Shown: positions 1 through 64,000 of the stretch, in pieces
Layout: each line of letters starts with the position of its first letter
Position numbering within the stretch: position 1 is the first letter of the stretch
Source: Bdellovibrio reynosensis
Lineage (GTDB): Bacteria > Bdellovibrionota > Bdellovibrionia > Bdellovibrionales > Bdellovibrionaceae
DNA: 64,000 nucleotides
Direction: 5' to 3'
NCBI RefSeq assembly: GCF_022814725.1
Contig: NZ_CP093442.1
Location: forward strand, 1,984,001 to 2,048,000
Made by a program: the position numbers and the translations under genes
Notes under the pieces: generated by a model
Database searches by the model: none
What the model saw: the letters and a program-made list of their open reading frames with translations, nothing else
What the model was told of the DNA's origin: nothing

Positions 1-1329
1 ATCATGATCGCCGTCTTTACCACGTGGATCATGACAAGCTTTGAGCGCGACCGTATGTTTACCCGGCCGGCAAAGATGAATCGCACACTTTTAAGTTCAT
101 TTGATGAAGATCCCTTTGTCGCACTTTCGAGGCTTAAAGAATTTTCGCAAAAAACCAGCGGTGATCAGCATGATTTGATCGATGCTGAAGGCGTAAGCCT
201 GGTGGAATTAAAGCAAGTCCTTGAGCCTTTAGATTCTGAGCAGCTACAGAAACTTCAAAGCGATCAATCTGTGCAGCTGAAAAAATCGATCGGACCTGGC
301 CAGCCGCCGATGATCGTTTCCACCACTAACAAGCCCGGAGTATTCCTATTAAGCCGCCTAGGGCCTCCGCCAGGTAAACCGCCAGTGGGTCCGTTTGTAT
401 TACTTGGTTCTCTCATCTTATGTGTTTTAATCTCAATTGGTTTAGCTTTGATTTATCAATTTTCTAAATACCGCGCTCGTGCGGAGGAAGCCTTCTCTGT
501 GCTTTCTTCTTTAAGAGACGGAAAACTTTCGGCGCGCATGCCAGAACGAAAATACGATGAGTTGTCTCCGTTAATCACAGCATTCAACCAAATGGCGGGA
601 GATATCGAGGGAGTGGTTGATCAATTGCGTAGGGCCGACCATTCCCGACGGGAACTTTTGCAGGACTTGGCCCATGACTTAAGGACTCCTTTAACTTCTT
701 TAAAAACTTTTTTGGATACATTGAAATATTCCAGCGAAAAATTAACAGAAAATAAACGTCAGGAAATTTTAGATCTGTGTTCTTCGGAAGTAGAATATTT
801 TGGAAAGCTAGTGGAGGATTTATTATTCTTAGCGCAGATCACAGAGCCAAAATACTCTTTAGGCACAGAACATCTGGATCTGCGCGAAAGAGTGGCTGAT
901 CAAATGACCGTATTTCGCCAACGTTATCCTAATATTGATTTCAAAATTGAAACCGCTGGGGATGATTTTCAGATCACCGGTTCTACCAAATTGATGGATC
1001 GCTTATTGCGGAATGCATTTGAAAATTCATGCTCTTTTGCCCGTCACAAGATCTTAGTGAAAATTGAAAGTCATTTCAAAGAATTAAGATTTTCTTTAAT
1101 CGATGATGGGCCTGGCTTTTCAGAAAAAACCCTGGCTGAATTTGGAACAAAAAAAGCCAGCCGCCAGTTAGTTAGTGATTCTGAGCATAAGCGAATTTCT
1201 GTCGGCATTGGCTCTGTGATCATGAAAGAAATTGCGACACTTCATTTAGGTCACATCAGTGCAGAAAATATCTTAGAGCATGATAAGGTCATTGGGGCGA
1301 AAGTCTCTTTTTGGTTCACTAAACTGTAG
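1..1329 (+). CDS. Sensor histidine kinase, 5'-truncated by window edge
   Basis: This is a membrane sensor kinase that would autophosphorylate and pass phosphate to a response regulator. The reading frame is open to base 1, so the true start and most of a first membrane helix lie outside. From the first visible ATG (base 4) there is a periplasmic stretch (about 12-128), a second membrane helix (about 129-153), a HAMP linker (to about 205), a HisKA domain with the phospho-acceptor His near residue 224 in AHDLRTPLTS, and an ATPase domain with an N-box (RNAFENS) and G1 box (DDGPGF). The ligand is unknown. A partner regulator is not in the window and is probably just upstream. Confidence 0.9.
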   Translation: MMIAVFTTWIMTSFERDRMFTRPAKMNRTLLSSFDEDPFVALSRLKEFSQKTSGDQHDLIDAEGVSLVELKQVLEPLDSEQLQKLQSDQSVQLKKSIGPGQPPMIVSTTNKPGVFLLSRLGPPPGKPPVGPFVLLGSLILCVLISIGLALIYQFSKYRARAEEAFSVLSSLRDGKLSARMPERKYDELSPLITAFNQMAGDIEGVVDQLRRADHSRRELLQDLAHDLRTPLTSLKTFLDTLKYSSEKLTENKRQEILDLCSSEVEYFGKLVEDLLFLAQITEPKYSLGTEHLDLRERVADQMTVFRQRYPNIDFKIETAGDDFQITGSTKLMDRLLRNAFENSCSFARHKILVKIESHFKELRFSLIDDGPGFSEKTLAEFGTKKASRQLVSDSEHKRISVGIGSVIMKEIATLHLGHISAENILEHDKVIGAKVSFWFTKL

Positions 1330-1386
1330 TTCCATATTGCCTCCATAGTTTCTGAATATTCTAAAGCCATCTAACAAGGTGGCTTT

Positions 1387-3081
1387 ATGCTTTTAAGAAT
1401 GGCGATTATACTATTAACTTTTCTTCCTATAACGGCTTTTGCTCAGTCTATGTGGGGCACTGGTATGTGGGGTGGAATGCAAAGCTGTCCTTACCCTACC
1501 CGCGCAGCTGCCGGTGCTACGAGCATTGATGATGGGACTAAGGAAATTCAAGAAGCCATTAAAGAAGCTCAGCAAGAAATCCGTGATAAGAAGTCTGACA
1601 AGAAGAAAGCGGACCGTGCTGCTGAAAAATCTAGGACGGAAATCAGTAAATCTTTGAATGATCCTTATGCTGAGTCAGTTTTAGCTCACATCGAAAATTT
1701 CCGTCGCTGCAATGAGTACGCAAGCCAGCAACCTTCTGCTGATCCGACTGTAACTAGTCAGGAAGGTGAACACATGATCGCTAATGCGAACATCCTGCCG
1801 TTGCAGGGATTCACTTCTAGTGAATGGAATCAAGTTTGTGATCGCTCGAAAAGTGGTTCAGTTAACGCCAGCATCTGCGCTTCACCTAAATATTCTGCGG
1901 GTAAAAGTAACGATTCAAACTGTCGTAAGGCTTTAAGCGAATTCCGCAAGCAATACGGCGAGTCGCAAAAACTGCAAAAAGATATTGAAGGACTTGAGGA
2001 ACAAGTTGCTCGTTATAAAGAAGATTTGAAGGATGCAAAAAAAGAAGCCGCAGAAATGCTGAAAGAACAGCGCTTGGCGAAAACCGAAGGTGGAATTTGT
2101 GTGGAATGTATGCAGCAAAATTCCGGATACTCTGCGCAAAAATCTGAAACGGATTGGGCAGGAGTTGCCGCGAACATTGGTACTGGAGTTCTAGCAACAT
2201 ACATGGGTTATCAAAATAACAAAATGACTGCTGAATATAACTCAAACTTAGGCTGGCCGACGCAGTCTTATCCTAGTTGGAGTTATGGTTTTCCTTACAT
2301 CGCAGCTGGATTGTATGGCGCTATGGGTGGCGGAACGGGACAAGGTTCATTTGGTTGCGGCAGTGGTATGGGCGGCACCGGAAATATCAACGGTGCGATG
2401 GGAATGATGGGCTCGATGGGCACGGGAAGTATGTATGGTTCCATGGGAGGAGCGTTTGGTTATCCTTCTGGAATGATGGGGAACATCGCCGGCGGTGGAA
2501 TGTTTAATAGCGGTATTGGACCATGGGGAATGAGTGGTTATGGAAATATGTCTGGAATGGGCTCTATAGGTGGTATGGGGAACATGATGGGTTACGGTTC
2601 CATGATGGGCGGTATGGGTAATATGGTGGGTTACGGTTCTATGATGGGCGGCATGGGTAATATGATGGGTTACGGTTCTATGATAAGCGGCATGGGTAAT
2701 ATGATGGGATACGGTTCTATGATGGGCGGTATGGGTAATATGATGGGATACGGTTCTATGATGGGCGGTATGGATAGTTATTCAATGCAATACCAACAAC
2801 AGATGATGCAACTTCAAATGCAGCAGTATCAAACACAGATGCAGTATCAACAACAATACCAACAGCAATCAATGCAACGGTATCAAGTAGTGTCGTCACT
2901 GCAGCAAGAGATGTATTCATTAATGGCTAGAATTCAAAGTATTCAATACGGCGGAACCAGTTCCTATATCGGTTCAACTGGTTCCCTGGGAAGTTTAGGT
3001 ACAACTACAACCTATGGATCTTCGGTGATATCAACCTTGCCTAGCTCCACTTCGGTGTACAGTACTTTGCAAGGCCGATAG
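1387..3081 (+). CDS. Secreted coiled-coil protein with Met/Gly-rich tandem repeats
   Basis: I do not recognise the family. The 564-residue product starts with a signal peptide ending near AFAQS, then an Ala/Lys/Glu-rich coiled-coil segment (about 45-80) and a second one (about 190-235), several Cys residues (CVEC among them), then a Gly/Met-rich region. Within this lie five near-identical 13-residue repeats of the form GGMGNMMGYGSMM (residues 395-459), followed by a Gln/Met/Tyr-rich tract and a Ser/Thr-rich tail. The ATG at 1387 follows an AAGGTGG site. It is likely exported to the periplasm or surface; Met-rich tracts can bind copper or form flexible structural surfaces, but neither role is shown here. 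Confidence 0.85.
   Translation: MLLRMAIILLTFLPITAFAQSMWGTGMWGGMQSCPYPTRAAAGATSIDDGTKEIQEAIKEAQQEIRDKKSDKKKADRAAEKSRTEISKSLNDPYAESVLAHIENFRRCNEYASQQPSADPTVTSQEGEHMIANANILPLQGFTSSEWNQVCDRSKSGSVNASICASPKYSAGKSNDSNCRKALSEFRKQYGESQKLQKDIEGLEEQVARYKEDLKDAKKEAAEMLKEQRLAKTEGGICVECMQQNSGYSAQKSETDWAGVAANIGTGVLATYMGYQNNKMTAEYNSNLGWPTQSYPSWSYGFPYIAAGLYGAMGGGTGQGSFGCGSGMGGTGNINGAMGMMGSMGTGSMYGSMGGAFGYPSGMMGNIAGGGMFNSGIGPWGMSGYGNMSGMGSIGGMGNMMGYGSMMGGMGNMVGYGSMMGGMGNMMGYGSMISGMGNMMGYGSMMGGMGNMMGYGSMMGGMDSYSMQYQQQMMQLQMQQYQTQMQYQQQYQQQSMQRYQVVSSLQQEMYSLMARIQSIQYGGTSSYIGSTGSLGSLGTTTTYGSSVISTLPSSTSVYSTLQGR
2569..2763 (+). repeat. Five tandem 39-bp coding repeats
   Basis: Five in-frame copies of a 39-bp unit encode GGMGNMMGYGSMM with single changes (M to V in copy 2, M to I and G to S at the copy 3/4 junction). 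The low divergence at DNA level suggests recent slippage or unequal crossing-over, so copy number may vary between strains. Confidence 0.9.
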
Positions 3082-3084
3082 GAT

Positions 3085-4605
3085 TTACCAGTTACCAAGT
3101 CTTTCAATACGAGCATTTTGGCGGTAGTCATCATCAACGAAACGGATGACGCCGTCAGAGTTCATAGCGGAAGTTAAGAAGGCCATGTAAACCGGTACTG
3201 GCGATTTTAAAGCCACACGAGTTTCAGCTTCTAAAACTTCACCAGGTTTTGCAGTGTAACGATCAATCACCTCACGGGTCCACGGAGTTCCCATGAGTAA
3301 GTACTCGGCAAGATCCAAAGGTTTTTCTACACGCACGCAGCCTGAACTTAGCAGACGTTGATTTTCAACGAAGAGTTCACGCATGTTGGTGTCATGCAGG
3401 TAGATCGCAAAGCTATTGGTCATCATAAATTTTAGGACTCCCAAAGCATTGCCTGTATGTGGTTTTTGACGAATGAAATATTGATCGTCGTCATTGGTGT
3501 TTAAGTTCCACCAGTCAATCGTTGTTGGGTCCACCCGTTGAGTGAAAGAACTATTCCAAACTTCATAGTTCTTAGACGAGAAGTATTCGCTGATTTCCCA
3601 TGGCTGAAGTTTTTTAATATCTTCCACTTTATCTTCACGGAAAATAGTTGGAGGCACGACCCAGAACGGATTGATGACAACATACACAATCTTATCCACC
3701 ATGGTTGGTGATTTACGTTCTTTACGACCATTGATTGTTCTAAAGGACATGGTGTAAGGTTTTTCGCCCGTTTTATCGATCAAGGTAAAGTAAGACATCG
3801 CTAAATTCACAAAGATGTAGCGGTCATCAAACTGCTGCGGGAACCAGCGCATTTTTTCCATGTCCATGCGGATTTTAGCAAGGCGTTCTTCACATCCTTG
3901 ATCAAGATAACGGAAGGTCTTTCCGTCATTAGAAAGAATTCCATCCCCTCGCAATTTTAACATTTCTTGAATATCTTTCACCGCATCCACGGTCGCATTA
4001 TCCATCAGATCATCCGTCGTATAGATACGATAACCATATTGGCGCATGCGTTCTTTGATCGCAGGAAGTGCGGGATTTCTTTGATTTAAGCGCACTTCTT
4101 TTTTTAGCGACGGCAACGTCGGCCAAGTCGTCGGATTACACTGAACGGAAATTTTGCGAAGGGCTTCTTTTAAACCTAAATATTGTGGCGTCTTAGGGGC
4201 CATTCCATTTAATAAAGGCTGCGCTCTTGTACCGTGTGCTAGCATTAACACTTGCAGTTGTTTTGCGGTGATGAATCCTTTTTTGTCCATCTTCACATCG
4301 ACACCCACATCTTCAGGATTCACCACTCCCATTGATATGTGTTGCAGAAGAGTCAGATAATTTTCATTGGCGCGATCTTTAAGTTGGGGACTCCAAGCCC
4401 CTCCCTGCCAGTAAAAGTCCTCCATGGCGTCGGTCCAATATTTCTTGGGGTCTAAGCCGTGTTCGCCTGCCGCCAGCATCGTCTGGCGCATGTCATCGAT
4501 ATTTAGAAAGTCGACGACATTTAAATAATCTCTTTTGGTATTAGCCTCAGAAATCATCGCAAAAGTTGTGATTAGCGAAAACAGGACAAACACTATGAGT
4601 TTCAT
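3085..4605 (-). CDS. L,D-transpeptidase, YcbB/LdtD-like
   Basis: This periplasmic enzyme would form or remodel 3-3 peptidoglycan cross-links or attach substrates to the wall. The 506-residue product has a signal peptide, a long N-terminal scaffold, a peptidoglycan-binding-like segment (about 185-245) and a C-terminal YkuD domain. The catalytic signature is visible: His in IYLHDTN and Cys near residue 423 in SSGCVRV. The start at 4605 is chosen because AGGAGG stands 5-7 bases upstream and a signal peptide follows directly; an upstream in-frame ATG lacks both. It stands alone, convergent with the repeat protein before it (gap of 3 bases). Bdellovibrios encode many such enzymes for prey and self wall modification. 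Confidence 0.88.
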   Translation of the reverse strand: MKLIVFVLFSLITTFAMISEANTKRDYLNVVDFLNIDDMRQTMLAAGEHGLDPKKYWTDAMEDFYWQGGAWSPQLKDRANENYLTLLQHISMGVVNPEDVGVDVKMDKKGFITAKQLQVLMLAHGTRAQPLLNGMAPKTPQYLGLKEALRKISVQCNPTTWPTLPSLKKEVRLNQRNPALPAIKERMRQYGYRIYTTDDLMDNATVDAVKDIQEMLKLRGDGILSNDGKTFRYLDQGCEERLAKIRMDMEKMRWFPQQFDDRYIFVNLAMSYFTLIDKTGEKPYTMSFRTINGRKERKSPTMVDKIVYVVINPFWVVPPTIFREDKVEDIKKLQPWEISEYFSSKNYEVWNSSFTQRVDPTTIDWWNLNTNDDDQYFIRQKPHTGNALGVLKFMMTNSFAIYLHDTNMRELFVENQRLLSSGCVRVEKPLDLAEYLLMGTPWTREVIDRYTAKPGEVLEAETRVALKSPVPVYMAFLTSAMNSDGVIRFVDDDYRQNARIERLGNW

Positions 4606-4736
4606 AACCCCTCCTGCGGACGTTATTTCCCCGATGATACGATTCTGTCCCTGATTTTTCCGAATGGGCATTAGGCCTCTGGGCCGTTGACGGGTTTCTT
4701 TCGAAAAGAAAACGATGGCCTTGCAAAGCCACAAAT

Positions 4737-4766
4737 AAAAAAAGGGAGAACTGTCAGTTCTCCCTT
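4737..4766 (-). terminator. Rho-independent terminator of gltA
   Basis: Read on the minus strand, an 11-bp perfect stem (arms 4742-4752 and 4756-4766, 3-base loop) is followed by a run of seven T. It lies 29 bases after the citrate synthase stop. Confidence 0.9.
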
Positions 4767-4794
4767 CTTAGGAATTCAAACTTTGGTATGCCGA

Positions 4795-5937
4795 CTATTT
4801 TCTGTCAGCAGCCGGAGTCCATTTCAAACCTTCTTTACCCATCCATTTTCCACGAGGACGGTAAATACGGTTGTTCGCGTATTGTTCAAACGCGTGAGCA
4901 CACCAGCCAGAGATACGAGAAGCCGCAAAGATCGGAGTGAAAAGATCTGTTGGGATACCCATAGAGAAGTAAACTGTCGCAGAATAGAAATCCACGTTCG
5001 GCATCAAACCTTTTTCTTTGTACATAGTGTCGTCAATCAAAGTCGACATTTCGTACATGTGGTGGATACCAGCGTCTTTAGTCAATTTTTCAGACATAGC
5101 ACGCAAGATACGAGCGCGAGGGTCGCCGTTTTTGTAAACGCGGTGACCGATACCCATTACTTTTTCTTTTGCTGCTAATGCGTCTTTTACGAATTGTTGA
5201 GCGCGATCCATTGTGCCGATTTGTTGCAGCATCAAGATCACTTGTTCATTCGCACCACCGTGCAATGGTCCTTTTAAAGCACCGATCGCTGAAACAATCG
5301 CAGAGTGCAAATCAGAAAGAGAAGATGAAGTTACGCGGGTTGCGAACGCAGAGCAGTTCAACTCATGGTCAGCGTGAAGGATCAAGCACGTGTCCATTAC
5401 TTTCACGTGGTGAGCGTTAGGCTCTTTACCGCCGCCAAGCATGTACATCATGTTCCAAGCGATTGATTGGCCCGCTTTTGGAGCTACTGGATCTTTACCT
5501 TTTCTGATTGCATCAAAAGCGCAAAGAAGAGTTGTCATTTTACCAGTCAAACGAACTGACTTACGAAGATTTGCTTCTGGAGAGTTGTCGTTAGCATCTT
5601 TATCCCAGTGAGCTAACAAAGAAACCGCAGTACGCAACCAAGCCATCGGGTGAACATTAGTCGGGATACCTTTAAGCACCGTGATCATTTCTGGGCTTAA
5701 AGTCATTTCTTTATGAAGTTCAGAACTGAAAGCTTGAAGTTCAGAAGCCGTAGGAAGTTTGTCGTTCCAAAGAAGGTAAGTAACTTCTTCGAAAGTTGAG
5801 TTTTCCGCTAGGTCATCAATCGTGTAACCGCGGAAAGTAAGAGAATCTCCAACGATGAAAGAGATTTTAGTTGTACATGCAACAACGCCTTCTAATCCCT
5901 TGTCTAAAGCGCCTTCATAGATATTAACTTCAGCCAT
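4795..5937 (-). CDS. gltA: Citrate synthase
   Basis: It condenses oxaloacetate and acetyl-CoA at the entry of the TCA cycle. The 380-residue length fits the short bacterial/archaeal (dimeric, methylcitrate-synthase-like) type more than the longer E. coli hexameric type. Visible active-site segments are the His in ILHADHELNCSAF, the HGGANE segment, the IGHRVYK segment, and the catalytic Asp in PNVDFYS. The ATG is preceded by AAAGGAACG. The gene is monocistronic, with its own terminator. From sequence alone 2-methylcitrate synthase activity cannot be excluded. Confidence 0.95.
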   Translation of the reverse strand: MAEVNIYEGALDKGLEGVVACTTKISFIVGDSLTFRGYTIDDLAENSTFEEVTYLLWNDKLPTASELQAFSSELHKEMTLSPEMITVLKGIPTNVHPMAWLRTAVSLLAHWDKDANDNSPEANLRKSVRLTGKMTTLLCAFDAIRKGKDPVAPKAGQSIAWNMMYMLGGGKEPNAHHVKVMDTCLILHADHELNCSAFATRVTSSSLSDLHSAIVSAIGALKGPLHGGANEQVILMLQQIGTMDRAQQFVKDALAAKEKVMGIGHRVYKNGDPRARILRAMSEKLTKDAGIHHMYEMSTLIDDTMYKEKGLMPNVDFYSATVYFSMGIPTDLFTPIFAASRISGWCAHAFEQYANNRIYRPRGKWMGKEGLKWTPAADRK

Positions 5938-6031
5938 TTTCGTTCCTTTCTGACTTCAAATAACTCTGTACTCATAACCACAATATAATGTTCTGTCACT
6001 AAACACTGCACAGTTATCAAATAGTTTTTAA

Positions 6032-6922
6032 CTAGTTTTTTGCCAGTTTGATAACGCGATCTTTTACTTCAGTGACAATCAGAGTCTGATCTCTGACGGG
6101 GTCCGTTTTGCCAGTGTACTTTTCATTGGCGAAAAGGATTTCATTTCTTACTTCGTGCACCCCAGTTTTAGGAGCCCGCATGATGGCCTCGGAAATTCCG
6201 TGGCCTCCCCAATTTACCCCTAGCGAATTTTGGGACATTTTCAGTCCTTCTGTTGCTAGAATCACTCGGTCACGGGGATTTAACTGCACCTTCCGGCTTT
6301 GTGGCTCCGTGTTAAAATCCTTGCCTAGGCTCGGACCCGTCGGCAATAACTCCACTAAAGAATCTTGGCCGTACACTTGCAAAAAGCCGTCGATGACTCC
6401 CACGGAACAGTATTGCATTTCGTAACTGCGTCGATCAACGACGGCATAGAATAAACTAGCCCGGTCGTCGTTGGTAATATGAGGAACCACCTCTTTTGCC
6501 ATCAAGGCTACTACGCGATCGGCTTCAAGACCTCGACGCGCTTCCATTTGCGATGAGATTTTTATGATTACTGAAAGAAGTAATGATGAAAGTGAATAAC
6601 CACTCGCACTTGAAATAAGGATGCCGAACTTCAACTTATCTTCATGCTCAAAGATATCAAAGTAATCACCACCCGATCTTGTGCCTGGCAAAAACTTGGT
6701 GCTGAAATCAAAACCCTGAACATTGGGTAATTCCGTCGGAGATAAAAACTTTTGCAAGGTCTGCGCAAGTTTAAGTTCCTGGCTGATTTGATGAATAAGT
6801 TTTTCTAAAGCCGTGTTGGCTTTCGTTAACTCTAAACGATAGCGGTGAAGTTCTGCTTCCTTCACTGCAAGCTCGTGTTCTAATTCTGAAATACGTTCTT
6901 TTAAATCTGTCTCATTTGCCAT
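6032..6922 (-). CDS. RsbU/SpoIIE-type PP2C phosphatase, degenerate active site
   Basis: The 296-residue protein has an N-terminal coiled coil (about 5-60) followed by a SpoIIE/RsbU-type phosphatase fold, recognised by ELKLAQTLQKFLSP and RSGGDYFDIF. Normal members bind two metals through Asp residues in GDVSGHG- and TDG-like motifs. Here the first is ISSASGYS and the second ATEGL, so key Asp residues are replaced. It may be a pseudophosphatase that binds a partner (anti-anti-sigma-like protein) without hydrolysis, or a weakly active variant. No partner-switch genes are next to it. A site AAGAGGG precedes the ATG. Confidence 0.8.
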   Translation of the reverse strand: MANETDLKERISELEHELAVKEAELHRYRLELTKANTALEKLIHQISQELKLAQTLQKFLSPTELPNVQGFDFSTKFLPGTRSGGDYFDIFEHEDKLKFGILISSASGYSLSSLLLSVIIKISSQMEARRGLEADRVVALMAKEVVPHITNDDRASLFYAVVDRRSYEMQYCSVGVIDGFLQVYGQDSLVELLPTGPSLGKDFNTEPQSRKVQLNPRDRVILATEGLKMSQNSLGVNWGGHGISEAIMRAPKTGVHEVRNEILFANEKYTGKTDPVRDQTLIVTEVKDRVIKLAKN

Positions 6923-7018
6923 GCCCTCTTATTGTAGGGACCGGAAAAGGCAGTGTCACCTCTTTCGGCCCCTTGGGCTTTGGTCTGTCTAGGTACTCTG
7001 ACGGAGTCGGAGTGTAGA

Positions 7019-8116
7019 CTAGTTGATCTTGATCGGTAAGTAAGTAGCGTTGTTGGTTTCAGTAACTTCACTGCGCGAGTTGGTGTCGTCAACAATCACC
7101 CCAATCCATCGCAAACTTCCTGAAGCAAGACCACTAGGAATAGTCACCGTGTCTTTGCGTGTGTGAACAAAGTCCGGAGCTAAATTTAAAACAATGCTTC
7201 TTAGCTTCGTGTCTAAAGTTGTAATCAAGTCATTCGTAGAGAAGTAAAATCCCACCGGCACACTGCTTTGGGTGCTAGCTCCGGAATTTTCAAAAGTAAA
7301 CTCCACTTGAACTGTTTGCCCGGCATTTACGCGATAATATGTCTCACCATTAATTGTTTCTGTCGCAAGGGCGCCACCCGTTGACGTGTAAACTTTGGTT
7401 TTTACGTGATCACTGTATTCGCCATCCGCAGATCCGTATTTCCAGTGAGTGGTTGATAGGTCTTGAATCAAGGGACTGGCGTTTCCGTAAAGATGCCGTG
7501 CGCCAGCGGAAGTGTCTTCACCGACATAAGGACGCGCTGACGAACCATTCACATGAATGTGTGTCCAATCACTGCCCATCACATTATACGTGTAATTTAC
7601 GTGGGCCAACCCCAAGCCGTGACCTAATTCGTGAATAGCAGTCGTGATGAAAGGTCTGTTGCTGCCACCATATTCCCAGAGCGAACTTTTATTAGAAACA
7701 AAAGGGGTATAAGCTTCAGCGACGTCAAAGATGACATCGACTTCAGTCATCTTTACGGTTTTACCGAAGATCCAATAATCGATGCATTCATACCACGTCC
7801 ACGCGATTGCTGGGGCACCATCTAAAGCATCGGGATCACTTGAAAACCACACTTCATTTTCACCATTACCGCGTCGAACTCCCGTATCACCAAAACCCAA
7901 AGTATAGCGGAACTTGCTGGGATTCTGATTCCAGCGACTGACCGACGTGGATAAAGCATTCTGCCAACTTGCATTTGCAAAACTGACGGCACCTGCGCGC
8001 AGATGAACTGTGTTGGTTTCCCATTTCAAATCGCGATCAAGACAAACCCAATATTGATAAGCCGACGCTGGCAGAACAAATAACAACGACATCAAAAACA
8101 AGAAAAGATGCTTCAT
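7019..8116 (-). CDS. Secreted matrixin-like zinc metalloprotease with CARDB-like domain
   Basis: The 365-residue product has a signal peptide (cleavage near ASA-Y20), a metzincin catalytic domain with HELGHGLGLAH (His162, Glu163, His166, His172) and a Met-turn (NVMGS, Met180), and a C-terminal beta-sandwich (about 225-365) of the CARDB type, judged from the pattern GQTVQVEFTFENSG ... DDTNSRSEVTETNNA. It would cleave extracellular or prey proteins, with the CARDB-like part as a binding module. The start follows AAAGGAGC. It lies 15 bases after the stop of the upstream secreted protein, so the two are probably co-transcribed. Confidence 0.88.
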   Translation of the reverse strand: MKHLFLFLMSLLFVLPASAYQYWVCLDRDLKWETNTVHLRAGAVSFANASWQNALSTSVSRWNQNPSKFRYTLGFGDTGVRRGNGENEVWFSSDPDALDGAPAIAWTWYECIDYWIFGKTVKMTEVDVIFDVAEAYTPFVSNKSSLWEYGGSNRPFITTAIHELGHGLGLAHVNYTYNVMGSDWTHIHVNGSSARPYVGEDTSAGARHLYGNASPLIQDLSTTHWKYGSADGEYSDHVKTKVYTSTGGALATETINGETYYRVNAGQTVQVEFTFENSGASTQSSVPVGFYFSTNDLITTLDTKLRSIVLNLAPDFVHTRKDTVTIPSGLASGSLRWIGVIVDDTNSRSEVTETNNATYLPIKIN

Positions 8117-8131
8117 AAACTATTTGCTCCT

Positions 8132-8986
8132 TTATTTAATAACAGGATTACCCTGGTTTTGATCGTAACGTTGTTGCTCTAAACGATCGGCATCCGTAGG
8201 TGGTACGACTGGCTTATACGGGAAATCTCTGACCGTTCTGCTTCTGACATCCCTTAAAGGTTTAACCACAAAGGGATTTCTAGGGTCCGTCGCAGGAATC
8301 ATCGGCCACTTATCTAAAACTTCCGGTGGATACAATGCTCTGACCTTAGTGTTTACAAAGTTAATGAAGGCATCGGTTTTAAACTGAGTTCCAACTGGCA
8401 GTTCCGCCTCTGGAGGTCCTTCTGAAGAGCGACCTGCTTCTTTTAAATAAATAGTGGTTTTTGAAACAGTGTGGGTCATGACATCCGCCAAGGGTTGGTG
8501 CTTACCAAAATCCACTTCTTGTCTTTTCGTTTGGATCACTTCATGGCCTTTATCGGAATAAAGAAGGCCTTGAATGGATCTAAAGCGCCCTTCCCCACAA
8601 CGAAGCAAAGGACAAGCGTTTCTAGCGTTACCTCTTAAAAACAGAACGTCTTGGTCACCCACATCAAAGAGTGGATAATTCGAAGGATGCATGAAGGTCG
8701 CTTCATTTCCCCGACCACCTAAAAAACGTAACGTGATTTTATCATTGGCTTGGCGCGGATTTCCTTTGATCACTCTTAAAATCTGATAGGTCACGAAGGT
8801 GTGAGGTAAAACCTCAGAGTTGTTATCCCCTTTAGACATCGCATAGGAAACATCTGTGACTTGAGCTAGGACGATGTGCTCTGCACCTCGAACGGAAGCA
8901 TTGATATTATATTTGCCTCGTTTGTCGTGGGCGAACGATGGCTCACACAGAGCTATGATAGAAATTATGAAAATAAATAAGCGCAT
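8132..8986 (-). CDS. Secreted protein of unknown function
   Basis: I do not recognise the family. The 284-residue product has a signal peptide (cleavage near SFA-H20) and a beta-rich N-terminal half with a pattern HIVLAQVTDVSY ... DVGDQDVLFL ... GEGRFRSIQG resembling small OB-like or secreted barrel domains, plus a Pro/Arg-rich tail. Two Cys (CPLLRC) may form a disulfide. A strong GGAGGAG site precedes the ATG. It is the first gene of a likely two-gene unit with the matrixin-like protease, so it could be an inhibitor, chaperone or co-secreted partner of it; that is inference from position only. Confidence 0.75.
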   Translation of the reverse strand: MRLFIFIISIIALCEPSFAHDKRGKYNINASVRGAEHIVLAQVTDVSYAMSKGDNNSEVLPHTFVTYQILRVIKGNPRQANDKITLRFLGGRGNEATFMHPSNYPLFDVGDQDVLFLRGNARNACPLLRCGEGRFRSIQGLLYSDKGHEVIQTKRQEVDFGKHQPLADVMTHTVSKTTIYLKEAGRSSEGPPEAELPVGTQFKTDAFINFVNTKVRALYPPEVLDKWPMIPATDPRNPFVVKPLRDVRSRTVRDFPYKPVVPPTDADRLEQQRYDQNQGNPVIK

Positions 8987-9052
8987 AGAAAACTCCTCCC
9001 AAGACAGAAGTAGATTCTATGGACTTCAAAATTGTTAGAGGGGCTTGTTCAA

Positions 9053-10225
9053 CTACAGGATGTCTTTAAACACTATGCTTGAAAGTTTTTGTTCTTCCTC
9101 ACGCAAGCGAGCTTGAATATGCCCCGGCACCTGACCTTCTTGTAAAGTGCTTAAGCCTTGCAAGTGGTAACGAATTTCGCTGAGGCGTTTATGAACTTTA
9201 TCTTTGGCCCATTGAGTGGCAGGCACCGATAAAAGTTCCTGCTCAAACCATGAGGATGGGAAATAATGGGCTTCTTGAATCTCGTCGACTTTCACCAGAC
9301 TGCCGAAATGGCCCCAGATCATTTGCGCCAACCACTGCACTAATAAAATCACCAAGGTTAAAAGCACTAACTGGAAGCTTTTATCCTGAAAGCCACTAGT
9401 TTCAAAACTGAAACCGTAAGCCAATAATGTTCTTGTTTCACCAGCGATAAAAAAGCCAATAATAGCGCCAAGAATGGACACCAACGAAAGTTGTAAACCG
9501 ATTCTTTGGCAGTCTTGGTTGAGTTTTCTTGAGCGCCACCAAAAGACAAGCATCATCCCGATGCGTTCGCCCGTCACTAGTGCCAATGCTCCGTTAAAGC
9601 TTATAGTGTTCGTAACTAATAAACCTAAAGCGAGCATCAAAGACCAGAATTCAATTTGTACAAATAGACTTAAAAGAATTCCGACAGCTAATAACACCAA
9701 TACAGAACTAAATCGCCCATCAGCAAGGAAGAAAGCAAATTCACTCGTACCCAATGTGGTTTGTAGGGCGCTAGAGTTTCTAAGCATTAGTTCCCCACCG
9801 ATTAAGAATACGCCGACTGAAAACACCAATTTCAAAGCAAGCTTTACCTTTGCAAAATGGGACACCGGCAAAAATCCAATTACACAAAGTCCTAAAAGAA
9901 AAAAGCCATTAAAACCCAAATACAAATTAGCTAAGAACAAAGCCCACCAAGCTCCTAAGGTACTTAAAGCCATGTGCAAAACGCTGGGTCGCAAAGTTTG
10001 GATTCTTAAATTATAAAGTGCTAAGCCCGTGTATAAAGATTTACGCGGTGAAGTCTCTAACGCCACTAAAGCAAGAAGGCGAGCAAACAGCGAAGTCAAT
10101 TTTTCTTCGCCGCCTTTGTCTAAAAGGGATTTCTGCTCTTTAGAAAAAAAGTTTGTAAGATGCTTTTGTGATTCCATAAGGCCAAACATCACAAGGACAA
10201 AACTACCCAACCACATAAGTATCAT
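9053..10225 (-). CDS. Polytopic membrane protein, possibly Na/Pi-cotransporter related
   Basis: The 390-residue product has about nine hydrophobic helices over residues 1-310 and a charged cytoplasmic tail (about 315-390) predicted helical. The overall shape, a hydrophobic transporter core plus a helical PhoU-like tail, recalls Na/Pi cotransporters of the NptA/YjbB type, but the glutamine/serine-rich repeat motifs of that family are not clear, so the assignment is weak. AAGGAAAGG precedes the ATG. It overlaps the end of rsmJ by 23 bases, which suggests it is the last gene of the ispB-like/ubiA-like/rsmJ operon. Confidence 0.6.
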   Translation of the reverse strand: MILMWLGSFVLVMFGLMESQKHLTNFFSKEQKSLLDKGGEEKLTSLFARLLALVALETSPRKSLYTGLALYNLRIQTLRPSVLHMALSTLGAWWALFLANLYLGFNGFFLLGLCVIGFLPVSHFAKVKLALKLVFSVGVFLIGGELMLRNSSALQTTLGTSEFAFFLADGRFSSVLVLLAVGILLSLFVQIEFWSLMLALGLLVTNTISFNGALALVTGERIGMMLVFWWRSRKLNQDCQRIGLQLSLVSILGAIIGFFIAGETRTLLAYGFSFETSGFQDKSFQLVLLTLVILLVQWLAQMIWGHFGSLVKVDEIQEAHYFPSSWFEQELLSVPATQWAKDKVHKRLSEIRYHLQGLSTLQEGQVPGHIQARLREEEQKLSSIVFKDIL

Positions 10226-10964
10226 AACGAACTACCTTTCCTTCATAAGCATGACGAACACCTGGCAGAAGTTCTTCAGCGTGAATGGGTCTTTTGACTA
10301 CGACCCTTTGCACAGGCCAGGTCAACGCTTCCTTTAAAACTTCAGCGGCATCATCGTCATGACCGACTAGATCACGAAACACCACCATCTCTTGTTTCGG
10401 TAAAGCTGACTTTTTCTTGTGCGGATACATCGGATCAAAATAAATCGCGTCTATTTCTAATTTGCCTTTTTGTTCTTTTAAGAACGTCAACGCATCAGCA
10501 TGGTGAAGTTTATAAGACTTTAAATACTCTTTATCAGTTTTCGCGAAGGCTTCTTTTAAAAGCGCGTATAAAACCGGTGAGCGTTCAACACCTGTCACTG
10601 AAAAACCAAGCTGGGTTAAAAACACGCTATCAATACCTAAGCCCACTGACAGATCTAAAATTCGACGATGGCCTTTAGCTACGCCCAGGGCTTTTGCTAC
10701 TAATTCATTTTTCCCGCGATGACCTTTTCGTTCGTAATCCAGATGATTTTCATCAAAGTCGATTTCTAAGAGCCTTTTTTCACGATCACGAACATAAACT
10801 CGGGATTCTTCTACATGGAAATGGAAAAAGTAATCTTCCGGTTTTAGGGGATTTAAAGGACAAGCAAAGAACTGCGCCCAGTCTTGAGCTTTCGGTAAAG
10901 CTTCCGGACTGGCAGCGATCACACACAGACTCAGTTCTTTTACAGGTACAGATACCACAGACAC
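10203..10964 (-). CDS. rsmJ: 16S rRNA (guanine-N2) methyltransferase RsmJ-like
   Basis: It would methylate G1516 of 16S rRNA using SAM. The 253-residue length fits RsmJ. Visible are the SAM-binding segment LDLSVGLGIDSVFL followed by VTGVERSPVLYALL, and the family signature DAIYFDPMYPHKKKSALPK with EMVVFRDLVG after it. The start is GTG at 10964, lying inside the upstream UbiA-like gene by 25 bases; a second GTG two codons later is possible. The coupling to quinone-type genes is probably only operonic. Confidence 0.85.
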   Translation of the reverse strand: MSVVSVPVKELSLCVIAASPEALPKAQDWAQFFACPLNPLKPEDYFFHFHVEESRVYVRDREKRLLEIDFDENHLDYERKGHRGKNELVAKALGVAKGHRRILDLSVGLGIDSVFLTQLGFSVTGVERSPVLYALLKEAFAKTDKEYLKSYKLHHADALTFLKEQKGKLEIDAIYFDPMYPHKKKSALPKQEMVVFRDLVGHDDDAAEVLKEALTWPVQRVVVKRPIHAEELLPGVRHAYEGKVVRYDTYVVG

Positions 10965-12007
10965 TCAAATATCCACAGGCCGATGGCGATTAGGAATAAA
11001 TAATAGCCAGAGCGAAACACTGCTTTTAAATCACTTCCTACAGGACTGGAAAGTGCCTTAAGTTTCATGATGAAGTTGATAGAGACAAATAAAAGCACCA
11101 GCGATAAATAAAAGCCCCAGTAAAAGCCTGCAAACAGCGCATGGTAAACAAAGTTAAAAAGAATAAATAATAGCCACCACACCGCAATCAAACGGCGGGC
11201 CTTATCAAACCCTAACCACGTCACAGTATTGGTAAAACCAGCTTGGGCGCTTGGCATAAGGTTTACAAAGTTACGTAGGTGCACGATGAAAAGAACCAGC
11301 CAGCCCCAAACACAACCTAACCAGAAACTTTCTTGGTCATAGGGGGCGCCCATGGCAAGTTGATAGCCCACAGTCAATAAAGGCCCAAGTAATAAAAATA
11401 AAACCAGCTCCCCACCGATTTGATATTTAAACGAATCCGCTTTTTTAAACTGAGCCCACAACCCTGCAAATAGCCCCGATGCGATCAGCATCGCGACCGA
11501 AGGAAAAGCAAAAACGATCGGTAATGAACTTGCGACTGCCAAAGTCAGTAACAAGCTTGATTGGGATTTCACTTGGGCTGCTGTGACCCAACCTTTTTGA
11601 ATGGCGCGACTGCCGCTTTCAATAAGCACGCGATCAACACCTTTCATGTGGTCCATATAGTCGTTACGCAAGTTTACCGCGACAAATGCCAGTAACACGC
11701 CGATGGTTGCGATGCTTGCCGTGATAGGTTCTAGGAAGGTTTGATCAGCAATGTTCTTAGTTAAGACTAAGAATAGCGGCAACAGTACTAACAAGAAGCT
11801 GCGCACTTTAAATGTTTGTGTAACAAGAGTCATTAAGTTGGGGCGCTCAATCGATGTCACAGGAACCACGCGGAAAGTGACTGTCTCTGACGCCGAATTG
11901 GCGTTCAAGGTTTTTACAGGCAAAGCACGTTTGTCTTTGGCGAAAGTACCCAATAAATAAGATTCAAACTCTGGGGAGTTCTTTGAAAGCGTAACCAGAT
12001 CACTCAC
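10940..12007 (-). CDS. UbiA-family prenyltransferase-like membrane protein, divergent
   Basis: The 355-residue product has about eight membrane helices preceded by a polar N-terminal extension of about 75 residues, longer than in usual UbiA proteins. The first Asp-rich motif is present as NLRNDYMDHMKGVDR; the second is not evident, so activity is uncertain. It starts with GTG at 12007, overlapping the polyprenyl synthase stop by GTGA, and AAGGAAG lies upstream. Location next to a prenyl diphosphate synthase suggests transfer of a prenyl chain to an aromatic or other acceptor. A second, more typical menA lies at 18,737-19,642, so this copy probably has another substrate. Confidence 0.7.
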   Translation of the reverse strand: MSDLVTLSKNSPEFESYLLGTFAKDKRALPVKTLNANSASETVTFRVVPVTSIERPNLMTLVTQTFKVRSFLLVLLPLFLVLTKNIADQTFLEPITASIATIGVLLAFVAVNLRNDYMDHMKGVDRVLIESGSRAIQKGWVTAAQVKSQSSLLLTLAVASSLPIVFAFPSVAMLIASGLFAGLWAQFKKADSFKYQIGGELVLFLLLGPLLTVGYQLAMGAPYDQESFWLGCVWGWLVLFIVHLRNFVNLMPSAQAGFTNTVTWLGFDKARRLIAVWWLLFILFNFVYHALFAGFYWGFYLSLVLLFVSINFIMKLKALSSPVGSDLKAVFRSGYYLFLIAIGLWIFECLWYLYL

Positions 12008-12963
12008 GACGAAGGCTTCCTTCTCCAGTAAAGGATCTCTGTCAAAGGACGAAGTTGATCGATGAGTTTTTCTTCACCTGGTTTTAAGAAAGTCTTAAGA
12101 CGTTCCAAGTGATGGTTGTACATTTGGATCAAGCCTTTGTTCATTTCATCAAATTCCAAAAGCTTTTGATCAAAGTGGGCTTTGCCACCAACGCTTCTGT
12201 AATACTCTTCAAGGGTTTTGCTTTTTACGATGTTATCGATGTCTTGGCGGCTTAAGCCTTTACATACAAACGCACCGAAAGAGTTTAAGTAACCGGATTT
12301 CAAATCACCTAAGATCGCCTTACCTTCGTCGTTACGAATGTCGTAATCCAAAAGATCGTCACTGCGTTGGAACAACTGACCTAGAAGTGTTCCCATCTCT
12401 TCAAGAATTCTGTGAAGCTCTTCATCGTAGCGTTCTTGCGCGATAAAAGGCGCGCGAATACACCACTTAAACAAGCTTGCTGTTTTTAGGTTATGGATGC
12501 GATCTAGTTGTTCAAGGGTCACAAAGAAATCCCCCACAACAGAATCCTGCAACCACTCCCCTTCTAAAAGATCGGAAATGACTTCAGCTGTGTATTGAAC
12601 AAGTTTGATATTGCCGTGACCAGAAAGGTTCACCATCACGCGCGCTAGCAAGTAATCACCCGCAAGCACGGCGTACTCTGGCGTGTATTTCAACCACGCC
12701 GCCGTTTTACCGCGGCGAAGATGTGAACGGTCGATAAGATCGTCATGCAAAAGAGAAGCGTTGTGAATGAACTCGATGGTTTGGCCTAATAGAAGCTCGG
12801 CCTTAGGATCTAAAGAAAGATTTGAACCCATCATGCGGATCAGTTTTGCGCGAAAACCTTTGCCGCCAGCAAAAAGATCATCATAAAGCTTGTTCAGCTT
12901 CGGCAGATAAGCTGGAAAATCCTTTGCATCATAGACTTTAAGATCGATAACGCTTCGCTGCAA
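12004..12963 (-). CDS. Polyprenyl diphosphate synthase (IspB/octaprenyl type)
   Basis: It elongates allylic diphosphates with IPP to the side chain used for menaquinone or carrier lipids. The 319-residue protein shows the first Asp-rich motif in LLHDDLIDRSHLRRG and the second in FQRSDDLLDYDIRND. The start codon is TTG at 12963: an AGGAG site stands six to seven bases before it and no ATG occurs before the conserved core. It is the first gene of an operon running into the UbiA-like gene, rsmJ and the membrane protein. Chain length cannot be told from sequence by eye. Confidence 0.9.
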   Translation of the reverse strand: MQRSVIDLKVYDAKDFPAYLPKLNKLYDDLFAGGKGFRAKLIRMMGSNLSLDPKAELLLGQTIEFIHNASLLHDDLIDRSHLRRGKTAAWLKYTPEYAVLAGDYLLARVMVNLSGHGNIKLVQYTAEVISDLLEGEWLQDSVVGDFFVTLEQLDRIHNLKTASLFKWCIRAPFIAQERYDEELHRILEEMGTLLGQLFQRSDDLLDYDIRNDEGKAILGDLKSGYLNSFGAFVCKGLSRQDIDNIVKSKTLEEYYRSVGGKAHFDQKLLEFDEMNKGLIQMYNHHLERLKTFLKPGEEKLIDQLRPLTEILYWRRKPSS

Positions 12964-13056
12964 TTTAGGCTCCTACGTAGACGTGAAATCAGGGCCTAAC
13001 TTCGCGATTTATCTGCTTGCTGTCAAGGGCTCCCTCGCCTTAAAGTTCCAGAACTT

Positions 13057-13479
13057 ATGAATCAAGTCTTCCACAGTACAAAGACCATCACATTTAGGGA
13101 TTCCGACCCGGCTGGCATCATGTTTTTTGGGAATATTTTCGCGTTTTCCCACGATGCCTTTGAAGAGTTTATCGTCGCCGCTGGTTACACTTACAAAGAG
13201 TGGTTTGGCCAACGGGATTATCTAATTCCTATTCGTCATACGGAAGCAGATTTTCTAGCGCCATTTTTTCCTGGCGAAAGTTACGAGGTGGCGGCGACTG
13301 TTGCTAGCATTGGTGAGACTTCCTTTAAAATGAAGTACGTGTTTTCTAAAAAAGCAAAACCCCATGCCGTCGTAAGTATGGTTCACGCCGTGGTGGACGG
13401 GAAAACTATGCAGAAAACGACTTTGCCGCCTACAATGAAAACTCGCTTAGAAAAATATTTAGAACAAGCAAACCCCTAG
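13057..13479 (+). CDS. 4HBT hotdog acyl-CoA thioesterase, possible DHNA-CoA hydrolase
   Basis: The 140-residue protein has the hotdog 4-hydroxybenzoyl-CoA thioesterase signature FRDSDPAGIMFFGN with the active-site Asp, and a downstream pattern typical of YbgC/FcbC-type enzymes. Because menA, menC and menE lie a few kilobases away, hydrolysis of 1,4-dihydroxy-2-naphthoyl-CoA (MenI role) is an attractive reading, but YbgC-type thioesterases act on various acyl-CoAs. It is followed after 1 base by the YkgJ-like gene, so the two are co-transcribed. Confidence 0.8.
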   Translation: MNQVFHSTKTITFRDSDPAGIMFFGNIFAFSHDAFEEFIVAAGYTYKEWFGQRDYLIPIRHTEADFLAPFFPGESYEVAATVASIGETSFKMKYVFSKKAKPHAVVSMVHAVVDGKTMQKTTLPPTMKTRLEKYLEQANP

Positions 13480-13480
13480 G

Positions 13481-13942
13481 ATGCCAATGGAAGAATTTAA
13501 ATTCACAGGAAAAGAATGGTGGAGAGAAGGCGTGCGTTTTGAATGCACCGGCTCTGGTAAATGCTGCACTTCCCATGGCGAATTTGGTTTTGTTTATCTT
13601 TCGCTAGAAGATCGCCAGCGTTTTGCAAAATATTTTAAAATGCGCACGGCTGATTTTACTCGCAAGTATTGCGATAAAACGGGCGGCATTTGGCATCTTA
13701 AAGAAGACCCTAAAAACACGGACTGCATGTTCTTAAAAGGCAAAGCCTGCGGCACTTACGAAGCTCGTCCTACGCAATGTCGTACATGGCCGTTTTGGCC
13801 TGAAGTGATGAATGCAAAATCTTGGGCAAAAGACGTCAAAGCATTCTGCCCAGGTGTCGGCCGTGGGGAATTGATTCCTGCAGAGCGCATTGAACAACAA
13901 CTTCGCGAACAAATCGAATCTGAAAAAGGCTGGGGAAAATAG
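13481..13942 (+). CDS. YkgJ-type Cys-cluster protein (UPF0153-like)
   Basis: The 153-residue protein carries the zinc/iron-chelating YkgJ-type motif pattern: CTGSGKCC near residues 21-28, later CDKTGG, DCMFLKGKACGTYEARPTQCRTWPFWP. Members are proposed to bind a metal or Fe-S centre; the reaction is unknown. The ATG at 13481 follows the thioesterase stop directly, and a second in-frame ATG lies six bases later. Downstream is the 140-bp palindromic element. Confidence 0.8.
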   Translation: MPMEEFKFTGKEWWREGVRFECTGSGKCCTSHGEFGFVYLSLEDRQRFAKYFKMRTADFTRKYCDKTGGIWHLKEDPKNTDCMFLKGKACGTYEARPTQCRTWPFWPEVMNAKSWAKDVKAFCPGVGRGELIPAERIEQQLREQIESEKGWGK

Positions 13943-13962
13943 TTTTCTAACAGGCTCACGGT

Positions 13963-14102
13963 TGTGATTTCGAAGGAGAGTCTTAGGGTAGTTCTCTCCG
14001 TCGACCGCGGCCATCCTGGCCTCTGCTGGGCGGTAATACGGCATCGTGCCGGCCCAGAGGGTCGACTCCGGAACTACCCTAAGACTCTCCTTCGAAACCA
14101 CA
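13963..14102. repeat. 140-bp palindromic element (MITE/REP-like)
   Basis: Two arms of 32 bases (13963-13994 and 14071-14102) are inverted copies with one mismatch; the inner 27 bases of each (13968-13994, 14071-14097) match perfectly. The 76-base centre holds further nested pairs: GTCGACC/GGTCGAC (14000-14006/14060-14066), CTGGGC/GCCCAG, and a tip hairpin CGGCA-TCG-TGCCG (14039-14051). Transcribed, it would fold to one long hairpin. No transposase is near. It fits a non-autonomous mobile element or a REP-like structure. It occupies a 420-base gene-free stretch (13943-14362), whose remainder shows only a small GC hairpin at 14212-14226 and an AT-rich promoter-like region. Confidence 0.9.
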
Positions 14103-14362
14103 CGGAGCTTTATAAATCTTCATCGTCCTTTTTTAGATGGGATGATGTTGAAGTCGGTAATTACTTGAGAAAAAATTAAGGGCCGAGGGCTTCATTTGGC
14201 GCGGTTTTCTGGCGGCTTTCAGCCGCGCTGAGCGCAAGATATTTGTTTTTTTCTTTCTATTTTTTTAAAATTTTGCATCATTTTGCTTCGGAAAGCTTAC
14301 TTTGGTTTAAGTCTCATTTTGAGTCTTTAGTGGGTCTAGTTGGATGTCGATACGTATAACAT

Positions 14363-16282
14363 ATGCGGTACGTATCTGAGATTTTACTATTTGCTTTATT
14401 GGCTATGTTTGCCTTGCTTACTGGGTGTGAAGATCCTGAGCTTTCCGTGGGATCGTTGGATCGTAAGCTTCCGGCGCCATCTTTAAAAGGTTCTAGTCCT
14501 TTTTCACAAAATTTTGAAATGCAGAATTATGTGCAGGTTCAGGGTGCATGTGATTCTCGCTTAGGTTTAATTTATATAAGTTTTGATCAACAGAACTGGT
14601 ATATCCCTCCGACTATTCCGGATATGGCGGGGACTTCCCTTGATGCTTCCGTTGTGAATGATCGTGATTGTAGTGATGGCGCCTTTGATGTCTATTTAAC
14701 TGCGACAGATCTTGAAAGCATTTGGGGTGTTACGACCGATACAAGAGTGAATAAAATCTATATCAAAGCTGAAACTTTGATTGGTGATTCTGAGACTTTA
14801 ACTTTAGTAAATTCAAATCCAGATGATGGCGATAGTGGCAGCAATAATGGTGGAGTTCCAGCAACCCTTGCCTTAGAAAAAAACAACCCTGCGGGTTTTG
14901 CGGGATCTAATCAATGTGAACCGTTCCGTGTGAATGTCAAAACTGCAGCAGGGCTTTATACGCAGACTTCTTCAGACATCACGGTGAAACTTGAAAAAAA
15001 GGTGGCTGGTGCGATTTACCCTGCTGTCGCTGCTTATAAAACTTGGGCTGATTGTTTCTATGAAACAAATCCAATAACTTCATTAACTATCTTAGCTGGC
15101 ACCGGTGGCACGGACTTCCTTTATAAATTCCCAGCAGCGCCGTTAAATGGATTATTTGAATTTAGACTTTACGATGCATCGTCTTTAACGACCGATGCAA
15201 ACTACACATCAGTGACATTACGTGATTCTTCTGCTGGTTCCATTTATCGCTGGTTGATGGTGGAAGATCAAATTCATCAGCTTTATAAAAATACCTGTTA
15301 CCCACTAAAAATTCGATCGACCCAATACAACCGGGCTGTGGCAAATGATCAATTTCCTGGTGATGTGCAGGTGGGAAGTAGTTCTGCAAATTTAAAATTC
15401 TATACAGATGCTAGCTGTAGTACGCAAACTTCTAGCTATAGCTTTGGCTCTTACAACTCTTTGATAAACGCTTACGTGAAATACGTTCCTTCTGCAGGCG
15501 AAGCTGAAACAATTAAATCTATAAACCTTACTTTAGCGGGGGCTAATTCATCTTACAGTTATGATTCCGCGCCCATCGCTGTGAATATTGATGCTACAAA
15601 TAAATCAACAGCTGTGACCTTGGACATCTGGGGCTCTTACGAATTAACTCGTCAACAGTGTCAACCTTACCGAATTGCGACTATCAATGAATATGGAACC
15701 ATGATGACGGCGACGGTTCCACGTACGGTGAATCTTGCGACGAAAGAAAGTAATATTGGTTTATTTTATTTAGATCAAACTTGCAGTGGCAGCTCGGTGA
15801 CTTCGACGTCCATCGCCGTGGGCATGACTTCTACGATTGTTTACTTTAAACCCACCGTCGCAACGGCAGGTGTTTATAACTTTGATGTTAGTTCTGCTGG
15901 ACTAAATTCTCCATCGCGCCAGATGAAGGTATCGTTAGCAGCTAAACAATTTAAAATTGTTCCACCGGCTGCAGGCTTTGTCGGCGGCTGTAAGCCGTTT
16001 ATGGTGTATATGACTGATGATCTAGGTAGTAATTACGCTGCAACCTACAGCATAAACTTCACATTCTCATTAAGTTTAACGCCGTTTTATGCAAACCGCG
16101 CTTTTGCCGATGCTTCATGTACAGCCCCACTAGGAAGTTCAGTGAACATTCCTCCTGGGCAATTCTCGGGTTTGATTTATGTGCAAACTGATGGATTTTC
16201 TGGTGCCACCAATTTTACTTTGATGGTTCATGGAGGTTACGGACTTAGCGGAGATACCGTTTCCGGCACCTTCGCACCGTAA
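14363..16282 (+). CDS. Large lipoprotein with four Cys-paired Ig-like repeats
   Basis: The 639-residue product begins with a lipoprotein signal ending LLTGC, so it should be lipid-anchored. After a Ser/Asn/Gly linker (about 153-168) there are about four divergent repeats of 110-120 residues, each opening with a C-x-P-type segment (CEPFRV, CYPLKI, CQPYRI, CKPFMV) and containing a second Cys (CFYE, CSTQ, CSGS, CTAP) before a conserved Gly-rich strand; this looks like a disulfide-bonded beta-sandwich array. Probable surface adhesin or structural protein; family not recognised. The start at 14363 has a weak ribosome site. Its stop abuts the stop of the convergent ferredoxin gene with no bases between. 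Confidence 0.8.
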   Translation: MRYVSEILLFALLAMFALLTGCEDPELSVGSLDRKLPAPSLKGSSPFSQNFEMQNYVQVQGACDSRLGLIYISFDQQNWYIPPTIPDMAGTSLDASVVNDRDCSDGAFDVYLTATDLESIWGVTTDTRVNKIYIKAETLIGDSETLTLVNSNPDDGDSGSNNGGVPATLALEKNNPAGFAGSNQCEPFRVNVKTAAGLYTQTSSDITVKLEKKVAGAIYPAVAAYKTWADCFYETNPITSLTILAGTGGTDFLYKFPAAPLNGLFEFRLYDASSLTTDANYTSVTLRDSSAGSIYRWLMVEDQIHQLYKNTCYPLKIRSTQYNRAVANDQFPGDVQVGSSSANLKFYTDASCSTQTSSYSFGSYNSLINAYVKYVPSAGEAETIKSINLTLAGANSSYSYDSAPIAVNIDATNKSTAVTLDIWGSYELTRQQCQPYRIATINEYGTMMTATVPRTVNLATKESNIGLFYLDQTCSGSSVTSTSIAVGMTSTIVYFKPTVATAGVYNFDVSSAGLNSPSRQMKVSLAAKQFKIVPPAAGFVGGCKPFMVYMTDDLGSNYAATYSINFTFSLSLTPFYANRAFADASCTAPLGSSVNIPPGQFSGLIYVQTDGFSGATNFTLMVHGGYGLSGDTVSGTFAP

Positions 16283-16603
16283 TTATTCGCTGATTTTATT
16301 ACGCAAATATTGAAGAATTTTTTCGCGGTCTTCCTCTGGATGGATCGCGAACGTTTCTGTAATTCCGTCCACGCCGCAGTAGGTGACTGCTTGAGTTTCA
16401 TCAATACACAAATCAAGGCAGCTTGATGTTACAACGCGAACTTTTCCACCGTCGCCGGAATCTTTAAAAGATTTTTTTAAATACATTTTTAAATTGTCAG
16501 CAGTGTTGCCATCTTCTTTCAAAGATTTGGTGCTGATGGATTTAGAGCACTTCGTGCAGATTAAAACGATTCCTTTTGACCAGGGATTTTCTTCCTGTTT
16601 CAT
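16283..16603 (-). CDS. Thioredoxin-like [2Fe-2S] ferredoxin
   Basis: The 106-residue protein has CTKC near the N-terminus and SSCLDLC in the middle, the four-Cys spacing of small thioredoxin-fold [2Fe-2S] ferredoxins, with a hydrophobic VTYCG segment after it. The start at 16603 is preferred because ATGA overlaps the menE stop and AAAGGAC precedes it; an in-frame ATG 36 bases upstream would lie inside menE. Last gene of the menA-menC-menE unit; coupling suggests a redox role linked to quinone chemistry, which is inference. Confidence 0.8.
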   Translation of the reverse strand: MKQEENPWSKGIVLICTKCSKSISTKSLKEDGNTADNLKMYLKKSFKDSGDGGKVRVVTSSCLDLCIDETQAVTYCGVDGITETFAIHPEEDREKILQYLRNKISE

Positions 16604-17772
16604 AGCTGTCCTTTTACCTGTCTTTTTAGCTCTTCCCATTTTATTTTTCCTAATTCGGTCCGGGGGAGCTCACTGACATAATGGATTTTACGAACTTTTT
16701 CAAATGGAAGCACTTTTTCTGAATACAGCTGTACCAATTTTTCAGACTCAGTTGCCGACAAAAGGCTGACCATGTGAATTTCTTGACCCAATCTTTGTGA
16801 GTCCATTTCTAATATGCATACATTCAAACTGTTTTGTGGAAATAACTCTTGAATGCAATTTTCTAAAATACTTCTTAAGCGAGCCACGTTAGTGCCCTCG
16901 CCGCCGATTTTAATATAATCTTTGGCGCGACCTTCGATCACCAAATTGTCGCCTAAAACTTGACCTCGGTCTTCTGTGGTAAACCATCCGTTTATTTTTG
17001 GATCCCAGGATTTAAAACCTTCAAAGGTATTTTGCGCATACATAGTGAATAACGACGTAGAGCTGACTTCAATAAAGCCCTCGTTGTTAGTTCGCGCTTG
17101 GGCGTGACTTAAAAGTTTTACTTCGGGAAAGTATGGATGACCTAATGAATTCAGATCAGCGGTCGCGATTTGTGATGCAGTTTCCGTCATGCCGTAACTA
17201 GGCAGCAAAGGCCATCCTAATACCAAGGCTTTACGATAAAGTTCTTGATCTAAAACTCCTCCACCCACAACGACGGCTCTTAATGAAGAGGGCGCTGGTA
17301 ATGTTTTAGAAACTAAATCAAAAACTTGCGTTGGCACTAAAGCAGATAGCGTGCATTTTTCTTTTTCTAGAACTTGATGAAAATGCAATGGGTCCCAGCG
17401 CTCGTCTTTCAAAGCCGGAACTACCTTAGCTCCTGATAACTGCGAGCGAATTTCGATTCCCAAACCACCCACATGAAATGAAGGAAGCACTTGGGTCCAA
17501 ACATCCTTGTCATTGCTTTGCAGATGTTTGTTCACGGCGGTCGCGGAATTAACTAAAGCTTGCTTGGATAACGCTACTAACTTTGTTGCCGCGACAGAAG
17601 AAGCGGTAGAACCAGAAGTTGCGATCCACACGTGGGCTTTAAGATTTTCTTTTATTTGAATGTGGTTAGCTAACTCATAAAGTTTCGCAAAATCCTCTTT
17701 CGGCCAGCGAGGATTCAGTAAAATTTCATTATGTTGCGAAGAAAGATCTAACGCATTTTGAGTTGATGCCAT
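16600..17772 (-). CDS. menE: o-Succinylbenzoate-CoA ligase
   Basis: It activates o-succinylbenzoate to its CoA ester in menaquinone synthesis. The 390-residue adenylating enzyme shows the P-loop-like ATSGSTASSVAATKLVAL, the PSYGMTETASQIAT motif, GWFTTEDRGQV with the ribose-binding Asp, and the hinge GRAKDYIKIGGEGTN. At 390 residues it is a little short for the superfamily but normal for MenE. It overlaps the end of menC by 25 bases and the ferredoxin by ATGA. The MenE call relies partly on its menA/menC neighbours. Confidence 0.88.
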   Translation of the reverse strand: MASTQNALDLSSQHNEILLNPRWPKEDFAKLYELANHIQIKENLKAHVWIATSGSTASSVAATKLVALSKQALVNSATAVNKHLQSNDKDVWTQVLPSFHVGGLGIEIRSQLSGAKVVPALKDERWDPLHFHQVLEKEKCTLSALVPTQVFDLVSKTLPAPSSLRAVVVGGGVLDQELYRKALVLGWPLLPSYGMTETASQIATADLNSLGHPYFPEVKLLSHAQARTNNEGFIEVSSTSLFTMYAQNTFEGFKSWDPKINGWFTTEDRGQVLGDNLVIEGRAKDYIKIGGEGTNVARLRSILENCIQELFPQNSLNVCILEMDSQRLGQEIHMVSLLSATESEKLVQLYSEKVLPFEKVRKIHYVSELPRTELGKIKWEELKRQVKGQL

Positions 17773-18740
17773 GGCAGACTTTCTAGCAGACGATCAAAGC
17801 CAATGCCAGTCCCTTTGGGTTTCAATAAGAATGGCCCTTGGGTAGAAAGTTCGGCGGCAAAAGAATCCATTTGATAAAGTCGATGGGTTAAACAACCTGC
17901 TTCCAGGATGATATCCCCATGTTTTTTCTTAAGTTCAGAAGCGATGGCCGCCGCATGAACCACACCCACTGGATGATCCATGTAACTTGTGACTGAAGCA
18001 CCAAGGTTCCATTTCAGAACACGCTCGATCGCTTTATCTACGTCCATCTTAGCAGGCTTAATCACCACGACATTAAACGGGACTTCTTTAAGCTTATCCC
18101 AAGGCACTTTGTCATACTGATTGTCGACTGCAATTTTTGTAAGCTTCTTAGCTTCCATCCAAGCATCAGTATCGTACGCAAAAGGATCTTCGACATAATC
18201 GATGGCCAAACGAATGCGTGGATTTAAATTGCCGATGAATTTTTCAAAGATCTGCCAATTACCAACCCCATTAAAATCCAAACGAATTTTAAGACCTGCT
18301 GCCGTGACGTGGGCAAGGACATCAGCTTCTTCATCTAGATCACGACCTACTTTAATTTTAATTGTCGTGAAGTTTTCTTTTTTAAGTCCGTCCAAAAAAC
18401 CTGGTTTCAAGGTTTTAAAGTCCGACAACAAAAAGTTGTTACGAATTTTTTCGCCGCTATCAAAAAGATTTTTCCTATCTTTGCGAGCTAACCCATCACG
18501 GCGTGCTAGCCAGAATGCTTGTTCAATTTGGGCCGTCATTTTACCGTCACGCAAAGCAGACATTTGATCTTCTAACGGTGGATCGCCCAATTCAGGCCAA
18601 GGATGAAGATCCGCATAACCCGTTACCTGCTCATTCCAGGAAATCTTTAGAAGCAAACCCTCCCGCCCGTTGCTGGAAGAAACTGCATTTAAAGATTGCA
18701 CTGGCTTTAAAGTGTAAGGGCTATAAAAAATCTTAATCAA
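17748..18740 (-). CDS. menC: o-Succinylbenzoate synthase
   Basis: This enolase-superfamily enzyme dehydrates SHCHC to o-succinylbenzoate. In the 330-residue protein the catalytic lysine motif TIKIKVGRDLDEEADVL is visible, followed by metal ligands in RLDFNGVGNW, IDYVEDPF and KIAVDNQYDK, and the second lysine in VVIKPAKMD. It is linked to menA by an ATGA overlap and runs into menE. Promiscuous racemase activity occurs in this family, but the operon points to menaquinone. Confidence 0.9.
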   Translation of the reverse strand: MIKIFYSPYTLKPVQSLNAVSSSNGREGLLLKISWNEQVTGYADLHPWPELGDPPLEDQMSALRDGKMTAQIEQAFWLARRDGLARKDRKNLFDSGEKIRNNFLLSDFKTLKPGFLDGLKKENFTTIKIKVGRDLDEEADVLAHVTAAGLKIRLDFNGVGNWQIFEKFIGNLNPRIRLAIDYVEDPFAYDTDAWMEAKKLTKIAVDNQYDKVPWDKLKEVPFNVVVIKPAKMDVDKAIERVLKWNLGASVTSYMDHPVGVVHAAAIASELKKKHGDIILEAGCLTHRLYQMDSFAAELSTQGPFLLKPKGTGIGFDRLLESLPWHQLKMR

Positions 18741-19642
18741 AGAGCAAATCCTATCGCTAATAAAAGTCCAAAGAGCAGATGCAGACCCGCTGCTTGCCCT
18801 AGAAATTTATTATACGCAGGCCCTGGCTCGGTACGGAAAACATTTTTTGAGATTTTTATCGCTAAAGGCAAAGCAAACATCGAAAGTATGGCCGGAATTT
18901 TGTACCCTTCAGTCCACCAATAGATATTTAGCACAAAAGGCAGGAAGCAAAGGCTGGCGATTTCATAGCGAGAGAACTTAACGCCAAAACGAACGGCCAA
19001 GGTTTTCTTATTCACCAAAGCATCACCGCTGCGATCACGCAGATTATTAATGGCAATTAGAACCGTCGCATGTAAGCCGATCTGCAGTCCCAAGACAAAG
19101 GCTTCTTGCAACCAGCGACCGATGTTTAAAAATACGATTCCCATAACCGCTAGCAATCCAAAAAAAAGGATCACGAATAGGTCACCCAAGCCAAGATAAG
19201 CTAAAGGGAAAGGACCTGCGGTGTATGAGTAGCCCATTAAAACTGAAGCGACTCCGATGGCGACAATCACCCACCCGCCTTTTAAAACTAGCGGAATGCC
19301 ACAAAGAACGGCGAGCAAGAAACAAAGACTGCCTAGGGCCATCACCTGATTAGCGGATAAGATGCCTGCTTGGGTGATGCGCTGAGGACCGATGCGTTTT
19401 TCAGTGTCAGCCCCTTTTTTAAAATCCACCGCATCGTTAACTAAGTTTGTGCCGATTTGAATAAGGAATGATGCCAGCAAGGCGTAGAACAAAACCCATC
19501 CGTCCCACTCAAGGCCAATGGCGCGAACTAATGCTGTTCCCGCCACACAAGGGACCAGGGCTGCCGTCAATGTTTTAGGTCGAAAAGCGAGGAGAATACT
19601 TTTTATTTGGCTGGCTGAAGTCATATTTCTTTTGCGTCGCAT
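18737..19642 (-). CDS. menA: 1,4-Dihydroxy-2-naphthoate prenyltransferase
   Basis: This membrane enzyme joins the polyprenyl chain to DHNA. The 301-residue UbiA-family protein has about eight membrane helices, the motif NLVNDAVDFKKGADTEKRIG and a second segment NNLRDRSGDALVNKKTLAVRFG, both typical of MenA. Two starts are possible: ATG at 19642 and ATG at 19624; neither has a strong ribosome site. It heads the menA-menC-menE-ferredoxin unit. The earlier genes menF, menD and menB are not in this window. Confidence 0.92.
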   Translation of the reverse strand: MRRKRNMTSASQIKSILLAFRPKTLTAALVPCVAGTALVRAIGLEWDGWVLFYALLASFLIQIGTNLVNDAVDFKKGADTEKRIGPQRITQAGILSANQVMALGSLCFLLAVLCGIPLVLKGGWVIVAIGVASVLMGYSYTAGPFPLAYLGLGDLFVILFFGLLAVMGIVFLNIGRWLQEAFVLGLQIGLHATVLIAINNLRDRSGDALVNKKTLAVRFGVKFSRYEIASLCFLPFVLNIYWWTEGYKIPAILSMFALPLAIKISKNVFRTEPGPAYNKFLGQAAGLHLLFGLLLAIGFAL

Positions 19643-19742
19643 TGTTGGAGTTAAGGGATAGGTTTTCCCTGGTTGTATCAGATTTCTTTTCGCGTGACCA
19701 AAACAAATTCTAGAGGCAAAACGGTCCCTAGGAGGCTCTAGA

Positions 19743-21092
19743 ATGACTCTTATTCCTATTCTAACTTTTTTAGCCGGCGCCGTTGTTGCGGGATTGATCG
19801 TTTATTTTAAATCAAAGTCTCAAGCGACTGTCGTCATCGCGCAGCTGCAAACCGAACTTCAAGTTGAAAAAGCCAACCAACAGTCTGAGCTGCAAGCTGA
19901 AAAAGGCATCATGCAAGCTGCTTTCCAAACAGAAAAAACCGACTTACAAAATGAAAAAGCAGAACTTCAAGCAGAACTGCAAGCGATGATCATGAAGAAT
20001 GACATGCTGACGGAAAGTTTGAAGGAACAAAAATCCTTAATGAACGAAGCACAAAAACAACGTGAAGAACTTGCTAAGTCCATGAACGTGCAGTTCGAAG
20101 TTTTAGCGCAAAAAATCTTTGAAGAAAAATCAGCGAAGTTCACTGATCAAAACCACAAAAACATCGCTGCGATTATGGAGCCACTTAAAGAGCGCATTAA
20201 AGATTTTGAAAAGAAAGTGGAAGAGACTTACTCGACAGAGCGTTCTGAGCGCGGTGTACTTCGTGGCGAATTAACTAAGCTGATGGAACTAAATAAAGTG
20301 ATGTCAGCAGAAACTCAGAATTTAACTAAAGCCCTTAAAGGCGAAGTTAAAACCCAAGGCAACTGGGGCGAATTGATTTTAGAAAACATTCTAGAAAGAT
20401 CCGGCCTAAGAAAAGGCGAAGAGTACATAATCCAAGGTACTGACCTAGATCTGCGTGGTGAAGATGGCCAAATGCTTCGTCCCGATGTGATCGTGAACCT
20501 GCCAGACGAAAAACATCTGATCGTCGATTCTAAGATGACTCTTATCGCTTACGAACAGTATTCATCTGCTGAAACTGCAGAAGACCAAGAACGCACAGGT
20601 AAACTGCACGTTGAAGCTTTGAAAAAGCATATCGACGGCTTATCTGAGAAGAAATATCACGCAGCTGATAAGCTGATCTCTCCAGATTTCGTAATTCTAT
20701 TTATGCCGCTGGAACCAGCGTTTGCATTAGCGTTTAAATTAAAACCAGAACTTTTCCAATATGCGTGGGAAAGAAACGTAGCTATCGTCAGCCCAACAAC
20801 GCTGCTAGCAACTTTAAGAACCGTCGCAGCTTTATGGAAACAAGATCGCCAAGAAAAGAATGCCCTTGAGATCGCGAAACGCGGAGGCCTTTTATACGAA
20901 AAATTTGCAGGCCTGTTGAAAGACCTGCAGAACCTTGGTGAAAAGTTAGGGGCCGCTCAAAAAGCCCACGAGGACGTCATTAAGAAGGTTTCTGAAGGGC
21001 GCGGTAACTTGATCGACCAAGTGGAAGATCTAAAACGTCTGGGCGCTAAAACCGAAAAGTCATTACCGCAAATCGAAACAGTCACAACTTAA
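19743..21092 (+). CDS. rmuC: RmuC-family protein
   Basis: RmuC limits inversions and is proposed to act on DNA at recombination intermediates. The 449-residue protein has an N-terminal membrane helix (about 4-22), a long Gln/Lys/Glu-rich coiled coil (about 25-115) with short internal repeats of the QAEL/QTEK kind, and the RmuC domain (about 190-400) with GNWGELILENILERSGL, RPDVIVNLPDEKHLIVDSKM and a WKQDRQEKNALEIAKRGG segment. AGGAGG precedes the ATG closely. It is convergent with fliW and shares a terminator. Confidence 0.92.
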   Translation: MTLIPILTFLAGAVVAGLIVYFKSKSQATVVIAQLQTELQVEKANQQSELQAEKGIMQAAFQTEKTDLQNEKAELQAELQAMIMKNDMLTESLKEQKSLMNEAQKQREELAKSMNVQFEVLAQKIFEEKSAKFTDQNHKNIAAIMEPLKERIKDFEKKVEETYSTERSERGVLRGELTKLMELNKVMSAETQNLTKALKGEVKTQGNWGELILENILERSGLRKGEEYIIQGTDLDLRGEDGQMLRPDVIVNLPDEKHLIVDSKMTLIAYEQYSSAETAEDQERTGKLHVEALKKHIDGLSEKKYHAADKLISPDFVILFMPLEPAFALAFKLKPELFQYAWERNVAIVSPTTLLATLRTVAALWKQDRQEKNALEIAKRGGLLYEKFAGLLKDLQNLGEKLGAAQKAHEDVIKKVSEGRGNLIDQVEDLKRLGAKTEKSLPQIETVTT

Positions 21093-21131
21093 AAATAAAA
21101 AAAGAGGATTCCAGTGGAACCCTCTTTTAGT
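21091..21131. terminator. Bidirectional terminator between rmuC and fliW
   Basis: A stem with outer arms AAAGAGG (21101-21107) and CCTCTTT (21121-21127) and inner arms TTCCA/TGGAA (21109-21113/21115-21119) is preceded by an A-rich run, giving a T-run for fliW transcripts; on the plus strand the stem is followed by a short T stretch. Confidence 0.85.
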
Positions 21132-21151
21132 TTCAAATTTCGTTTTAAAAA

Positions 21152-21679
21152 TTAAAGCTCAGCGTCTTTAACAACAGTAAGTTTCGTAGCCACATCAATA
21201 CCAGAAGATTGGTTTTTGATTGCCACTGCAGGATTCTGCACAACACGTTGTTGAAGCTTCGTGAAGATAGGCTCACGTATAGCAAGATTGTTATCCTGAA
21301 GCACGCATTGACGAGCGATACGCTCTGCCACATTCACAACAACCGGAGCTTTCAAGTTCGCAGTCATTTGAGTCGGATCATCTGGGATAGTCACGATTGA
21401 AAAATAACGAGCTTTATCTTGGCTAGTAAGCTTCACAGCCTCTAGATCAGATTTAGTAAGTGTCGCTTTGTATTGAGGAGCAAACAGTTCAGGCTCAAGA
21501 ACCGGGAACGCAATTGCAGGGGCTTCACAGCTCTGCAACCAAGCAAAGATCTCATCATTCGGATCATCGAGAAGAACGAACTTACGCAAATCTGCGAAGC
21601 CCAAAAGACCTTCGTTGAACGTCAGAATATCTTCTGCTTTCAACTCAACTTGGCCGAAGCGCGACGTCGAAATGATCAT
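21152..21679 (-). CDS. fliW: Flagellar assembly factor FliW
   Basis: FliW binds flagellin and antagonises CsrA, coupling flagellin level to its translation. The 175-residue protein shows the family pattern TSRFGQVELKAEDILTFNEG, LLGFADLRKFVLLDD, and CEAPAIAFPVLEP. The start at 21679 is chosen for the GGGAGGGG site just upstream; an in-frame codon 30 bases earlier would add a spurious extension. csrA lies 200 bases upstream on the same strand, the usual partner arrangement. The C-terminal tail (about 145-175) is longer than in typical FliW. Confidence 0.93.
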   Translation of the reverse strand: MIISTSRFGQVELKAEDILTFNEGLLGFADLRKFVLLDDPNDEIFAWLQSCEAPAIAFPVLEPELFAPQYKATLTKSDLEAVKLTSQDKARYFSIVTIPDDPTQMTANLKAPVVVNVAERIARQCVLQDNNLAIREPIFTKLQQRVVQNPAVAIKNQSSGIDVATKLTVVKDAEL

Positions 21680-21829
21680 TTCCCCTCCCAAAAACAAATC
21701 AGGATTCACCTAATTTTAGACACACTAGGACAGCATGCAGGTGAATACATCTATAAATCTGGACCTAAATCTAGGAGGAGTAAATTAAAATAAGCGAAGC
21801 ATGACCACCCGCTTCACTGCAGAAGAACG

Positions 21830-21865
21830 AAAAAGGCCCGGCAACGCAGTTGGACGGACCTTTTT
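21830..21865 (-). terminator. Terminator after csrA
   Basis: Outer arms AAAAAGG (21830-21836) and CCTTTTT (21859-21865) enclose CCG/CGG and an inner CAAC-GCA-GTTG hairpin. On the minus strand it ends in a T-run, 15 bases after the csrA stop. Confidence 0.85.
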
Positions 21866-21879
21866 AATAACCTATAAGC

Positions 21880-22107
21880 TTATGGCTTAAGAAGTTTCGC
21901 GACAGAACGGGTTTTATCCGCAGGGATATTCGCCGACTGTTGATTTTGATCTTGAATGGCCACGTACACCTCTTCGCGGTGAATTTTCGTGTCCTTGGGA
22001 GCTTCGATGCCTAGACGGACCTGTTTCCCTTTGATTTGTACTACTCTAATTTTGATGTGGTCATCGATAGCGATGCTTTCACCCAACTTCCGTGTGAGAA
22101 CCAGCAT
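21880..22107 (-). CDS. csrA: Carbon storage regulator CsrA
   Basis: CsrA binds GGA motifs in mRNA leaders and represses or stabilises targets, among them flagellin mRNA. The 75-residue protein shows MLVLTRKLGESIAI, IKIRVVQIKGKQVRLGIEAP and HREEVYVAI, matching the dimeric beta-fold and the RNA-binding Arg segment (VHREEVY-type). AAAGGAG precedes the ATG. It lies between flgL and fliW, the CsrA-FliW arrangement known from Bacillus and Campylobacter. Confidence 0.97.
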   Translation of the reverse strand: MLVLTRKLGESIAIDDHIKIRVVQIKGKQVRLGIEAPKDTKIHREEVYVAIQDQNQQSANIPADKTRSVAKLLKP

Positions 22108-22167
22108 GACAACTCCTTTTGCTGCAGTCGTTATCGGTAGTTTTAAGCGGAACTGTAGGTATTATTT

Positions 22168-23256
22168 TTATCTTAGAAAGTCAAGAAGGCTTGGCTGAAT
22201 CATCTTTCCAGACGTTTCCAGCGTAGCTTTTAAGGTGCTATCGGTCTTATTAATGTCTGAAATAACTTGGAAAACATCGGCATCTTCCAATTGGGAAGCA
22301 GTCACTTTATTGTCCACCACGGCTTTTTGCAGAGAGTCCATGGTGCTATTAACTGCCATAATTCTGGACCCAACTTCGGAACGAGCTAGGACCACCTGGG
22401 AAATAGCGTCGTCCAGGGTATCTAGGGATGCCTGGATACCTTCCTTGTCGTTGGTACGTAAAGAAATCTCTAAATCCTTAAGAGTCGTGAAAATATTCAC
22501 GCCCGTTCCACCTGTCACCGGGTCTTTTTGATCAGAAAGATCATTGCGACGACCAGAAACGGAAGCGGGACCACGGGTTTGAATAAAGTTGGCTTCGATT
22601 TCTTTATTAATCTCTACGCGTTCTTTTTCATGATTTTGAAAGTTTTTAAGATCATCAACATTTGTCGGCGTCACTTGTGTCTGACGAACAATGCCATCTT
22701 CACTTAAACCGCGACCCAAGAAAACCTTATTGCCAGCAACGTTCATGGCAATGAAAGAATCTTTTTGGGTTTGAATCTTCATGTCTCCATCATCACCTTG
22801 GTATTCACCGGTTGGCGTAAATGCTGGAGTTTGAGTTTTATAACCACTAAAAACGTAACGTTCACCCAATTTGCGATTTCCGACAGCCACAGATTGATTA
22901 AAAATCTGGCCAATTTCGGAAGCAGTCACCATACGGCTTTCAGAGTTACCGCTGGCATCACTGGCCGCTTGCACAGCCAATTCTTTTGCACGCACTAACA
23001 TATCTGACAATTCACCCAACGATTGATCGGTGAACTCTAAGAAAGATTTTGCGTTGTTGATGTTTTTAATAAATTGGGAATTCCCACGCTCTTCAGTGCG
23101 GGCTGCAAGAACACGGGCCGAGGCTAAAGGATCATCAGAAGGTTTGTTAATACGCTTTTGAGTCGCAGCTTGGTTTTGCAAGTCAGCCATATCCGAGCGA
23201 TTCTTCGCCAGATTCTGATTCACTTGATTGAAAGCCATTTTATCTGCAATTCTCAT
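22168..23256 (-). CDS. flgL: Flagellar hook-filament junction protein FlgL (HAP3)
   Basis: FlgL joins the hook to the filament. The 362-residue protein starts MRIADKMAFNQVNQNLAKN, carries the flagellin-like N-terminal segment (KRINKPSDDPLASARVLAAR) and a matching C-terminal helix (DVFQVISDINKTDSTLKATL). A middle insertion gives the D2-like domain. It follows flgK by 23 bases and heads toward csrA, as in many flagellar clusters. Confidence 0.93.
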   Translation of the reverse strand: MRIADKMAFNQVNQNLAKNRSDMADLQNQAATQKRINKPSDDPLASARVLAARTEERGNSQFIKNINNAKSFLEFTDQSLGELSDMLVRAKELAVQAASDASGNSESRMVTASEIGQIFNQSVAVGNRKLGERYVFSGYKTQTPAFTPTGEYQGDDGDMKIQTQKDSFIAMNVAGNKVFLGRGLSEDGIVRQTQVTPTNVDDLKNFQNHEKERVEINKEIEANFIQTRGPASVSGRRNDLSDQKDPVTGGTGVNIFTTLKDLEISLRTNDKEGIQASLDTLDDAISQVVLARSEVGSRIMAVNSTMDSLQKAVVDNKVTASQLEDADVFQVISDINKTDSTLKATLETSGKMIQPSLLDFLR

Positions 23257-23279
23257 TGTTAACTAATTTCCCCTGCCAA

Positions 23280-24683
23280 TTACATGCGTTTCAAGTTCAG
23301 AACTGTATCAAGCATTTCATCAGCAGTTCTGATCAAACGAGCTGAAGCATCGTAAGCTTTTTGGAACTCGATCATTTTCGTTGTCTCTTCATCCAAAGAA
23401 ACACCGCTGATACTTTCACGAATATTATTAAGCTGACCCATCACGTTCTTTTGGGATTCTTGCGCTTTGATGGATCTTTGCACCACCGCGCCGATTTGAC
23501 CCACTTGAGTATTGTAGTAGTCATCTAGTGTGGCAGTTCCATCCATCACCTGACGGGATTGGATAGAAGAAATCACGTTGGCTACGGTGTTATCACCTGA
23601 AGCACCCGGCTGGGCGCCCGCAGCGATACGGCCGACGTCATTAGCAATCGTTTTATTTAAAGAGATGTTAGAAGCCGCACCCTTGACCGCTTCAGGCATT
23701 TCGAAAAACAGAACGCCTTGACGGCCGTTTTTATCAAAACCTTCGATATGGGCTTGATTCACTTCTTTCGCTAAGGTGTAAGCCAACTTATCAACGTGAC
23801 CTAAAAGACCTTCGATAATATTGTCACGCACTTCTAAAGCACCACCGATACGACCACCCGTGATTTGGGAAGTGATATTCGCCGGAGTTCCTGTGCCTGT
23901 ATAGAAAATCTCTACGCGGTCACGGTCACCTGTTTGTGCTGCCTTTAATTCATTGGCTGTACTGCTTGATACTAAGATCCCAGTGCGACCCGCAGTGACT
24001 GTCACCTGTCCGTCTTTACCTTCTGCCCAGGTAATATCGATTTTCTCTCCTAATTTTTTAAGCAAAAGATCACGACGGTCACGTTCGTCATTGGCCGGAG
24101 TTTTCTGCACTTCGATCATCTGAATTTTTTCATTCAACGAAGCGATCTCTTTACCGATTTGGTTCACTTCCTCAACAACCGTGATGATTTGACCGTCTAA
24201 GTCTTCTTGCACGTTACGAAGCTGACCCACGACACGGCCGAAATCTTTGGCCATAGCCGCACCGGATTCACGCACCATCGTACGCGAAGCCAAGCTTTCT
24301 GGGTTGTTTGAAAGTTCACGGAAAGAGTTAAAGAAATCAGTCATGTACTGATTTAAACCCTTGTTGGCTTGTTCGTTATAAACTTGCTCTACACGGCTTA
24401 AGGCATCAGCGCGGGAATCAGCGAATCCCATGCTTTCACCTTCTTTTTGAATTTGTTTTTCTAACCAAGGATTGTTGGTGCGGGTGACGGCACTGGCTTT
24501 AGCACCCATACCGATTTGAAGCCTACCTTCAGACACAGGAACATTCGTGGTCAACTCTACCCTTTGGCGAGAGTAACCTTCGGTCGATTTATTGGCGATG
24601 TTATGACCAGTAGTTTGCAACGCTGTCTGAGAATTCATCAGCGATCGCTTACCAGTATCCATCATGGCCGAAATTTTCGACAT
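23280..24683 (-). CDS. flgK: Flagellar hook-associated protein FlgK (HAP1)
   Basis: FlgK is the first junction protein on the hook. The 467-residue product starts with the rod/hook N-terminal motif (ALQTTGHNIANKSTEGYSRQ) and ends with the conserved C-terminal helix (MIEFQKAYDASARLIRTADE). The start at 24683 has GGAGACAAGGA before it; an upstream in-frame ATG lacks a site. It is co-transcribed with flgN (gap about 50 bases) and flgL. Confidence 0.95.
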   Translation of the reverse strand: MSKISAMMDTGKRSLMNSQTALQTTGHNIANKSTEGYSRQRVELTTNVPVSEGRLQIGMGAKASAVTRTNNPWLEKQIQKEGESMGFADSRADALSRVEQVYNEQANKGLNQYMTDFFNSFRELSNNPESLASRTMVRESGAAMAKDFGRVVGQLRNVQEDLDGQIITVVEEVNQIGKEIASLNEKIQMIEVQKTPANDERDRRDLLLKKLGEKIDITWAEGKDGQVTVTAGRTGILVSSSTANELKAAQTGDRDRVEIFYTGTGTPANITSQITGGRIGGALEVRDNIIEGLLGHVDKLAYTLAKEVNQAHIEGFDKNGRQGVLFFEMPEAVKGAASNISLNKTIANDVGRIAAGAQPGASGDNTVANVISSIQSRQVMDGTATLDDYYNTQVGQIGAVVQRSIKAQESQKNVMGQLNNIRESISGVSLDEETTKMIEFQKAYDASARLIRTADEMLDTVLNLKRM

Positions 24684-24732
24684 TCCTTGTCTCCGATCAA
24701 ACTGCACATCCTATGCAGTATTGAAATCTTCC

Positions 24733-25251
24733 TTACGCTTCTTTACTTACAAAGTTTCCTGACACCTGAGGACCGCTTTTGTAGCCGCCTTTTTTCTCAT
24801 AGGTTTTTTTGCCAGAAAGAGTTTCTTTGATTTCGTTCATCGCTCCGTTGAGAGTGCTGAGTGCGGAGTTCGCATATTCTTCATTTTCTTTGTTAATTAC
24901 AGTGATGCGTTTGATCAACATGTCCAAAGCGGAATGCTGAGTGCGCAAACGATCTGCTGCTGGACTGCCTGCCATCTTTTGTGCAAGTTCCAACAAACGA
25001 GGATTTTCAATATCAGCGCCGATAAGACCCGCAAGGTCCATGGCATAACGGGAACGCAAAGAATCCTGAGCGCGAAGTTTGAAAAGCAAATCTTCTTTAA
25101 GTTTGTTGCTTTCTTCCAAAGAGATGCGATCCGCTTTAAGTAACAATTCTTTTTCTTTGCGAACGATGTCTAAAAGTGAACGGTAGATTTTAGTTAGTTC
25201 TTCAAGATTAGCTTCTAACTTTTGGAAAGCTCTTTCTACAGTTGTGTCCAT
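24733..25251 (-). CDS. flgN: FlgN-type export chaperone for FlgK/FlgL
   Basis: The 172-residue, mostly helical protein has the FlgN pattern LEELTKIYRSLLDIVRKEKE followed by LKAQ/LRAQDSLRSRYA-like helices and a disordered Lys/Gly tail. Location directly before flgK supports the role of binding FlgK and FlgL before export. The start is placed at 25251, not the ATG nine bases upstream, because AAGGA overlaps that first ATG and sits 8 bases before the second. Confidence 0.85.
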   Translation of the reverse strand: MDTTVERAFQKLEANLEELTKIYRSLLDIVRKEKELLLKADRISLEESNKLKEDLLFKLRAQDSLRSRYAMDLAGLIGADIENPRLLELAQKMAGSPAADRLRTQHSALDMLIKRITVINKENEEYANSALSTLNGAMNEIKETLSGKKTYEKKGGYKSGPQVSGNFVSKEA

Positions 25252-25343
25252 CTTTATCATCCTTAATTATTGAAATAGACTTCCGTGCCTATTTAGTTTC
25301 CACCTTCGCTAAAGCTTCGGCGGACAAGTTGGCGTCACAAGCC

Positions 25344-25673
25344 TTAGAATTCTAAGTGTTCATCAACCATTTTATCGGCGATGGCTTTGGCGTCTACATT
25401 ATACTTACCTTCATCGATAAGTTTACGGAACTTTGCAACCTTTGCTTCATCAACGTCAGGTGCAGACATTGCTAGTTCTTTAATGCGTTTAGCCTCTTGC
25501 GCACGAGGAGACAGTTCAACTTTAGAAGACTCTCCAAGAGATGATGAAGATAAAGCGTCAGCTTTGTTGTTAGTCACACCAGCAGCTTTGTTATTCACTC
25601 CGCTTGCTTTGTCGGATTTCGAAGAATCAGTAAGATTCAAATTTTGACCGACTTTATTGTGCGTGATCTTCAT
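25344..25673 (-). CDS. flgM: Anti-sigma-28 factor FlgM
   Basis: FlgM holds the flagellar sigma factor FliA until the hook is finished. The 109-residue protein has a low-complexity N-terminal half rich in Ser/Asn/Lys and the conserved C-terminal part KVELSPRAQEAKRIKELAMS ... RKLIDEGKYNVDAKAIADKM. The start at 25673 has GGAGG seven bases upstream. It lies between flgJ and flgN as in many bacteria. A GAGTGTT/AACACTC hairpin (25691-25708) stands in its leader. Confidence 0.9.
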   Translation of the reverse strand: MKITHNKVGQNLNLTDSSKSDKASGVNNKAAGVTNNKADALSSSSLGESSKVELSPRAQEAKRIKELAMSAPDVDEAKVAKFRKLIDEGKYNVDAKAIADKMVDEHLEF

Positions 25674-25751
25674 GTGGAGCCTCCGTATTCGAGTGTTAGA
25701 AAACACTCTTTTGTTCTTTTCATAGTATCACAATGGGACATTTACACCAAA

Positions 25752-26489
25752 TCATTCTGAGACAGTTTCTGGTCCAGCTTCCACTGTCCAGTAGAGTGAT
25801 TTAGCTTCATTCGACAAAAACCCAAGAGTGTCGCCAGCTTGCAGTTTATCCCCTGTCGAAAGATTAGACAGCGCACCTTTAAAAACCATTTGGCTTTTAA
25901 GACCATTGTCGTGGCCAACTTCTACAAGAGTTTGATTATCAGCTAAAGAACGCTTCCCCAGCAAAACCCCGTCCCACGGGGCTTTCACAGGTTCACGAGA
26001 ATTTTCCGCATTCACATTTGCAAGCGTGGCTTCGTTCAAATTTCTATCGATGCGATAGGAAACCGACTGCTTCTTACCAGGGTGTTGAAACGGCTGCGCA
26101 CGATATTCAGAAGTTTTATCAAGAGGCAAAGGCCCTTGAGGTTTAACAACAGGAGCTTTCATCCCCATCATAACCCCGAACTTATCCATAAGCTGTTTGT
26201 AGATCATGTCAGAAAGGCCAATACCACCACGATCAGACCATTTTTCAACATACTGATCATCAAGCTGCTCTTTAAAAATTTTCTCTGCAGAATTAGCCTT
26301 AATAATTCCACCTTCATGCACCGTAGAACGCATAGCCTTCATCATCTCACGAAGAAAATGCTTCTCATACATATCAGAAACCTCACGAAGTTTCTGATCC
26401 GGAGTTTTCTGAACAGGCTTAGGCAAAAATTTAGAATCAAACGCTTTGAAGTTGCCGTTGTTATTACCAGAATTTCCAACATTACTCAT
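25752..26489 (-). CDS. flgJ: FlgJ-like rod-binding protein with degenerate M23-like C-terminus
   Basis: Residues about 30-110 form the FlgJ rod-binding domain (SDMYEKHFLREMMKAMRST, EKIFKEQLDDQYVEKWSDRG, GLSDMIYKQL). The E. coli FlgJ muramidase part is absent. Instead residues about 165-245 look like an M23/LytM fold: APWDGVLLGKRS, LVEVGHDNGLKSQMVFKGALS, TGDKLQAGDTLGFLSN, LYWTVEAG. The usual metal-binding His and Asp positions are mostly replaced, so this part may only bind. The start at 26489 follows GGGGG; a longer form starting at 26564 is possible. Confidence 0.8.
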   Translation of the reverse strand: MSNVGNSGNNNGNFKAFDSKFLPKPVQKTPDQKLREVSDMYEKHFLREMMKAMRSTVHEGGIIKANSAEKIFKEQLDDQYVEKWSDRGGIGLSDMIYKQLMDKFGVMMGMKAPVVKPQGPLPLDKTSEYRAQPFQHPGKKQSVSYRIDRNLNEATLANVNAENSREPVKAPWDGVLLGKRSLADNQTLVEVGHDNGLKSQMVFKGALSNLSTGDKLQAGDTLGFLSNEAKSLYWTVEAGPETVSE

Positions 26490-26670
26490 GGAAACCCCCG
26501 GTTTTGAAAATAGAAGAAAAAGTTTGCGAAGCAAACCCAACCCCACGCCCAAAGAAATTTTCAAGCGATGTTAACAAAAGATCCAACCAACCCATTTGAT
26601 TAGTAGTCACTCCGTCTACACCTAAAAATCTCAAAGCAGATTGCACCAATGCTTCCCCACTCAAATTCAT
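26482..26670 (-). CDS. Small protein, possible flagellar-locus gene
   Basis: A 62-residue frame starts at ATG 26670 after an AGG-containing site and overlaps the start of flgJ by 8 bases, a spacing like the real pairs in this operon. The product has a helical, moderately hydrophobic centre (MGWLDLLLTSLENFFG). I do not recognise it. The longer frame reaching to 26886 runs through the inverted-repeat element and is not believed. Confidence 0.35.
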   Translation of the reverse strand: MNLSGEALVQSALRFLGVDGVTTNQMGWLDLLLTSLENFFGRGVGFASQTFSSIFKTGGFHE

Positions 26671-26700
26671 TTTACCTATTGCTACTAACCCAAGCTGCGT

Positions 26701-26893
26701 CTTTGGATTGCGGCTTGAAGCCTCTGCAGTGGCAGGAGGGCTGCACAAGTTCCGCAGCGCCAAGAAAAAAGTGCCATAGCACTCAGAAGAAAAAATACCA
26801 CGAATCACAAAGCCACCACGAAACGAAAAGCGCGAGGACTGTCCGAAGTGAAGCCCACCTGCCACTGCAGAGGCTTCAAGCCGCAATCCAAAG
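26701..26893. repeat. 193-bp element with 36-bp perfect inverted ends
   Basis: Arms 26701-26736 and 26858-26893 are perfect inverted copies of 36 bases, extended inward after one mismatch by GGGCT. The 121-base spacer shows no gene. Together with three further palindromes downstream (GCGCA-TCC-TGCGC at 26953-26965, CACAAAT-C-ATTTGTG at 26999-27013, ACACAT-CC-ATGTGT at 27108-27121) it fills the 505-base gene-free stretch 26671-27175 inside the otherwise tight flagellar operon. This fits a MITE-like insertion, or a structured RNA segment in the flgI-flgJ transcript. Confidence 0.85.
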
Positions 26894-27175
26894 CACCGAT
26901 AGCATTGTGACTAGAAAGAAGAGAAAAAAGGGGAGTTGAGTCGGAGAACCTCGCGCATCCTGCGCAAAATTCTTTAGAGTGTAGCTTCGGCTCGTGTTCA
27001 CAAATCATTTGTGTCTGCTGACCTTTTGCTTCTGTTTCCTGCGAGAAACTTTCGACTCTTGACCTTCCATGGTTCACGATCTCTTCCTCACCCTCCCCGC
27101 GCCCCAAACACATCCATGTGTCTGAAGCTATAACCTTAATAATATTAAATACCGTGTCATTTTGAAACACAAACT

Positions 27176-28183
27176 TCACAGCACGTCTAGTTCACCATGC
27201 AAAGCTCCTGCTGCTTTGATGGACTGAAGTATAGTAATCAGGTCCTTTGGCGAGACGCCAAGCTTGTTCAAAGCTTGCACTAACTCCCCAACGCTGACAC
27301 CACTTTCAAGCACAGCGACTTTTTCTTCGCTGCCTTTCTTACCTTCACCAACTTTCACAGATAAAGCTCCGTGGGAAATTGCGACGCGTGAAATTTTAAC
27401 TTTATCACCGATCACAATTGTGCCGGTTTTTTCATTCACAACCACACGCGCTTTCATATCAGGATTAATTTCAATCGACTCAATAGTAGCAAGCAATTCA
27501 ACACCACGATTTTCATAGGCAAATGGAGTGATGATATCAATTGTTCCAGCGTCTTTTGCTGTCGCATAGTGACCACCAAGTTCCTTATTGATAGTCAAAA
27601 CAGAACGAGCGGCCGTCGTGAAATCAGGATTGATTAAAGTTAAGCGATACATTTTTCTAGAAGAAAAATCCGCTGACATGTCTCTTTCGATTTGCGCACC
27701 GTTAGGAATACGTCCCACAGTCACATGGGAATCTTTGCCGTCGCCACCGATAAGAATAGATCCTTGGGCAACAGCGTAAACTTGTTCATTCGCTGCTCTT
27801 AGTGGCGTTTGCAATAAAGTACCACCTTGCAGTGAAGACGCCTCACCGATAGCACTTACTGTGATATCAATTGGATTCCCCGCTTTACCAAACGCAGGCA
27901 TTGTGGCAGTGACGATAACTGCAGCGACGTTCTTACTAGAAAATTCTGGTGAATCTAGTTTCATGCCCAACTTATCAAGCATGCGCACCATACTTTTACT
28001 CATGAATTCATTTTTACCGTCGCCCGTGCCTTTAAGACCGATCACGATACCATAACCGATCAATTGGTTTTCACGCACACCACGGATGCTTGCGATATCT
28101 TTTAAGCGCGCAGCTTGCGCCCCTTCAATGGAGCCAAAGAAAAACATAGCTGCTAATGCTAGGAAAATAAAAACTTTATTCAT
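27176..28183 (-). CDS. flgI: Flagellar P-ring protein FlgI
   Basis: FlgI forms the periplasmic P-ring around the rod. The 335-residue product has a signal peptide (cleavage near GAQA-A) and the conserved segments ARLKDIASIRGVRENQLIGY, GLVIGLKGTGDGK-like (here GIVIGLKGTGDGKNEF) and a C-terminal ALNKLGVSPKDLITILQSIK. The start at 28183 has AAGGA upstream and overlaps the end of flgH by 8 bases. Confidence 0.95.
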   Translation of the reverse strand: MNKVFIFLALAAMFFFGSIEGAQAARLKDIASIRGVRENQLIGYGIVIGLKGTGDGKNEFMSKSMVRMLDKLGMKLDSPEFSSKNVAAVIVTATMPAFGKAGNPIDITVSAIGEASSLQGGTLLQTPLRAANEQVYAVAQGSILIGGDGKDSHVTVGRIPNGAQIERDMSADFSSRKMYRLTLINPDFTTAARSVLTINKELGGHYATAKDAGTIDIITPFAYENRGVELLATIESIEINPDMKARVVVNEKTGTIVIGDKVKISRVAISHGALSVKVGEGKKGSEEKVAVLESGVSVGELVQALNKLGVSPKDLITILQSIKAAGALHGELDVL

Positions 28184-28934
28184 TGGTTTTGTTCCTTCTA
28201 AGGCTGACCACGTCGTATTGAGGATCAAGAAGTTTATCCGAAGAGATTCCTTCGTCGTTAAAATCCTCAGGACGGATAAGACCGGTAACGATCACTTTGT
28301 ATTCACGTTTTCCGATCATGAAAGGTTGTTGACCTTTCACGCGGTAATTTCCATCAGCCAATTTTTCTACTAAACGAGTTGGAATGCTTTTAATTTCATC
28401 CAAACTTGCTTTGTCTTCTTTCTCATCTGCTTTAGGTGCTTCAGGCTTTTTTGCTTCTGCTGAAGCTGGGGCTCTGTCGCCAGTGGCGTTTGCTGCCAAC
28501 GAGTTGTTTAACTGTTGCTGCTCTTGTTCTTCCAATTGCTTCAACAATTTTTTAATAACAGAAACTTTGGTTTCAACCTGCTTCATCGCAGGTCCATCCA
28601 TTTTTACATTCAAAAGGTCACCTTCTTTACGCATTTTGTTTTGCGCAAATAGGTAAGCACCTTGACCTTCCATCACCCAAGTAGAACCGGCATTGGCGCC
28701 AAGATCTGACTCTTCTTCCAGACGATTTTTAGTCATACGTTTATAGTTACGATCTGTCGGCACACCCATGTTCTGATTATCAGAATAGCGAGGAGCTGTT
28801 TTGATATTTTCTAAGCTTGGATTTTCCTGGGGGCCATTCACCAAGGCATCAAAAGTGGCGCAACCTGTAACAAGTCCTAAAACTGTATAAGCCAGGGAAT
28901 ATTTTAAAATAGATTTTAGGTTGAGATTTCTCAT
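28176..28934 (-). CDS. flgH: Flagellar L-ring lipoprotein FlgH
   Basis: FlgH makes the outer-membrane L-ring. The 252-residue product has a lipoprotein signal with LVTGC and the family core (SDLGANAGSTWVMEGQGAYLFAQNK ... VRLVEKLADGNYRVKGQQPF, here with FMIGKREYKVIVTGLIRPED). A Gln/Asn- then Ala/Glu/Lys-rich insertion of about 45 residues (about 130-170) interrupts the usual compact fold and is probably disordered. ATGA overlap links it to flgA. Confidence 0.93.
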   Translation of the reverse strand: MRNLNLKSILKYSLAYTVLGLVTGCATFDALVNGPQENPSLENIKTAPRYSDNQNMGVPTDRNYKRMTKNRLEEESDLGANAGSTWVMEGQGAYLFAQNKMRKEGDLLNVKMDGPAMKQVETKVSVIKKLLKQLEEQEQQQLNNSLAANATGDRAPASAEAKKPEAPKADEKEDKASLDEIKSIPTRLVEKLADGNYRVKGQQPFMIGKREYKVIVTGLIRPEDFNDEGISSDKLLDPQYDVVSLRRNKTNE

Positions 28935-29860
28935 TGCAACTTCACCACACCTTTTTCAATAACAATGCCGGATAGAACTTTTTGAGTTTCTAAATTCTTA
29001 ACTTTGACAAGATCCCCGACAAAGCCGTTGTCTTCAGCCTGCATGTTGACGCTAACTTCAAAGCTATCGTCGCCAAGAATGGCTTTAACAATTTGTCCTC
29101 TCTTAGCTGCCGGTTCACGTTTGAGATCAGAACTCCACACAGGAGTTCCAAGAGGAAGGGAACGAACTGCCAATTGCCCTTGGATGTCTTCAATACGCAA
29201 TACCGTGTCCTTAGAATAAGTGACATCAGTCATTGCCATACGCACATCACCTGGCTGCACCCGCTCATTTTGTAAGATCAAGCGGTTGGCCACGGGGGTT
29301 AATTGGGAAACACGAATTGTTCCAGAAATCCATTTTAACTGCTTTAGATCGCCATCACGCACTGGTAGCAAAAAGCCACCTTTGCCCGTAAGTTCACTAA
29401 AATCCAGCTCCCACTGTTTGGTAGAGGGTACTGGAGTGCTTTGGATTGTGACTTTGTATTCACATTCACTGCAGCGAGTTCTTAAGTTATTTAAAAGCTT
29501 ACGTTCAATTTCCTGACGCGAAATTGGGGTTTGTGAAAACGCCACATGCACTTCTGCAGGAATTTTAAAAGACGGATTTAGTTTCTTAAGTCCCGGCTCA
29601 CTTTTCATTGCCGCAAAAACTTTTTTCAAGATTTCTTGGGATTCCAATTTTTGCGATAACAGTAGTTCACGGGCATCTTCTCTGATTACGATGCTTTCTA
29701 AAAAGGACAACAATTCTGGATTGGCGTTAGTCACTTCAGCGATGTCACTAAGACGCATCAATTGGCGTTGAGAAATTTCAACGCTGCTTGGAATAGTCAC
29801 CTCAGGTCTGGCAAAGACCTGAAGGTTAATTAAAAAGACAAAAAGAAACAGCTTCTTCAT
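28931..29860 (-). CDS. flgA: Flagellar P-ring assembly chaperone FlgA
   Basis: FlgA assists P-ring formation in the periplasm. The 309-residue protein has a signal peptide, an N-terminal region with a Cys pair (TRCSECEY) and the C-terminal SAF domain (NRLILQNERVQPGDVRMAMTDV... GTPVWSSDLKREPAAKRGQIV). The ATG at 29860 lies 3 bases after the flgG stop. ATGA overlap with flgH follows. Confidence 0.9.
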   Translation of the reverse strand: MKKLFLFVFLINLQVFARPEVTIPSSVEISQRQLMRLSDIAEVTNANPELLSFLESIVIREDARELLLSQKLESQEILKKVFAAMKSEPGLKKLNPSFKIPAEVHVAFSQTPISRQEIERKLLNNLRTRCSECEYKVTIQSTPVPSTKQWELDFSELTGKGGFLLPVRDGDLKQLKWISGTIRVSQLTPVANRLILQNERVQPGDVRMAMTDVTYSKDTVLRIEDIQGQLAVRSLPLGTPVWSSDLKREPAAKRGQIVKAILGDDSFEVSVNMQAEDNGFVGDLVKVKNLETQKVLSGIVIEKGVVKLQ

Positions 29861-29863
29861 CAA

Positions 29864-30649
29864 TTATCTCAAGTTATTAATGGATTGAAGCATCTGATCT
29901 GAAGCTTGAATCACTTTAGAGTTCGTTTCATAAGCACGCTGGGAAGTGATCATGTTCACCATCTCATCAACGATGTTCACGTTACTTGCTTCAAGCTGAC
30001 CTTGAGATAAGTAACCAGTGCCATTCAAACCAGGGCGAGACGCAATGGCCTGACCGCTTGATGGCGTTTGCGTGAATACGTTTTTACCCATGGCTTTAAG
30101 ACCCGCTGGATTTACGAAATTCACGATATCAATCTGTCCAATTGTTGTAGGAGCATCATTCAAACCTTGAATCACACGCACTTCGCCAGTCGCAGCGATT
30201 TCAAGACCTGCAACATCTGGTGGAACTGTGATTTCTGGTTGAAGCACGTTACCGTTTTTATCAACGATACGGCCGTTAGGATCTTTTTTGAAAGCGCCAT
30301 CACGAGTATAACCCACTTGGCCATCTGGAGTTAGAACTTGGAAAAAACCGCTGCCTTCAATTTGAAGATCTAGTGGATTCTTAGTTACTTGAGCACTGCC
30401 ACCTGCGAAATCTTTTTGAATTGCAGCTGTGCGCACCCCAAGACCTGTTTGCACGCCATTTGGTGAATAAGCATTTTCCCCTGAAGCTGTGCCAGGTTCT
30501 TTTTGAGTTTGGTACATAAGGTCTTCAAACTCTGCCCGGGATCTTTTAAATCCATTGGTTGAAACGTTGGCGATATTATTGGCGATAACATCCATATTGG
30601 TCTGTTGAGCCGCCATACCCGTCGCTGCTGTATTCAAACTCTTAAGCAT
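29864..30649 (-). CDS. flgG: Flagellar distal rod protein FlgG
   Basis: FlgG builds the distal rod. The 261-residue protein shows the N-terminal motif (GMAAQQTNMDVIANNIANVS), the DLQIEGSGFFQV segment and the C-terminal ASNVNIVDEMVNMITSQRAY with QASDQMLQSINNL. The length of about 260 is normal. flgF lies 47 bases upstream, with a TCATCATGATGA palindrome in the gap. Confidence 0.96.
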   Translation of the reverse strand: MLKSLNTAATGMAAQQTNMDVIANNIANVSTNGFKRSRAEFEDLMYQTQKEPGTASGENAYSPNGVQTGLGVRTAAIQKDFAGGSAQVTKNPLDLQIEGSGFFQVLTPDGQVGYTRDGAFKKDPNGRIVDKNGNVLQPEITVPPDVAGLEIAATGEVRVIQGLNDAPTTIGQIDIVNFVNPAGLKAMGKNVFTQTPSSGQAIASRPGLNGTGYLSQGQLEASNVNIVDEMVNMITSQRAYETNSKVIQASDQMLQSINNLR

Positions 30650-30696
30650 TCAGGAATCCTTCCAAATCCTCCATCATCATGATGAAGGTTTATTTA

Positions 30697-31512
30697 TTAG
30701 TTCGTTTTACCAATCACATTGACCATTTTGTCGGCCATCTGATCATAAGCACTGATCGCCTTTTGCGTGCTTTCAAACACACGCTGAGTGCTGATCATAT
30801 CCGTCATTTCTTGCACGATATTGACGTTTGAAGTTTCTAAAAAACCTTGTTTCACACTAGGGTTAGCAATGTTGGTCATCTCTGGAGTCATATTTGGCTT
30901 AAAGCCATATAAAGACGAACCCATCTTTTGCAAACAATCTGGATTGTTGATGTTTACTAAAGAAAGTTTGCCGACATTTTCGGTACCTTCAAAAACATCA
31001 CCATTATCAGCAATTGAAATAGCACCGTTCCCCTGAACGCGGATTACTCGACCAGCAGGATCTTCACCAGGTGCACTTGCTCTTAAAACAGGATGACCTT
31101 CTTTAGTTACTAATTGGCCGTTGCCATCTAAAGTGAAGTTACCAGAACGAGTTAACTTAACGCCTGTTGGTGTCGCGATTTCAAAAAAGCCCTTACCATC
31201 AATCGCAACATCAAGACTGTTACCTGTTGGTTTTAGTCCACCTTGCGAAAAATCAGTGAAGGTTCCTTTGGTATCAACGTAACTTTTGTCGCCACCTTGC
31301 ATGTTATAAAAGCTTTCGATAGCTGCGACATCTCTAGGGATTTGTGTTGTTTGCGGAGGTTTTTCGTTAGCCGTTAAGTATTCTTGAAAGAGTTGTTGAT
31401 CACGCTTAAAGGCTGGCGTGTTCACGTTGGCCAAATTATTGGCGATAGTATCAAGCTTCGTACTTTGCGCCATTGCGCCACTTAAGGCTGTATAGATACC
31501 TTTATTCCCCAT
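30697..31512 (-). CDS. flgF: Flagellar proximal rod protein FlgF
   Basis: FlgF is a proximal rod component. The 271-residue protein has the TIANNLANVNTPAFKRD motif, DVAIDGKGFFEIATPTGVKL and the C-terminal SNVNIVQEMTDMISTQRVFE segment. The start at ATG 31512 is chosen because GGAGGAG lies 6 bases before it; a GTG two codons upstream overlaps this site. It is the first gene of the flgF-G-A-H-I-J transcription unit and sits just after a sigma-54 type promoter. Confidence 0.94.
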   Translation of the reverse strand: MGNKGIYTALSGAMAQSTKLDTIANNLANVNTPAFKRDQQLFQEYLTANEKPPQTTQIPRDVAAIESFYNMQGGDKSYVDTKGTFTDFSQGGLKPTGNSLDVAIDGKGFFEIATPTGVKLTRSGNFTLDGNGQLVTKEGHPVLRASAPGEDPAGRVIRVQGNGAISIADNGDVFEGTENVGKLSLVNINNPDCLQKMGSSLYGFKPNMTPEMTNIANPSVKQGFLETSNVNIVQEMTDMISTQRVFESTQKAISAYDQMADKMVNVIGKTN

Positions 31513-31538
31513 GAACACTCCTCCACACTTTGTAAAGC

Positions 31539-31554
31539 AGCAAGGCGTGTGCCA
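31539..31554 (-). promoter_or_regulatory. Sigma-54 promoter of the flgF operon
   Basis: On the minus strand the sequence is TGGCAC, five bases, TTGCT: a full match to the -24/-12 consensus with ten bases between the GG and GC dinucleotides. It lies 27 bases before the flgF ATG, so the start of transcription would fall about 15 bases upstream of the gene, before the GGAGGAG site. It implies RpoN and an activator of the FlgR/FleQ type control rod/ring genes here. Confidence 0.75.
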
Positions 31555-31734
31555 TGTTTTGACATAGCAGATCTTAGTCTGGGAAAAACCTTCCTGGCTC
31601 GACTTTCATCGCGAAGGAAAAACTTGGACTCAAGTTTTTTGCGATTTGGCCGTGGATTGACCTTCGTCGATGGTGCCAGGGAATTGTCAGATCTTTGTCG
31701 ACAGTGTCAAAGAATCGGCTTCATAATTAGGCTT

Positions 31735-32709
31735 ATGAGAACGTGGGCAGCGCTTATTTTTATCTTATTTTTTAGTTCATTTGCACATGCAGAAACCAAT
31801 CCTAAAGCGGCATTGGCGCAGTCAACAGCAGCCCAACCTGCCCATAAAGCGCAAACCTTAAAAGAAAAATTAAAAACGCTCACCGCAAAGTCCACCCACG
31901 TTCAATCAGACAATCTTATTTTTGATTTACCAGTCACCTACAATAAAAAAGTCAGCAAGTGGGTTTCTTACTTCCAAAATTCAAAGTGGTTCAGCAAGTG
32001 GCTGCAACGCTCTTACATGTACATGCCCTTTATTCAAATTGAATTAAAACGCGCGGGTCTTCCGCAAGATTTAGCTTACATGGTGATGATCGAAAGTGGT
32101 TTTGCTCCGAATGCAATCAGCACTGCTGATGCTGTGGGCCCTTGGCAGTTTATTGAAGCGACAGGCTCCCGCTATGGACTTAATAAAACTTGGTGGCTTG
32201 ATGAGCGTCGCGATTTAAAGAAAAGTACTTTAGCTGCCATTCGTTATATCCAAGATCTTTACGGTGAATTTGGCTCTTGGTACTTGGTCGCTGCGAGTTA
32301 CAACATGGGTGAAAACGGTCTTCGTCGTCAGATAAAAAAATACGGCACCAAAGATTACTGGACACTCATTAAGCTCAACGCACTTCCACAAGAAACCCAA
32401 GATTACGTTCCAAAGATTCTTGCAGCTATGCTGATTGCCAAAGCTCCGAATCTTTATGGCTTTAGAGATTTAGAAAAAATGGATCCTTTAGAGTATGAAG
32501 TTGTGTTGGTGCCCGGCGGTGTAGAACTTAATTCGTTAGCCGATCATTTGGGAGTTACCAGAAAGTCATTAAAAGATTTGAACGCCGAGCTGTATCTGGG
32601 TTACATTCCTCGTCAGGTCGAGAAGCATTTCATTCGAGTTCCTAAAGGAGCATCAAGAATTGTTTCTTCGTACGTGCACCAGATAAATCGGAAAGTTGCA
32701 TTGGAATGA
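31735..32709 (+). CDS. Membrane-bound/secreted lytic transglycosylase, MltD-like
   Basis: It would cleave the peptidoglycan glycan strand to 1,6-anhydro ends. The 324-residue product has a signal peptide (cleavage near AHA-E20), an SLT domain with catalytic Glu near residue 120 in MVMIESGFAPNAIS followed by AVGPWQFIEATGSRYGL and VAASYNMGENGL, and a LysM-like C-terminus (about 255-320). The start at 31735 begins the signal peptide; longer forms have no site. It overlaps lysC by ATGA. Divergent from flgF, so the rod operon and this wall enzyme share a promoter region (31513-31734). Confidence 0.9.
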   Translation: MRTWAALIFILFFSSFAHAETNPKAALAQSTAAQPAHKAQTLKEKLKTLTAKSTHVQSDNLIFDLPVTYNKKVSKWVSYFQNSKWFSKWLQRSYMYMPFIQIELKRAGLPQDLAYMVMIESGFAPNAISTADAVGPWQFIEATGSRYGLNKTWWLDERRDLKKSTLAAIRYIQDLYGEFGSWYLVAASYNMGENGLRRQIKKYGTKDYWTLIKLNALPQETQDYVPKILAAMLIAKAPNLYGFRDLEKMDPLEYEVVLVPGGVELNSLADHLGVTRKSLKDLNAELYLGYIPRQVEKHFIRVPKGASRIVSSYVHQINRKVALE

Positions 32710-33893
32710 AACCGCTGATTGTACAAAAATACGGTGGCGCCACGCTGGCTGATCCAGAAAAAATCAAATCAGTCGCCTCTCGAGTCTGCGCACAATCAAA
32801 TGAGAATTCTTTGATTGTAGTCGTCAGCGCCATGGGTAAAACCACAAATTCTTTGATTGATCTTGCGAACCAGGTTTCTGGTCATCCTCACCGTCGTGAA
32901 ATGGATATGCTTTTGACCGTCGGTGAACGCATCAGTATGTCTTTGATGTCTATGGCGTTGAATGACTTAGGTTGTTCTGCCATCAGCTTCACCGGAAGCC
33001 AGGCCGGAATCTTTACTGATGATTCCCACGTCAATGCTTTTATCAAAGATGTAAAACCGTTTCGGGTGGAAGAATCTTTAAAGAAAGACCAAGTCGTTAT
33101 TCTTGCGGGATTCCAAGGCGTGTCACCGCAAACAAAAGAAATCACAACGTTGGGTCGCGGTGGTTCTGATACTTCGGCTGTGGCGATGGCTGCTTCTTTC
33201 AATGCTGAGCGCTGTGAAATTTTAAAAGACGTTCCTGCGGTATTTACGGCTGATCCAAATATCGTGAAGTCAGCCCGTCCTTTGATGGAATTAAATTACG
33301 ATCAGATGATGGACATGACTTTCTGGGGCGCCAAAGTTTTGCACTATCGCTCTGTGGAACTAGCAAAACAGCGCAACGTCACTTTGTACATCGGACCTGC
33401 TTCTAATAAAACATCCGACGGCACCTTGGTGAAAAAAGGATTGAATATGTTTGAAACTTGTAAAGCTCTGTCTTTGAATTCCCATGAAACTGTTGTGGGC
33501 ATTCTTTGCAAAGAAAAAAATCCTGCGAAAGCACTTAAAGAATTGCAAACATTGTTTGATCAAAAGCAAATCGCCTTCCCGCAGCTTTTACAGTGCGAAA
33601 TGAATGCGGATAAAACAGAGATGTTGTTAACGGGCCCCGCTGAAATCGTTCAGGCGATCAAAAAGGATTTGGCAAATCATCAGCGCTTTACCCTTTTACC
33701 AAATGATTTTTCGACTGTAACCCTGACTTGCACAGGCGCCACTTCGCCAGAGATCACTCAGAATATTTTAAACATTTTGGCTGAAAAAGAATTGCCGTCC
33801 CACCGCTTGATGATGAGTGCGATGAGCGTGACTGTCCTAGTCGATGCACCTATCCGTAAACAGGTGATCGAATCCTTACATGCTTTGATTTAG
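32706..33893 (+). CDS. lysC: Aspartate kinase
   Basis: It phosphorylates aspartate at the head of Lys/Thr/Met and diaminopimelate synthesis. The 395-residue protein has the kinase domain with QKYGGATLADPEKI (commonly KFGGTSV, here altered), TVGERISMSLMSMAL, GRGGSDTSAVAMAA and DVPAVFTADPNIV, and C-terminal ACT-type regulatory domains (about 255-395). ATGA overlap with the transglycosylase suggests coupling of wall turnover and diaminopimelate supply, though this may be chance. Confidence 0.93.
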   Translation: MKPLIVQKYGGATLADPEKIKSVASRVCAQSNENSLIVVVSAMGKTTNSLIDLANQVSGHPHRREMDMLLTVGERISMSLMSMALNDLGCSAISFTGSQAGIFTDDSHVNAFIKDVKPFRVEESLKKDQVVILAGFQGVSPQTKEITTLGRGGSDTSAVAMAASFNAERCEILKDVPAVFTADPNIVKSARPLMELNYDQMMDMTFWGAKVLHYRSVELAKQRNVTLYIGPASNKTSDGTLVKKGLNMFETCKALSLNSHETVVGILCKEKNPAKALKELQTLFDQKQIAFPQLLQCEMNADKTEMLLTGPAEIVQAIKKDLANHQRFTLLPNDFSTVTLTCTGATSPEITQNILNILAEKELPSHRLMMSAMSVTVLVDAPIRKQVIESLHALI

Positions 33894-33894
33894 T

Positions 33895-35280
33895 CTAAGG
33901 CAATAACGAAGGTGCCATCACCCGATAGCGGTTTTGCACCTTTTGCCAGATATCTGAATTAGGGCCGGTGATTCCATCACGGCCATTCATACCCGACACA
34001 CCTTTACGCGGATCAAACTGTCCACCTGGTAAAAACTTTCTTAAGTCAGGCCCCCCCGGCGCACCGCCAGGTCCTACAGCAGCAACGCCGCGATCACCAT
34101 CTCCAGATCCACTGCTTCCGCCTGATCCAAATTGAGCGCCACCGCCACCATAAAAGCCGCCGTTAACATCAGTGCTAGTTTCTTCCAATCCCCCAGAACC
34201 TTCGCCAGAATTTGCACCACCAGCAGAGCCTCCTGATCCACCAGAGACAGGATTTCCGCTTCCCTGTTGACCATCTACACCTTCACCACCGCCTGGCGTG
34301 AAAGAACCTTGCGCGATACTTGGCAAACCACCAAGATCGGCACCATCAAACAGGGAACCTTCGCCTTTTTCAGCATTCAATCTGGAAGAAGCATCAAGTC
34401 CGCCAGCTTGGGCACTTAAAGTGCTACCCGCTTTTTGCGCATTAAAACATGCGGGATCATTGGGTGTTTTCGCGCAAATACAGACTTTGTTGGTGGATGC
34501 CATTGTTGGGTCATTACAATCTACTGCCGCTAAGTTAGTGCAGCTTGGGTAACTCGGATTCGCTGCGCAAAATTCAGGTGTTGGCGTTGCATCACCCGAA
34601 GTCAGCTCTTCACACTGAGAAGCATTAGCCGACGTATTTCCATAGTTTTGAATAGCCTGATTTGCTTGTTCCATTTTTGCTGTGAAGGCGTCGCATTTTT
34701 TTGCTTCACCTTCAGCTTGGGCGTTGAATGCAGAAAGCACGTGTTGTCCATCTGCACCTAGGCAGCGAGCATTGGCGGCAACGAAAGCTTTTGCTTTTGA
34801 ACAGACTGTTTTACACGTAGAGATTTCGCTACTGCAGTTGATACGATAAGCTGCCACCGCTGCGTTTGCGGCTTGAGAAATATTAGCCATCCCAGAACAC
34901 GCAGCCTGCACACTTGCTGATGTTTGTTGCCCCATCATCAATGCTAGTTGCGAAGCGCTGTCTGCAACACTTGACATGCCTTGGTCATTTTTTTCATCAC
35001 AGGAATAAGCGGTGCTTTCTAACTGAGTCGTGCATTCTTCAAGAAGCTTAGTAAATTGTTCTTTACAAGTAGGAGCTCGGGGTGCTGCCGCGGGAACAGG
35101 ACGACATTCATAAGGGCGAGAACGTTCAGCATCAACCGCGCTACACGCCATTCCTACTGGACATGTCATTCCAACATTACGGCAATCGGCGACGCTCAAA
35201 ATAGGTTGGAATGCCTGTGCCACAGAGAAAAAAAAGAGAGAGATTAAAATAAACGAAACGCTTTTGAACATCATTCCCAT
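33895..35280 (-). CDS. Secreted Cys-rich/Gly-rich protein, paralog 1 of 3
   Basis: Family not recognised. The 461-residue product has a signal peptide (cleavage near AQA-F), a Cys-rich region with the shared block YSCDEKNDQGMSSVADSASQ and a run of Ala/Asn residues before YRINCSSEISTCKTVC, then NKVCICAKTPNDPACF, a Gly/Ser-rich low-complexity part (about 335-410) and a conserved end DGITGPNSDIWQKVQNRYRV. Two further paralogs follow on the same strand. In-frame ATGs occur at 35280, 35274 and 35271. A TCCGATAA motif lies 7 bases before the first ATG. Confidence 0.85.
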   Translation of the reverse strand: MGMMFKSVSFILISLFFFSVAQAFQPILSVADCRNVGMTCPVGMACSAVDAERSRPYECRPVPAAAPRAPTCKEQFTKLLEECTTQLESTAYSCDEKNDQGMSSVADSASQLALMMGQQTSASVQAACSGMANISQAANAAVAAYRINCSSEISTCKTVCSKAKAFVAANARCLGADGQHVLSAFNAQAEGEAKKCDAFTAKMEQANQAIQNYGNTSANASQCEELTSGDATPTPEFCAANPSYPSCTNLAAVDCNDPTMASTNKVCICAKTPNDPACFNAQKAGSTLSAQAGGLDASSRLNAEKGEGSLFDGADLGGLPSIAQGSFTPGGGEGVDGQQGSGNPVSGGSGGSAGGANSGEGSGGLEETSTDVNGGFYGGGGAQFGSGGSSGSGDGDRGVAAVGPGGAPGGPDLRKFLPGGQFDPRKGVSGMNGRDGITGPNSDIWQKVQNRYRVMAPSLLP

Positions 35281-35287
35281 AAGGGAA

Positions 35288-35315
35288 TTATCGGAACAAC
35301 TGGACCCTAACTTTA
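35288..35315 (-). promoter_or_regulatory. FliA-type (sigma-28) promoter candidate
   Basis: On the minus strand TAAAGTTA (35308-35315) and TCCGATAA (35288-35295) are separated by 12 bases, close to the TAAAGTTT-N11-GCCGATAA consensus. The -10 lies so near the ATG that the transcript would have almost no leader. Confidence 0.5.
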
Positions 35316-35345
35316 CAAAAAGTTAAGGTGTTTCATTCTGAAGCA

Positions 35346-37055
35346 CTAGGGTTCTAAACTTGGCGAAACAATGCGATAGCGGTTTTGAATCTTCTTCCAA
35401 ATATCAGAAGAAGGCCCCGTAATCCCATCAATACCTTGAGCCCCTGCGATTCCTCTTAAACGTGGGTCGTATTTCCCGCCTGGTAAGAATTGGCGAAGGT
35501 TTGGACCCTTCGCACCTTTCATATTTTTGCCGTCATTCAGGTTACCGCTACCGGCGCCACTTCCAGATCCTTCACTTGCAGAAGGTTTGAAAAGACCCGC
35601 GACAGCACCAAAAAATCCACCACCGCCAGAAGATTCACCTTCTTCGGTCACGGCAGCACCATCACCTTCACCAGCGGGCCCCGTACCGTTGCCAACTGAA
35701 TCTGCCATGGAACCTAAACCGACATCGCCACCTTGTTTACCTTCGACGGCGTCGCCATCACCACCAGAAGAATAAGAACCTTGAGCTATTGCAGGGAGTC
35801 CTTCTAAATCACCATCAAAGTTCATTCCGTCTGCGGATGGTTCCTTCAAGCGGCTTGATGAATCTGCCCCACCATCTGTTTGCGCACTAAATCCACTGCC
35901 TTTTTGCGTTTGAAAGCACATCGGGTCATTCGGGTTTTTCGCGCACACGCACACTTTATTAGAAGACGATTCCGGCTTTGAACAATCCACTTGGGCATCT
36001 GAAAAAGAATTATCAATGGTTGGTGCAGCCGTTTCCGCACGACCGCCAAAGGTCGCATCCGAACATCCCGTTGCGCTGGCAGCAGTTTGTCCGATATTTT
36101 GAATGGCTTGTTGTGCTTCATTCATGCGCGACTCAAACATATCGCAGCTTTTAGCGACTGTTTCTGCGTTTTGTGCCGCTTGCGGAGTTCTTGAAAAACA
36201 ATGTTGGTTTTGCTGAACGTAAGTTACTAAGTTCGTGCAACTTGATTTGCAGCTTTTGATGGAAGTCGAACAGTTGGTGCGATAAGCAGCAAGGCCTGCA
36301 TTAGCCGCTACCGAAACTTTCGCCATTTCACCACAGGCATTTTGAATACTTGCTTGTCCCACAGATAAAGTTAATTGGGACGCAAGATCAGAAGCACTAT
36401 TAAGTTCTGGAGTATTCTTTTCATCACAGCTTGCCGTTGTTTCTTCAACTCTTGTGCTGCAATCTTGACTTAAACTTAAATACTGAGTTTCACACTCATC
36501 AATCATGCTCATTCTATAGTCGATGCAGGAATCAAAAGTTGCTGGCTGTTGGGGACCTACACCATGGCATTCATCAACCATTGAAATCGGTACGCAACGA
36601 GGTGTTACACCAAACGTTGCGCAAGTTTCACCTTGCTCGCAAGTTTGACTGCAAGTTCTTCTCGCCGCCGGCGCCGCGGATTCTGCCATTATTGTTGGGT
36701 TAGGACGTGGAGTAGGAACAGGAACTGTTTTTCGGCCGAACATGCACACATCAAACTCTGGAGTCGCTGGTCTTATCCCTTGAGCTTTGCATCTTAAAAA
36801 ATCAGGATTGGATGTATGGTACATTTGCTTAAAAGTTCCATCTTTGCGACGAACAGCTCCACCTTCAGTCACTAAACATTCATTGTAAGCTGCTGTACAT
36901 GTCGATGGTTTACCATTTTTGCGGTTATGGATCTCTTTACAATCATTAAAGGCTGGCATACAGCGCTGTTGACCTAACAAAGCCTGGGCAGAACTTACTG
37001 ATGGAAGTAAGAATCCGAAAAACAAAAATATAAGTTTAAGATATATCAACTTCAT
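35346..37055 (-). CDS. Secreted Cys-rich/Gly-rich protein, paralog 2 of 3
   Basis: The longest of the three paralogs (569 residues). It has a signal peptide (cleavage near SSA-Q), an extra N-terminal Cys-rich region of about 150 residues (GQQRCMPAFNDCKEIHNR, CSQTCEQGETCATFG), then the shared block ETTASCDEKNTPELNSASDL, the YRTNCSTSIKSCKSSC segment, KVCVCAKNPNDPMCF, a Gly/Ser-rich region and the shared end DGITGPSSDIWKKIQNRYRI. It starts 11 bases after paralog 3 and is probably co-transcribed with it. The likely location is periplasm or surface. Confidence 0.85.
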   Translation of the reverse strand: MKLIYLKLIFLFFGFLLPSVSSAQALLGQQRCMPAFNDCKEIHNRKNGKPSTCTAAYNECLVTEGGAVRRKDGTFKQMYHTSNPDFLRCKAQGIRPATPEFDVCMFGRKTVPVPTPRPNPTIMAESAAPAARRTCSQTCEQGETCATFGVTPRCVPISMVDECHGVGPQQPATFDSCIDYRMSMIDECETQYLSLSQDCSTRVEETTASCDEKNTPELNSASDLASQLTLSVGQASIQNACGEMAKVSVAANAGLAAYRTNCSTSIKSCKSSCTNLVTYVQQNQHCFSRTPQAAQNAETVAKSCDMFESRMNEAQQAIQNIGQTAASATGCSDATFGGRAETAAPTIDNSFSDAQVDCSKPESSSNKVCVCAKNPNDPMCFQTQKGSGFSAQTDGGADSSSRLKEPSADGMNFDGDLEGLPAIAQGSYSSGGDGDAVEGKQGGDVGLGSMADSVGNGTGPAGEGDGAAVTEEGESSGGGGFFGAVAGLFKPSASEGSGSGAGSGNLNDGKNMKGAKGPNLRQFLPGGKYDPRLRGIAGAQGIDGITGPSSDIWKKIQNRYRIVSPSLEP

Positions 37056-37066
37056 CTCTATCTTTC

Positions 37067-38587
37067 TTAAGGCATTAATGTATGACTCAACACCCGGTAA
37101 CGATTTTGAATTTTCTGCCAGATATCGGACCCCGGTCCCGTGATGCCATCACGCCCCGACAATCCTGACATCGAGCGAGGATCTAATTTGCCGCCAGGAA
37201 GAAACTGCCTTAAATCAGGTGGCCCTGCATTTTTTCCTGAAGCACTTCCTGGTGCGGCTGATCCACCCGATCCACCACCTTCACCACTGCTTGAACTGCT
37301 GGGTTTAAAACCACCGCCGCCATAGAAGCCACCACCTTCGCCACTTGCTTCAGCAACACCTCTATCTAAATTTTCACTGCTATTTTGACCGGCGCCTGTG
37401 ATCCCAGAGCCACCGCCAGTTCCGAAGCCCCCAATACCGGGCCCGTTACCTTGACGGCCATCAACAGCATCATCAGGTCCCCCTGAAGAATATTCTGCTT
37501 GGTCAATTCTTGGTAACCCAGGAATATCGCCATCAAAATTCATGTCGCTATTATTAGAAGATGCACCCATTCGTGAGGAAGAATCAATCCCCCCAGAATT
37601 AGCTAAGGCACCTCCGCCCGCAGAATTCTGTTGATTGAAGCACATCGGATCCGACGGATTTTTCGCACACACGCAAACTTTGTTGGTGGTCGCTATAGTG
37701 GGGTTATTACAATCTACGGCTTCAACCGCTACGCAACCTGGTGCCGTAGGATTTGTCTTACATAACTCAGGGGACGCCGTGGTCGGATCACCCTTAGATA
37801 AGTTTTCACACTGAGAAGCATTTGCCGCGGTATTACCGTAGTTCTGAATCGCCTGCTGAGCTTGATTCATTTTTGCATCAAAGTTATTGCATCCTTTTGC
37901 TAAGTCTTGTCCATGCGCTAAGGCCGCCACTGACGAAGAATTTCCACCTAAGAAATAAGGACCACAAGAAGGATTCCCGCGCACGTATTCTTCAATCAAC
38001 TTACACTTTGATTTACAACTGCTGATAGCGCTGCCGCAGTTAATGCGATAAGCAGCAACAGCGGCATTCGCTGCTTGCGAAAAATTAGCCATCTGCCCAC
38101 AAGCCGCCTGTACATTTGAAGAAGTTTGCTGACCTAACATCAAAGCCATTTGCGAAGCACTGTCAGCAACACCTGTCATGCCCTGATCGTTTTTTTCATC
38201 ACAGCTATAAGATGTGGATTCAATTTCCTTACTGCATTCATCGTAATAGCTTTGATATTCAGCCTGGCATTGTTGGGACATGCTAGGCCCCGATGACTGT
38301 GCAGAGTTTGATCTTGGCGCAGAATTATTTCTATTGTTATTCGAAGATGCGGTCGATCCGGGATTTGCAGGACGTGACGTCGGAACCGGGCCTGTTTGTG
38401 GTAATGTTGGCTGAGGAGTTGCCGGCATATAAATCGGCGGAGAATCAGCTACACATTGTGCAGGATTTGCAGCATCTGCACATTCGACCGTTGGGATAGT
38501 TGAATAACTCACTGAAACAGCGAGCGTCAACACCAAGAAAGGTAGTATACGGAGTAATGAGATTACAAAAACTTTCCAGATACTCAT
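37067..38587 (-). CDS. Secreted Cys-rich/Gly-rich protein, paralog 3 of 3
   Basis: First gene of the tandem. The 506-residue product has a signal peptide followed by a Pro/Asn/Ser-rich linker, the shared block YSCDEKNDQGMTGVADSASQ, YRINCGSAISSCKSKC, NKVCVCAKNPSDPMCF, a Gly/Ser-rich region and the shared end DGITGPGSDIWQKIQNRYRV. The start at 38587 is chosen because a signal peptide follows directly; an upstream ATG at 38644 would put 19 polar residues in front of it and would run through the GCCGATAA motif that lies 7 bases before 38587. Confidence 0.82.
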   Translation of the reverse strand: MSIWKVFVISLLRILPFLVLTLAVSVSYSTIPTVECADAANPAQCVADSPPIYMPATPQPTLPQTGPVPTSRPANPGSTASSNNNRNNSAPRSNSAQSSGPSMSQQCQAEYQSYYDECSKEIESTSYSCDEKNDQGMTGVADSASQMALMLGQQTSSNVQAACGQMANFSQAANAAVAAYRINCGSAISSCKSKCKLIEEYVRGNPSCGPYFLGGNSSSVAALAHGQDLAKGCNNFDAKMNQAQQAIQNYGNTAANASQCENLSKGDPTTASPELCKTNPTAPGCVAVEAVDCNNPTIATTNKVCVCAKNPSDPMCFNQQNSAGGGALANSGGIDSSSRMGASSNNSDMNFDGDIPGLPRIDQAEYSSGGPDDAVDGRQGNGPGIGGFGTGGGSGITGAGQNSSENLDRGVAEASGEGGGFYGGGGFKPSSSSSGEGGGSGGSAAPGSASGKNAGPPDLRQFLPGGKLDPRSMSGLSGRDGITGPGSDIWQKIQNRYRVLSHTLMP

Positions 38588-38594
38588 GAGGTAA

Positions 38595-38602
38595 TTATCG
38601 GC
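38595..38602 (-). promoter_or_regulatory. GCCGATAA motif before paralog 3
   Basis: On the minus strand GCCGATAA matches the sigma-28 -10 element exactly and ends 7 bases before the ATG, as in paralog 1. No good -35 is seen at the usual distance. Confidence 0.35.
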
Positions 38603-38773
38603 TTTTCCTGGGTAATCCTGTAGAAAGTTACAAGAATTTATCATGAAGTTATGAGGTCCCCCAATATTTCAGAACTGAAATATTCGCGTCTCACCACGAG
38701 AAATAATGACAATTTCTCCTCGAAGAACTACTATTTTGGGGAACACTTTCGAAAAATTTCGGAGATAAAAAAG

Positions 38774-39262
38774 ATGTCAAAAAATTTTCACTCATTCACT
38801 GTGAAATCTGCCACTGGTGCTGAAGTCCCCTTAGAAAAGTTTAAAGACAATGTCGTGCTTGTCGTGAATGTCGCTAGCAAATGTGGATACACTCCTCAGT
38901 ATTCAGGTCTTGAAGAGATGTATGAAAAATTCAAAGCGCAAGGTTTTACTGTTCTTGCTTTTCCTTGCAATCAGTTTGGCGCCCAGGAGCCTGGCAAAGA
39001 CGAAGAGATTCAAGAGTTCTGCCAATTAAATTACGGCGTGAAATTTCCAGTGATGGCGAAGGTCGATGTGAATGGTTCTAATGCAGAACCTGTATTTCAG
39101 TATCTTAAAGAGAGTGCACCCGGAATACTTGGCACTGAAATGATCAAATGGAATTTTACGAAATTTCTAGTCGGCCGTGATGGCAAAGTCTTGAAGCGCT
39201 ATGCACCTCAAGACGAACCAAAAGATATGATGGACGATGTTAGCGCTGCCTTAAAAGCCTAA
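38774..39262 (+). CDS. Glutathione peroxidase family protein (Cys type)
   Basis: It would reduce hydroperoxides, in bacteria often with thioredoxin as donor. The 162-residue protein shows VNVASKCGYTPQYSGLEEMY with peroxidatic Cys37, FPCNQFGAQEPG with a second Cys, and WNFTKFLVGRDGKVLKRY with the active-site Trp/Asn. The start at 38774 follows GGAGAT. Its stop overlaps the stop of the convergent secreted protein by bases 39260-39261. Confidence 0.93.
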   Translation: MSKNFHSFTVKSATGAEVPLEKFKDNVVLVVNVASKCGYTPQYSGLEEMYEKFKAQGFTVLAFPCNQFGAQEPGKDEEIQEFCQLNYGVKFPVMAKVDVNGSNAEPVFQYLKESAPGILGTEMIKWNFTKFLVGRDGKVLKRYAPQDEPKDMMDDVSAALKA

Positions 39263-40407
39263 CGAACCCCGGGGCCTCGCCTTGAGGCTCCGCCGTCCCG
39301 CGCTCCTGGTGCAACTCCCCGGCCTGGCGAACTGATACGAGGATTACTTGTTGGTGCAATCGTTGGCGCAGGAAATGGAATATGACTCATGCAGCTTCTT
39401 TCCGGCACCGATTCACAACCTAATGCTTGAGCGACACTCGGTACCGCAAGCCAAATAGACTCTAAGCGCGCCACCGTGCTTGGATAACCTTTCGGCGAAC
39501 ACAATTCCTTCTTACGACTTTCAAACATTCCTAAAGCGACAGCGCCGCGTTTTTCTGGATGCTTTTCAAAATACTTTCCTAAAGAGTAAGCGCCCCACAC
39601 GTCGGCCATGCTTTCATAGTCAGAATGACTGTTGCAGCCAGGATCCTTATCACGGTGCTGCGCGATCTGATGGGAAGCCTCATTGCTTGGTGCTTCCCAC
39701 ACTTTATCTTGATCAATCAAACAACGACGAACGCGGTTTAAGGGATATCGATTTAAAGGCATCGGTTCATTGATCGTCACACCCGGCTGACTGCGCCAGC
39801 CTTCTACGATATCTGGGCGGGACATTAAAAGTCTGGCTGTCATTGAAACTGGTTCACGTGAACTTCTTAGTTCTGTTTGCAAAGCGGGATCATTATCTGG
39901 ACTGTTTAAAAAATCCTGCGGCAGACGTAAGCGAGTGCGATCTTGCGCATGAAGATGGTAGCACTGAACAGCACAGGAATCGGCAGAGTGACCAATCTCA
40001 TGGCCAATCATCGTGACTAAAGCAGGAAGTGGGTAATCTTTTAAGCCCTCACAAAAAGTTACAGAATGGTCTGTTGTGCTGTACGAAGCACTCACTGAAG
40101 GTTTTCCTTGGGGATCTGTTCCGCAGTTAGTAAATTTTGAAAACTTCACGGTACTAATGCGCGCATAGATGGATTTTTCTTCCGGGGAAAGTTGATCCAC
40201 TGTGCGCCCCTTTAAAATAAATTCCTTCATGGAATCTTGAACTTCATTAAAAAGTTCACCCATGGATGCATCTGTCATCGGCGTTTCTTCACGAAGGTCG
40301 TCGCAGAATTTTGGATTGTTTTGTTTGATCTGATCGATTTTGCAAGAGTAAGCAAAAGCTGCCGACGAAAAACCAAAAATAAAAAAGCTCAAGAGTAGGT
40401 ATTTCAT
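39259..40407 (-). CDS. Secreted HExxH-containing protein
   Basis: The 382-residue product has a signal peptide (cleavage near AFA-Y) and the zinc-protease motif MIGHEIGHSADSCAVQCYHL in its middle, plus about ten Cys residues, and a C-terminal tail rich in Gly, Arg and Pro. A later segment HSDYESMADVWGAYSLGKYF may give the third metal ligand (a gluzincin-like Glu). Family not recognised; predicted periplasmic or secreted metallopeptidase. A TCCGATAA motif lies 8 bases upstream of its ATG, as in two neighbouring secreted genes. Confidence 0.8.
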   Translation of the reverse strand: MKYLLLSFFIFGFSSAAFAYSCKIDQIKQNNPKFCDDLREETPMTDASMGELFNEVQDSMKEFILKGRTVDQLSPEEKSIYARISTVKFSKFTNCGTDPQGKPSVSASYSTTDHSVTFCEGLKDYPLPALVTMIGHEIGHSADSCAVQCYHLHAQDRTRLRLPQDFLNSPDNDPALQTELRSSREPVSMTARLLMSRPDIVEGWRSQPGVTINEPMPLNRYPLNRVRRCLIDQDKVWEAPSNEASHQIAQHRDKDPGCNSHSDYESMADVWGAYSLGKYFEKHPEKRGAVALGMFESRKKELCSPKGYPSTVARLESIWLAVPSVAQALGCESVPERSCMSHIPFPAPTIAPTSNPRISSPGRGVAPGARDGGASRRGPGVR

Positions 40408-40415
40408 AATGAGCC

Positions 40416-40423
40416 TTATCGGA
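40416..40423 (-). promoter_or_regulatory. TCCGATAA motif before the HExxH gene
   Basis: The motif ends 8 bases before the ATG, matching in sequence and position those at 35288 and 38595. A -35 match is weak. Confidence 0.35.
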
Positions 40424-40625
40424 TAGGAGCAGAAAGAGCTAAAAACGGCTCAGTCTGAGACGGAAATTTCGCCCCACGCGCCGCTGCAAAATTCATTAAG
40501 AAGACGATAAATTTTCATTTTGAATTGGCAAAACACAAGGCTTGCGCAATCATCGTAGTTTACTTTTCTTTTCTACACACCAGCATTGTTGAAGTAGAGG
40601 GATCTTTTTTGCCAAGGACGAAAAT

Positions 40626-42101
40626 ATGAGTGTGCAAATTCCAACTCAAGTCATCGATTGCCAGAATTTTGTTTCTGGAAAATTTCAAAAAGGCAGTGGC
40701 CTAAAATCAGATATCATCAGCCCCTACACTGGGAAAAAAATCGGCGAGTTCCATAACTCCACTGCTGACGATGTGCAGACAGCGGTTGCCGCTGCGAAGT
40801 CCGCGCAAAAAGAATGGGCCGAAGTGCCAATGAAAGAACGCACGAAAGTGATGTTCAATCTGCGCCAAATTTTGATGCGCGATTTAGATGAAATCTCTCA
40901 TTTGAAAAGTTCTGAGTCAGGTAAAAGTTTTAATGAAGGACGTGCGGGCCTTTTAAAAGGTATCGAGGTTCTTGAGTTCGCCATCGCTTTGCAAAACATG
41001 GATCTTGGTGGCAAGTCCGAAGTTTCCAGAGGTGTAACTTGTGAATACCGTCGCGAGCCTTTAGGAGTTATCGCCAACATCACTCCATTTAACTTTCCGG
41101 CGATGGTACCTATGTGGACGATTCCAATATCTTTGACTCTTGGTAATGCTTACGTGTGGAAGCCTTCCGAAAAAACTCCACTCACTTCAATGAAGATTGC
41201 GGCGGCTTTAAAAGAAGCGGGTCTTCCTGATGGTTTGTTCCAAGTGCTTCAAGGTGGAAAAGAAACAGTTGAAGCGATCATCGATCACAAAGATGTGAAA
41301 GCTGTGGGCTTCGTTGGTTCTACAAAAGTGGCGCAAGCTGTTTACGAACGCGCGACTCGCCAAGGTAAAAGAGCTTTGGCACTAGGCGGAGCTAAAAACC
41401 ACATCGTCCTTTTACCTGACGCAAATCCTGAGCTTTCTGGGATCGGCATCAGTGATTCTTTCACGGGTTGTGCGGGTCAACGTTGTATGGCGGCGGCTGT
41501 TTTGCTTGCCGTAGGTAACGTTGATAAACACATTCAAAAAATTGTTGAACGTGCAAGCTCTCTTGTTCTTGGTAAAGACATGGGTGCTATCATCACTAAA
41601 TCCCAAGTGGAATTTTTAAATAAAGCCATCAACCAAGCCGAAAAAGAAGGTGCCACTATTCTTCTTGATGGCAGAAAAGCAAAGGCACCCGCTGGAATGG
41701 AAGAAGGCCACTGGATTGGTCCAACAATCTTAGATCACGTAAATCCGCAAAGTGATGTCGCGAAGATTGAACTTTTCGGACCGGTATTAAGTATCGTGCG
41801 TTGCCACGATATTTCTGAAGCAATGAAAATTGAAAACAATGTGGAGTATGGAAACGCCTGCTCGGTCTTCACCAGCAGCGGAAACTTGGCTGAAAAAGTC
41901 GTGCGCATGGCTTCTACCGGAATGGTAGGGGTCAACGTCGGCGTTCCTGTTCCCCGCGAGCCCTTTTCATTCGGCGGCGTGAATGCGTCGAAGTTTGGTC
42001 ACGGTGATATCACTGGACACCAGTCACTTGATTTCTGGTCAAACGTGAAAAAGGTCACCGTGAAATGGGAAAAACAAGAAGATAACAACTGGATGTCATA
42101 A
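40626..42101 (+). CDS. mmsA: CoA-acylating (methyl)malonate-semialdehyde dehydrogenase
   Basis: It would oxidise malonate semialdehyde to acetyl-CoA (or methylmalonate semialdehyde to propionyl-CoA) with NAD. The 491-residue ALDH-superfamily protein has FVSGKF at the N-terminus, NITPFNFPAMVPMWTIP, the VGFVGSTKVA cofactor segment and the family-specific FTGCAGQRCMAAAV with the catalytic Cys. It is followed after 11 bases by the URC1-like gene. In that setting it fits the removal of the C3 product of uracil breakdown. Confidence 0.88.
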   Translation: MSVQIPTQVIDCQNFVSGKFQKGSGLKSDIISPYTGKKIGEFHNSTADDVQTAVAAAKSAQKEWAEVPMKERTKVMFNLRQILMRDLDEISHLKSSESGKSFNEGRAGLLKGIEVLEFAIALQNMDLGGKSEVSRGVTCEYRREPLGVIANITPFNFPAMVPMWTIPISLTLGNAYVWKPSEKTPLTSMKIAAALKEAGLPDGLFQVLQGGKETVEAIIDHKDVKAVGFVGSTKVAQAVYERATRQGKRALALGGAKNHIVLLPDANPELSGIGISDSFTGCAGQRCMAAAVLLAVGNVDKHIQKIVERASSLVLGKDMGAIITKSQVEFLNKAINQAEKEGATILLDGRKAKAPAGMEEGHWIGPTILDHVNPQSDVAKIELFGPVLSIVRCHDISEAMKIENNVEYGNACSVFTSSGNLAEKVVRMASTGMVGVNVGVPVPREPFSFGGVNASKFGHGDITGHQSLDFWSNVKKVTVKWEKQEDNNWMS

Positions 42102-42112
42102 TAGAGGTCGAT

Positions 42113-43360
42113 ATGAAAAGATCATCACATGTCATTTTAACATCACATAACAGCCAAGTTTACAAAGACAGCCTGCCAATCAAATGGGGCGCTGCCACTG
42201 CATTAGAACGTGGTCCTGTCATTGGTTCGTTAACTGATACAACAAAACGCAACGCCATTGGAACTCACAGCGGTAGCTATACGGTTTACCGCGCCCTTTC
42301 GATTGCTCAAGGAAGATACGCAACAAACCACAAGCCTGACCTTCACAATACAGAAAGCCCGGTTAAAATTGGACCTCACGCTTCTTGGTTTGATGCAAAG
42401 AAAATGGTTTCTATTGATCCCTGGGGTTTTGACGTACCTATCCACTTCCAAAAATACTTTGCTGACGGTTATGACGTGCGCCCGACAGTGGCGGTGACAC
42501 AAGCCCATTTGCAAATTCCTGAGATTTACGAAGCGGTAGATCAAGGCCGTCTGAAAATCGACGGAAAGATCATTAACGAAAACAAAGATATCAAAATCAC
42601 GAAAGTGGCTTTTGAACCCGTTTGGTACCTTCCGGGTATCGCTGAACGTTTGGGCGTTGATGAAGGTGAACTAAGAAAAATCCTTTTCCAAGAAACGGGC
42701 GGCATGTTCCCTGAACTTGTGACTCGCCCGGATTTGAAAGTGATGTTGCCACCTATCGGTAACACGACGGTTTACATCTTCGGTAACCCACAAGATCTTG
42801 CAAAGCCAGATGTTGAACTTACTTGCCGTGTGCATGATGAATGTAACGGATCTGACGTGTTTGGTTCTGATATCTGCACGTGCCGTCCTTACTTGATTTA
42901 CGGAATTGAAGATGCCGCAAGAACCGCACAACGTGGGGGTGTGGGTATCATCGCTTATTATCGTAAAGAAGGCCGCGCTTTGGGTGAAGTAACTAAGTTC
43001 TTAGTTTACAACGCTCGTAAACGCCAAGCGGGTGGGGATTCCGCCGCAACTTACTTCCACCGTACTGAGTGTGTGGCGGGTGTTGAAGATGCGCGTTTCC
43101 AAGAATTGATGCCAGATATCTTGCATTTCTTCGGAATCACAAAAATTCACAACCTTCATTCGATGAGCAATATGAAATACGACGCCATCGTAAAAAGCGG
43201 TATTGAAGTCGTAAATCGTATTTCTATTCCTGAAAACCTTATTCCACCAGATGCTCAAGTTGAAATCGAAGCTAAAAAAGCTAAGGGTTATTTCAATCCG
43301 GGCGCGAAAAAAACAGAAGCAGAACTAGCGGCTGTTAAAGGAAGACCGATCGATGAGTAA
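42113..43360 (+). CDS. GTP cyclohydrolase II-like protein, URC1 type
   Basis: URC1-type proteins act in the uracil-catabolism (URC) route and are related to riboflavin GTP cyclohydrolase II. The 415-residue protein has the zinc motif C-x10-C-x-C in DECNGSDVFGSDICTC and YYRKEGRALGEVTKFL in place of the RibA EGRGIG pattern, then ECVAGVEDARFQEL. It also has an N-terminal region of about 180 residues not present in RibA. AGAGG precedes the ATG, and it overlaps the next gene by 8 bases. Riboflavin synthesis is less likely given URC4 and upp beside it. Confidence 0.88.
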   Translation: MKRSSHVILTSHNSQVYKDSLPIKWGAATALERGPVIGSLTDTTKRNAIGTHSGSYTVYRALSIAQGRYATNHKPDLHNTESPVKIGPHASWFDAKKMVSIDPWGFDVPIHFQKYFADGYDVRPTVAVTQAHLQIPEIYEAVDQGRLKIDGKIINENKDIKITKVAFEPVWYLPGIAERLGVDEGELRKILFQETGGMFPELVTRPDLKVMLPPIGNTTVYIFGNPQDLAKPDVELTCRVHDECNGSDVFGSDICTCRPYLIYGIEDAARTAQRGGVGIIAYYRKEGRALGEVTKFLVYNARKRQAGGDSAATYFHRTECVAGVEDARFQELMPDILHFFGITKIHNLHSMSNMKYDAIVKSGIEVVNRISIPENLIPPDAQVEIEAKKAKGYFNPGAKKTEAELAAVKGRPIDE

Positions 43361-44567
43361 CCACACGTACACAGAAAAAGATTTGGATTTTTTACTTTCG
43401 CCTTTGGCCATCCGCCAAAGTGCTGAAAAAATCTTTGAACTGACTGAAAAAGGCCAAACTCACTTCACTTATCATCCAGATAAATTCAATCACGTTGTAG
43501 ATTATGTGGTGGATGTGATCCGTGATAACTATCCAAGCCTTGAAATTCCATTTCATTCTCGCTGGGGTCACTTCCGCGTGGGCGGCATTGATCGCGTAAA
43601 AACTCTAGAAGCTAAATTGCAAGGGCAAGATCCATTAGAAATCGCGCGCACTAAGTTTGATCTAGTCATCACCTCTGTTCTTTTGGATGCGGGTGCTGGT
43701 AACTCTTGGTCATTCCAAGAAGCTTCAAGCGGTAAGTCATTCAACCGCTCTGAAGGTTTGGGCGTAGCAAGCTTTTATCTATTCATAGATGGAAGCCTAT
43801 CAAGCGATAAGAGCAATCCTTTTAAAGCAACCGCAGAAGGTCTAAAGAACCTTTCACAAAACACTTTAGAAGCTGCTTTTCAAGTCAGCGATAAAAATCC
43901 ACTAGTGGGCGTGCAAGGCCGATTGTCATTGTTGAAAAACCTAGGACAAACTATTCAAGCAAAACCAGAATTATTCCCCGGCGGCAGACCTGGTGGCTTA
44001 GTGGATTACCTTCACAAACGTTATGGCAAGTCGTTAACGGGTCCACAAGTATTGCGTGCAGTGCTTGATGGTCTTGGAGATATCTGGCCAGGTCGCGTGA
44101 AGGTTGGCTCTATAAATCTAGGCGACATCTGGAATTATTCAAAAGTTCCAGGGGGCCTTGCTGCTTTCCACAAACTTTCACAATGGATGAGCTATTCGTT
44201 GATGGAACCATTGATGGATGCAGGCTTTCAACTGACTGGCGTTGAAAAACTAACGGGCTTAGCTGAATACCGTAACGGTGGACTTCTGTTGGATTTGGGT
44301 TTGATCACTTTAAAAGATCAACAACTTTTAGAACAAGCTCACCGTCCCGATTCAGAATTAATCATTGAATGGCGTGGCCTGACGGTTTCGTTGTTAGACC
44401 GTATCGGCGACAAAGTTAGAAATAAACTTAACAAAACTGATGCAGAATTCCCGCTAGCAAAGGTTCTTGAGGGCGGCACCTGGTGGGCCGGTCGTAAAGC
44501 TGCGAAAGCTTTGCGCGCAGATAGTTCTCCTCCCCTCAAAATCGAAAGCGACGGAACTGTTTTTTAA
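43353..44567 (+). CDS. URC4-like protein (DUF1688)
   Basis: The 404-residue protein reads as DUF1688: it starts LDFLLSPLAIRQSAEKIFEL and has YHPDKFNHVVDYVVDVIRDNYP, FHSRWGHFRVGGIDR and FDLVITSVLLDAGAGNSWSF. In yeasts URC4 is needed to degrade uracil; its reaction is not settled. It overlaps the URC1-like gene by 8 bases, and URC1-URC4 neighbours are typical of bacterial URC loci. Confidence 0.88.
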   Translation: MSNHTYTEKDLDFLLSPLAIRQSAEKIFELTEKGQTHFTYHPDKFNHVVDYVVDVIRDNYPSLEIPFHSRWGHFRVGGIDRVKTLEAKLQGQDPLEIARTKFDLVITSVLLDAGAGNSWSFQEASSGKSFNRSEGLGVASFYLFIDGSLSSDKSNPFKATAEGLKNLSQNTLEAAFQVSDKNPLVGVQGRLSLLKNLGQTIQAKPELFPGGRPGGLVDYLHKRYGKSLTGPQVLRAVLDGLGDIWPGRVKVGSINLGDIWNYSKVPGGLAAFHKLSQWMSYSLMEPLMDAGFQLTGVEKLTGLAEYRNGGLLLDLGLITLKDQQLLEQAHRPDSELIIEWRGLTVSLLDRIGDKVRNKLNKTDAEFPLAKVLEGGTWWAGRKAAKALRADSSPPLKIESDGTVF

Positions 44568-44576
44568 GGAGTATTT

Positions 44577-45206
44577 ATGAATCAAGTAAAAGTTATCGAC
44601 CATCCGCTATTAAGACACAAACTAGGCTACCTTCGTGACAAGGACACCTATTCCCATGAGTTCCGCGAGATCGTAAAAGAGGTTTCAAAAATTCTTGTTT
44701 ACGAGGCTATGCGCGACTGGAAACACCTAGAGCCCATCGCGATTGAAACTCCGATTGCGAAGACCATGGCCGAGCGAATCGTAAAACCACCTATAGTGGT
44801 TTCTATCATGCGTGCAGGTAACGGCATGCTAGACGCTGTACTTTCAATGATCCCTCGCGCGAGCACCGGATTTATCGGTATTTACCGCGATAAATTCATT
44901 CATAATACAGTTGAGTATTATTTCAAAATGCCTCAGGACGTGCAGAATAAAGAAATTATACTCTGTGATCCTTTGATTGCCACTGCCGACACTATTGTGG
45001 CAGCTATAGACAGATTAAAAAACTATGGCGTTGGTAAGATTAAAGTGATCAGTATTCTTGCCAGCAAAACCGGTCTAGAGCGTATTTTGCACTTCCACCC
45101 TGACGTTGAAATTTATACCGTTAATATCGAAGAGCAAATCAACGAACTAGGTTACTTGGTACCAGGTCTTGGCGATGCCGGAGACCGCTTGTTCCAAACG
45201 AAATAG
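44577..45206 (+). CDS. upp: Uracil phosphoribosyltransferase, URC6-like
   Basis: It makes UMP from uracil and PRPP. The 209-residue protein has VSIMRAGNGMLDAVLSMIPR and NELGYLVPGLGDAGDRLF at the C-terminus, both of the family. The usual PRPP loop DPMLATG is DPLIATADT here, a departure from housekeeping Upp that may mark the URC6-type paralog. AAGGAG precedes the ATG. Nine bases separate it from the URC4-like gene. Confidence 0.92.
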   Translation: MNQVKVIDHPLLRHKLGYLRDKDTYSHEFREIVKEVSKILVYEAMRDWKHLEPIAIETPIAKTMAERIVKPPIVVSIMRAGNGMLDAVLSMIPRASTGFIGIYRDKFIHNTVEYYFKMPQDVQNKEIILCDPLIATADTIVAAIDRLKNYGVGKIKVISILASKTGLERILHFHPDVEIYTVNIEEQINELGYLVPGLGDAGDRLFQTK

Positions 45207-45221
45207 GTCTATTAATTTCCC

Positions 45222-45242
45222 GCTCCGGTCTAGCGCCGGAGC
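45222..45242 (+). promoter_or_regulatory. Hairpin between upp and udk
   Basis: A 7-bp perfect stem GCTCCGG/CCGGAGC with a 7-base loop lies just before the udk ribosome site (AGAGG). No T-run follows, so it is more likely an mRNA stability or processing element than a terminator. Confidence 0.4.
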
Positions 45243-45251
45243 AGAGGTCCC

Positions 45252-45860
45252 ATGAGTGTGTACATAGTCGGAGTTGCAGGCGGAAGTGGTTCAGGAAAAA
45301 CTCATTTTGCTTTGGACTTGCAAAGACAATTAGGCCGTGACAACTGCACCATCATTTACCAGGACAACTATTATATCGACCAATCCCATCGCTTTGATGG
45401 AGATGGCGGCTCTGTTAACTTCGACCACCCTAGCAGCCTTGATTTCACTCTTTTAGCACAGGACCTTCAGAAACTTCGTAAGGGCTTAGACGTGCAAATT
45501 CCTATTTACGACTTCAAGACCCACACTCGCCAGAAGGAAACGATCCTGTGTAAACCCACAAAGATCATTCTGGTTGATGGAATCTTAATCCTTAATTCCA
45601 TGGAAGTGCGTTGTGAACTGGATGAGTCGATCTTCTTTGATACTCCTGAAGAATTGCGCTTTCAACGACGCCTTCACCGTGATGTGAATGAACGTGGTCG
45701 TACCCCTGAAGGCGTTAAAAAACAATTCGAACTGCAAGTGCGCCCGATGCACAACCAGTACGTCGAGCCTTCTAAGAATTTCGCCAACACTGTGATCAAA
45801 GACCTGGGCGAATATTCAGATGCCCTTCAGAATTTTTGTCAAAAATTAATGCCCGCTTAA
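45252..45860 (+). CDS. udk: Uridine kinase
   Basis: It phosphorylates uridine and cytidine to UMP/CMP. The 202-residue protein has the P-loop GVAGGSGSGKTHFA, YQDNYYIDQ, NFDHPSSLDF and RFQRRLHRDVNERGRTPEGV. It is the last gene of the uracil cluster, 45 bases after upp. A CCCGC/GCGGG pair (45852-45856/45866-45870) spans its stop, with a T-run about 8 bases later, a weak terminator candidate. Confidence 0.92.
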   Translation: MSVYIVGVAGGSGSGKTHFALDLQRQLGRDNCTIIYQDNYYIDQSHRFDGDGGSVNFDHPSSLDFTLLAQDLQKLRKGLDVQIPIYDFKTHTRQKETILCKPTKIILVDGILILNSMEVRCELDESIFFDTPEELRFQRRLHRDVNERGRTPEGVKKQFELQVRPMHNQYVEPSKNFANTVIKDLGEYSDALQNFCQKLMPA

Positions 45861-45954
45861 GATGTGCGGGATTCACTGTTTTTTACATCAGCCTCTTGTG
45901 TTTAGTTAGCTTTGCCGGAAACTAAATAAACCGTCCAAACAAGAGGAGAATCCC

Positions 45955-46782
45955 ATGAAACCGATCCTAAAAAAGATCGTTCCGGCGATCTTGTTAACTT
46001 CGTCCATTGCTATTGCCGCTATCGTTATCACCAAAGAAGAAGTAAACCGTAAAATTGCCGGCATTGTAGCGCCGTTTAACGGTGGCAACACTGTAATGCA
46101 GTTATTTTTTACGGAACTAAATTTGGACGACCAGAAAACCATCGATATGGGAATTTCTGGAATACTTACGAAGGATGGTCCTGATAATAATTTGATCTTG
46201 AATCTGCAAAACGCCGCCTATCACTATGGTGATGGTTCAGCGCCATGGTTTACAGGCGATCTTTTCTTAAAATTGAATTTGGTAAAAACCTTCGGCCAAA
46301 ACACTTTGAATCTTTATGCGAATGAACTAGAAAAAATCGCTAACGAAATGGCTGCTGAATACGGAAAGAAATATGGCGATGCTATCACCTTTGATATTGC
46401 AATGGATGATGTCAAAAAAGATGTGAATGATAATGTCATTATGGCACGCATGCATTTAAATGCGCGTATTGATTTCAGCAAACTACCAGCATCATTAGAT
46501 CCAAAAGAAGTAGAGTTCACCTCGATTCGCACACAACTGTCAGCAGCACAAACCGGCCTTGCAGGAAAAATTTTGGTTGGGTTAAATCCACTTTACAAAG
46601 GTTTTCATTCTGGTGAGTCAGGACTTAAAAATTACCTTGAGAAGCTTTTAAACGATGACCCTGAAATCCATCAAGAATTGATAAGCACCGTAGATATGCT
46701 TAATAGCATAGGGGATTATCTTGTAAATCACAAAGCCGAAGAACAACCCAACGAACCCCCACCGTCGACACCAGAAAACTAA
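45955..46782 (+). CDS. Exported protein of unknown function
   Basis: The 275-residue product begins with a Lys-rich start and hydrophobic helix (about 8-26), which may be a signal peptide or a membrane anchor. The rest is mixed alpha/beta with no Cys and a Pro/Glu-rich tail. It contains many Asn/Asp. I do not recognise it. AGAGGAG lies before the ATG; a strong terminator follows. Confidence 0.75.
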   Translation: MKPILKKIVPAILLTSSIAIAAIVITKEEVNRKIAGIVAPFNGGNTVMQLFFTELNLDDQKTIDMGISGILTKDGPDNNLILNLQNAAYHYGDGSAPWFTGDLFLKLNLVKTFGQNTLNLYANELEKIANEMAAEYGKKYGDAITFDIAMDDVKKDVNDNVIMARMHLNARIDFSKLPASLDPKEVEFTSIRTQLSAAQTGLAGKILVGLNPLYKGFHSGESGLKNYLEKLLNDDPEIHQELISTVDMLNSIGDYLVNHKAEEQPNEPPPSTPEN

Positions 46783-46798
46783 ATAAGGCAGTGAACCG

Positions 46799-46830
46799 AA
46801 GCCTCAAAAAATTTTTGAGGCTTTTACTTT
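46799..46830 (+). terminator. Rho-independent terminator
   Basis: GCCTCAAA/TTTGAGGC arms (46801-46808 and 46814-46821) with a short A/T loop are followed by TTTTACTTTT. It lies 19 bases after the upstream stop. Confidence 0.88.
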
Positions 46831-46843
46831 TGCGGAGGCGTGA

Positions 46844-47737
46844 ATGTTTAAAAGTGCTGTTGTATTAATTTTATTTTTTTCAAATGTCGTTATTGCTCAA
46901 ACTAGTACTGGTACTGCAACTGAAACTTCGACAACGACGGAAACATCTACGACTTCTGATACTTCCACTGCAGTTCCCGTGGAGTCCTCACCGACGACCT
47001 TGGACACCAGCACATCTCCGAGTACTCCCACGGACACGACTCTTCCACCAGTTACTCCTGCTGGCACGCCGACAAGGGGTCCTGAAGATTGGCGCTTCGG
47101 TGTTTTAGTTAACACCTCCGCACCCACTTTCACTGGCTTCGGTCTTATGCTTCACGGGGAAAGAGCCACATTTTCTTTGCAAGCTGGGAATATGCCACCC
47201 TACTACCGCACGCTGATCGGGCGTGCTGTCGCTTACTTCGGTAACAATCCCCACATGCAAGGAATTATCGAAGATATCTTTGAAAAAAACCAAATGCTTC
47301 GCGGAGATTTTAATTATCGTGTTGGTGAAAGTACGGGTTGGCATATTGGCGCTTCGTTTATGTCACTCACCTCATCAGGACGAGTTGATGTCGACGAAGC
47401 TTTAAGTGCAGCCACGGGGGAAGACTATTCTGACTTAAGAACAGTACTGGATGCTTTAGGCTTAGAAGCCAAGATTGATATCGATTCTGATTTTCTGTTC
47501 ACGGAATTTTACACTGGCTACACTTGGGTGGTTCATGATCGCCTGTACATGGATTTTTCTTTCGGCATCATGAAAATTCTTAGTACAAAAGTAGACATCG
47601 ACACCGGGCTTGATGACTTAGAGGAAACTCCGCCGATCAAGCAGGCCATTGATGGAACGGAAAAAGATCTTGCGGATGACATCACTCGAAACGGTCTATC
47701 GCCAATTATTGCAATTAAGGCGGCTTATCTGTTTTGA
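46844..47737 (+). CDS. Probable outer-membrane beta-barrel with Thr/Ser-rich linker
   Basis: The 297-residue product has a signal peptide (cleavage near IAQ-T), a low-complexity Thr/Ser/Pro linker (about 20-75), and a body with alternating-hydrophobic strands. It ends in AAYLF; a C-terminal Phe is typical of outer-membrane barrels recognised by BamA. Family unknown. GGAGG precedes the ATG. Confidence 0.75.
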   Translation: MFKSAVVLILFFSNVVIAQTSTGTATETSTTTETSTTSDTSTAVPVESSPTTLDTSTSPSTPTDTTLPPVTPAGTPTRGPEDWRFGVLVNTSAPTFTGFGLMLHGERATFSLQAGNMPPYYRTLIGRAVAYFGNNPHMQGIIEDIFEKNQMLRGDFNYRVGESTGWHIGASFMSLTSSGRVDVDEALSAATGEDYSDLRTVLDALGLEAKIDIDSDFLFTEFYTGYTWVVHDRLYMDFSFGIMKILSTKVDIDTGLDDLEETPPIKQAIDGTEKDLADDITRNGLSPIIAIKAAYLF

Positions 47738-47845
47738 CGCAGGATTTCCGCGACGTTCCGTTATCAATGAGCTTTCTTTTCGGTAATTTCTTTGCCCTTC
47801 AAACAACCTTTAGCTTAAAAGAGGCTGCTTTTTAAGAGGGGTCCA

Positions 47846-48262
47846 ATGAAATCATTTTTTTGCATGCTTGCCTTACTGGCAACACCAGCTTTCGCGTCTG
47901 CAGTGACATCAATTACTTGTGTTCCAAGTTTTGATCCTGATTTTAAAGTTCAAGTTCGCTTTTCTAGCAACATTGATCCTTTAAATCCCTTTGTTGGTAC
48001 ATACACTTCCAGCGCCGTTTTGAAAGTGACTCAGAAAAATTCCCGCCAGGCCTATGAAGTGACGGTGCGCACATCCCCTGAATCTAGAGGAACAAATGAT
48101 CTGCGCGGTGATGCTGAAGGGGTTTACCTAAAACTTTATCCGCAAACTGAAAATGGTCAGTTCACTCATTACACAGGCCAGTTATTTGTTAATGACTTAA
48201 ATGTTCGCGCTTATTTCAAATTCATCAATGAAGGAAATGAGCCAGGACTTGTTTGCAACTAG
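47846..48262 (+). CDS. Small secreted protein of unknown function
   Basis: The 138-residue product has a signal peptide (cleavage near SA-V20) and a beta-rich body with a single Cys near each end (SITCVPS and LVCN), which could pair. Not recognised. AGAGGGG precedes the ATG. It is followed 13 bases later by the CxxCH protein. Confidence 0.7.
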   Translation: MKSFFCMLALLATPAFASAVTSITCVPSFDPDFKVQVRFSSNIDPLNPFVGTYTSSAVLKVTQKNSRQAYEVTVRTSPESRGTNDLRGDAEGVYLKLYPQTENGQFTHYTGQLFVNDLNVRAYFKFINEGNEPGLVCN

Positions 48263-48275
48263 AAGAAAGCCTGCG

Positions 48276-49415
48276 ATGAAAAAACTGATTCTATTCTTAT
48301 CTACATTGTTACTTGTTCAAGCCGGTGAAGCTCGTTGGAATCTTAACGACGTATCTTACCTATTCCCATTACCGAAGCATCTAAATGATACTGAATTGTT
48401 AAACCTTAAGTCCACTGGTGTTGGTGGCCCACTGATTCCAAGAGATTTCATGTTCACTATCCCACCGCTAACTCCGGTGATGACAGAAGACCAAGTTGCA
48501 GATGCGATGCGAGTTGTGGGCGCGCGTATTGACCCTTGTTTTCCACTGCCGACTCCACAATCCTGCCAATTTCAAATTCGTCTTGTGTGGCAACCGTTGC
48601 AACCAGGTCCGCGCAATATCGTGCAGACCGAAGATGCAGCCCTTCATAGCTTTTATGTCCTGACTGAAGGCGAATTTAAGAACGTACTAAAAGACATCGA
48701 AGCCTGGAAAACCAAGTTTAAAGTTAAAACTGATGGCCTTCCTTTGCAAATCCATCCCGTGTGGGCTTTGGATGGCACTGCAAGTCCCGCTATGGCCGCT
48801 TTCCAAAAAATCATTTTGAAATATGCGGGCCTTAAAAACCTTTCCCGCGTCACTGTGATGGTGGTTCGTGGTGCTGGTGATATGTGGGCTTTTGCTGGCT
48901 TTGAAGTTGTAAATCAGAAGCTTAAAGTTGCTAAGATCCCCCGCGTGGATCGTGGTTCCCAAGCTTTCATTAACTTTGCTGTTCCGGCGGATCACTTTTT
49001 ACGTGGAAATATCTCTCCAGCTCCAACTGGTGAAGATTCTTTCGTAAAAACGATCTTGGATTCTAACCGCGCGATCAAAGAAACGACGACGGTTTTAGAA
49101 AAAGAACTTAGAGCGATGTACAGAATCGAAAACCCTCATACTTTCAATCCTGAAAACATGGACTGCGTAAGCTGTCATGTGGCGCAGATTGCTCGCGTTT
49201 GGCTTGAAAACAACCGCCCAGATTTACGCCATACTTCGGTTTTTGATAGCAATGCCTATCAAAATCCCCGCCATGATTTAAGCAATGTGAGCCCTCGTAT
49301 TAGCCACACGCAAATTATCCGTGCCTTTGGATATTTTGGTCCCGATGAGGCGATCAGCCAGCGCGTGATCAACGAATCGGCGGCAGTTGCAGATGCCTTA
49401 AATCTTTCCAAATAA
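48276..49415 (+). CDS. Secreted protein with a single CxxCH haem-binding motif
   Basis: The 379-residue product has a signal peptide (cleavage near GEA-R) and one CVSCH near residue 290, so it could carry one covalent haem, with a possible Met or His axial ligand not identified. Much of the protein (about 20-280) is unlike cytochromes and is not recognised. The start at 48276 is placed where the signal peptide begins; longer forms reach into the gene before. Neighbouring genes are also secreted. Confidence 0.75.
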   Translation: MKKLILFLSTLLLVQAGEARWNLNDVSYLFPLPKHLNDTELLNLKSTGVGGPLIPRDFMFTIPPLTPVMTEDQVADAMRVVGARIDPCFPLPTPQSCQFQIRLVWQPLQPGPRNIVQTEDAALHSFYVLTEGEFKNVLKDIEAWKTKFKVKTDGLPLQIHPVWALDGTASPAMAAFQKIILKYAGLKNLSRVTVMVVRGAGDMWAFAGFEVVNQKLKVAKIPRVDRGSQAFINFAVPADHFLRGNISPAPTGEDSFVKTILDSNRAIKETTTVLEKELRAMYRIENPHTFNPENMDCVSCHVAQIARVWLENNRPDLRHTSVFDSNAYQNPRHDLSNVSPRISHTQIIRAFGYFGPDEAISQRVINESAAVADALNLSK

Positions 49416-49461
49416 ATGATTCAGCCTTGACTTGGTCAGGGCTTTATTAGCATTTAAGCCC

Positions 49462-50415
49462 ATGATTTTTCGCGGGCCTTTTTTTATTCTAATACTTCTG
49501 CTGACCTTTCAAGTTTCAGCAGCGCCAGCTTTAGAATGGTGGGCAGCCAGTGCCACTGATGTCATGCAGGCCCCGTGCAAGACCCAACGCCCGCCAAGTC
49601 CCGATTCAATTTTAACGGCCTTACAGGGAAGCGGTTTACTTGTTACAAAAAAAGTAAACGGTATTACCTTCAAAAATGAAAAAGCTGATTTGGTTCAGTT
49701 CTTTACCGATCTTCACAAATTAGATCTTAGCTTACGAGATAAACCGGAACTTAATTTTTCATCAAACTGCGATAAGGTTTTGTGCGCAGTAAAAGAAATC
49801 TATGGAAATACGGAAGGACCGCAGCTTCTGTATCTGCTAAAAACTTTCGGTTTTAATGGTTCTCACCTTCGTTCCAAGTATGCATCCGCTTGGCACAGTG
49901 ATGAGCTGAACGAAATTTTACAGGCTCTGTTTGATTATCCGCTATCGCTTTATCCCGTTTCCTATAATAAGCGCTTGGTGCATTTCACTCGTGGAATGGG
50001 ATTTGGCCCGATGGTCATTGCTAACGCAAGCATTGAAATTTTCGATCCCTGGAATGATCTTAGTTTCCCGGAACGTCAGCAAACTTTTTTGCATGAGTTG
50101 GGACACACACTTTCATACAAATCAAAGTTAGACGTTTCCGAAGAATGGTTAAAAGTAGCTGGTTGGAAAGCGTATAAAGCTCAAAAGAATAAAATTTCAT
50201 ACACTCAGTATCAGTTGATAGATCCATCAAAAGCCGTTTCAGAATATGGGATGGAAAACCCGTCAGAGGATTTCGCAGAAACCGTGGTCGCTTATCGCTT
50301 TACAGGTGCTAAATTAAAGACTCACCAGCCACACAAGTATTCGTTTATGAAAAACAAAGTTTTCTATGGCCAAGAGTACTTGCCCGAAACTCAGTGTTCC
50401 TTGAGTTTTCGCTAG
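49462..50415 (+). CDS. Secreted HELGH zinc metallopeptidase-like protein
   Basis: The 317-residue product has a signal peptide (cleavage near VSA-A) and FLHELGHTLSYKSKLDV in the C-terminal half; the third metal ligand is probably the Glu in NPSEDFAETVVAY, giving a gluzincin-like site. Four to five Cys residues suggest disulfides. Family not recognised. The start at 49462 opens the signal peptide; the ribosome site is weak. Confidence 0.78.
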   Translation: MIFRGPFFILILLLTFQVSAAPALEWWAASATDVMQAPCKTQRPPSPDSILTALQGSGLLVTKKVNGITFKNEKADLVQFFTDLHKLDLSLRDKPELNFSSNCDKVLCAVKEIYGNTEGPQLLYLLKTFGFNGSHLRSKYASAWHSDELNEILQALFDYPLSLYPVSYNKRLVHFTRGMGFGPMVIANASIEIFDPWNDLSFPERQQTFLHELGHTLSYKSKLDVSEEWLKVAGWKAYKAQKNKISYTQYQLIDPSKAVSEYGMENPSEDFAETVVAYRFTGAKLKTHQPHKYSFMKNKVFYGQEYLPETQCSLSFR

Positions 50416-50622
50416 AATTTGAGACTCTGCTTCACACTCCTGTAACAATTCGAGCTCCAAATTTATTATATGAGCTTTGGCGCGGCTTCTAAACACGCTG
50501 GAGTTCATGGACAAAAGCCTTTCAAACATTTGCTAAGTCTGCGCAATCACCAAAAAATTTCAGAATTACCAGAAAAATTCCGAAGAGTTATCTCGAAGGG
50601 GTTTCGCGATTTCTATTTCGAT

Positions 50623-51816
50623 ATGAGACAAAGACAACGAATTTTAACAGCAATCATGATGTTCGTTTCATGTGCTACTCAAGCACAGGGACCTGTATTG
50701 CATTCGTATGTTGTTAAAGATGGAGAATCACTATCACAAATTGCTGACCGTATTCGCGGTGGTCACACTTATGGTGCTGGCCAAAACCTTGAACGCTTGT
50801 TGAAAGTAAATCCCTTCATTGCTGATCAAAATCAAATTCTGACTGGGGTAGAGATTCGCATTCCTGAATGGGGTACGGATCTTACTGCAGCCATGGCAAA
50901 TGTAACCAATGTTGTCGTTGAAAAAAGAATTCCTGCGCAAACCGAAGAACCGACTTCAGAAGTAGTAACCCATGAAAAGGTTGTTATTCAGGAAATCGTT
51001 TCTAAAGATGTCGTTATTGCAGAATCCGCCGTGGGTAAAAAGCCAGTTGTTGTGGAAAATACAGTGATTGCGCAGAAACCTGCTCCGATAGTTATTCCTC
51101 AGACACAACCAGATCCAAGTCGTCGCTTGCCTTCCCTATTGGTTAAAGAACAGGAGGAAGAAATCAATCATCGCGCCGAATTTTTTGGTGGTTATCAATT
51201 CTCCTCCATCAATGCCACTGATAAAACAAGTGCTTCAAAGGCAGATTTAAACTCATCACAGGATTTTACTGCAGGAATGCGCTGGCTTCAGTTGTGGAGC
51301 GACTCATTTTCAACTTCATTTGATTTTTCCGCGCGCAGCATTGGTATTGTTCCTTTAACAAGCTCTTCAAAAACCCTAAGCAATACCAATCAGACATTGA
51401 TGGCATTGCAGTTTTCTTTGAACAAAAATATTTTTGCAAACTCGCGCTTGGGTTTTAACTTTGGTTATTCCCACGAACTTTTTTTGCACGGTGTTTCTGC
51501 GACGGAGGTTTCTTTAGATATTGCAGGTGTTCCGAAAGCCGAAATCACCTTTAAGCAAGCTTTGCTTAAAAAAGGAAAAACCCAACTTGAATTCGGTTGG
51601 GGCTATAGTTACCTAGGTCCTTCATCTACTGACACCTACACGATTGAAAGTGGCCAAGCCTATTCAGCCGCGATGGGTCTTCGCCACTCAAAATTGAAAG
51701 CGGAATTAGGATACAAACAAAGAACGCAGAACACGTCCTTCATGGATGTCGGCGAAAGCAACGTCTTTGGAATTCTAACTTACAGTATAGATCTCTTTAA
51801 AGAGGAGGAACGATGA
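50623..51816 (+). CDS. LysM-domain protein with beta-barrel-like C-terminus
   Basis: The 397-residue product has a signal peptide (cleavage near TQA-Q), a LysM domain (about 28-90: YVVKDGESLSQIADRI ... GVEIRIPEWG) that would bind peptidoglycan, a Val/Glu-rich linker (about 100-185), and a C-terminal region (about 190-397) with alternating strands like an outer-membrane barrel. It would tie the outer membrane to the wall. It overlaps the giant lipoprotein by ATGA, so the two are coupled. The start at 50623 is uncertain because the ribosome site is weak. Confidence 0.78.
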   Translation: MRQRQRILTAIMMFVSCATQAQGPVLHSYVVKDGESLSQIADRIRGGHTYGAGQNLERLLKVNPFIADQNQILTGVEIRIPEWGTDLTAAMANVTNVVVEKRIPAQTEEPTSEVVTHEKVVIQEIVSKDVVIAESAVGKKPVVVENTVIAQKPAPIVIPQTQPDPSRRLPSLLVKEQEEEINHRAEFFGGYQFSSINATDKTSASKADLNSSQDFTAGMRWLQLWSDSFSTSFDFSARSIGIVPLTSSSKTLSNTNQTLMALQFSLNKNIFANSRLGFNFGYSHELFLHGVSATEVSLDIAGVPKAEITFKQALLKKGKTQLEFGWGYSYLGPSSTDTYTIESGQAYSAAMGLRHSKLKAELGYKQRTQNTSFMDVGESNVFGILTYSIDLFKEEER

Positions 51817-54800
51817 AATTCATCTTACTTCTTTCTTTAGTCTTTGCTTTAGCCGGTTGTAAATCTAGTTCAACGATCGACGAATCATTTCTTGGTGGAA
51901 TTGCGATTTCACCAAGTAAAAGTGCCGTTGTTGCTTCTGACAGTAGTTTGCTTTCAGGCACTGCGATCACCTTAACTTTGGCTTTGCGTGATCAGCATGG
52001 CCAAGTTTTTTGGTACGAAGGCAGCAACCCCACCGTCACCTTTTCAACTTCAGGCGGAACCAGCACTGGTCTGTTTAGTGATGTCATTAATAACGATGAT
52101 GGAACTTTCACTACGACCTTTGCTGGAGTGAATGCCGGCACACCAACGAATATCATTGCCTCTGTCGATGGTGTTCCGTTGACTTCAACGGCACCTGCTA
52201 TTCAAGTACTGCCGGGTAATTATTCACTTGCTCATTCGTACGTCAGTCTTTCGGCTGCATCGATAACTTCGGGATCATTTGTCACCGCAACTTTTCACAC
52301 CTACGATACGTCAGGAAACCCGCTTACCAGTGGCGGCTTTGTCGTGTCCTTCAGTCAAAATGGTGGAACAAGCACTGGTACGTTTAGCGCAGTCACTGAT
52401 AACGGTGATGGGACGTATACGGCGACGTTTACTGGCGGTGTTATGGGAACAGCCACCTCGATTCGTGCTGCCATCGCTGGACAACTTATTACGAGCGCAC
52501 ATCCTACGGTCACCGTGACCCACGGACCTGCTTCTCAATTAGTGTTTGCAACTCAACCTTTGGGGAATGTTGCCCCGGGTGTAAGCTTGCCAAGCCAGCC
52601 TATTGTGCATATCAAAGATGCTGCTGGAAATATGGTGACCTCGGGCCCGGATGCCACAGCTGATATCACCCTGTCACTTTCTTCAGGCACGGGTGCCTTA
52701 GCGGGAACAACTACGATCACTTCCGTTGCCGGAGTGGCAACATTCACAAATATTTCTGTTAACACAAAAGGCTCTGGTAAAATTATAACGGCAACTAAAG
52801 AAAATACGCTTGTTTCAAGTGGGACAGGTGCTATTTCTTCTGCCTCTGATAGTTTTCTGATTCATCCACCTGCTCCGGGTGCATTCACGATTGCCAGTGC
52901 AGTGGCCGGCGCTTCTTCAGTAGTGCTTTCTTGGAATGCTTCAAGCGAAGCCACTAGCTACACAGTAAAATATGGAACGGTCTCTGGGACTTTTGGCACG
53001 ACGGTATCAACTTCAGCGACTTCGCCGACGACGATTTCTTCCCTTACGCCTGGAACGACTTATTATTTTATGGTTGAAGCAAGCAATGTCACTGCGACAA
53101 CAAGCTCAACGGCGCAAGCTTCAGCGACTCCCCTTTCTGCATTTTCAATTTCAAGCGTCACCGTAGATACTGGCAATAAACTTAAAGTGGCTTTTGGCAC
53201 ATCAACGGGCTCTACAAGTTACACTGTTAAATACGGAACTTCGACGGGAAATTATTCATCTACTGCTTCGACGGCAGCAAGTTCTCCCTATGAAGTCAGT
53301 GGCCTTACCGGTGGGACCTCCTACTATATCATGGTAACTGCTGTGAACTCTTCAGGTTCGGTTAATGCCACGGCCGAAGCGGTTGGAATTCCGATTAGCG
53401 CCTTTTCCACGACCTCACTTAGTTCTGGCGTGGGCACCCTTTCTTTAGCATTTAACTCTGTAGCAGGAGCCACAAGTTACGATGCCATCTATGATACTTC
53501 GTCAAAGACAGCGGCGGATTCATACGCCTCCGCTAGCACAGGGGTTACTTCACCAGCAGTTGTCAATCTTGCTGCAGGAACAAGTTACTATTTCCGTGGT
53601 CGCGCTAATAACCCCTATGGTTCCGTCGTTTCTACGAACGAACTTTCTGCGGCTTCTTATCAAAACTTTACTTTAAGCATTCCTTTCACATCGGGAACTT
53701 CCGCTAGTTACACATCAAGCAGCGGAACTAACGTAGAAGTCACTTCTGCTGGATATGCGCGCTTAAAGCCTGCTCCGCAAGTAGATAGTGATGATTCAGA
53801 TACAGGCTTTGGCTCCCCTGCTGTTTTAACTGGTGTGCAATGGGATTCCTCTATGAATGTGGCACGCTTAAATACGACAACCAACAACTCTCAGCTTGAT
53901 GCCACTTGGGGGCCTGACTGGAATAATCTTGTTGGCTACTGGCGTTTGAATGGAACTGTTGGTGCTCTTGCTGCTTCAAGCACCATTACAGCGACTGTTG
54001 GCGCTAATTTAACTTCCTCAGCTACGGCCGGAATGGCGTATGCAAGTTCTCAGTTCAATCAAAGTCTGACTTTTGATGGCGTAGATGATTATCTTTCTGG
54101 CGGAAATATACACGACATCGGAACTGGTGGACTGACTGTTTCGGCTTGGATTAAAACTTCCACACACCAAAACAGTCGCATTGTTTCTAAAAGCAGTGCC
54201 GGTGCGGATGATGGTTGGTTCATTGGAACTGTCAGCGGTACTATTACTTCAAATACCGTCACTCAACACAACTATTTGACGGTGGGCCTTGATGGAGTTA
54301 CGTCGGCGACCCTTATAGGAAAATACGACGACGGACGCTGGCATCATATAGTCGCAAGATTTAATCGTACTAATGGATTAGCCACAGTCTTTCAAGACGG
54401 CCGAGTTTTAGGAACTGTTAATATTTCAACGAAAGCGGGCGTCAACGTTACTAGCGGCGGAATTTTTTCTATCGGCAGCCGTAACGGCACCGACCGTTAC
54501 TTTAACGGCAACATCGATGAAGTCGCACTATGGAGCACGGCCTTAACTGATACTGAAATCTTAAGTATTTATTTCCGTCAGCAAGCTAAATATTCGGGGC
54601 AAATTTTATCGCGCATCATGGATGCGCAAGCCACAGGTTCAAGTTTAACGAACTGGACAAATATAAATGTAGCTACAACGATGCCATTTTTTAAAGAGCT
54701 TCCAAGTAAAACTGTTAATGAAAGTACCACAGGCTATTCTTCATTCACAGGTTCTGGCTACGGTACGGACCTTGCCGGTTTATGGCACTTTGACGAAGCC

Positions 54801-56090
54801 TCTTGGGCTGGCCCGGGTACAGCGGATGTTCTTGATTCTTCGGGAAACAATCGTCATGCGACTTCAACGGGTGCAAGTAATGTTACGAATGCCCGATTTG
54901 GCAGAGCTGCGGCCTTCAATTCAAATAGTCAATTAATCTCAGCGACAGCAAGTAGCGATTATGTTTCAGCTGCCAATCAAACTACGACAATGAGCGCGTG
55001 GGTTTTCCCCCACCGCTACATTATTAATAATCTTGAATCGCGAATCCTGTGCCTTATCAATTCAGCGGGAACTGGAAGTTCTTTTGCTTTTGGTTTTGGA
55101 AACGGTAATAAGCTTGGCATTTTTTACGGCACTAGCGGCGTGTATCATTGGTCAACGTCTTCACTACCCACGTTTACCTGGAGCCATGTTGCTGTTACGT
55201 ATGATGGCAGCTGCTATCAACTTTATATAAATGGGGCTGCCAATGGCAGTTGTCTAACGGCGGCCTTGAATGCCCCAGGATCGGGCGCTGCTATTATTGG
55301 TAACTATACTTCAGGAAATAACCCCCTTTACGGCAACCTGGATGAAGTCGCGATTTGGAAAAGAACTTTATCGGCAGCCGAAATTCATCAACTGTACCGT
55401 CGCGGAATAAACAGAATCAAATACCAGGTGCGCACTTGTGCTAACAACGACTGTTCGGATCAAGCCGGAAACAGCCAAGGTTGGAAGGGTCCTGATAACA
55501 CTTCAAGCACATATTTCTCGGAATTATTTAATACGACCAACAACGTCGCTGATGGAACTATCAGTGGTTCTGCTTCATCGATGGTGTTTAGCAACTTTGG
55601 TGCTCTTTCACTTTCAAGCAACCGATACTTCCAGTACCGCTCGATTCTTGAAAGTGACGATACCAATACGGGATGTACTTACAGTTCGGCAGCTTCGTAT
55701 TGTTCACCTGAAATTAAGTCGGTGACGGTGGGACCGAATCACTATTCTGCTAACGAATCTATAACGACCAGTGCCGCATCGGTTACTTCTGCTTATGTAT
55801 TTATTAATACGAACGGCTTTTCTGCAACCTTAGGTGCCAATGGCTGCAGCAATGGCTCTTCTTACGCATTAAGCCCCGATGGAACAAATTTTTATTACTG
55901 GAACGGCAGCACGTGGGCTGCATCCACAGACTCTACAACAGCCAACGATTCAAGCACCATGGCTGCAAACATCAACTCTTTCCCGTCGGTCATTGGCACG
56001 GGAACACTAAAAATCAAAACCTACCTAACCTCCACAGGCACCTCTGCCTGCGAAGTAGATAGCCTTTCAGTCACCGGCCAAAAATACTAA
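51813..56090 (+). CDS. Giant surface lipoprotein with Ig-like, FN3-like and LamG-like domains
   Basis: The 1425-residue product has a lipoprotein signal (LAGC). In order: two invasin/filamin-type Ig repeats (about 28-230, with DNGDGTYTATFTGG-like strands), one more Ig-like domain (about 230-345), three FN3-like domains (about 350-610, each with TSYTVKYGT-type and TTYYFMVEASN-type strands), then two LamG/concanavalin-like domains (about 700-930 and 985-1190) sharing GGLTVSAWIKT/TMSAWVFPH, HHIVARFNR/SHVAVTYDG and GNIDEVALW/GNLDEVAIW, and a Ser/Thr-rich end. It is a likely adhesin or glycan-binding protein, coupled with the LysM-barrel gene. Confidence 0.85.
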   Translation: MKFILLLSLVFALAGCKSSSTIDESFLGGIAISPSKSAVVASDSSLLSGTAITLTLALRDQHGQVFWYEGSNPTVTFSTSGGTSTGLFSDVINNDDGTFTTTFAGVNAGTPTNIIASVDGVPLTSTAPAIQVLPGNYSLAHSYVSLSAASITSGSFVTATFHTYDTSGNPLTSGGFVVSFSQNGGTSTGTFSAVTDNGDGTYTATFTGGVMGTATSIRAAIAGQLITSAHPTVTVTHGPASQLVFATQPLGNVAPGVSLPSQPIVHIKDAAGNMVTSGPDATADITLSLSSGTGALAGTTTITSVAGVATFTNISVNTKGSGKIITATKENTLVSSGTGAISSASDSFLIHPPAPGAFTIASAVAGASSVVLSWNASSEATSYTVKYGTVSGTFGTTVSTSATSPTTISSLTPGTTYYFMVEASNVTATTSSTAQASATPLSAFSISSVTVDTGNKLKVAFGTSTGSTSYTVKYGTSTGNYSSTASTAASSPYEVSGLTGGTSYYIMVTAVNSSGSVNATAEAVGIPISAFSTTSLSSGVGTLSLAFNSVAGATSYDAIYDTSSKTAADSYASASTGVTSPAVVNLAAGTSYYFRGRANNPYGSVVSTNELSAASYQNFTLSIPFTSGTSASYTSSSGTNVEVTSAGYARLKPAPQVDSDDSDTGFGSPAVLTGVQWDSSMNVARLNTTTNNSQLDATWGPDWNNLVGYWRLNGTVGALAASSTITATVGANLTSSATAGMAYASSQFNQSLTFDGVDDYLSGGNIHDIGTGGLTVSAWIKTSTHQNSRIVSKSSAGADDGWFIGTVSGTITSNTVTQHNYLTVGLDGVTSATLIGKYDDGRWHHIVARFNRTNGLATVFQDGRVLGTVNISTKAGVNVTSGGIFSIGSRNGTDRYFNGNIDEVALWSTALTDTEILSIYFRQQAKYSGQILSRIMDAQATGSSLTNWTNINVATTMPFFKELPSKTVNESTTGYSSFTGSGYGTDLAGLWHFDEASWAGPGTADVLDSSGNNRHATSTGASNVTNARFGRAAAFNSNSQLISATASSDYVSAANQTTTMSAWVFPHRYIINNLESRILCLINSAGTGSSFAFGFGNGNKLGIFYGTSGVYHWSTSSLPTFTWSHVAVTYDGSCYQLYINGAANGSCLTAALNAPGSGAAIIGNYTSGNNPLYGNLDEVAIWKRTLSAAEIHQLYRRGINRIKYQVRTCANNDCSDQAGNSQGWKGPDNTSSTYFSELFNTTNNVADGTISGSASSMVFSNFGALSLSSNRYFQYRSILESDDTNTGCTYSSAASYCSPEIKSVTVGPNHYSANESITTSAASVTSAYVFINTNGFSATLGANGCSNGSSYALSPDGTNFYYWNGSTWAASTDSTTANDSSTMAANINSFPSVIGTGTLKIKTYLTSTGTSACEVDSLSVTGQKY

Positions 56091-56132
56091 AGGTGCCTGA
56101 TTCTTTTTTACGTCCACATTGCGTCATCTCCT

Positions 56133-56154
56133 AAAAAGGTGCCTGGCACTTTTT
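56133..56154 (+). terminator. Imperfect hairpin with repeated GGTGCCTG motif
   Basis: AAAAAGGTGCC and GGCACTTTTT can pair with one bulged base. A second GGTGCCTG copy is at 56092-56099, right after the lipoprotein stop. It may be a terminator or a dispersed short repeat. Confidence 0.4.
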
Positions 56155-56280
56155 CCAGTCTATACCGCGTTATCTGTCTGAATTTATTGAACTGTGACGG
56201 TGGAGGCATTCTGTCTCCATTGTCACTGGCATTTAGTTTGCTTTGCTTTCAGGATGGTGTCCCGACATGAAGGAGCGTCT

Positions 56281-56889
56281 ATGAAATCGTTGATCATTTT
56301 TTCAAGCATGATTTTTTCTTGTGCAACTTTAGCGCAATCACTGCAAATCGAAGAAGTGCAGCTTGCTGGCCAGGGCTGCCCGCAAGGAAGTGTTGCCGTA
56401 CAGATCTCTCCGGATGCTTCAAGTTTCACGGTTCTTTATGATCGTTTAAGCATAACAGCCGGCGCTGATACGACCGAGGCATCAACGGAATGCAAAGTGC
56501 GCATTCGTTTGAAAAAACCTCTGCGAATGGGTTTTAGAATCGAAGAAGTCGATTTCCGCGGCTACGTGTATTTAGACCCGGGGGTAGTTGGATCACAAAA
56601 AGTAAAGGTCACTTCAGGCAACGGATCTGACAAACACGCCCTTGCTGAATTCGGTTATGAAAGATGGAAGGGCCCTATCAACGAAAATTTCGTACTGACA
56701 GCATTGCGATCAAACGAACCACCTTTGACGATTGATTGCAAACCAATGAAAGAAAGAAGTGTCATCGTCCTAGCCACTAAGCTGCACCTTAAAAAAGCGG
56801 GAGGCAGCAAAGTAGGTCAAATCGCCGTCGACTCTGTCGACGGAAGACTGTCACAAAAATACCGTCTGCGCTGGACCAACTGCCCGTAG
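56281..56889 (+). CDS. Secreted DUF4360-like protein
   Basis: The 202-residue product has a signal peptide (cleavage near AQS) and the DUF4360 pattern: QLAGQGCPQGSVAVQISPD, FTVLYDRLSI, a Cys in TECKVRIRLKKP and a VDFRGYVYLDPG strand. Members are secreted beta-proteins of unknown role, common in bdellovibrios and fungi. AAGGAGC precedes the ATG. The 400 bases after it (56890-57289) hold no convincing gene; a TATAAT at 56946-56951 and a hairpin at 57208-57222 are the notable items. Confidence 0.8.
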   Translation: MKSLIIFSSMIFSCATLAQSLQIEEVQLAGQGCPQGSVAVQISPDASSFTVLYDRLSITAGADTTEASTECKVRIRLKKPLRMGFRIEEVDFRGYVYLDPGVVGSQKVKVTSGNGSDKHALAEFGYERWKGPINENFVLTALRSNEPPLTIDCKPMKERSVIVLATKLHLKKAGGSKVGQIAVDSVDGRLSQKYRLRWTNCP

Positions 56890-57207
56890 TACATTCCTTA
56901 AATAAACGGTGTATTTGCAACTAACTTGTCGACGATCATTGCTCTTATAATTCCGACCATGCCCTTTACATTAGAAAAGCGACGTAAAAGTTGCATTTTC
57001 AAATAGAAGCACAATTCTAAAGCGCATATTTACAAGATTAAAGATGGCTGATCCCGGGTTACTTACCCTATAGAAACCAAGACTGGTGAGATTACGCCCA
57101 TATTCCGCTTCTTTGGCATGCCCTATTCAGCTTCCGGGCATCCGAATTCTGAGAATGAATACCCTAATTTTAGATTTAGTAAATTCGTTGCGCTTCAAAT
57201 CGATTAT

Positions 57208-57222
57208 ATCCCCTTTGGGGAT
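57208..57222 (+). promoter_or_regulatory. Leader hairpin before the peptide gene
   Basis: ATCCCC-TTT-GGGGAT is a perfect 6-bp stem followed by TTTCT, 67 bases before the ATG at 57290. It could be an attenuator or a protein-binding leader element; its GGGGA could also serve as a ribosome site for an in-frame ATG at 57230. Confidence 0.4.
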
Positions 57223-57289
57223 TTTCTATATGGGACCAGCCTTTGCAGAAACATTCGCAACGTGGTCAGCCCACGGGGAAAGGAAGCCT

Positions 57290-57463
57290 ATGAAGAAACA
57301 GGAAAAACAAAAAGTAGAATTGTGTTTTCGAAGTAAAAAAGCAGTGATGTTTTCAGCCGAGGGAGAAGCCGTTGAGATTTCATCACAAGAGCAACTTGAA
57401 GCACTGCTTGCAGAACTTGAAGTTGAACTAACTGCTGAAACTGAACAAGAGAAAAGCAATTAG
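57290..57463 (+). CDS. Candidate precursor peptide of a radical-SAM-modified RiPP
   Basis: The 57-residue peptide is highly charged, with a Lys/Arg-rich start (to about residue 17), one Cys (residue 12), a central segment AVMFSAEGEAVEIS, and an acidic helical end with EQLEALLAELEVEL. It resembles no precursor class I know. It stands directly before two radical-SAM genes, as precursors do. AAAGGAAG lies 4 bases before the ATG at 57290. An in-frame ATG at 57230 after GGGGA would add 20 residues (MGPAFAETFATW...). Which residues are modified, and whether the peptide is a scaffold or a final product, cannot be told. A small RiPP-recognition-like fold (strands plus helix) is not excluded. Confidence 0.65.
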   Translation: MKKQEKQKVELCFRSKKAVMFSAEGEAVEISSQEQLEALLAELEVELTAETEQEKSN

Positions 57464-57473
57464 TCAGAATATA

Positions 57474-57498
57474 AGGGGTGTCGGTTACCGGCACCCCT
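57474..57498 (+). promoter_or_regulatory. Hairpin between peptide gene and first maturase
   Basis: Arms 57474-57484 and 57488-57498 form an 11-bp stem with one G-U pair and a 3-base loop, 10 bases after the peptide stop. No T-run follows. Such elements between RiPP precursor and enzyme genes act as partial terminators or 3' stabilisers that raise precursor over enzyme mRNA. Confidence 0.7.
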
Positions 57499-57514
57499 AA
57501 CTTTGAGGCATAGA

Positions 57515-58714
57515 ATGTTTAAGCATATTAAAGACGAAAATTCAGATTTTTATTTTAATCCAATAACACTCGAAATCAAATACCAGGAGCCAGTCGAAAA
57601 TACGACCTATGAAGAAGCATTCGAACACGCGCACGAAGTGACTGGAAACTATATTCAGAAAAATATTCTGGTAACGCGTGCTCGTATCGTCCTTACTGAA
57701 CAATGCAACTTTCGATGTAAGTACTGTTTCGTGATGGATCAACACGCGAAACTAGTAGACATGCCTGAGGAAAATATCGATAAAGTTTGTGACTTTTTAG
57801 AGAATTATGGTGATCCCGAGGGACTTCTTTTGCAGCTTTTTGGTGGCGAACCCTTAACAAAGCGCCATTATATTCAAAGAATTTTAGAGCGTTTCAAAAA
57901 CTCTCCTCTTTATGATAATTTGCGTTTTGAAATAAACAGTAACGGATCGCTGGTACGACGCCTTGATTTTGAAGCATTTGAAGAGCATCGAGATAAAATT
58001 CTCTTCACACTATCCCTTGATTCCGACTTAGAAGAGCTGAACGATAAGTACCGTGTTCTCATAAGTGGTCGCGGCACTTTTAAGCTTACTCTTGAAGGCA
58101 TACAGCAATTAATAGAAAATAACTTCGCAGTTAATCTCTTGTATACCCCTATGAATGAAACTCTTCCGCGTTTACCCCGGTTAGTAGCATTCGCTAAATC
58201 TATTGGGGTAAAACAATTGAGTGTTAATTCTCCCCAACCAGGTAAAGGTGATTGGGAGGTAAATGGAACGCTACTTTACAAAAGTCTAAAAGCAGCGAGA
58301 AAAGTAGCAGAAAAAATAGGTTTCGACTTTGCAAGCGAACTCGACAAAGTTGACTACGTGTTATCCGAAAAAATTCCTAATATTGGACCATGTACTTCGC
58401 TTTCTGGAATGGCTATTTCCATTTCTCCCAAAGGTCGCATAAGTAATTGTATCGTTAACTGGAATGATCACAAAGATCTCACCCAGGGCATGAGCGAGTT
58501 TGACATTAACAAAGCAAGAATATTCAAAAACCGTAGAAAGGCCTTCGCGCTAGAATGTCGACAATGTATCGCTCATAGTGTATGTGGGGGCGCTTGTGGA
58601 CTTGAGCTAGCTCTTGGCAATACGGGACCAAGTAGCGCAATCGATAACAAGTGCCAATTCTATCGCTTGGCTGTCACTGATTCAGTGACAACACAGAATA
58701 GGAAAAAAGCTTGA
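57515..58714 (+). CDS. Radical SAM/SPASM peptide maturase
   Basis: The 399-residue enzyme has an N-terminal extension (about 1-55) that may bind the leader, the radical-SAM cluster motif CNFRCKYC (Cys64, 68, 71), FGGEP near residue 110 for SAM binding, and a SPASM domain with Cys at GPC, ISNC, and CRQC (348, 351), VCGGAC (357, 361) and KC (380), enough for two auxiliary [4Fe-4S] clusters. Such enzymes install thioether or C-C cross-links or epimerise residues in peptides. The ATG at 57515 is preferred over TTG at 57503, with GAGG upstream. It overlaps the next gene by ATGA-type 4 bases. Confidence 0.92.
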   Translation: MFKHIKDENSDFYFNPITLEIKYQEPVENTTYEEAFEHAHEVTGNYIQKNILVTRARIVLTEQCNFRCKYCFVMDQHAKLVDMPEENIDKVCDFLENYGDPEGLLLQLFGGEPLTKRHYIQRILERFKNSPLYDNLRFEINSNGSLVRRLDFEAFEEHRDKILFTLSLDSDLEELNDKYRVLISGRGTFKLTLEGIQQLIENNFAVNLLYTPMNETLPRLPRLVAFAKSIGVKQLSVNSPQPGKGDWEVNGTLLYKSLKAARKVAEKIGFDFASELDKVDYVLSEKIPNIGPCTSLSGMAISISPKGRISNCIVNWNDHKDLTQGMSEFDINKARIFKNRRKAFALECRQCIAHSVCGGACGLELALGNTGPSSAIDNKCQFYRLAVTDSVTTQNRKKA

Positions 58715-59484
58715 TAAATATTGATACACTTTTTTTAGAAATCAATTCCGTATGCAACATTCATTGCAAATACTGCTTTTATGAAAAGGGTGAATTATCT
58801 CGCTCCTCAAGTCGGATCTCACCAACTGCATTGAAAGTCTTTTTCGAGTCTTTTGGGGAAAATCTGCAGATTCAATCGGTAAGCTTAAGCGGTGGAGAAA
58901 TTCTTCTACATCGAGAAATTGAAGATCTGCTTAAGACCGTAAGGCAATTCGTGCCACACGTTCTAATCATGACAAATGGGACGCTATTAAGTTCAACAAC
59001 CATTCAAATGCTAGAAAAATATGTTGATGAGGTTCACGTCAGTCTTGATAGCATAACGTCATCTTATCATGAGAAACAAAGGGGGTTACATAGAAAAACT
59101 CTGAATGGTCTAGAGCTTCTTCGAGCTTCGCGTATTCCTATGAAAACTATTGTAATGACCGTAAGCAACGGAAATAAAGACCAAATTGACGAAGTGAGAA
59201 AATATGCAAAAGAGTATAGTTTTCTATTTCAAATGCACCCCGTAGATAATTTCAACTCGAGTACAATTAGGAGACCCAACACCTGTAAGAGCCTAACAAA
59301 ATCTATTATGATTAACGCCAAGTCTCAAATATATCCATGCTTTCATCTCCAGACAGATGCATATCTTCTTGGTGATTTGAATAACTTTAATTTTCAAGAT
59401 TTTTTATCTCGCCGGAAAGACATCATAGCTTATCTTTTACCAAAACTGCCTTGTTACAGAAATCGATGCTGGCCTTTGATATGA
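58711..59484 (+). CDS. Second radical SAM enzyme with short Cys-containing C-terminus
   Basis: The 257-residue protein has CNIHCKYC (Cys15, 19, 22), the SLSGGEILLHREIEDLL segment and a core of about 200 residues. The end has Cys in NTCKSL, IYPCF, LPCY and NRCW, consistent with one auxiliary cluster (twitch-like). It is short but complete. The start codon is TTG (ttgataaat) at 58711, overlapping the stop of the first maturase by four bases. Two different radical-SAM enzymes suggest two successive modifications of the peptide or of one residue. Confidence 0.88.
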   Translation: MINIDTLFLEINSVCNIHCKYCFYEKGELSRSSSRISPTALKVFFESFGENLQIQSVSLSGGEILLHREIEDLLKTVRQFVPHVLIMTNGTLLSSTTIQMLEKYVDEVHVSLDSITSSYHEKQRGLHRKTLNGLELLRASRIPMKTIVMTVSNGNKDQIDEVRKYAKEYSFLFQMHPVDNFNSSTIRRPNTCKSLTKSIMINAKSQIYPCFHLQTDAYLLGDLNNFNFQDFLSRRKDIIAYLLPKLPCYRNRCWPLI

Positions 59485-60389
59485 ACAACAAAGCCTTTCA
59501 GGAGTATTTAGATTTCATGCGCTTGCGCGACTGGCCTCACTCTTCAAAAGAAGCAGCTGCAGAAAAAAGGTCCATATTCTATGACTTTGGAGACTGGCAT
59601 CCCAAAGTACGAACTGGTGCCTGCATCGTTACCACGTCTGACTGGGAAAGGTGGCGCAAACAAACACAAGATTATCTACGTAGTAGTCTTTGGGAATTTG
59701 GGCTCCGTGACCCCGAACAAGTTACGAAAAAATGCCTACAACTTATTCGGTCATGGAATTTTGAAGAACCGTTTTACAATTTGAATCAGAAATTTGATTT
59801 CAATAAGTTGATTATTGAACAAATAGAATTCCGTTCGGATATTGAAGGCAACAAATTGAAGCATCAATTACCTGGGATGTGTTTTGCGGAAGAATCATCA
59901 TTAATTCTTACTGATTACAGAATGGCACTTGTAGAGAATAGAATACTCGTTCGGAACGATAATTTCTTGCTCTCACATTTACATCATGAATGGTATCCGG
60001 GACATGTATTACAAATCGGCATCTTAGAAACGGACATAGACAGTCTTAACCCGTGTTGGATTGAGGGCTTAGCCACCTATTATGAATTAAAGAATGTAGC
60101 GCCTGACCAGAGACCAAGAGCACTAACACGCGTTCGAGAACTGCTGATTGAGACCATTTTTGTTCTTAAATTGATTCAGGGTTTAATCAAACCAAGTGAT
60201 CTTGTGAAATTTTATCTAGGATTTAATAAAAATACTGAGTGGGTATACAACAAGATAAACAATATTTATATCAACCCGGTTTTCTCGATTCGATATGGCG
60301 CTGGACTTGCGCTTGCTCACGAGTGGATTACTTCTCATCCGACACAAAATCCAGAAGAAGTCTTGAACCGAATTCAGGAGGAATTATGA
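59481..60389 (+). CDS. DUF885-like zincin peptidase
   Basis: The 302-residue protein has HHEWYPGHVLQ (His169, Glu170, His175) and WIEGLATYYELK (Glu195), the two signatures of the DUF885 family (HExxPGHxxQ and EGxAxYxE), seen as gluzincin metallopeptidases. It is about half the length of typical DUF885 proteins, lacking most of the N-terminal part. A role in cutting the modified peptide is likely by position. The start at 59481 forms ATGA with the preceding stop; a longer form would run 30 bases into that gene. Confidence 0.8.
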   Translation: MNNKAFQEYLDFMRLRDWPHSSKEAAAEKRSIFYDFGDWHPKVRTGACIVTTSDWERWRKQTQDYLRSSLWEFGLRDPEQVTKKCLQLIRSWNFEEPFYNLNQKFDFNKLIIEQIEFRSDIEGNKLKHQLPGMCFAEESSLILTDYRMALVENRILVRNDNFLLSHLHHEWYPGHVLQIGILETDIDSLNPCWIEGLATYYELKNVAPDQRPRALTRVRELLIETIFVLKLIQGLIKPSDLVKFYLGFNKNTEWVYNKINNIYINPVFSIRYGAGLALAHEWITSHPTQNPEEVLNRIQEEL

Positions 60390-61579
60390 AAAAAACAAAA
60401 AGTGCCTTATCACTAGCATATTTCTTAATTTTTGGAATAGCGTTTGCTGATATGATAATTAGCCCAATTTTAATAATTCATATTAGAAACGGTCTAGGAA
60501 TCGACAATAATGGCATCGCCTGGCTAATGAGTATTGGGTGTATCTTGATTGCTCTGCTAGATTACCCGACTTCTCACTTCGCGGATCATTTTAATAAGCT
60601 TCTAGTTCTGGCGATAGGCACATGTTGTTTAGCTTTCTCAATGGTCGGATTGTGGCTACTTCCTTCAAAACATTTCTTAATCGCTTCGCTTGGATTAAAA
60701 GCTTTTGGCTTAGCGAGCTTATCAGGCACTATCTCGGCATTCGTCTTTGATAGCATTCAAGGTGATTCTGATAAGGACCAACTAATAAAAAGATTTATCA
60801 CACGAGGACAATTGGTGCGCCAAAGTGGAATCGTTCTAGCAATGATAATTGCTTCCAGTTTAATATATTTCAACCAAAGCCATCACATTTTTCTAATTAG
60901 CGCCTTAGTTTATATCTCATGTGCGATTTTAAGCACGAAGCGATTGCTTGTGTCCGATATAAAATGGAGATCTTCAAAGAAGATTATTGAAGTTGTTAAT
61001 CCACTACCACTTTTGTCCTATTTAGTAGAAGCATCAAAAAACGGCGCTTTCAGATGGGCACTTTTTCTAAATCTGTTATCAGGTGTGGGATTTACTATTT
61101 ATATAACATATTGGCAACTAAGTGCAGAAGCTGGAGGACTTAAATGGGCACTCGGCCTACTTACTTCACTCGGGTTTGCAGCGAGCTTTGTCGTTTCTTA
61201 TATTTTAGACAGAATTAGTACCGACAAAGCGCAACTATTTCTTGGAGTGGGCATTGTTTTATTTGCATTCGGAACTTTCTGCATGAGCATTTGGAGTTTC
61301 AGCTTTATCTTTGCTGTCTGTGGTTTCCAAATTTCCTTAGTCGCAGGAAGTGCAATTGTTATGGGGGAATCCTACAGGGCGTGTACAGACGAATCAAATA
61401 GCGCAAAGTTTTTTTCTCTTACATCTACCGGATCAGAGATGTTTTCCAGTTTTATTTTAGCCCTGTTTTCTTCCGTTGCCCTATTCAATGATAGTCCAAC
61501 ATCTGCATTTGCGACACTTCTACTACCTTTCGCCGTGATCCTTGTACTTGCGGTTAAGCGCTCCAAGGAAATCTCATGA
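60386..61579 (+). CDS. MFS transporter, probable exporter
   Basis: The 397-residue protein has about 12 membrane helices and the MFS motif A-like loop after the second helix (DYPTSHFADHFNKLLVL). No ATPase is linked, so it would use proton or ion antiport. The start at 60386 has CAGGAGG and forms ATGA with the previous stop. In the cluster it probably exports the mature product or the toxic end form. The gene looks more AT-rich than housekeeping genes here. Confidence 0.88.
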   Translation: MKKTKSALSLAYFLIFGIAFADMIISPILIIHIRNGLGIDNNGIAWLMSIGCILIALLDYPTSHFADHFNKLLVLAIGTCCLAFSMVGLWLLPSKHFLIASLGLKAFGLASLSGTISAFVFDSIQGDSDKDQLIKRFITRGQLVRQSGIVLAMIIASSLIYFNQSHHIFLISALVYISCAILSTKRLLVSDIKWRSSKKIIEVVNPLPLLSYLVEASKNGAFRWALFLNLLSGVGFTIYITYWQLSAEAGGLKWALGLLTSLGFAASFVVSYILDRISTDKAQLFLGVGIVLFAFGTFCMSIWSFSFIFAVCGFQISLVAGSAIVMGESYRACTDESNSAKFFSLTSTGSEMFSSFILALFSSVALFNDSPTSAFATLLLPFAVILVLAVKRSKEIS

Positions 61580-62064
61580 ACCTACGCGAGATTACAGCTG
61601 AACTAAACAGTTTATTCATCAATTACAAATCCACATTTGGCGAACCAGACTTCGAACCTCCGACTTATGCTGCATCTATTCCTGCCGAAGGAATTACTGT
61701 GAACCGCCGTCTTATTCTGTTGAACACTAAAATAGCCCATCCCCTTTTTACAAAAAGCGCATTAATAGAAAAAGCAAAGCTTCAGCTAGTTTATTTTCAT
61801 GAACTAAGTCATTGCTTACCGAAACTTCAATCCAATTATGAGGAGGAGTGGAGGGCCGATTTCCGTGCGGTTTCCATGCTTCGTCAAAACCCTGAAACTC
61901 ACGATCTAGTTTGGGAAATGATCGCTCAGCAAGCAAAAAAGACAAGATCTTTTATTAGTCGAATCAACAAACATGAACCTTCGGAACACACTATTGATGA
62001 ACTACGACAAAACTTGGAGATTTTAACTCGATTAGTAGCGGAGATGAAGAGTGGACTGCTTTAA
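61576..62064 (+). CDS. Small HELSH metallopeptidase-like protein
   Basis: The 162-residue protein has FHELSHCLP (His75, Glu76, His79) and then EEEWRADFRAVSML (Glu91, Asp95 region), the layout of small cytosolic gluzincins of the IrrE/M48-like kind, where the second Glu is the third metal ligand. No signal peptide. It overlaps the MFS gene by ATGA. It may process the peptide, or act as a regulator; the family was not recognised with certainty. Confidence 0.7.
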   Translation: MNLREITAELNSLFINYKSTFGEPDFEPPTYAASIPAEGITVNRRLILLNTKIAHPLFTKSALIEKAKLQLVYFHELSHCLPKLQSNYEEEWRADFRAVSMLRQNPETHDLVWEMIAQQAKKTRSFISRINKHEPSEHTIDELRQNLEILTRLVAEMKSGLL

Positions 62065-62092
62065 AGTGTGGGCCGGCGCTGGCGGAGCTATT

Positions 62093-62701
62093 ATGACACC
62101 AAAAGGAAGAGAGTTGCGCGAGAAACTTATCTCTCTATTGAGTGAGGCATTTAAAACGAACTTAATTTATGAGCTTCCATTACTTTTATCACCGGTCGAC
62201 TCTACGGCTTCAATGTATAAAATTTTCAGCATCACCACAGCTTTCCAAAAGACATACCATTTGATGTCAGACCCGCGACAATTTATCGAGAATTTATGGC
62301 TTTCAGAAGGTAGGCCCCAGGTATCCTATGTCTATTCGTGTCGCGTAGTTCGTGATATGAAGACTCGTCCGAGCAGAAACCAGTTTTCGGAGTTTGAATT
62401 TATCGGCGCAAGTTGCTTCACTCGCAAAGTTGATTTAAATTTTATCGTACAAACTCTAATGTCTAAACTTAGTATCCTCTTGGGAAATGCATCTGTTCGG
62501 TGTCTTCACTCGACCAGTTCAAAGGGTGACTTGTTACTTTACGTTGATATAGAGTCTGTTATTTACGAAGTCGGACACATACAACTGACCAGACTCAGAA
62601 AATTAGAATCGATGGATTTTAGTTACTTCCATATCACCTACTCAGTAGGACTGGCACGTTTCGCTAGGTTAAAGCAAATTCTGGAAGCGACTAGGGTATG
62701 A
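62093..62701 (+). CDS. Class II aminoacyl-tRNA synthetase-like core protein
   Basis: The 202-residue protein reads like a stripped class II synthetase catalytic domain. A motif-2-like stretch YSCRVVRDMKTRPSRNQFSEF (Arg87, then FSEFEFIG) is preceded by a YHLMSDPRQF segment and followed by a GNASVRCLHS stretch, and a motif-3-like SVGLARFARLKQIL (Arg189) lies near the end. By eye it is closest to PheRS-alpha or other class IIc enzymes. No anticodon domain is present. It may aminoacylate or amidate the peptide, or be a decoy or resistant target. ATG at 62093 has GGAG upstream; an earlier GTG is at 62051. Confidence 0.5.
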   Translation: MTPKGRELREKLISLLSEAFKTNLIYELPLLLSPVDSTASMYKIFSITTAFQKTYHLMSDPRQFIENLWLSEGRPQVSYVYSCRVVRDMKTRPSRNQFSEFEFIGASCFTRKVDLNFIVQTLMSKLSILLGNASVRCLHSTSSKGDLLLYVDIESVIYEVGHIQLTRLRKLESMDFSYFHITYSVGLARFARLKQILEATRV

Positions 62702-63642
62702 AATCTCAAGGTCTAATTAAAGTCACTGATATGTTTGAGTCGAAAGATGAAAATTTAGAACGCCTTGGCGATCTTCAACTTAAACGTCTGAGTAGCGACG
62801 CTTTCTTTCTTGGAATCGGTAATAAATTCCAAAAAGATGACCATCTTATGGCGCTAAAAGGGGGATATGAAGCAATTCGTCACATCGATAAAGTTAAGGA
62901 ATTAATTAAAGTTGGTGTTAAATCGCTAAGCGGGCATAGTGATCTTACAACGACTTTACTCGCTCTAATGCATTCTCCAGTTCACGCCATACATGGCCCC
63001 ATGTTTCTTCCTGATTTCACAGAATCAAAAGGAGTCGAGTCAATCACATGGGACTCCTACTCTAACTTGCTTCATTCCATAACCATAAATAGGACAGTTC
63101 ACTCTCAGTTCTGGCGACCGCAAAAACAGAACTTGTTTGTGGATTGGTTTTCTAAAGAAAGATTTAGAGATGTTCGTCCTTCAGTTTCTCCGCGAGAATT
63201 TCATTTAGAAACTAACATTACTCGTAAATTCTGCGGAATAGCTATTGGTGGAAACCTTTCGATTTTCTTGAGACAATGCGGAACCCATTATTTAAACGAA
63301 TTCTACTTGCAGCAAAAAAATATTTTGTTTTTGGAGGAGTGGTCATCGCCAATAGCCGATGTTTTAAACATGCTTTATTACTTAAAATTAAAAGGGACTT
63401 TAAAAAATACTAATCTGATCTGCTTTGGCTCAATTTGTCCGACCGAGTACTCGACATCAATTTATGATCACTCGATTTTTAAAGAGATTGCAGATCTGGT
63501 TGGGGTGCCATGCGTGTTCGGAGTTAATTTTGGCCACGTTCAACCACAGTATTCATTTTTATTAGGAAAGATGACTCAGGTTGAAGTTTCGAGCTCCGAG
63601 ATAGAGGTTCATCAGCGCTTAGATTCGCAGAATTTCAGTTAG
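62698..63642 (+). CDS. S66 serine peptidase (LD-carboxypeptidase/MccF-like)
   Basis: The 314-residue protein matches peptidase family S66: ALKGGYEAIRHID, the nucleophile elbow LSGHSDLTT (Ser81), HAIHGPMF, GIAIGGNLSIFLRQCGT, the catalytic Glu in ILFLEE (Glu213) and His in VNFGHVQP (His280). Family members cut L,D-peptide bonds in peptidoglycan or, as MccF, cut the acyl-sulfamoyl bond of microcin C and give immunity. In a peptide cluster with an aminoacyl-tRNA-synthetase-like gene, immunity or product release is more likely than wall recycling. ATGA overlap with the gene before. Confidence 0.88.
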   Translation: MKSQGLIKVTDMFESKDENLERLGDLQLKRLSSDAFFLGIGNKFQKDDHLMALKGGYEAIRHIDKVKELIKVGVKSLSGHSDLTTTLLALMHSPVHAIHGPMFLPDFTESKGVESITWDSYSNLLHSITINRTVHSQFWRPQKQNLFVDWFSKERFRDVRPSVSPREFHLETNITRKFCGIAIGGNLSIFLRQCGTHYLNEFYLQQKNILFLEEWSSPIADVLNMLYYLKLKGTLKNTNLICFGSICPTEYSTSIYDHSIFKEIADLVGVPCVFGVNFGHVQPQYSFLLGKMTQVEVSSSEIEVHQRLDSQNFS

Positions 63643-63662
63643 AAAAAGTGTCTCATAAAAAT

Positions 63663-63696
63663 AAAAAAACCCACAGGATACCCTCTGGGTTTTTTA
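63663..63696. terminator. Bidirectional terminator between the peptide cluster and recA
   Basis: AACCCA (63668-63673) pairs with TGGGTT (63686-63691), with AGG/CCT inside, an A-run before and a T-run after. It would end the peptide operon on the plus strand and recA on the minus strand. Confidence 0.85.
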
Positions 63697-63719
63697 TTTC
63701 TTTAAATTTATTTGGGAAA

Positions 63720-64000
63720 CTAGTGTTTACCCTTTTTAGCTTTTTTTGGTGCTGCTTCTTCGGCTTCGACTGGTTCTACGCCTTCGTGGTCTTCGCCATT
63801 AGCGCCATTTGCTTCAACCAAAAGCTTGCCGATACCGTTAGCTGCTAAGATTTTGTTTCTTAGTTCAACTTTGTATTCTGGGTGTTCTTTAAGGAAGTTT
63901 TTAGCTTGGTCACGGCCTTGGCCCATGCGCTCGCCATTCATAGAGAACCAAGCACCTGATTTTTCAACCAAGTTTGCAGTCACTGCTAGATCCAAGATAT
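63720..64000 (-). CDS. recA: RecA recombinase, C-terminal part
   Basis: The window contains the last 92 residues or so of Rec[21 protein letters not shown] followed by [20 protein letters not shown], then an acidic tail ending in a Lys-rich [13 protein letters not shown]. The tail is longer and more basic at the very end than in E. coli. The frame is open to the edge of the window, so the gene continues outside it. Confidence 0.96.

Follow-up and report, generated by a model that had tools for sequence, protein, structure and literature searches.

A radical SAM operon of Bdellovibrio reynosensis with a candidate precursor peptide and putative microcin C-like export and immunity genes

Several described peptide systems resemble parts of the locus analysed here. 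In microcin C production (mccABCDEF), the MFS protein MccC is the exporter and MccF confers self-immunity by cleaving the carboxamide of the product (PMC9239234); MccF homologues occur outside microcin C clusters too (PMC12250964). In the mcc operon of Escherichia coli, mccA and mccB are separated by a hairpin terminator that favours a short transcript and raises the level of mccA mRNA (PMC6495379). The ranthipeptide maturase PapB acts on Cys-Xn-Asp motifs with n = 0-6, and also on Glu (PMC9413430). Pearlins come from scaffold pathways in which a single modified amino acid is cut out (PMC10885120). Finally, HExxH proteins of RiPP clusters can be oxygenases, not peptidases (PMC12636437).

Operon layout and closest described systems

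The window, by which we mean the whole 64-kb stretch analysed, corresponds to positions 1984001-2048000 of the 3.58-Mb single-contig genome of B. reynosensis. Near its right end lies an operon of eight genes and 6.4 kb (57290-63642) with a peptide gene in first place. The gene, the operon and the hairpin behind the gene can be read directly from the sequence, as can the radical SAM, MFS and S66 identities of the encoded proteins. The features, in order, are:

57230..57289, plus strand: alternative N-terminal extension of 20 codons, probably untranslated, coding signal absent
57290..57463, plus strand: gene of the likely precursor peptide, 57 aa (translation, codon statistics, ribosome-binding site GGAAG, composition)
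57474..57498, plus strand: hairpin between peptide gene and maturase 1, with an 11-bp stem, a 3-nt loop and no T-run
57515..58714, plus strand: radical SAM maturase 1, 399 aa, CX3CX2C and complete SPASM
58711..59484, plus strand: radical SAM enzyme 2, 257 aa, truncated SPASM (C-X17-C, CX4C), Pfam Radical_SAM 2.3e-18
59481..60389, plus strand: DUF885-like zincin with HHEWYPGH and EGLATYYE, weak Pfam DUF885 match in the zinc-binding region (E 0.06)
60386..61579, plus strand: MFS transporter, Pfam MFS_1 6e-16, probable exporter
61576..62064, plus strand: second HExxH protein, 162 aa, HELSHCLP, zincin-like
62051..62701, plus strand: 216-aa protein, class II aminoacyl-tRNA synthetase-like minimal core, with a GTG start at 62051 or ATG at 62093
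62698..63642, plus strand: MccF-like S66 peptidase, Pfam S66C 6.8e-19
63668..63694 (approximate), plus strand: terminator-like hairpin, CCCACAG...CTCTGGG followed by T6, closing the operon before the convergent recA

The seven enzyme genes overlap consecutively by 4 nt (once by 14 nt), while a gap of 51 nt separates the peptide gene from the first maturase. This gap holds the most stable 27-nt stretch on the plus strand of the window, the hairpin at 57474-57498 (minimum free energy of 57460-57520, -22 kcal/mol; z -3.5), which resembles the mccA-mccB hairpin and might act as that one does, favouring a short peptide transcript. No Rfam family was found within the operon. The C-terminus of recA occupies the minus strand at the right end of the window (63720-63998, stop at 63720).

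The arrangement recalls microcin C in its short precursor gene at the front, its hairpin lacking a T-run, its MFS exporter (here a member of MFS_1), its MccF-type S66 peptidase and an adenylating-type enzyme, the last here a candidate only. It departs from microcin C in the length of the precursor (57 aa against 7 aa) and in possessing radical SAM enzymes and HExxH proteins, two of each, but no ThiF-like MccB, the adenylating candidate having instead a predicted class II synthetase-like fold. Likeness to PapB-type ranthipeptide clusters resides in maturase 1, whose nearest model is PapB, and in a peptide with a Cys and many Glu; in contrast to those clusters, the operon has a second radical SAM enzyme, and its peptide has one Cys, no Asp and no Cys-Xn-Glu with n <= 6. 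With scaffold pathways (pearlins, PQQ, mycofactocin) the locus shares a small precursor, modifying enzymes and peptidases, and the product could likewise be a modified amino acid. Unlike them, it lacks a PEARL ligase and a Tyr in the peptide, and it comprises different peptidase families, an exporter and an MccF-like gene.

The peptide gene and its start

A sequence-only reading of this DNA had described the frame 57230-57463 as a precursor-like peptide of no known class, with a charged start, one Cys, a small-residue/Glu segment and an acidic end. Both elements are borne out, since translation reproduces this layout and no family match was found for the peptide in Pfam, NCBIfam or PADLOC. From 57290 the frame yields MKKQEKQKVELCFRSKKAVMFSAEGEAVEISSQEQLEALLAELEVELTAETEQEKSN, 57 aa, with a Lys-rich N-terminus, a single Cys (C12), an A/S/G/E segment and an acidic, helix-like C-terminal part. 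The peptide is devoid of Tyr, Trp, His, Asp and Pro, has two Phe and many Glu, and its first acidic residue beyond C12 is E24 (n = 11).

With codon statistics derived from 43 long ORFs in other parts of the window, 57290-57460 reaches a coding score of +19.5 bits (0.34 per codon), which may be lifted somewhat by the high Glu and Lys content. None of 124 shadow ORFs of 50-90 aa (maximum 0.30) and none of 1000 stop-free shuffles scores as high, and GC by codon position is strongly biased (0.61/0.28/0.25). Stop-free frames made up 1% of the shuffles of the peptide frame, and the length of the ORF is by itself unremarkable. The earlier reading had left two starts open. The 20 codons at 57230-57289 score -0.7 bits, a value equalled by 152 of 1000 shuffles, with GC of 0.55/0.65/0.50; because they show no coding signal, the 77-aa start at 57230 is unsupported and was rejected, whereas 57290 is favoured. 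Anti-SD pairing is alike for both (-5.7 and -5.5 kcal/mol), but the GGGG preceding 57230 sits within a small hairpin, ATCCCCTTTGGGGAT (57208-57222). The codon statistics, the GGAAG site and the first place in the operon support a real gene that starts at 57290 and encodes 57 aa. The small hairpin is followed by a T-rich stretch just upstream of the 57230 ATG, and could be a leader attenuator.

A search of 369 genomes of the phylum found no homologue of the peptide and gave 14 weak matches in all (E 0.007-0.08), both readable ones being PNPase segments. The resemblance, between residues 3-40 and the segment VELVIAASENAIMMVEGEAQEISEEEMLEAI of distant Bdellovibrionota (E 0.007 and above), is probably due to chance.

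Enzymes, transporter and peptidases

Maturase 1 (Pfam Radical_SAM 5.6e-16) carries a SPASM region of the form CX13GX4C, CX2CX5CX3C and a last Cys. Its NCBIfam neighbours among peptide maturases are PapB, CbpB and CcpM, with cyclophane maturases matching too; PapB ranks at the top (2.9e-26), although at 92.5 bits it remains below the cut-off of 340. The top PDB match is 5wgg (2e-13), a SCIFF maturase. Radical SAM maturases commonly adjoin their precursor gene, and here a short coding ORF lies beside a radical SAM/SPASM gene, as a RiPP precursor would; the peptide is likely the substrate of both radical SAM enzymes. The PapB ranthipeptide layout itself was rejected, for want of a Cys-Xn-Asp/Glu motif with n = 0-6 and because of the missed cut-off. 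The earlier statement that a single Cys excludes a multi-Cys ranthipeptide accordingly holds as regards the layout (one Cys, no Asp, E24), although the nearest maturase model is PapB and a single thioether is conceivable.

The putative DUF885-like zincin scores 13 bits against a Pfam cut-off of 32.4, while preserving the HExxPGH and EGxAxYxE motifs. It is the sole DUF885 match in the whole genome (E 0.09), and its structure model is too poor for use (pLDDT 34). For the second HExxH protein no reliable family match was found in Pfam, NCBIfam or PADLOC. The MFS protein, judged by its family, is a probable exporter.

Among solved structures the S66 protein comes closest to MccF, whose entries are its top PDB matches (6e-10), and it fits MccF better than LdcA-type entries; its top plasmid matches are S66 peptidases of E. 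coli. In an alignment restricted to relatives whose locus was in plus orientation, the S66 fold is accompanied by a conserved Ser/Glu/His triad and by a segment between the nucleophile and GGNL as long as in MccF, so that the protein is MccF-like. Its N-terminus is about 40 aa shorter than that of E. coli MccF, which counts against an antimetabolite reading, as does the result that no MccB/ThiF-like enzyme was found among the operon proteins with Pfam and NCBIfam.

In the 216-aa protein, a motif-2-like RVVRD...QFSEFE and a motif-3-like SVGLARF were noted ahead of any fold search. A single-sequence model (pLDDT 46) retrieved PheRS alpha and PylRS as Foldseek leaders, with E 2e-3 to 1e-2, and gave a VIA Z of about 8, near background. 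The PheRS sequence profile was not significant against the protein, and no better than against shuffles. Since this profile fails and the model is of low confidence, we hold with moderate confidence that the protein might represent a minimal class II aminoacyl-tRNA synthetase catalytic core. The predicted fold and the motif 2/motif 3-like residues would be common to PheRS/PylRS-type cores and to amino acid:carrier protein ligases (Bll0957). In contrast to these, the operon protein has only 216 aa, is without tRNA-binding parts and bears no significant sequence relation to them.

Proposed pathway, rival readings and distribution

An exporter combined with an MccF-like peptidase suggests that a toxic product leaves the cell and that the producer is immune to it. 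Together with the hairpin and the synthetase-like protein, the MccF-like character of the S66 protein speaks for such an exported antimetabolite, not for a cofactor; none of these three features figured in the sequence-only reading. We therefore tentatively put forward a radical SAM scaffold pathway yielding an exported antimetabolite, with microcin C-like export and immunity, a proposal whose chances we place slightly short of even. Against it stand the failure to find a peptide homologue that would reveal a conserved core, the low-confidence model behind the synthetase-like assignment, the MccF homologues known outside microcin C clusters (PMC12250964) and the oxygenase role that HExxH proteins can have (PMC12636437). 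From the gene content we infer that the 57-aa peptide would serve the operon (57290-63642) as its ribosomally made substrate, the hairpin behind its gene providing for more peptide than enzyme. The two radical SAM enzymes would modify it, the first probably by way of its SPASM clusters and in the segment around C12-E26, and the metalloproteins would cut the modified part out or trim it. The carboxyl of the amino acid or short peptide so released might be adenylated by the class II synthetase-like protein, for coupling or detoxification; the MFS protein would export the product, and the MccF-like peptidase would protect the producer by hydrolysing whatever stays in, or re-enters, the cell. A Trojan-horse or antimetabolite version modelled on microcin C appears improbable: here the two radical SAM enzymes would build a warhead on the 57-aa scaffold, the class II synthetase-like protein would take the place of the ThiF-type MccB in activating or ligating the excised warhead, and the MccF-like protein would give immunity.

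In an alternative scenario, which we consider rather unlikely, the locus encodes an ordinary leader/core RiPP: one radical SAM cross-link, for example between Cys and an alpha, beta or gamma carbon or as a cyclophane built on Phe, would be set on a peptide of some 10-25 residues with no single amino acid excised, the zincins would remove leader and follower, and the S66 protein would be a processing or immunity peptidase. The proximity of maturase 1 to PapB and its matches to cyclophane maturases agree with this, as do the one Cys and two Phe available in the peptide and the two HExxH proteins, which could be leader peptidases; yet E24, at n = 11, falls outside the PapB range, and the synthetase-like protein is left without a role. 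The HExxH proteins might on the other hand work on the peptide as alpha-ketoglutarate/iron oxygenases, a role known from pfl/pos and chl clusters, given that such enzymes of radical SAM RiPP clusters were first mistaken for peptidases (PMC12636437). This would be a surprising outcome, for the first of the two keeps the DUF885 pattern HExxPGH...EGxAxYxE and neither has an NCBIfam match.

A cofactor-type scaffold, PQQ-like or mycofactocin-like and serving a cellular enzyme, would account for the radical SAM enzymes with peptidases and for the general similarity of maturase 1 to the SPASM family. PQQ chemistry joins Glu and Tyr, and mycofactocin chemistry Val and Tyr. A peptide without Tyr rules out both, and these layouts were rejected on composition; in addition, exporter and S66 genes are present, the operon has no dehydrogenase, and the zincin is absent from all other Bdellovibrionota searched, which makes a cofactor role very unlikely. 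The suggestion of a cut-out scaffold in the sequence-only reading thus survives in its general form, excision being possible with two HExxH proteins and an S66 peptidase, and fails for the PQQ and mycofactocin examples. Least credible is the view that the small ORF is open by chance or encodes an attenuator leader peptide instead of a substrate. The strong hairpin behind it and the lack of any homologue found would fit, but its codon signal exceeds that of every shadow ORF, and the position beside a maturase is the one expected of a precursor, the other operon genes overlapping so that no other free-standing place exists inside the operon.

Should the antimetabolite proposal hold, a predatory bacterium would combine in a single pathway radical SAM peptide chemistry with export and immunity of the microcin C type, and the operon may yield a new kind of antibiotic-like molecule. 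Going by the MccF-like protein, the product would contain a carboxamide or aminoacyl bond open to cleavage; the synthetase-like protein, for its part, would be unusual among RiPP enzymes. The papers found to name Bdellovibrio, RiPPs and radical SAM enzymes together mention Bdellovibrio once each.

As far as sequence comparison tells, none of the present searches turned up the same combination of genes. The 369 phylum genomes contained the DUF885-like zincin in one case, only distant family members of the S66 protein and the second radical SAM enzyme, and no homologue of the 216-aa protein (weak matches with stops only); four loci around such matches showed no similar cluster. Neither maturase 1 nor radical SAM enzyme 2 had a match in viral contigs, and no homologue of the zincin or the 216-aa protein was found in plasmids. 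A pattern search for maturase 1 in GTDB species representatives gave no match, and a zincin motif search of viral and genome contigs, based on an alignment whose rows other than the zincin were written by hand, matched 591 stretches with none confirmed, pattern searches of this kind missing diverged relatives.

The genes adjacent to recA (63648-63998; loci L033-L041) differ between Bdellovibrio relatives, which indicates a variable locus. Taken with the zincin occurring in a single genome of 369, this would be more in keeping with an accessory metabolite than with a cofactor. A HELGH protein at 49432-50415 resembles one adjoining recA in a relative (L041), with a shared ANASIE and a similar context. 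Upstream of the operon, 51813-56090 encodes a 1425-aa lipoprotein-like repeat protein, in which fibronectin-like and LamG-like repeats were recognized by eye.
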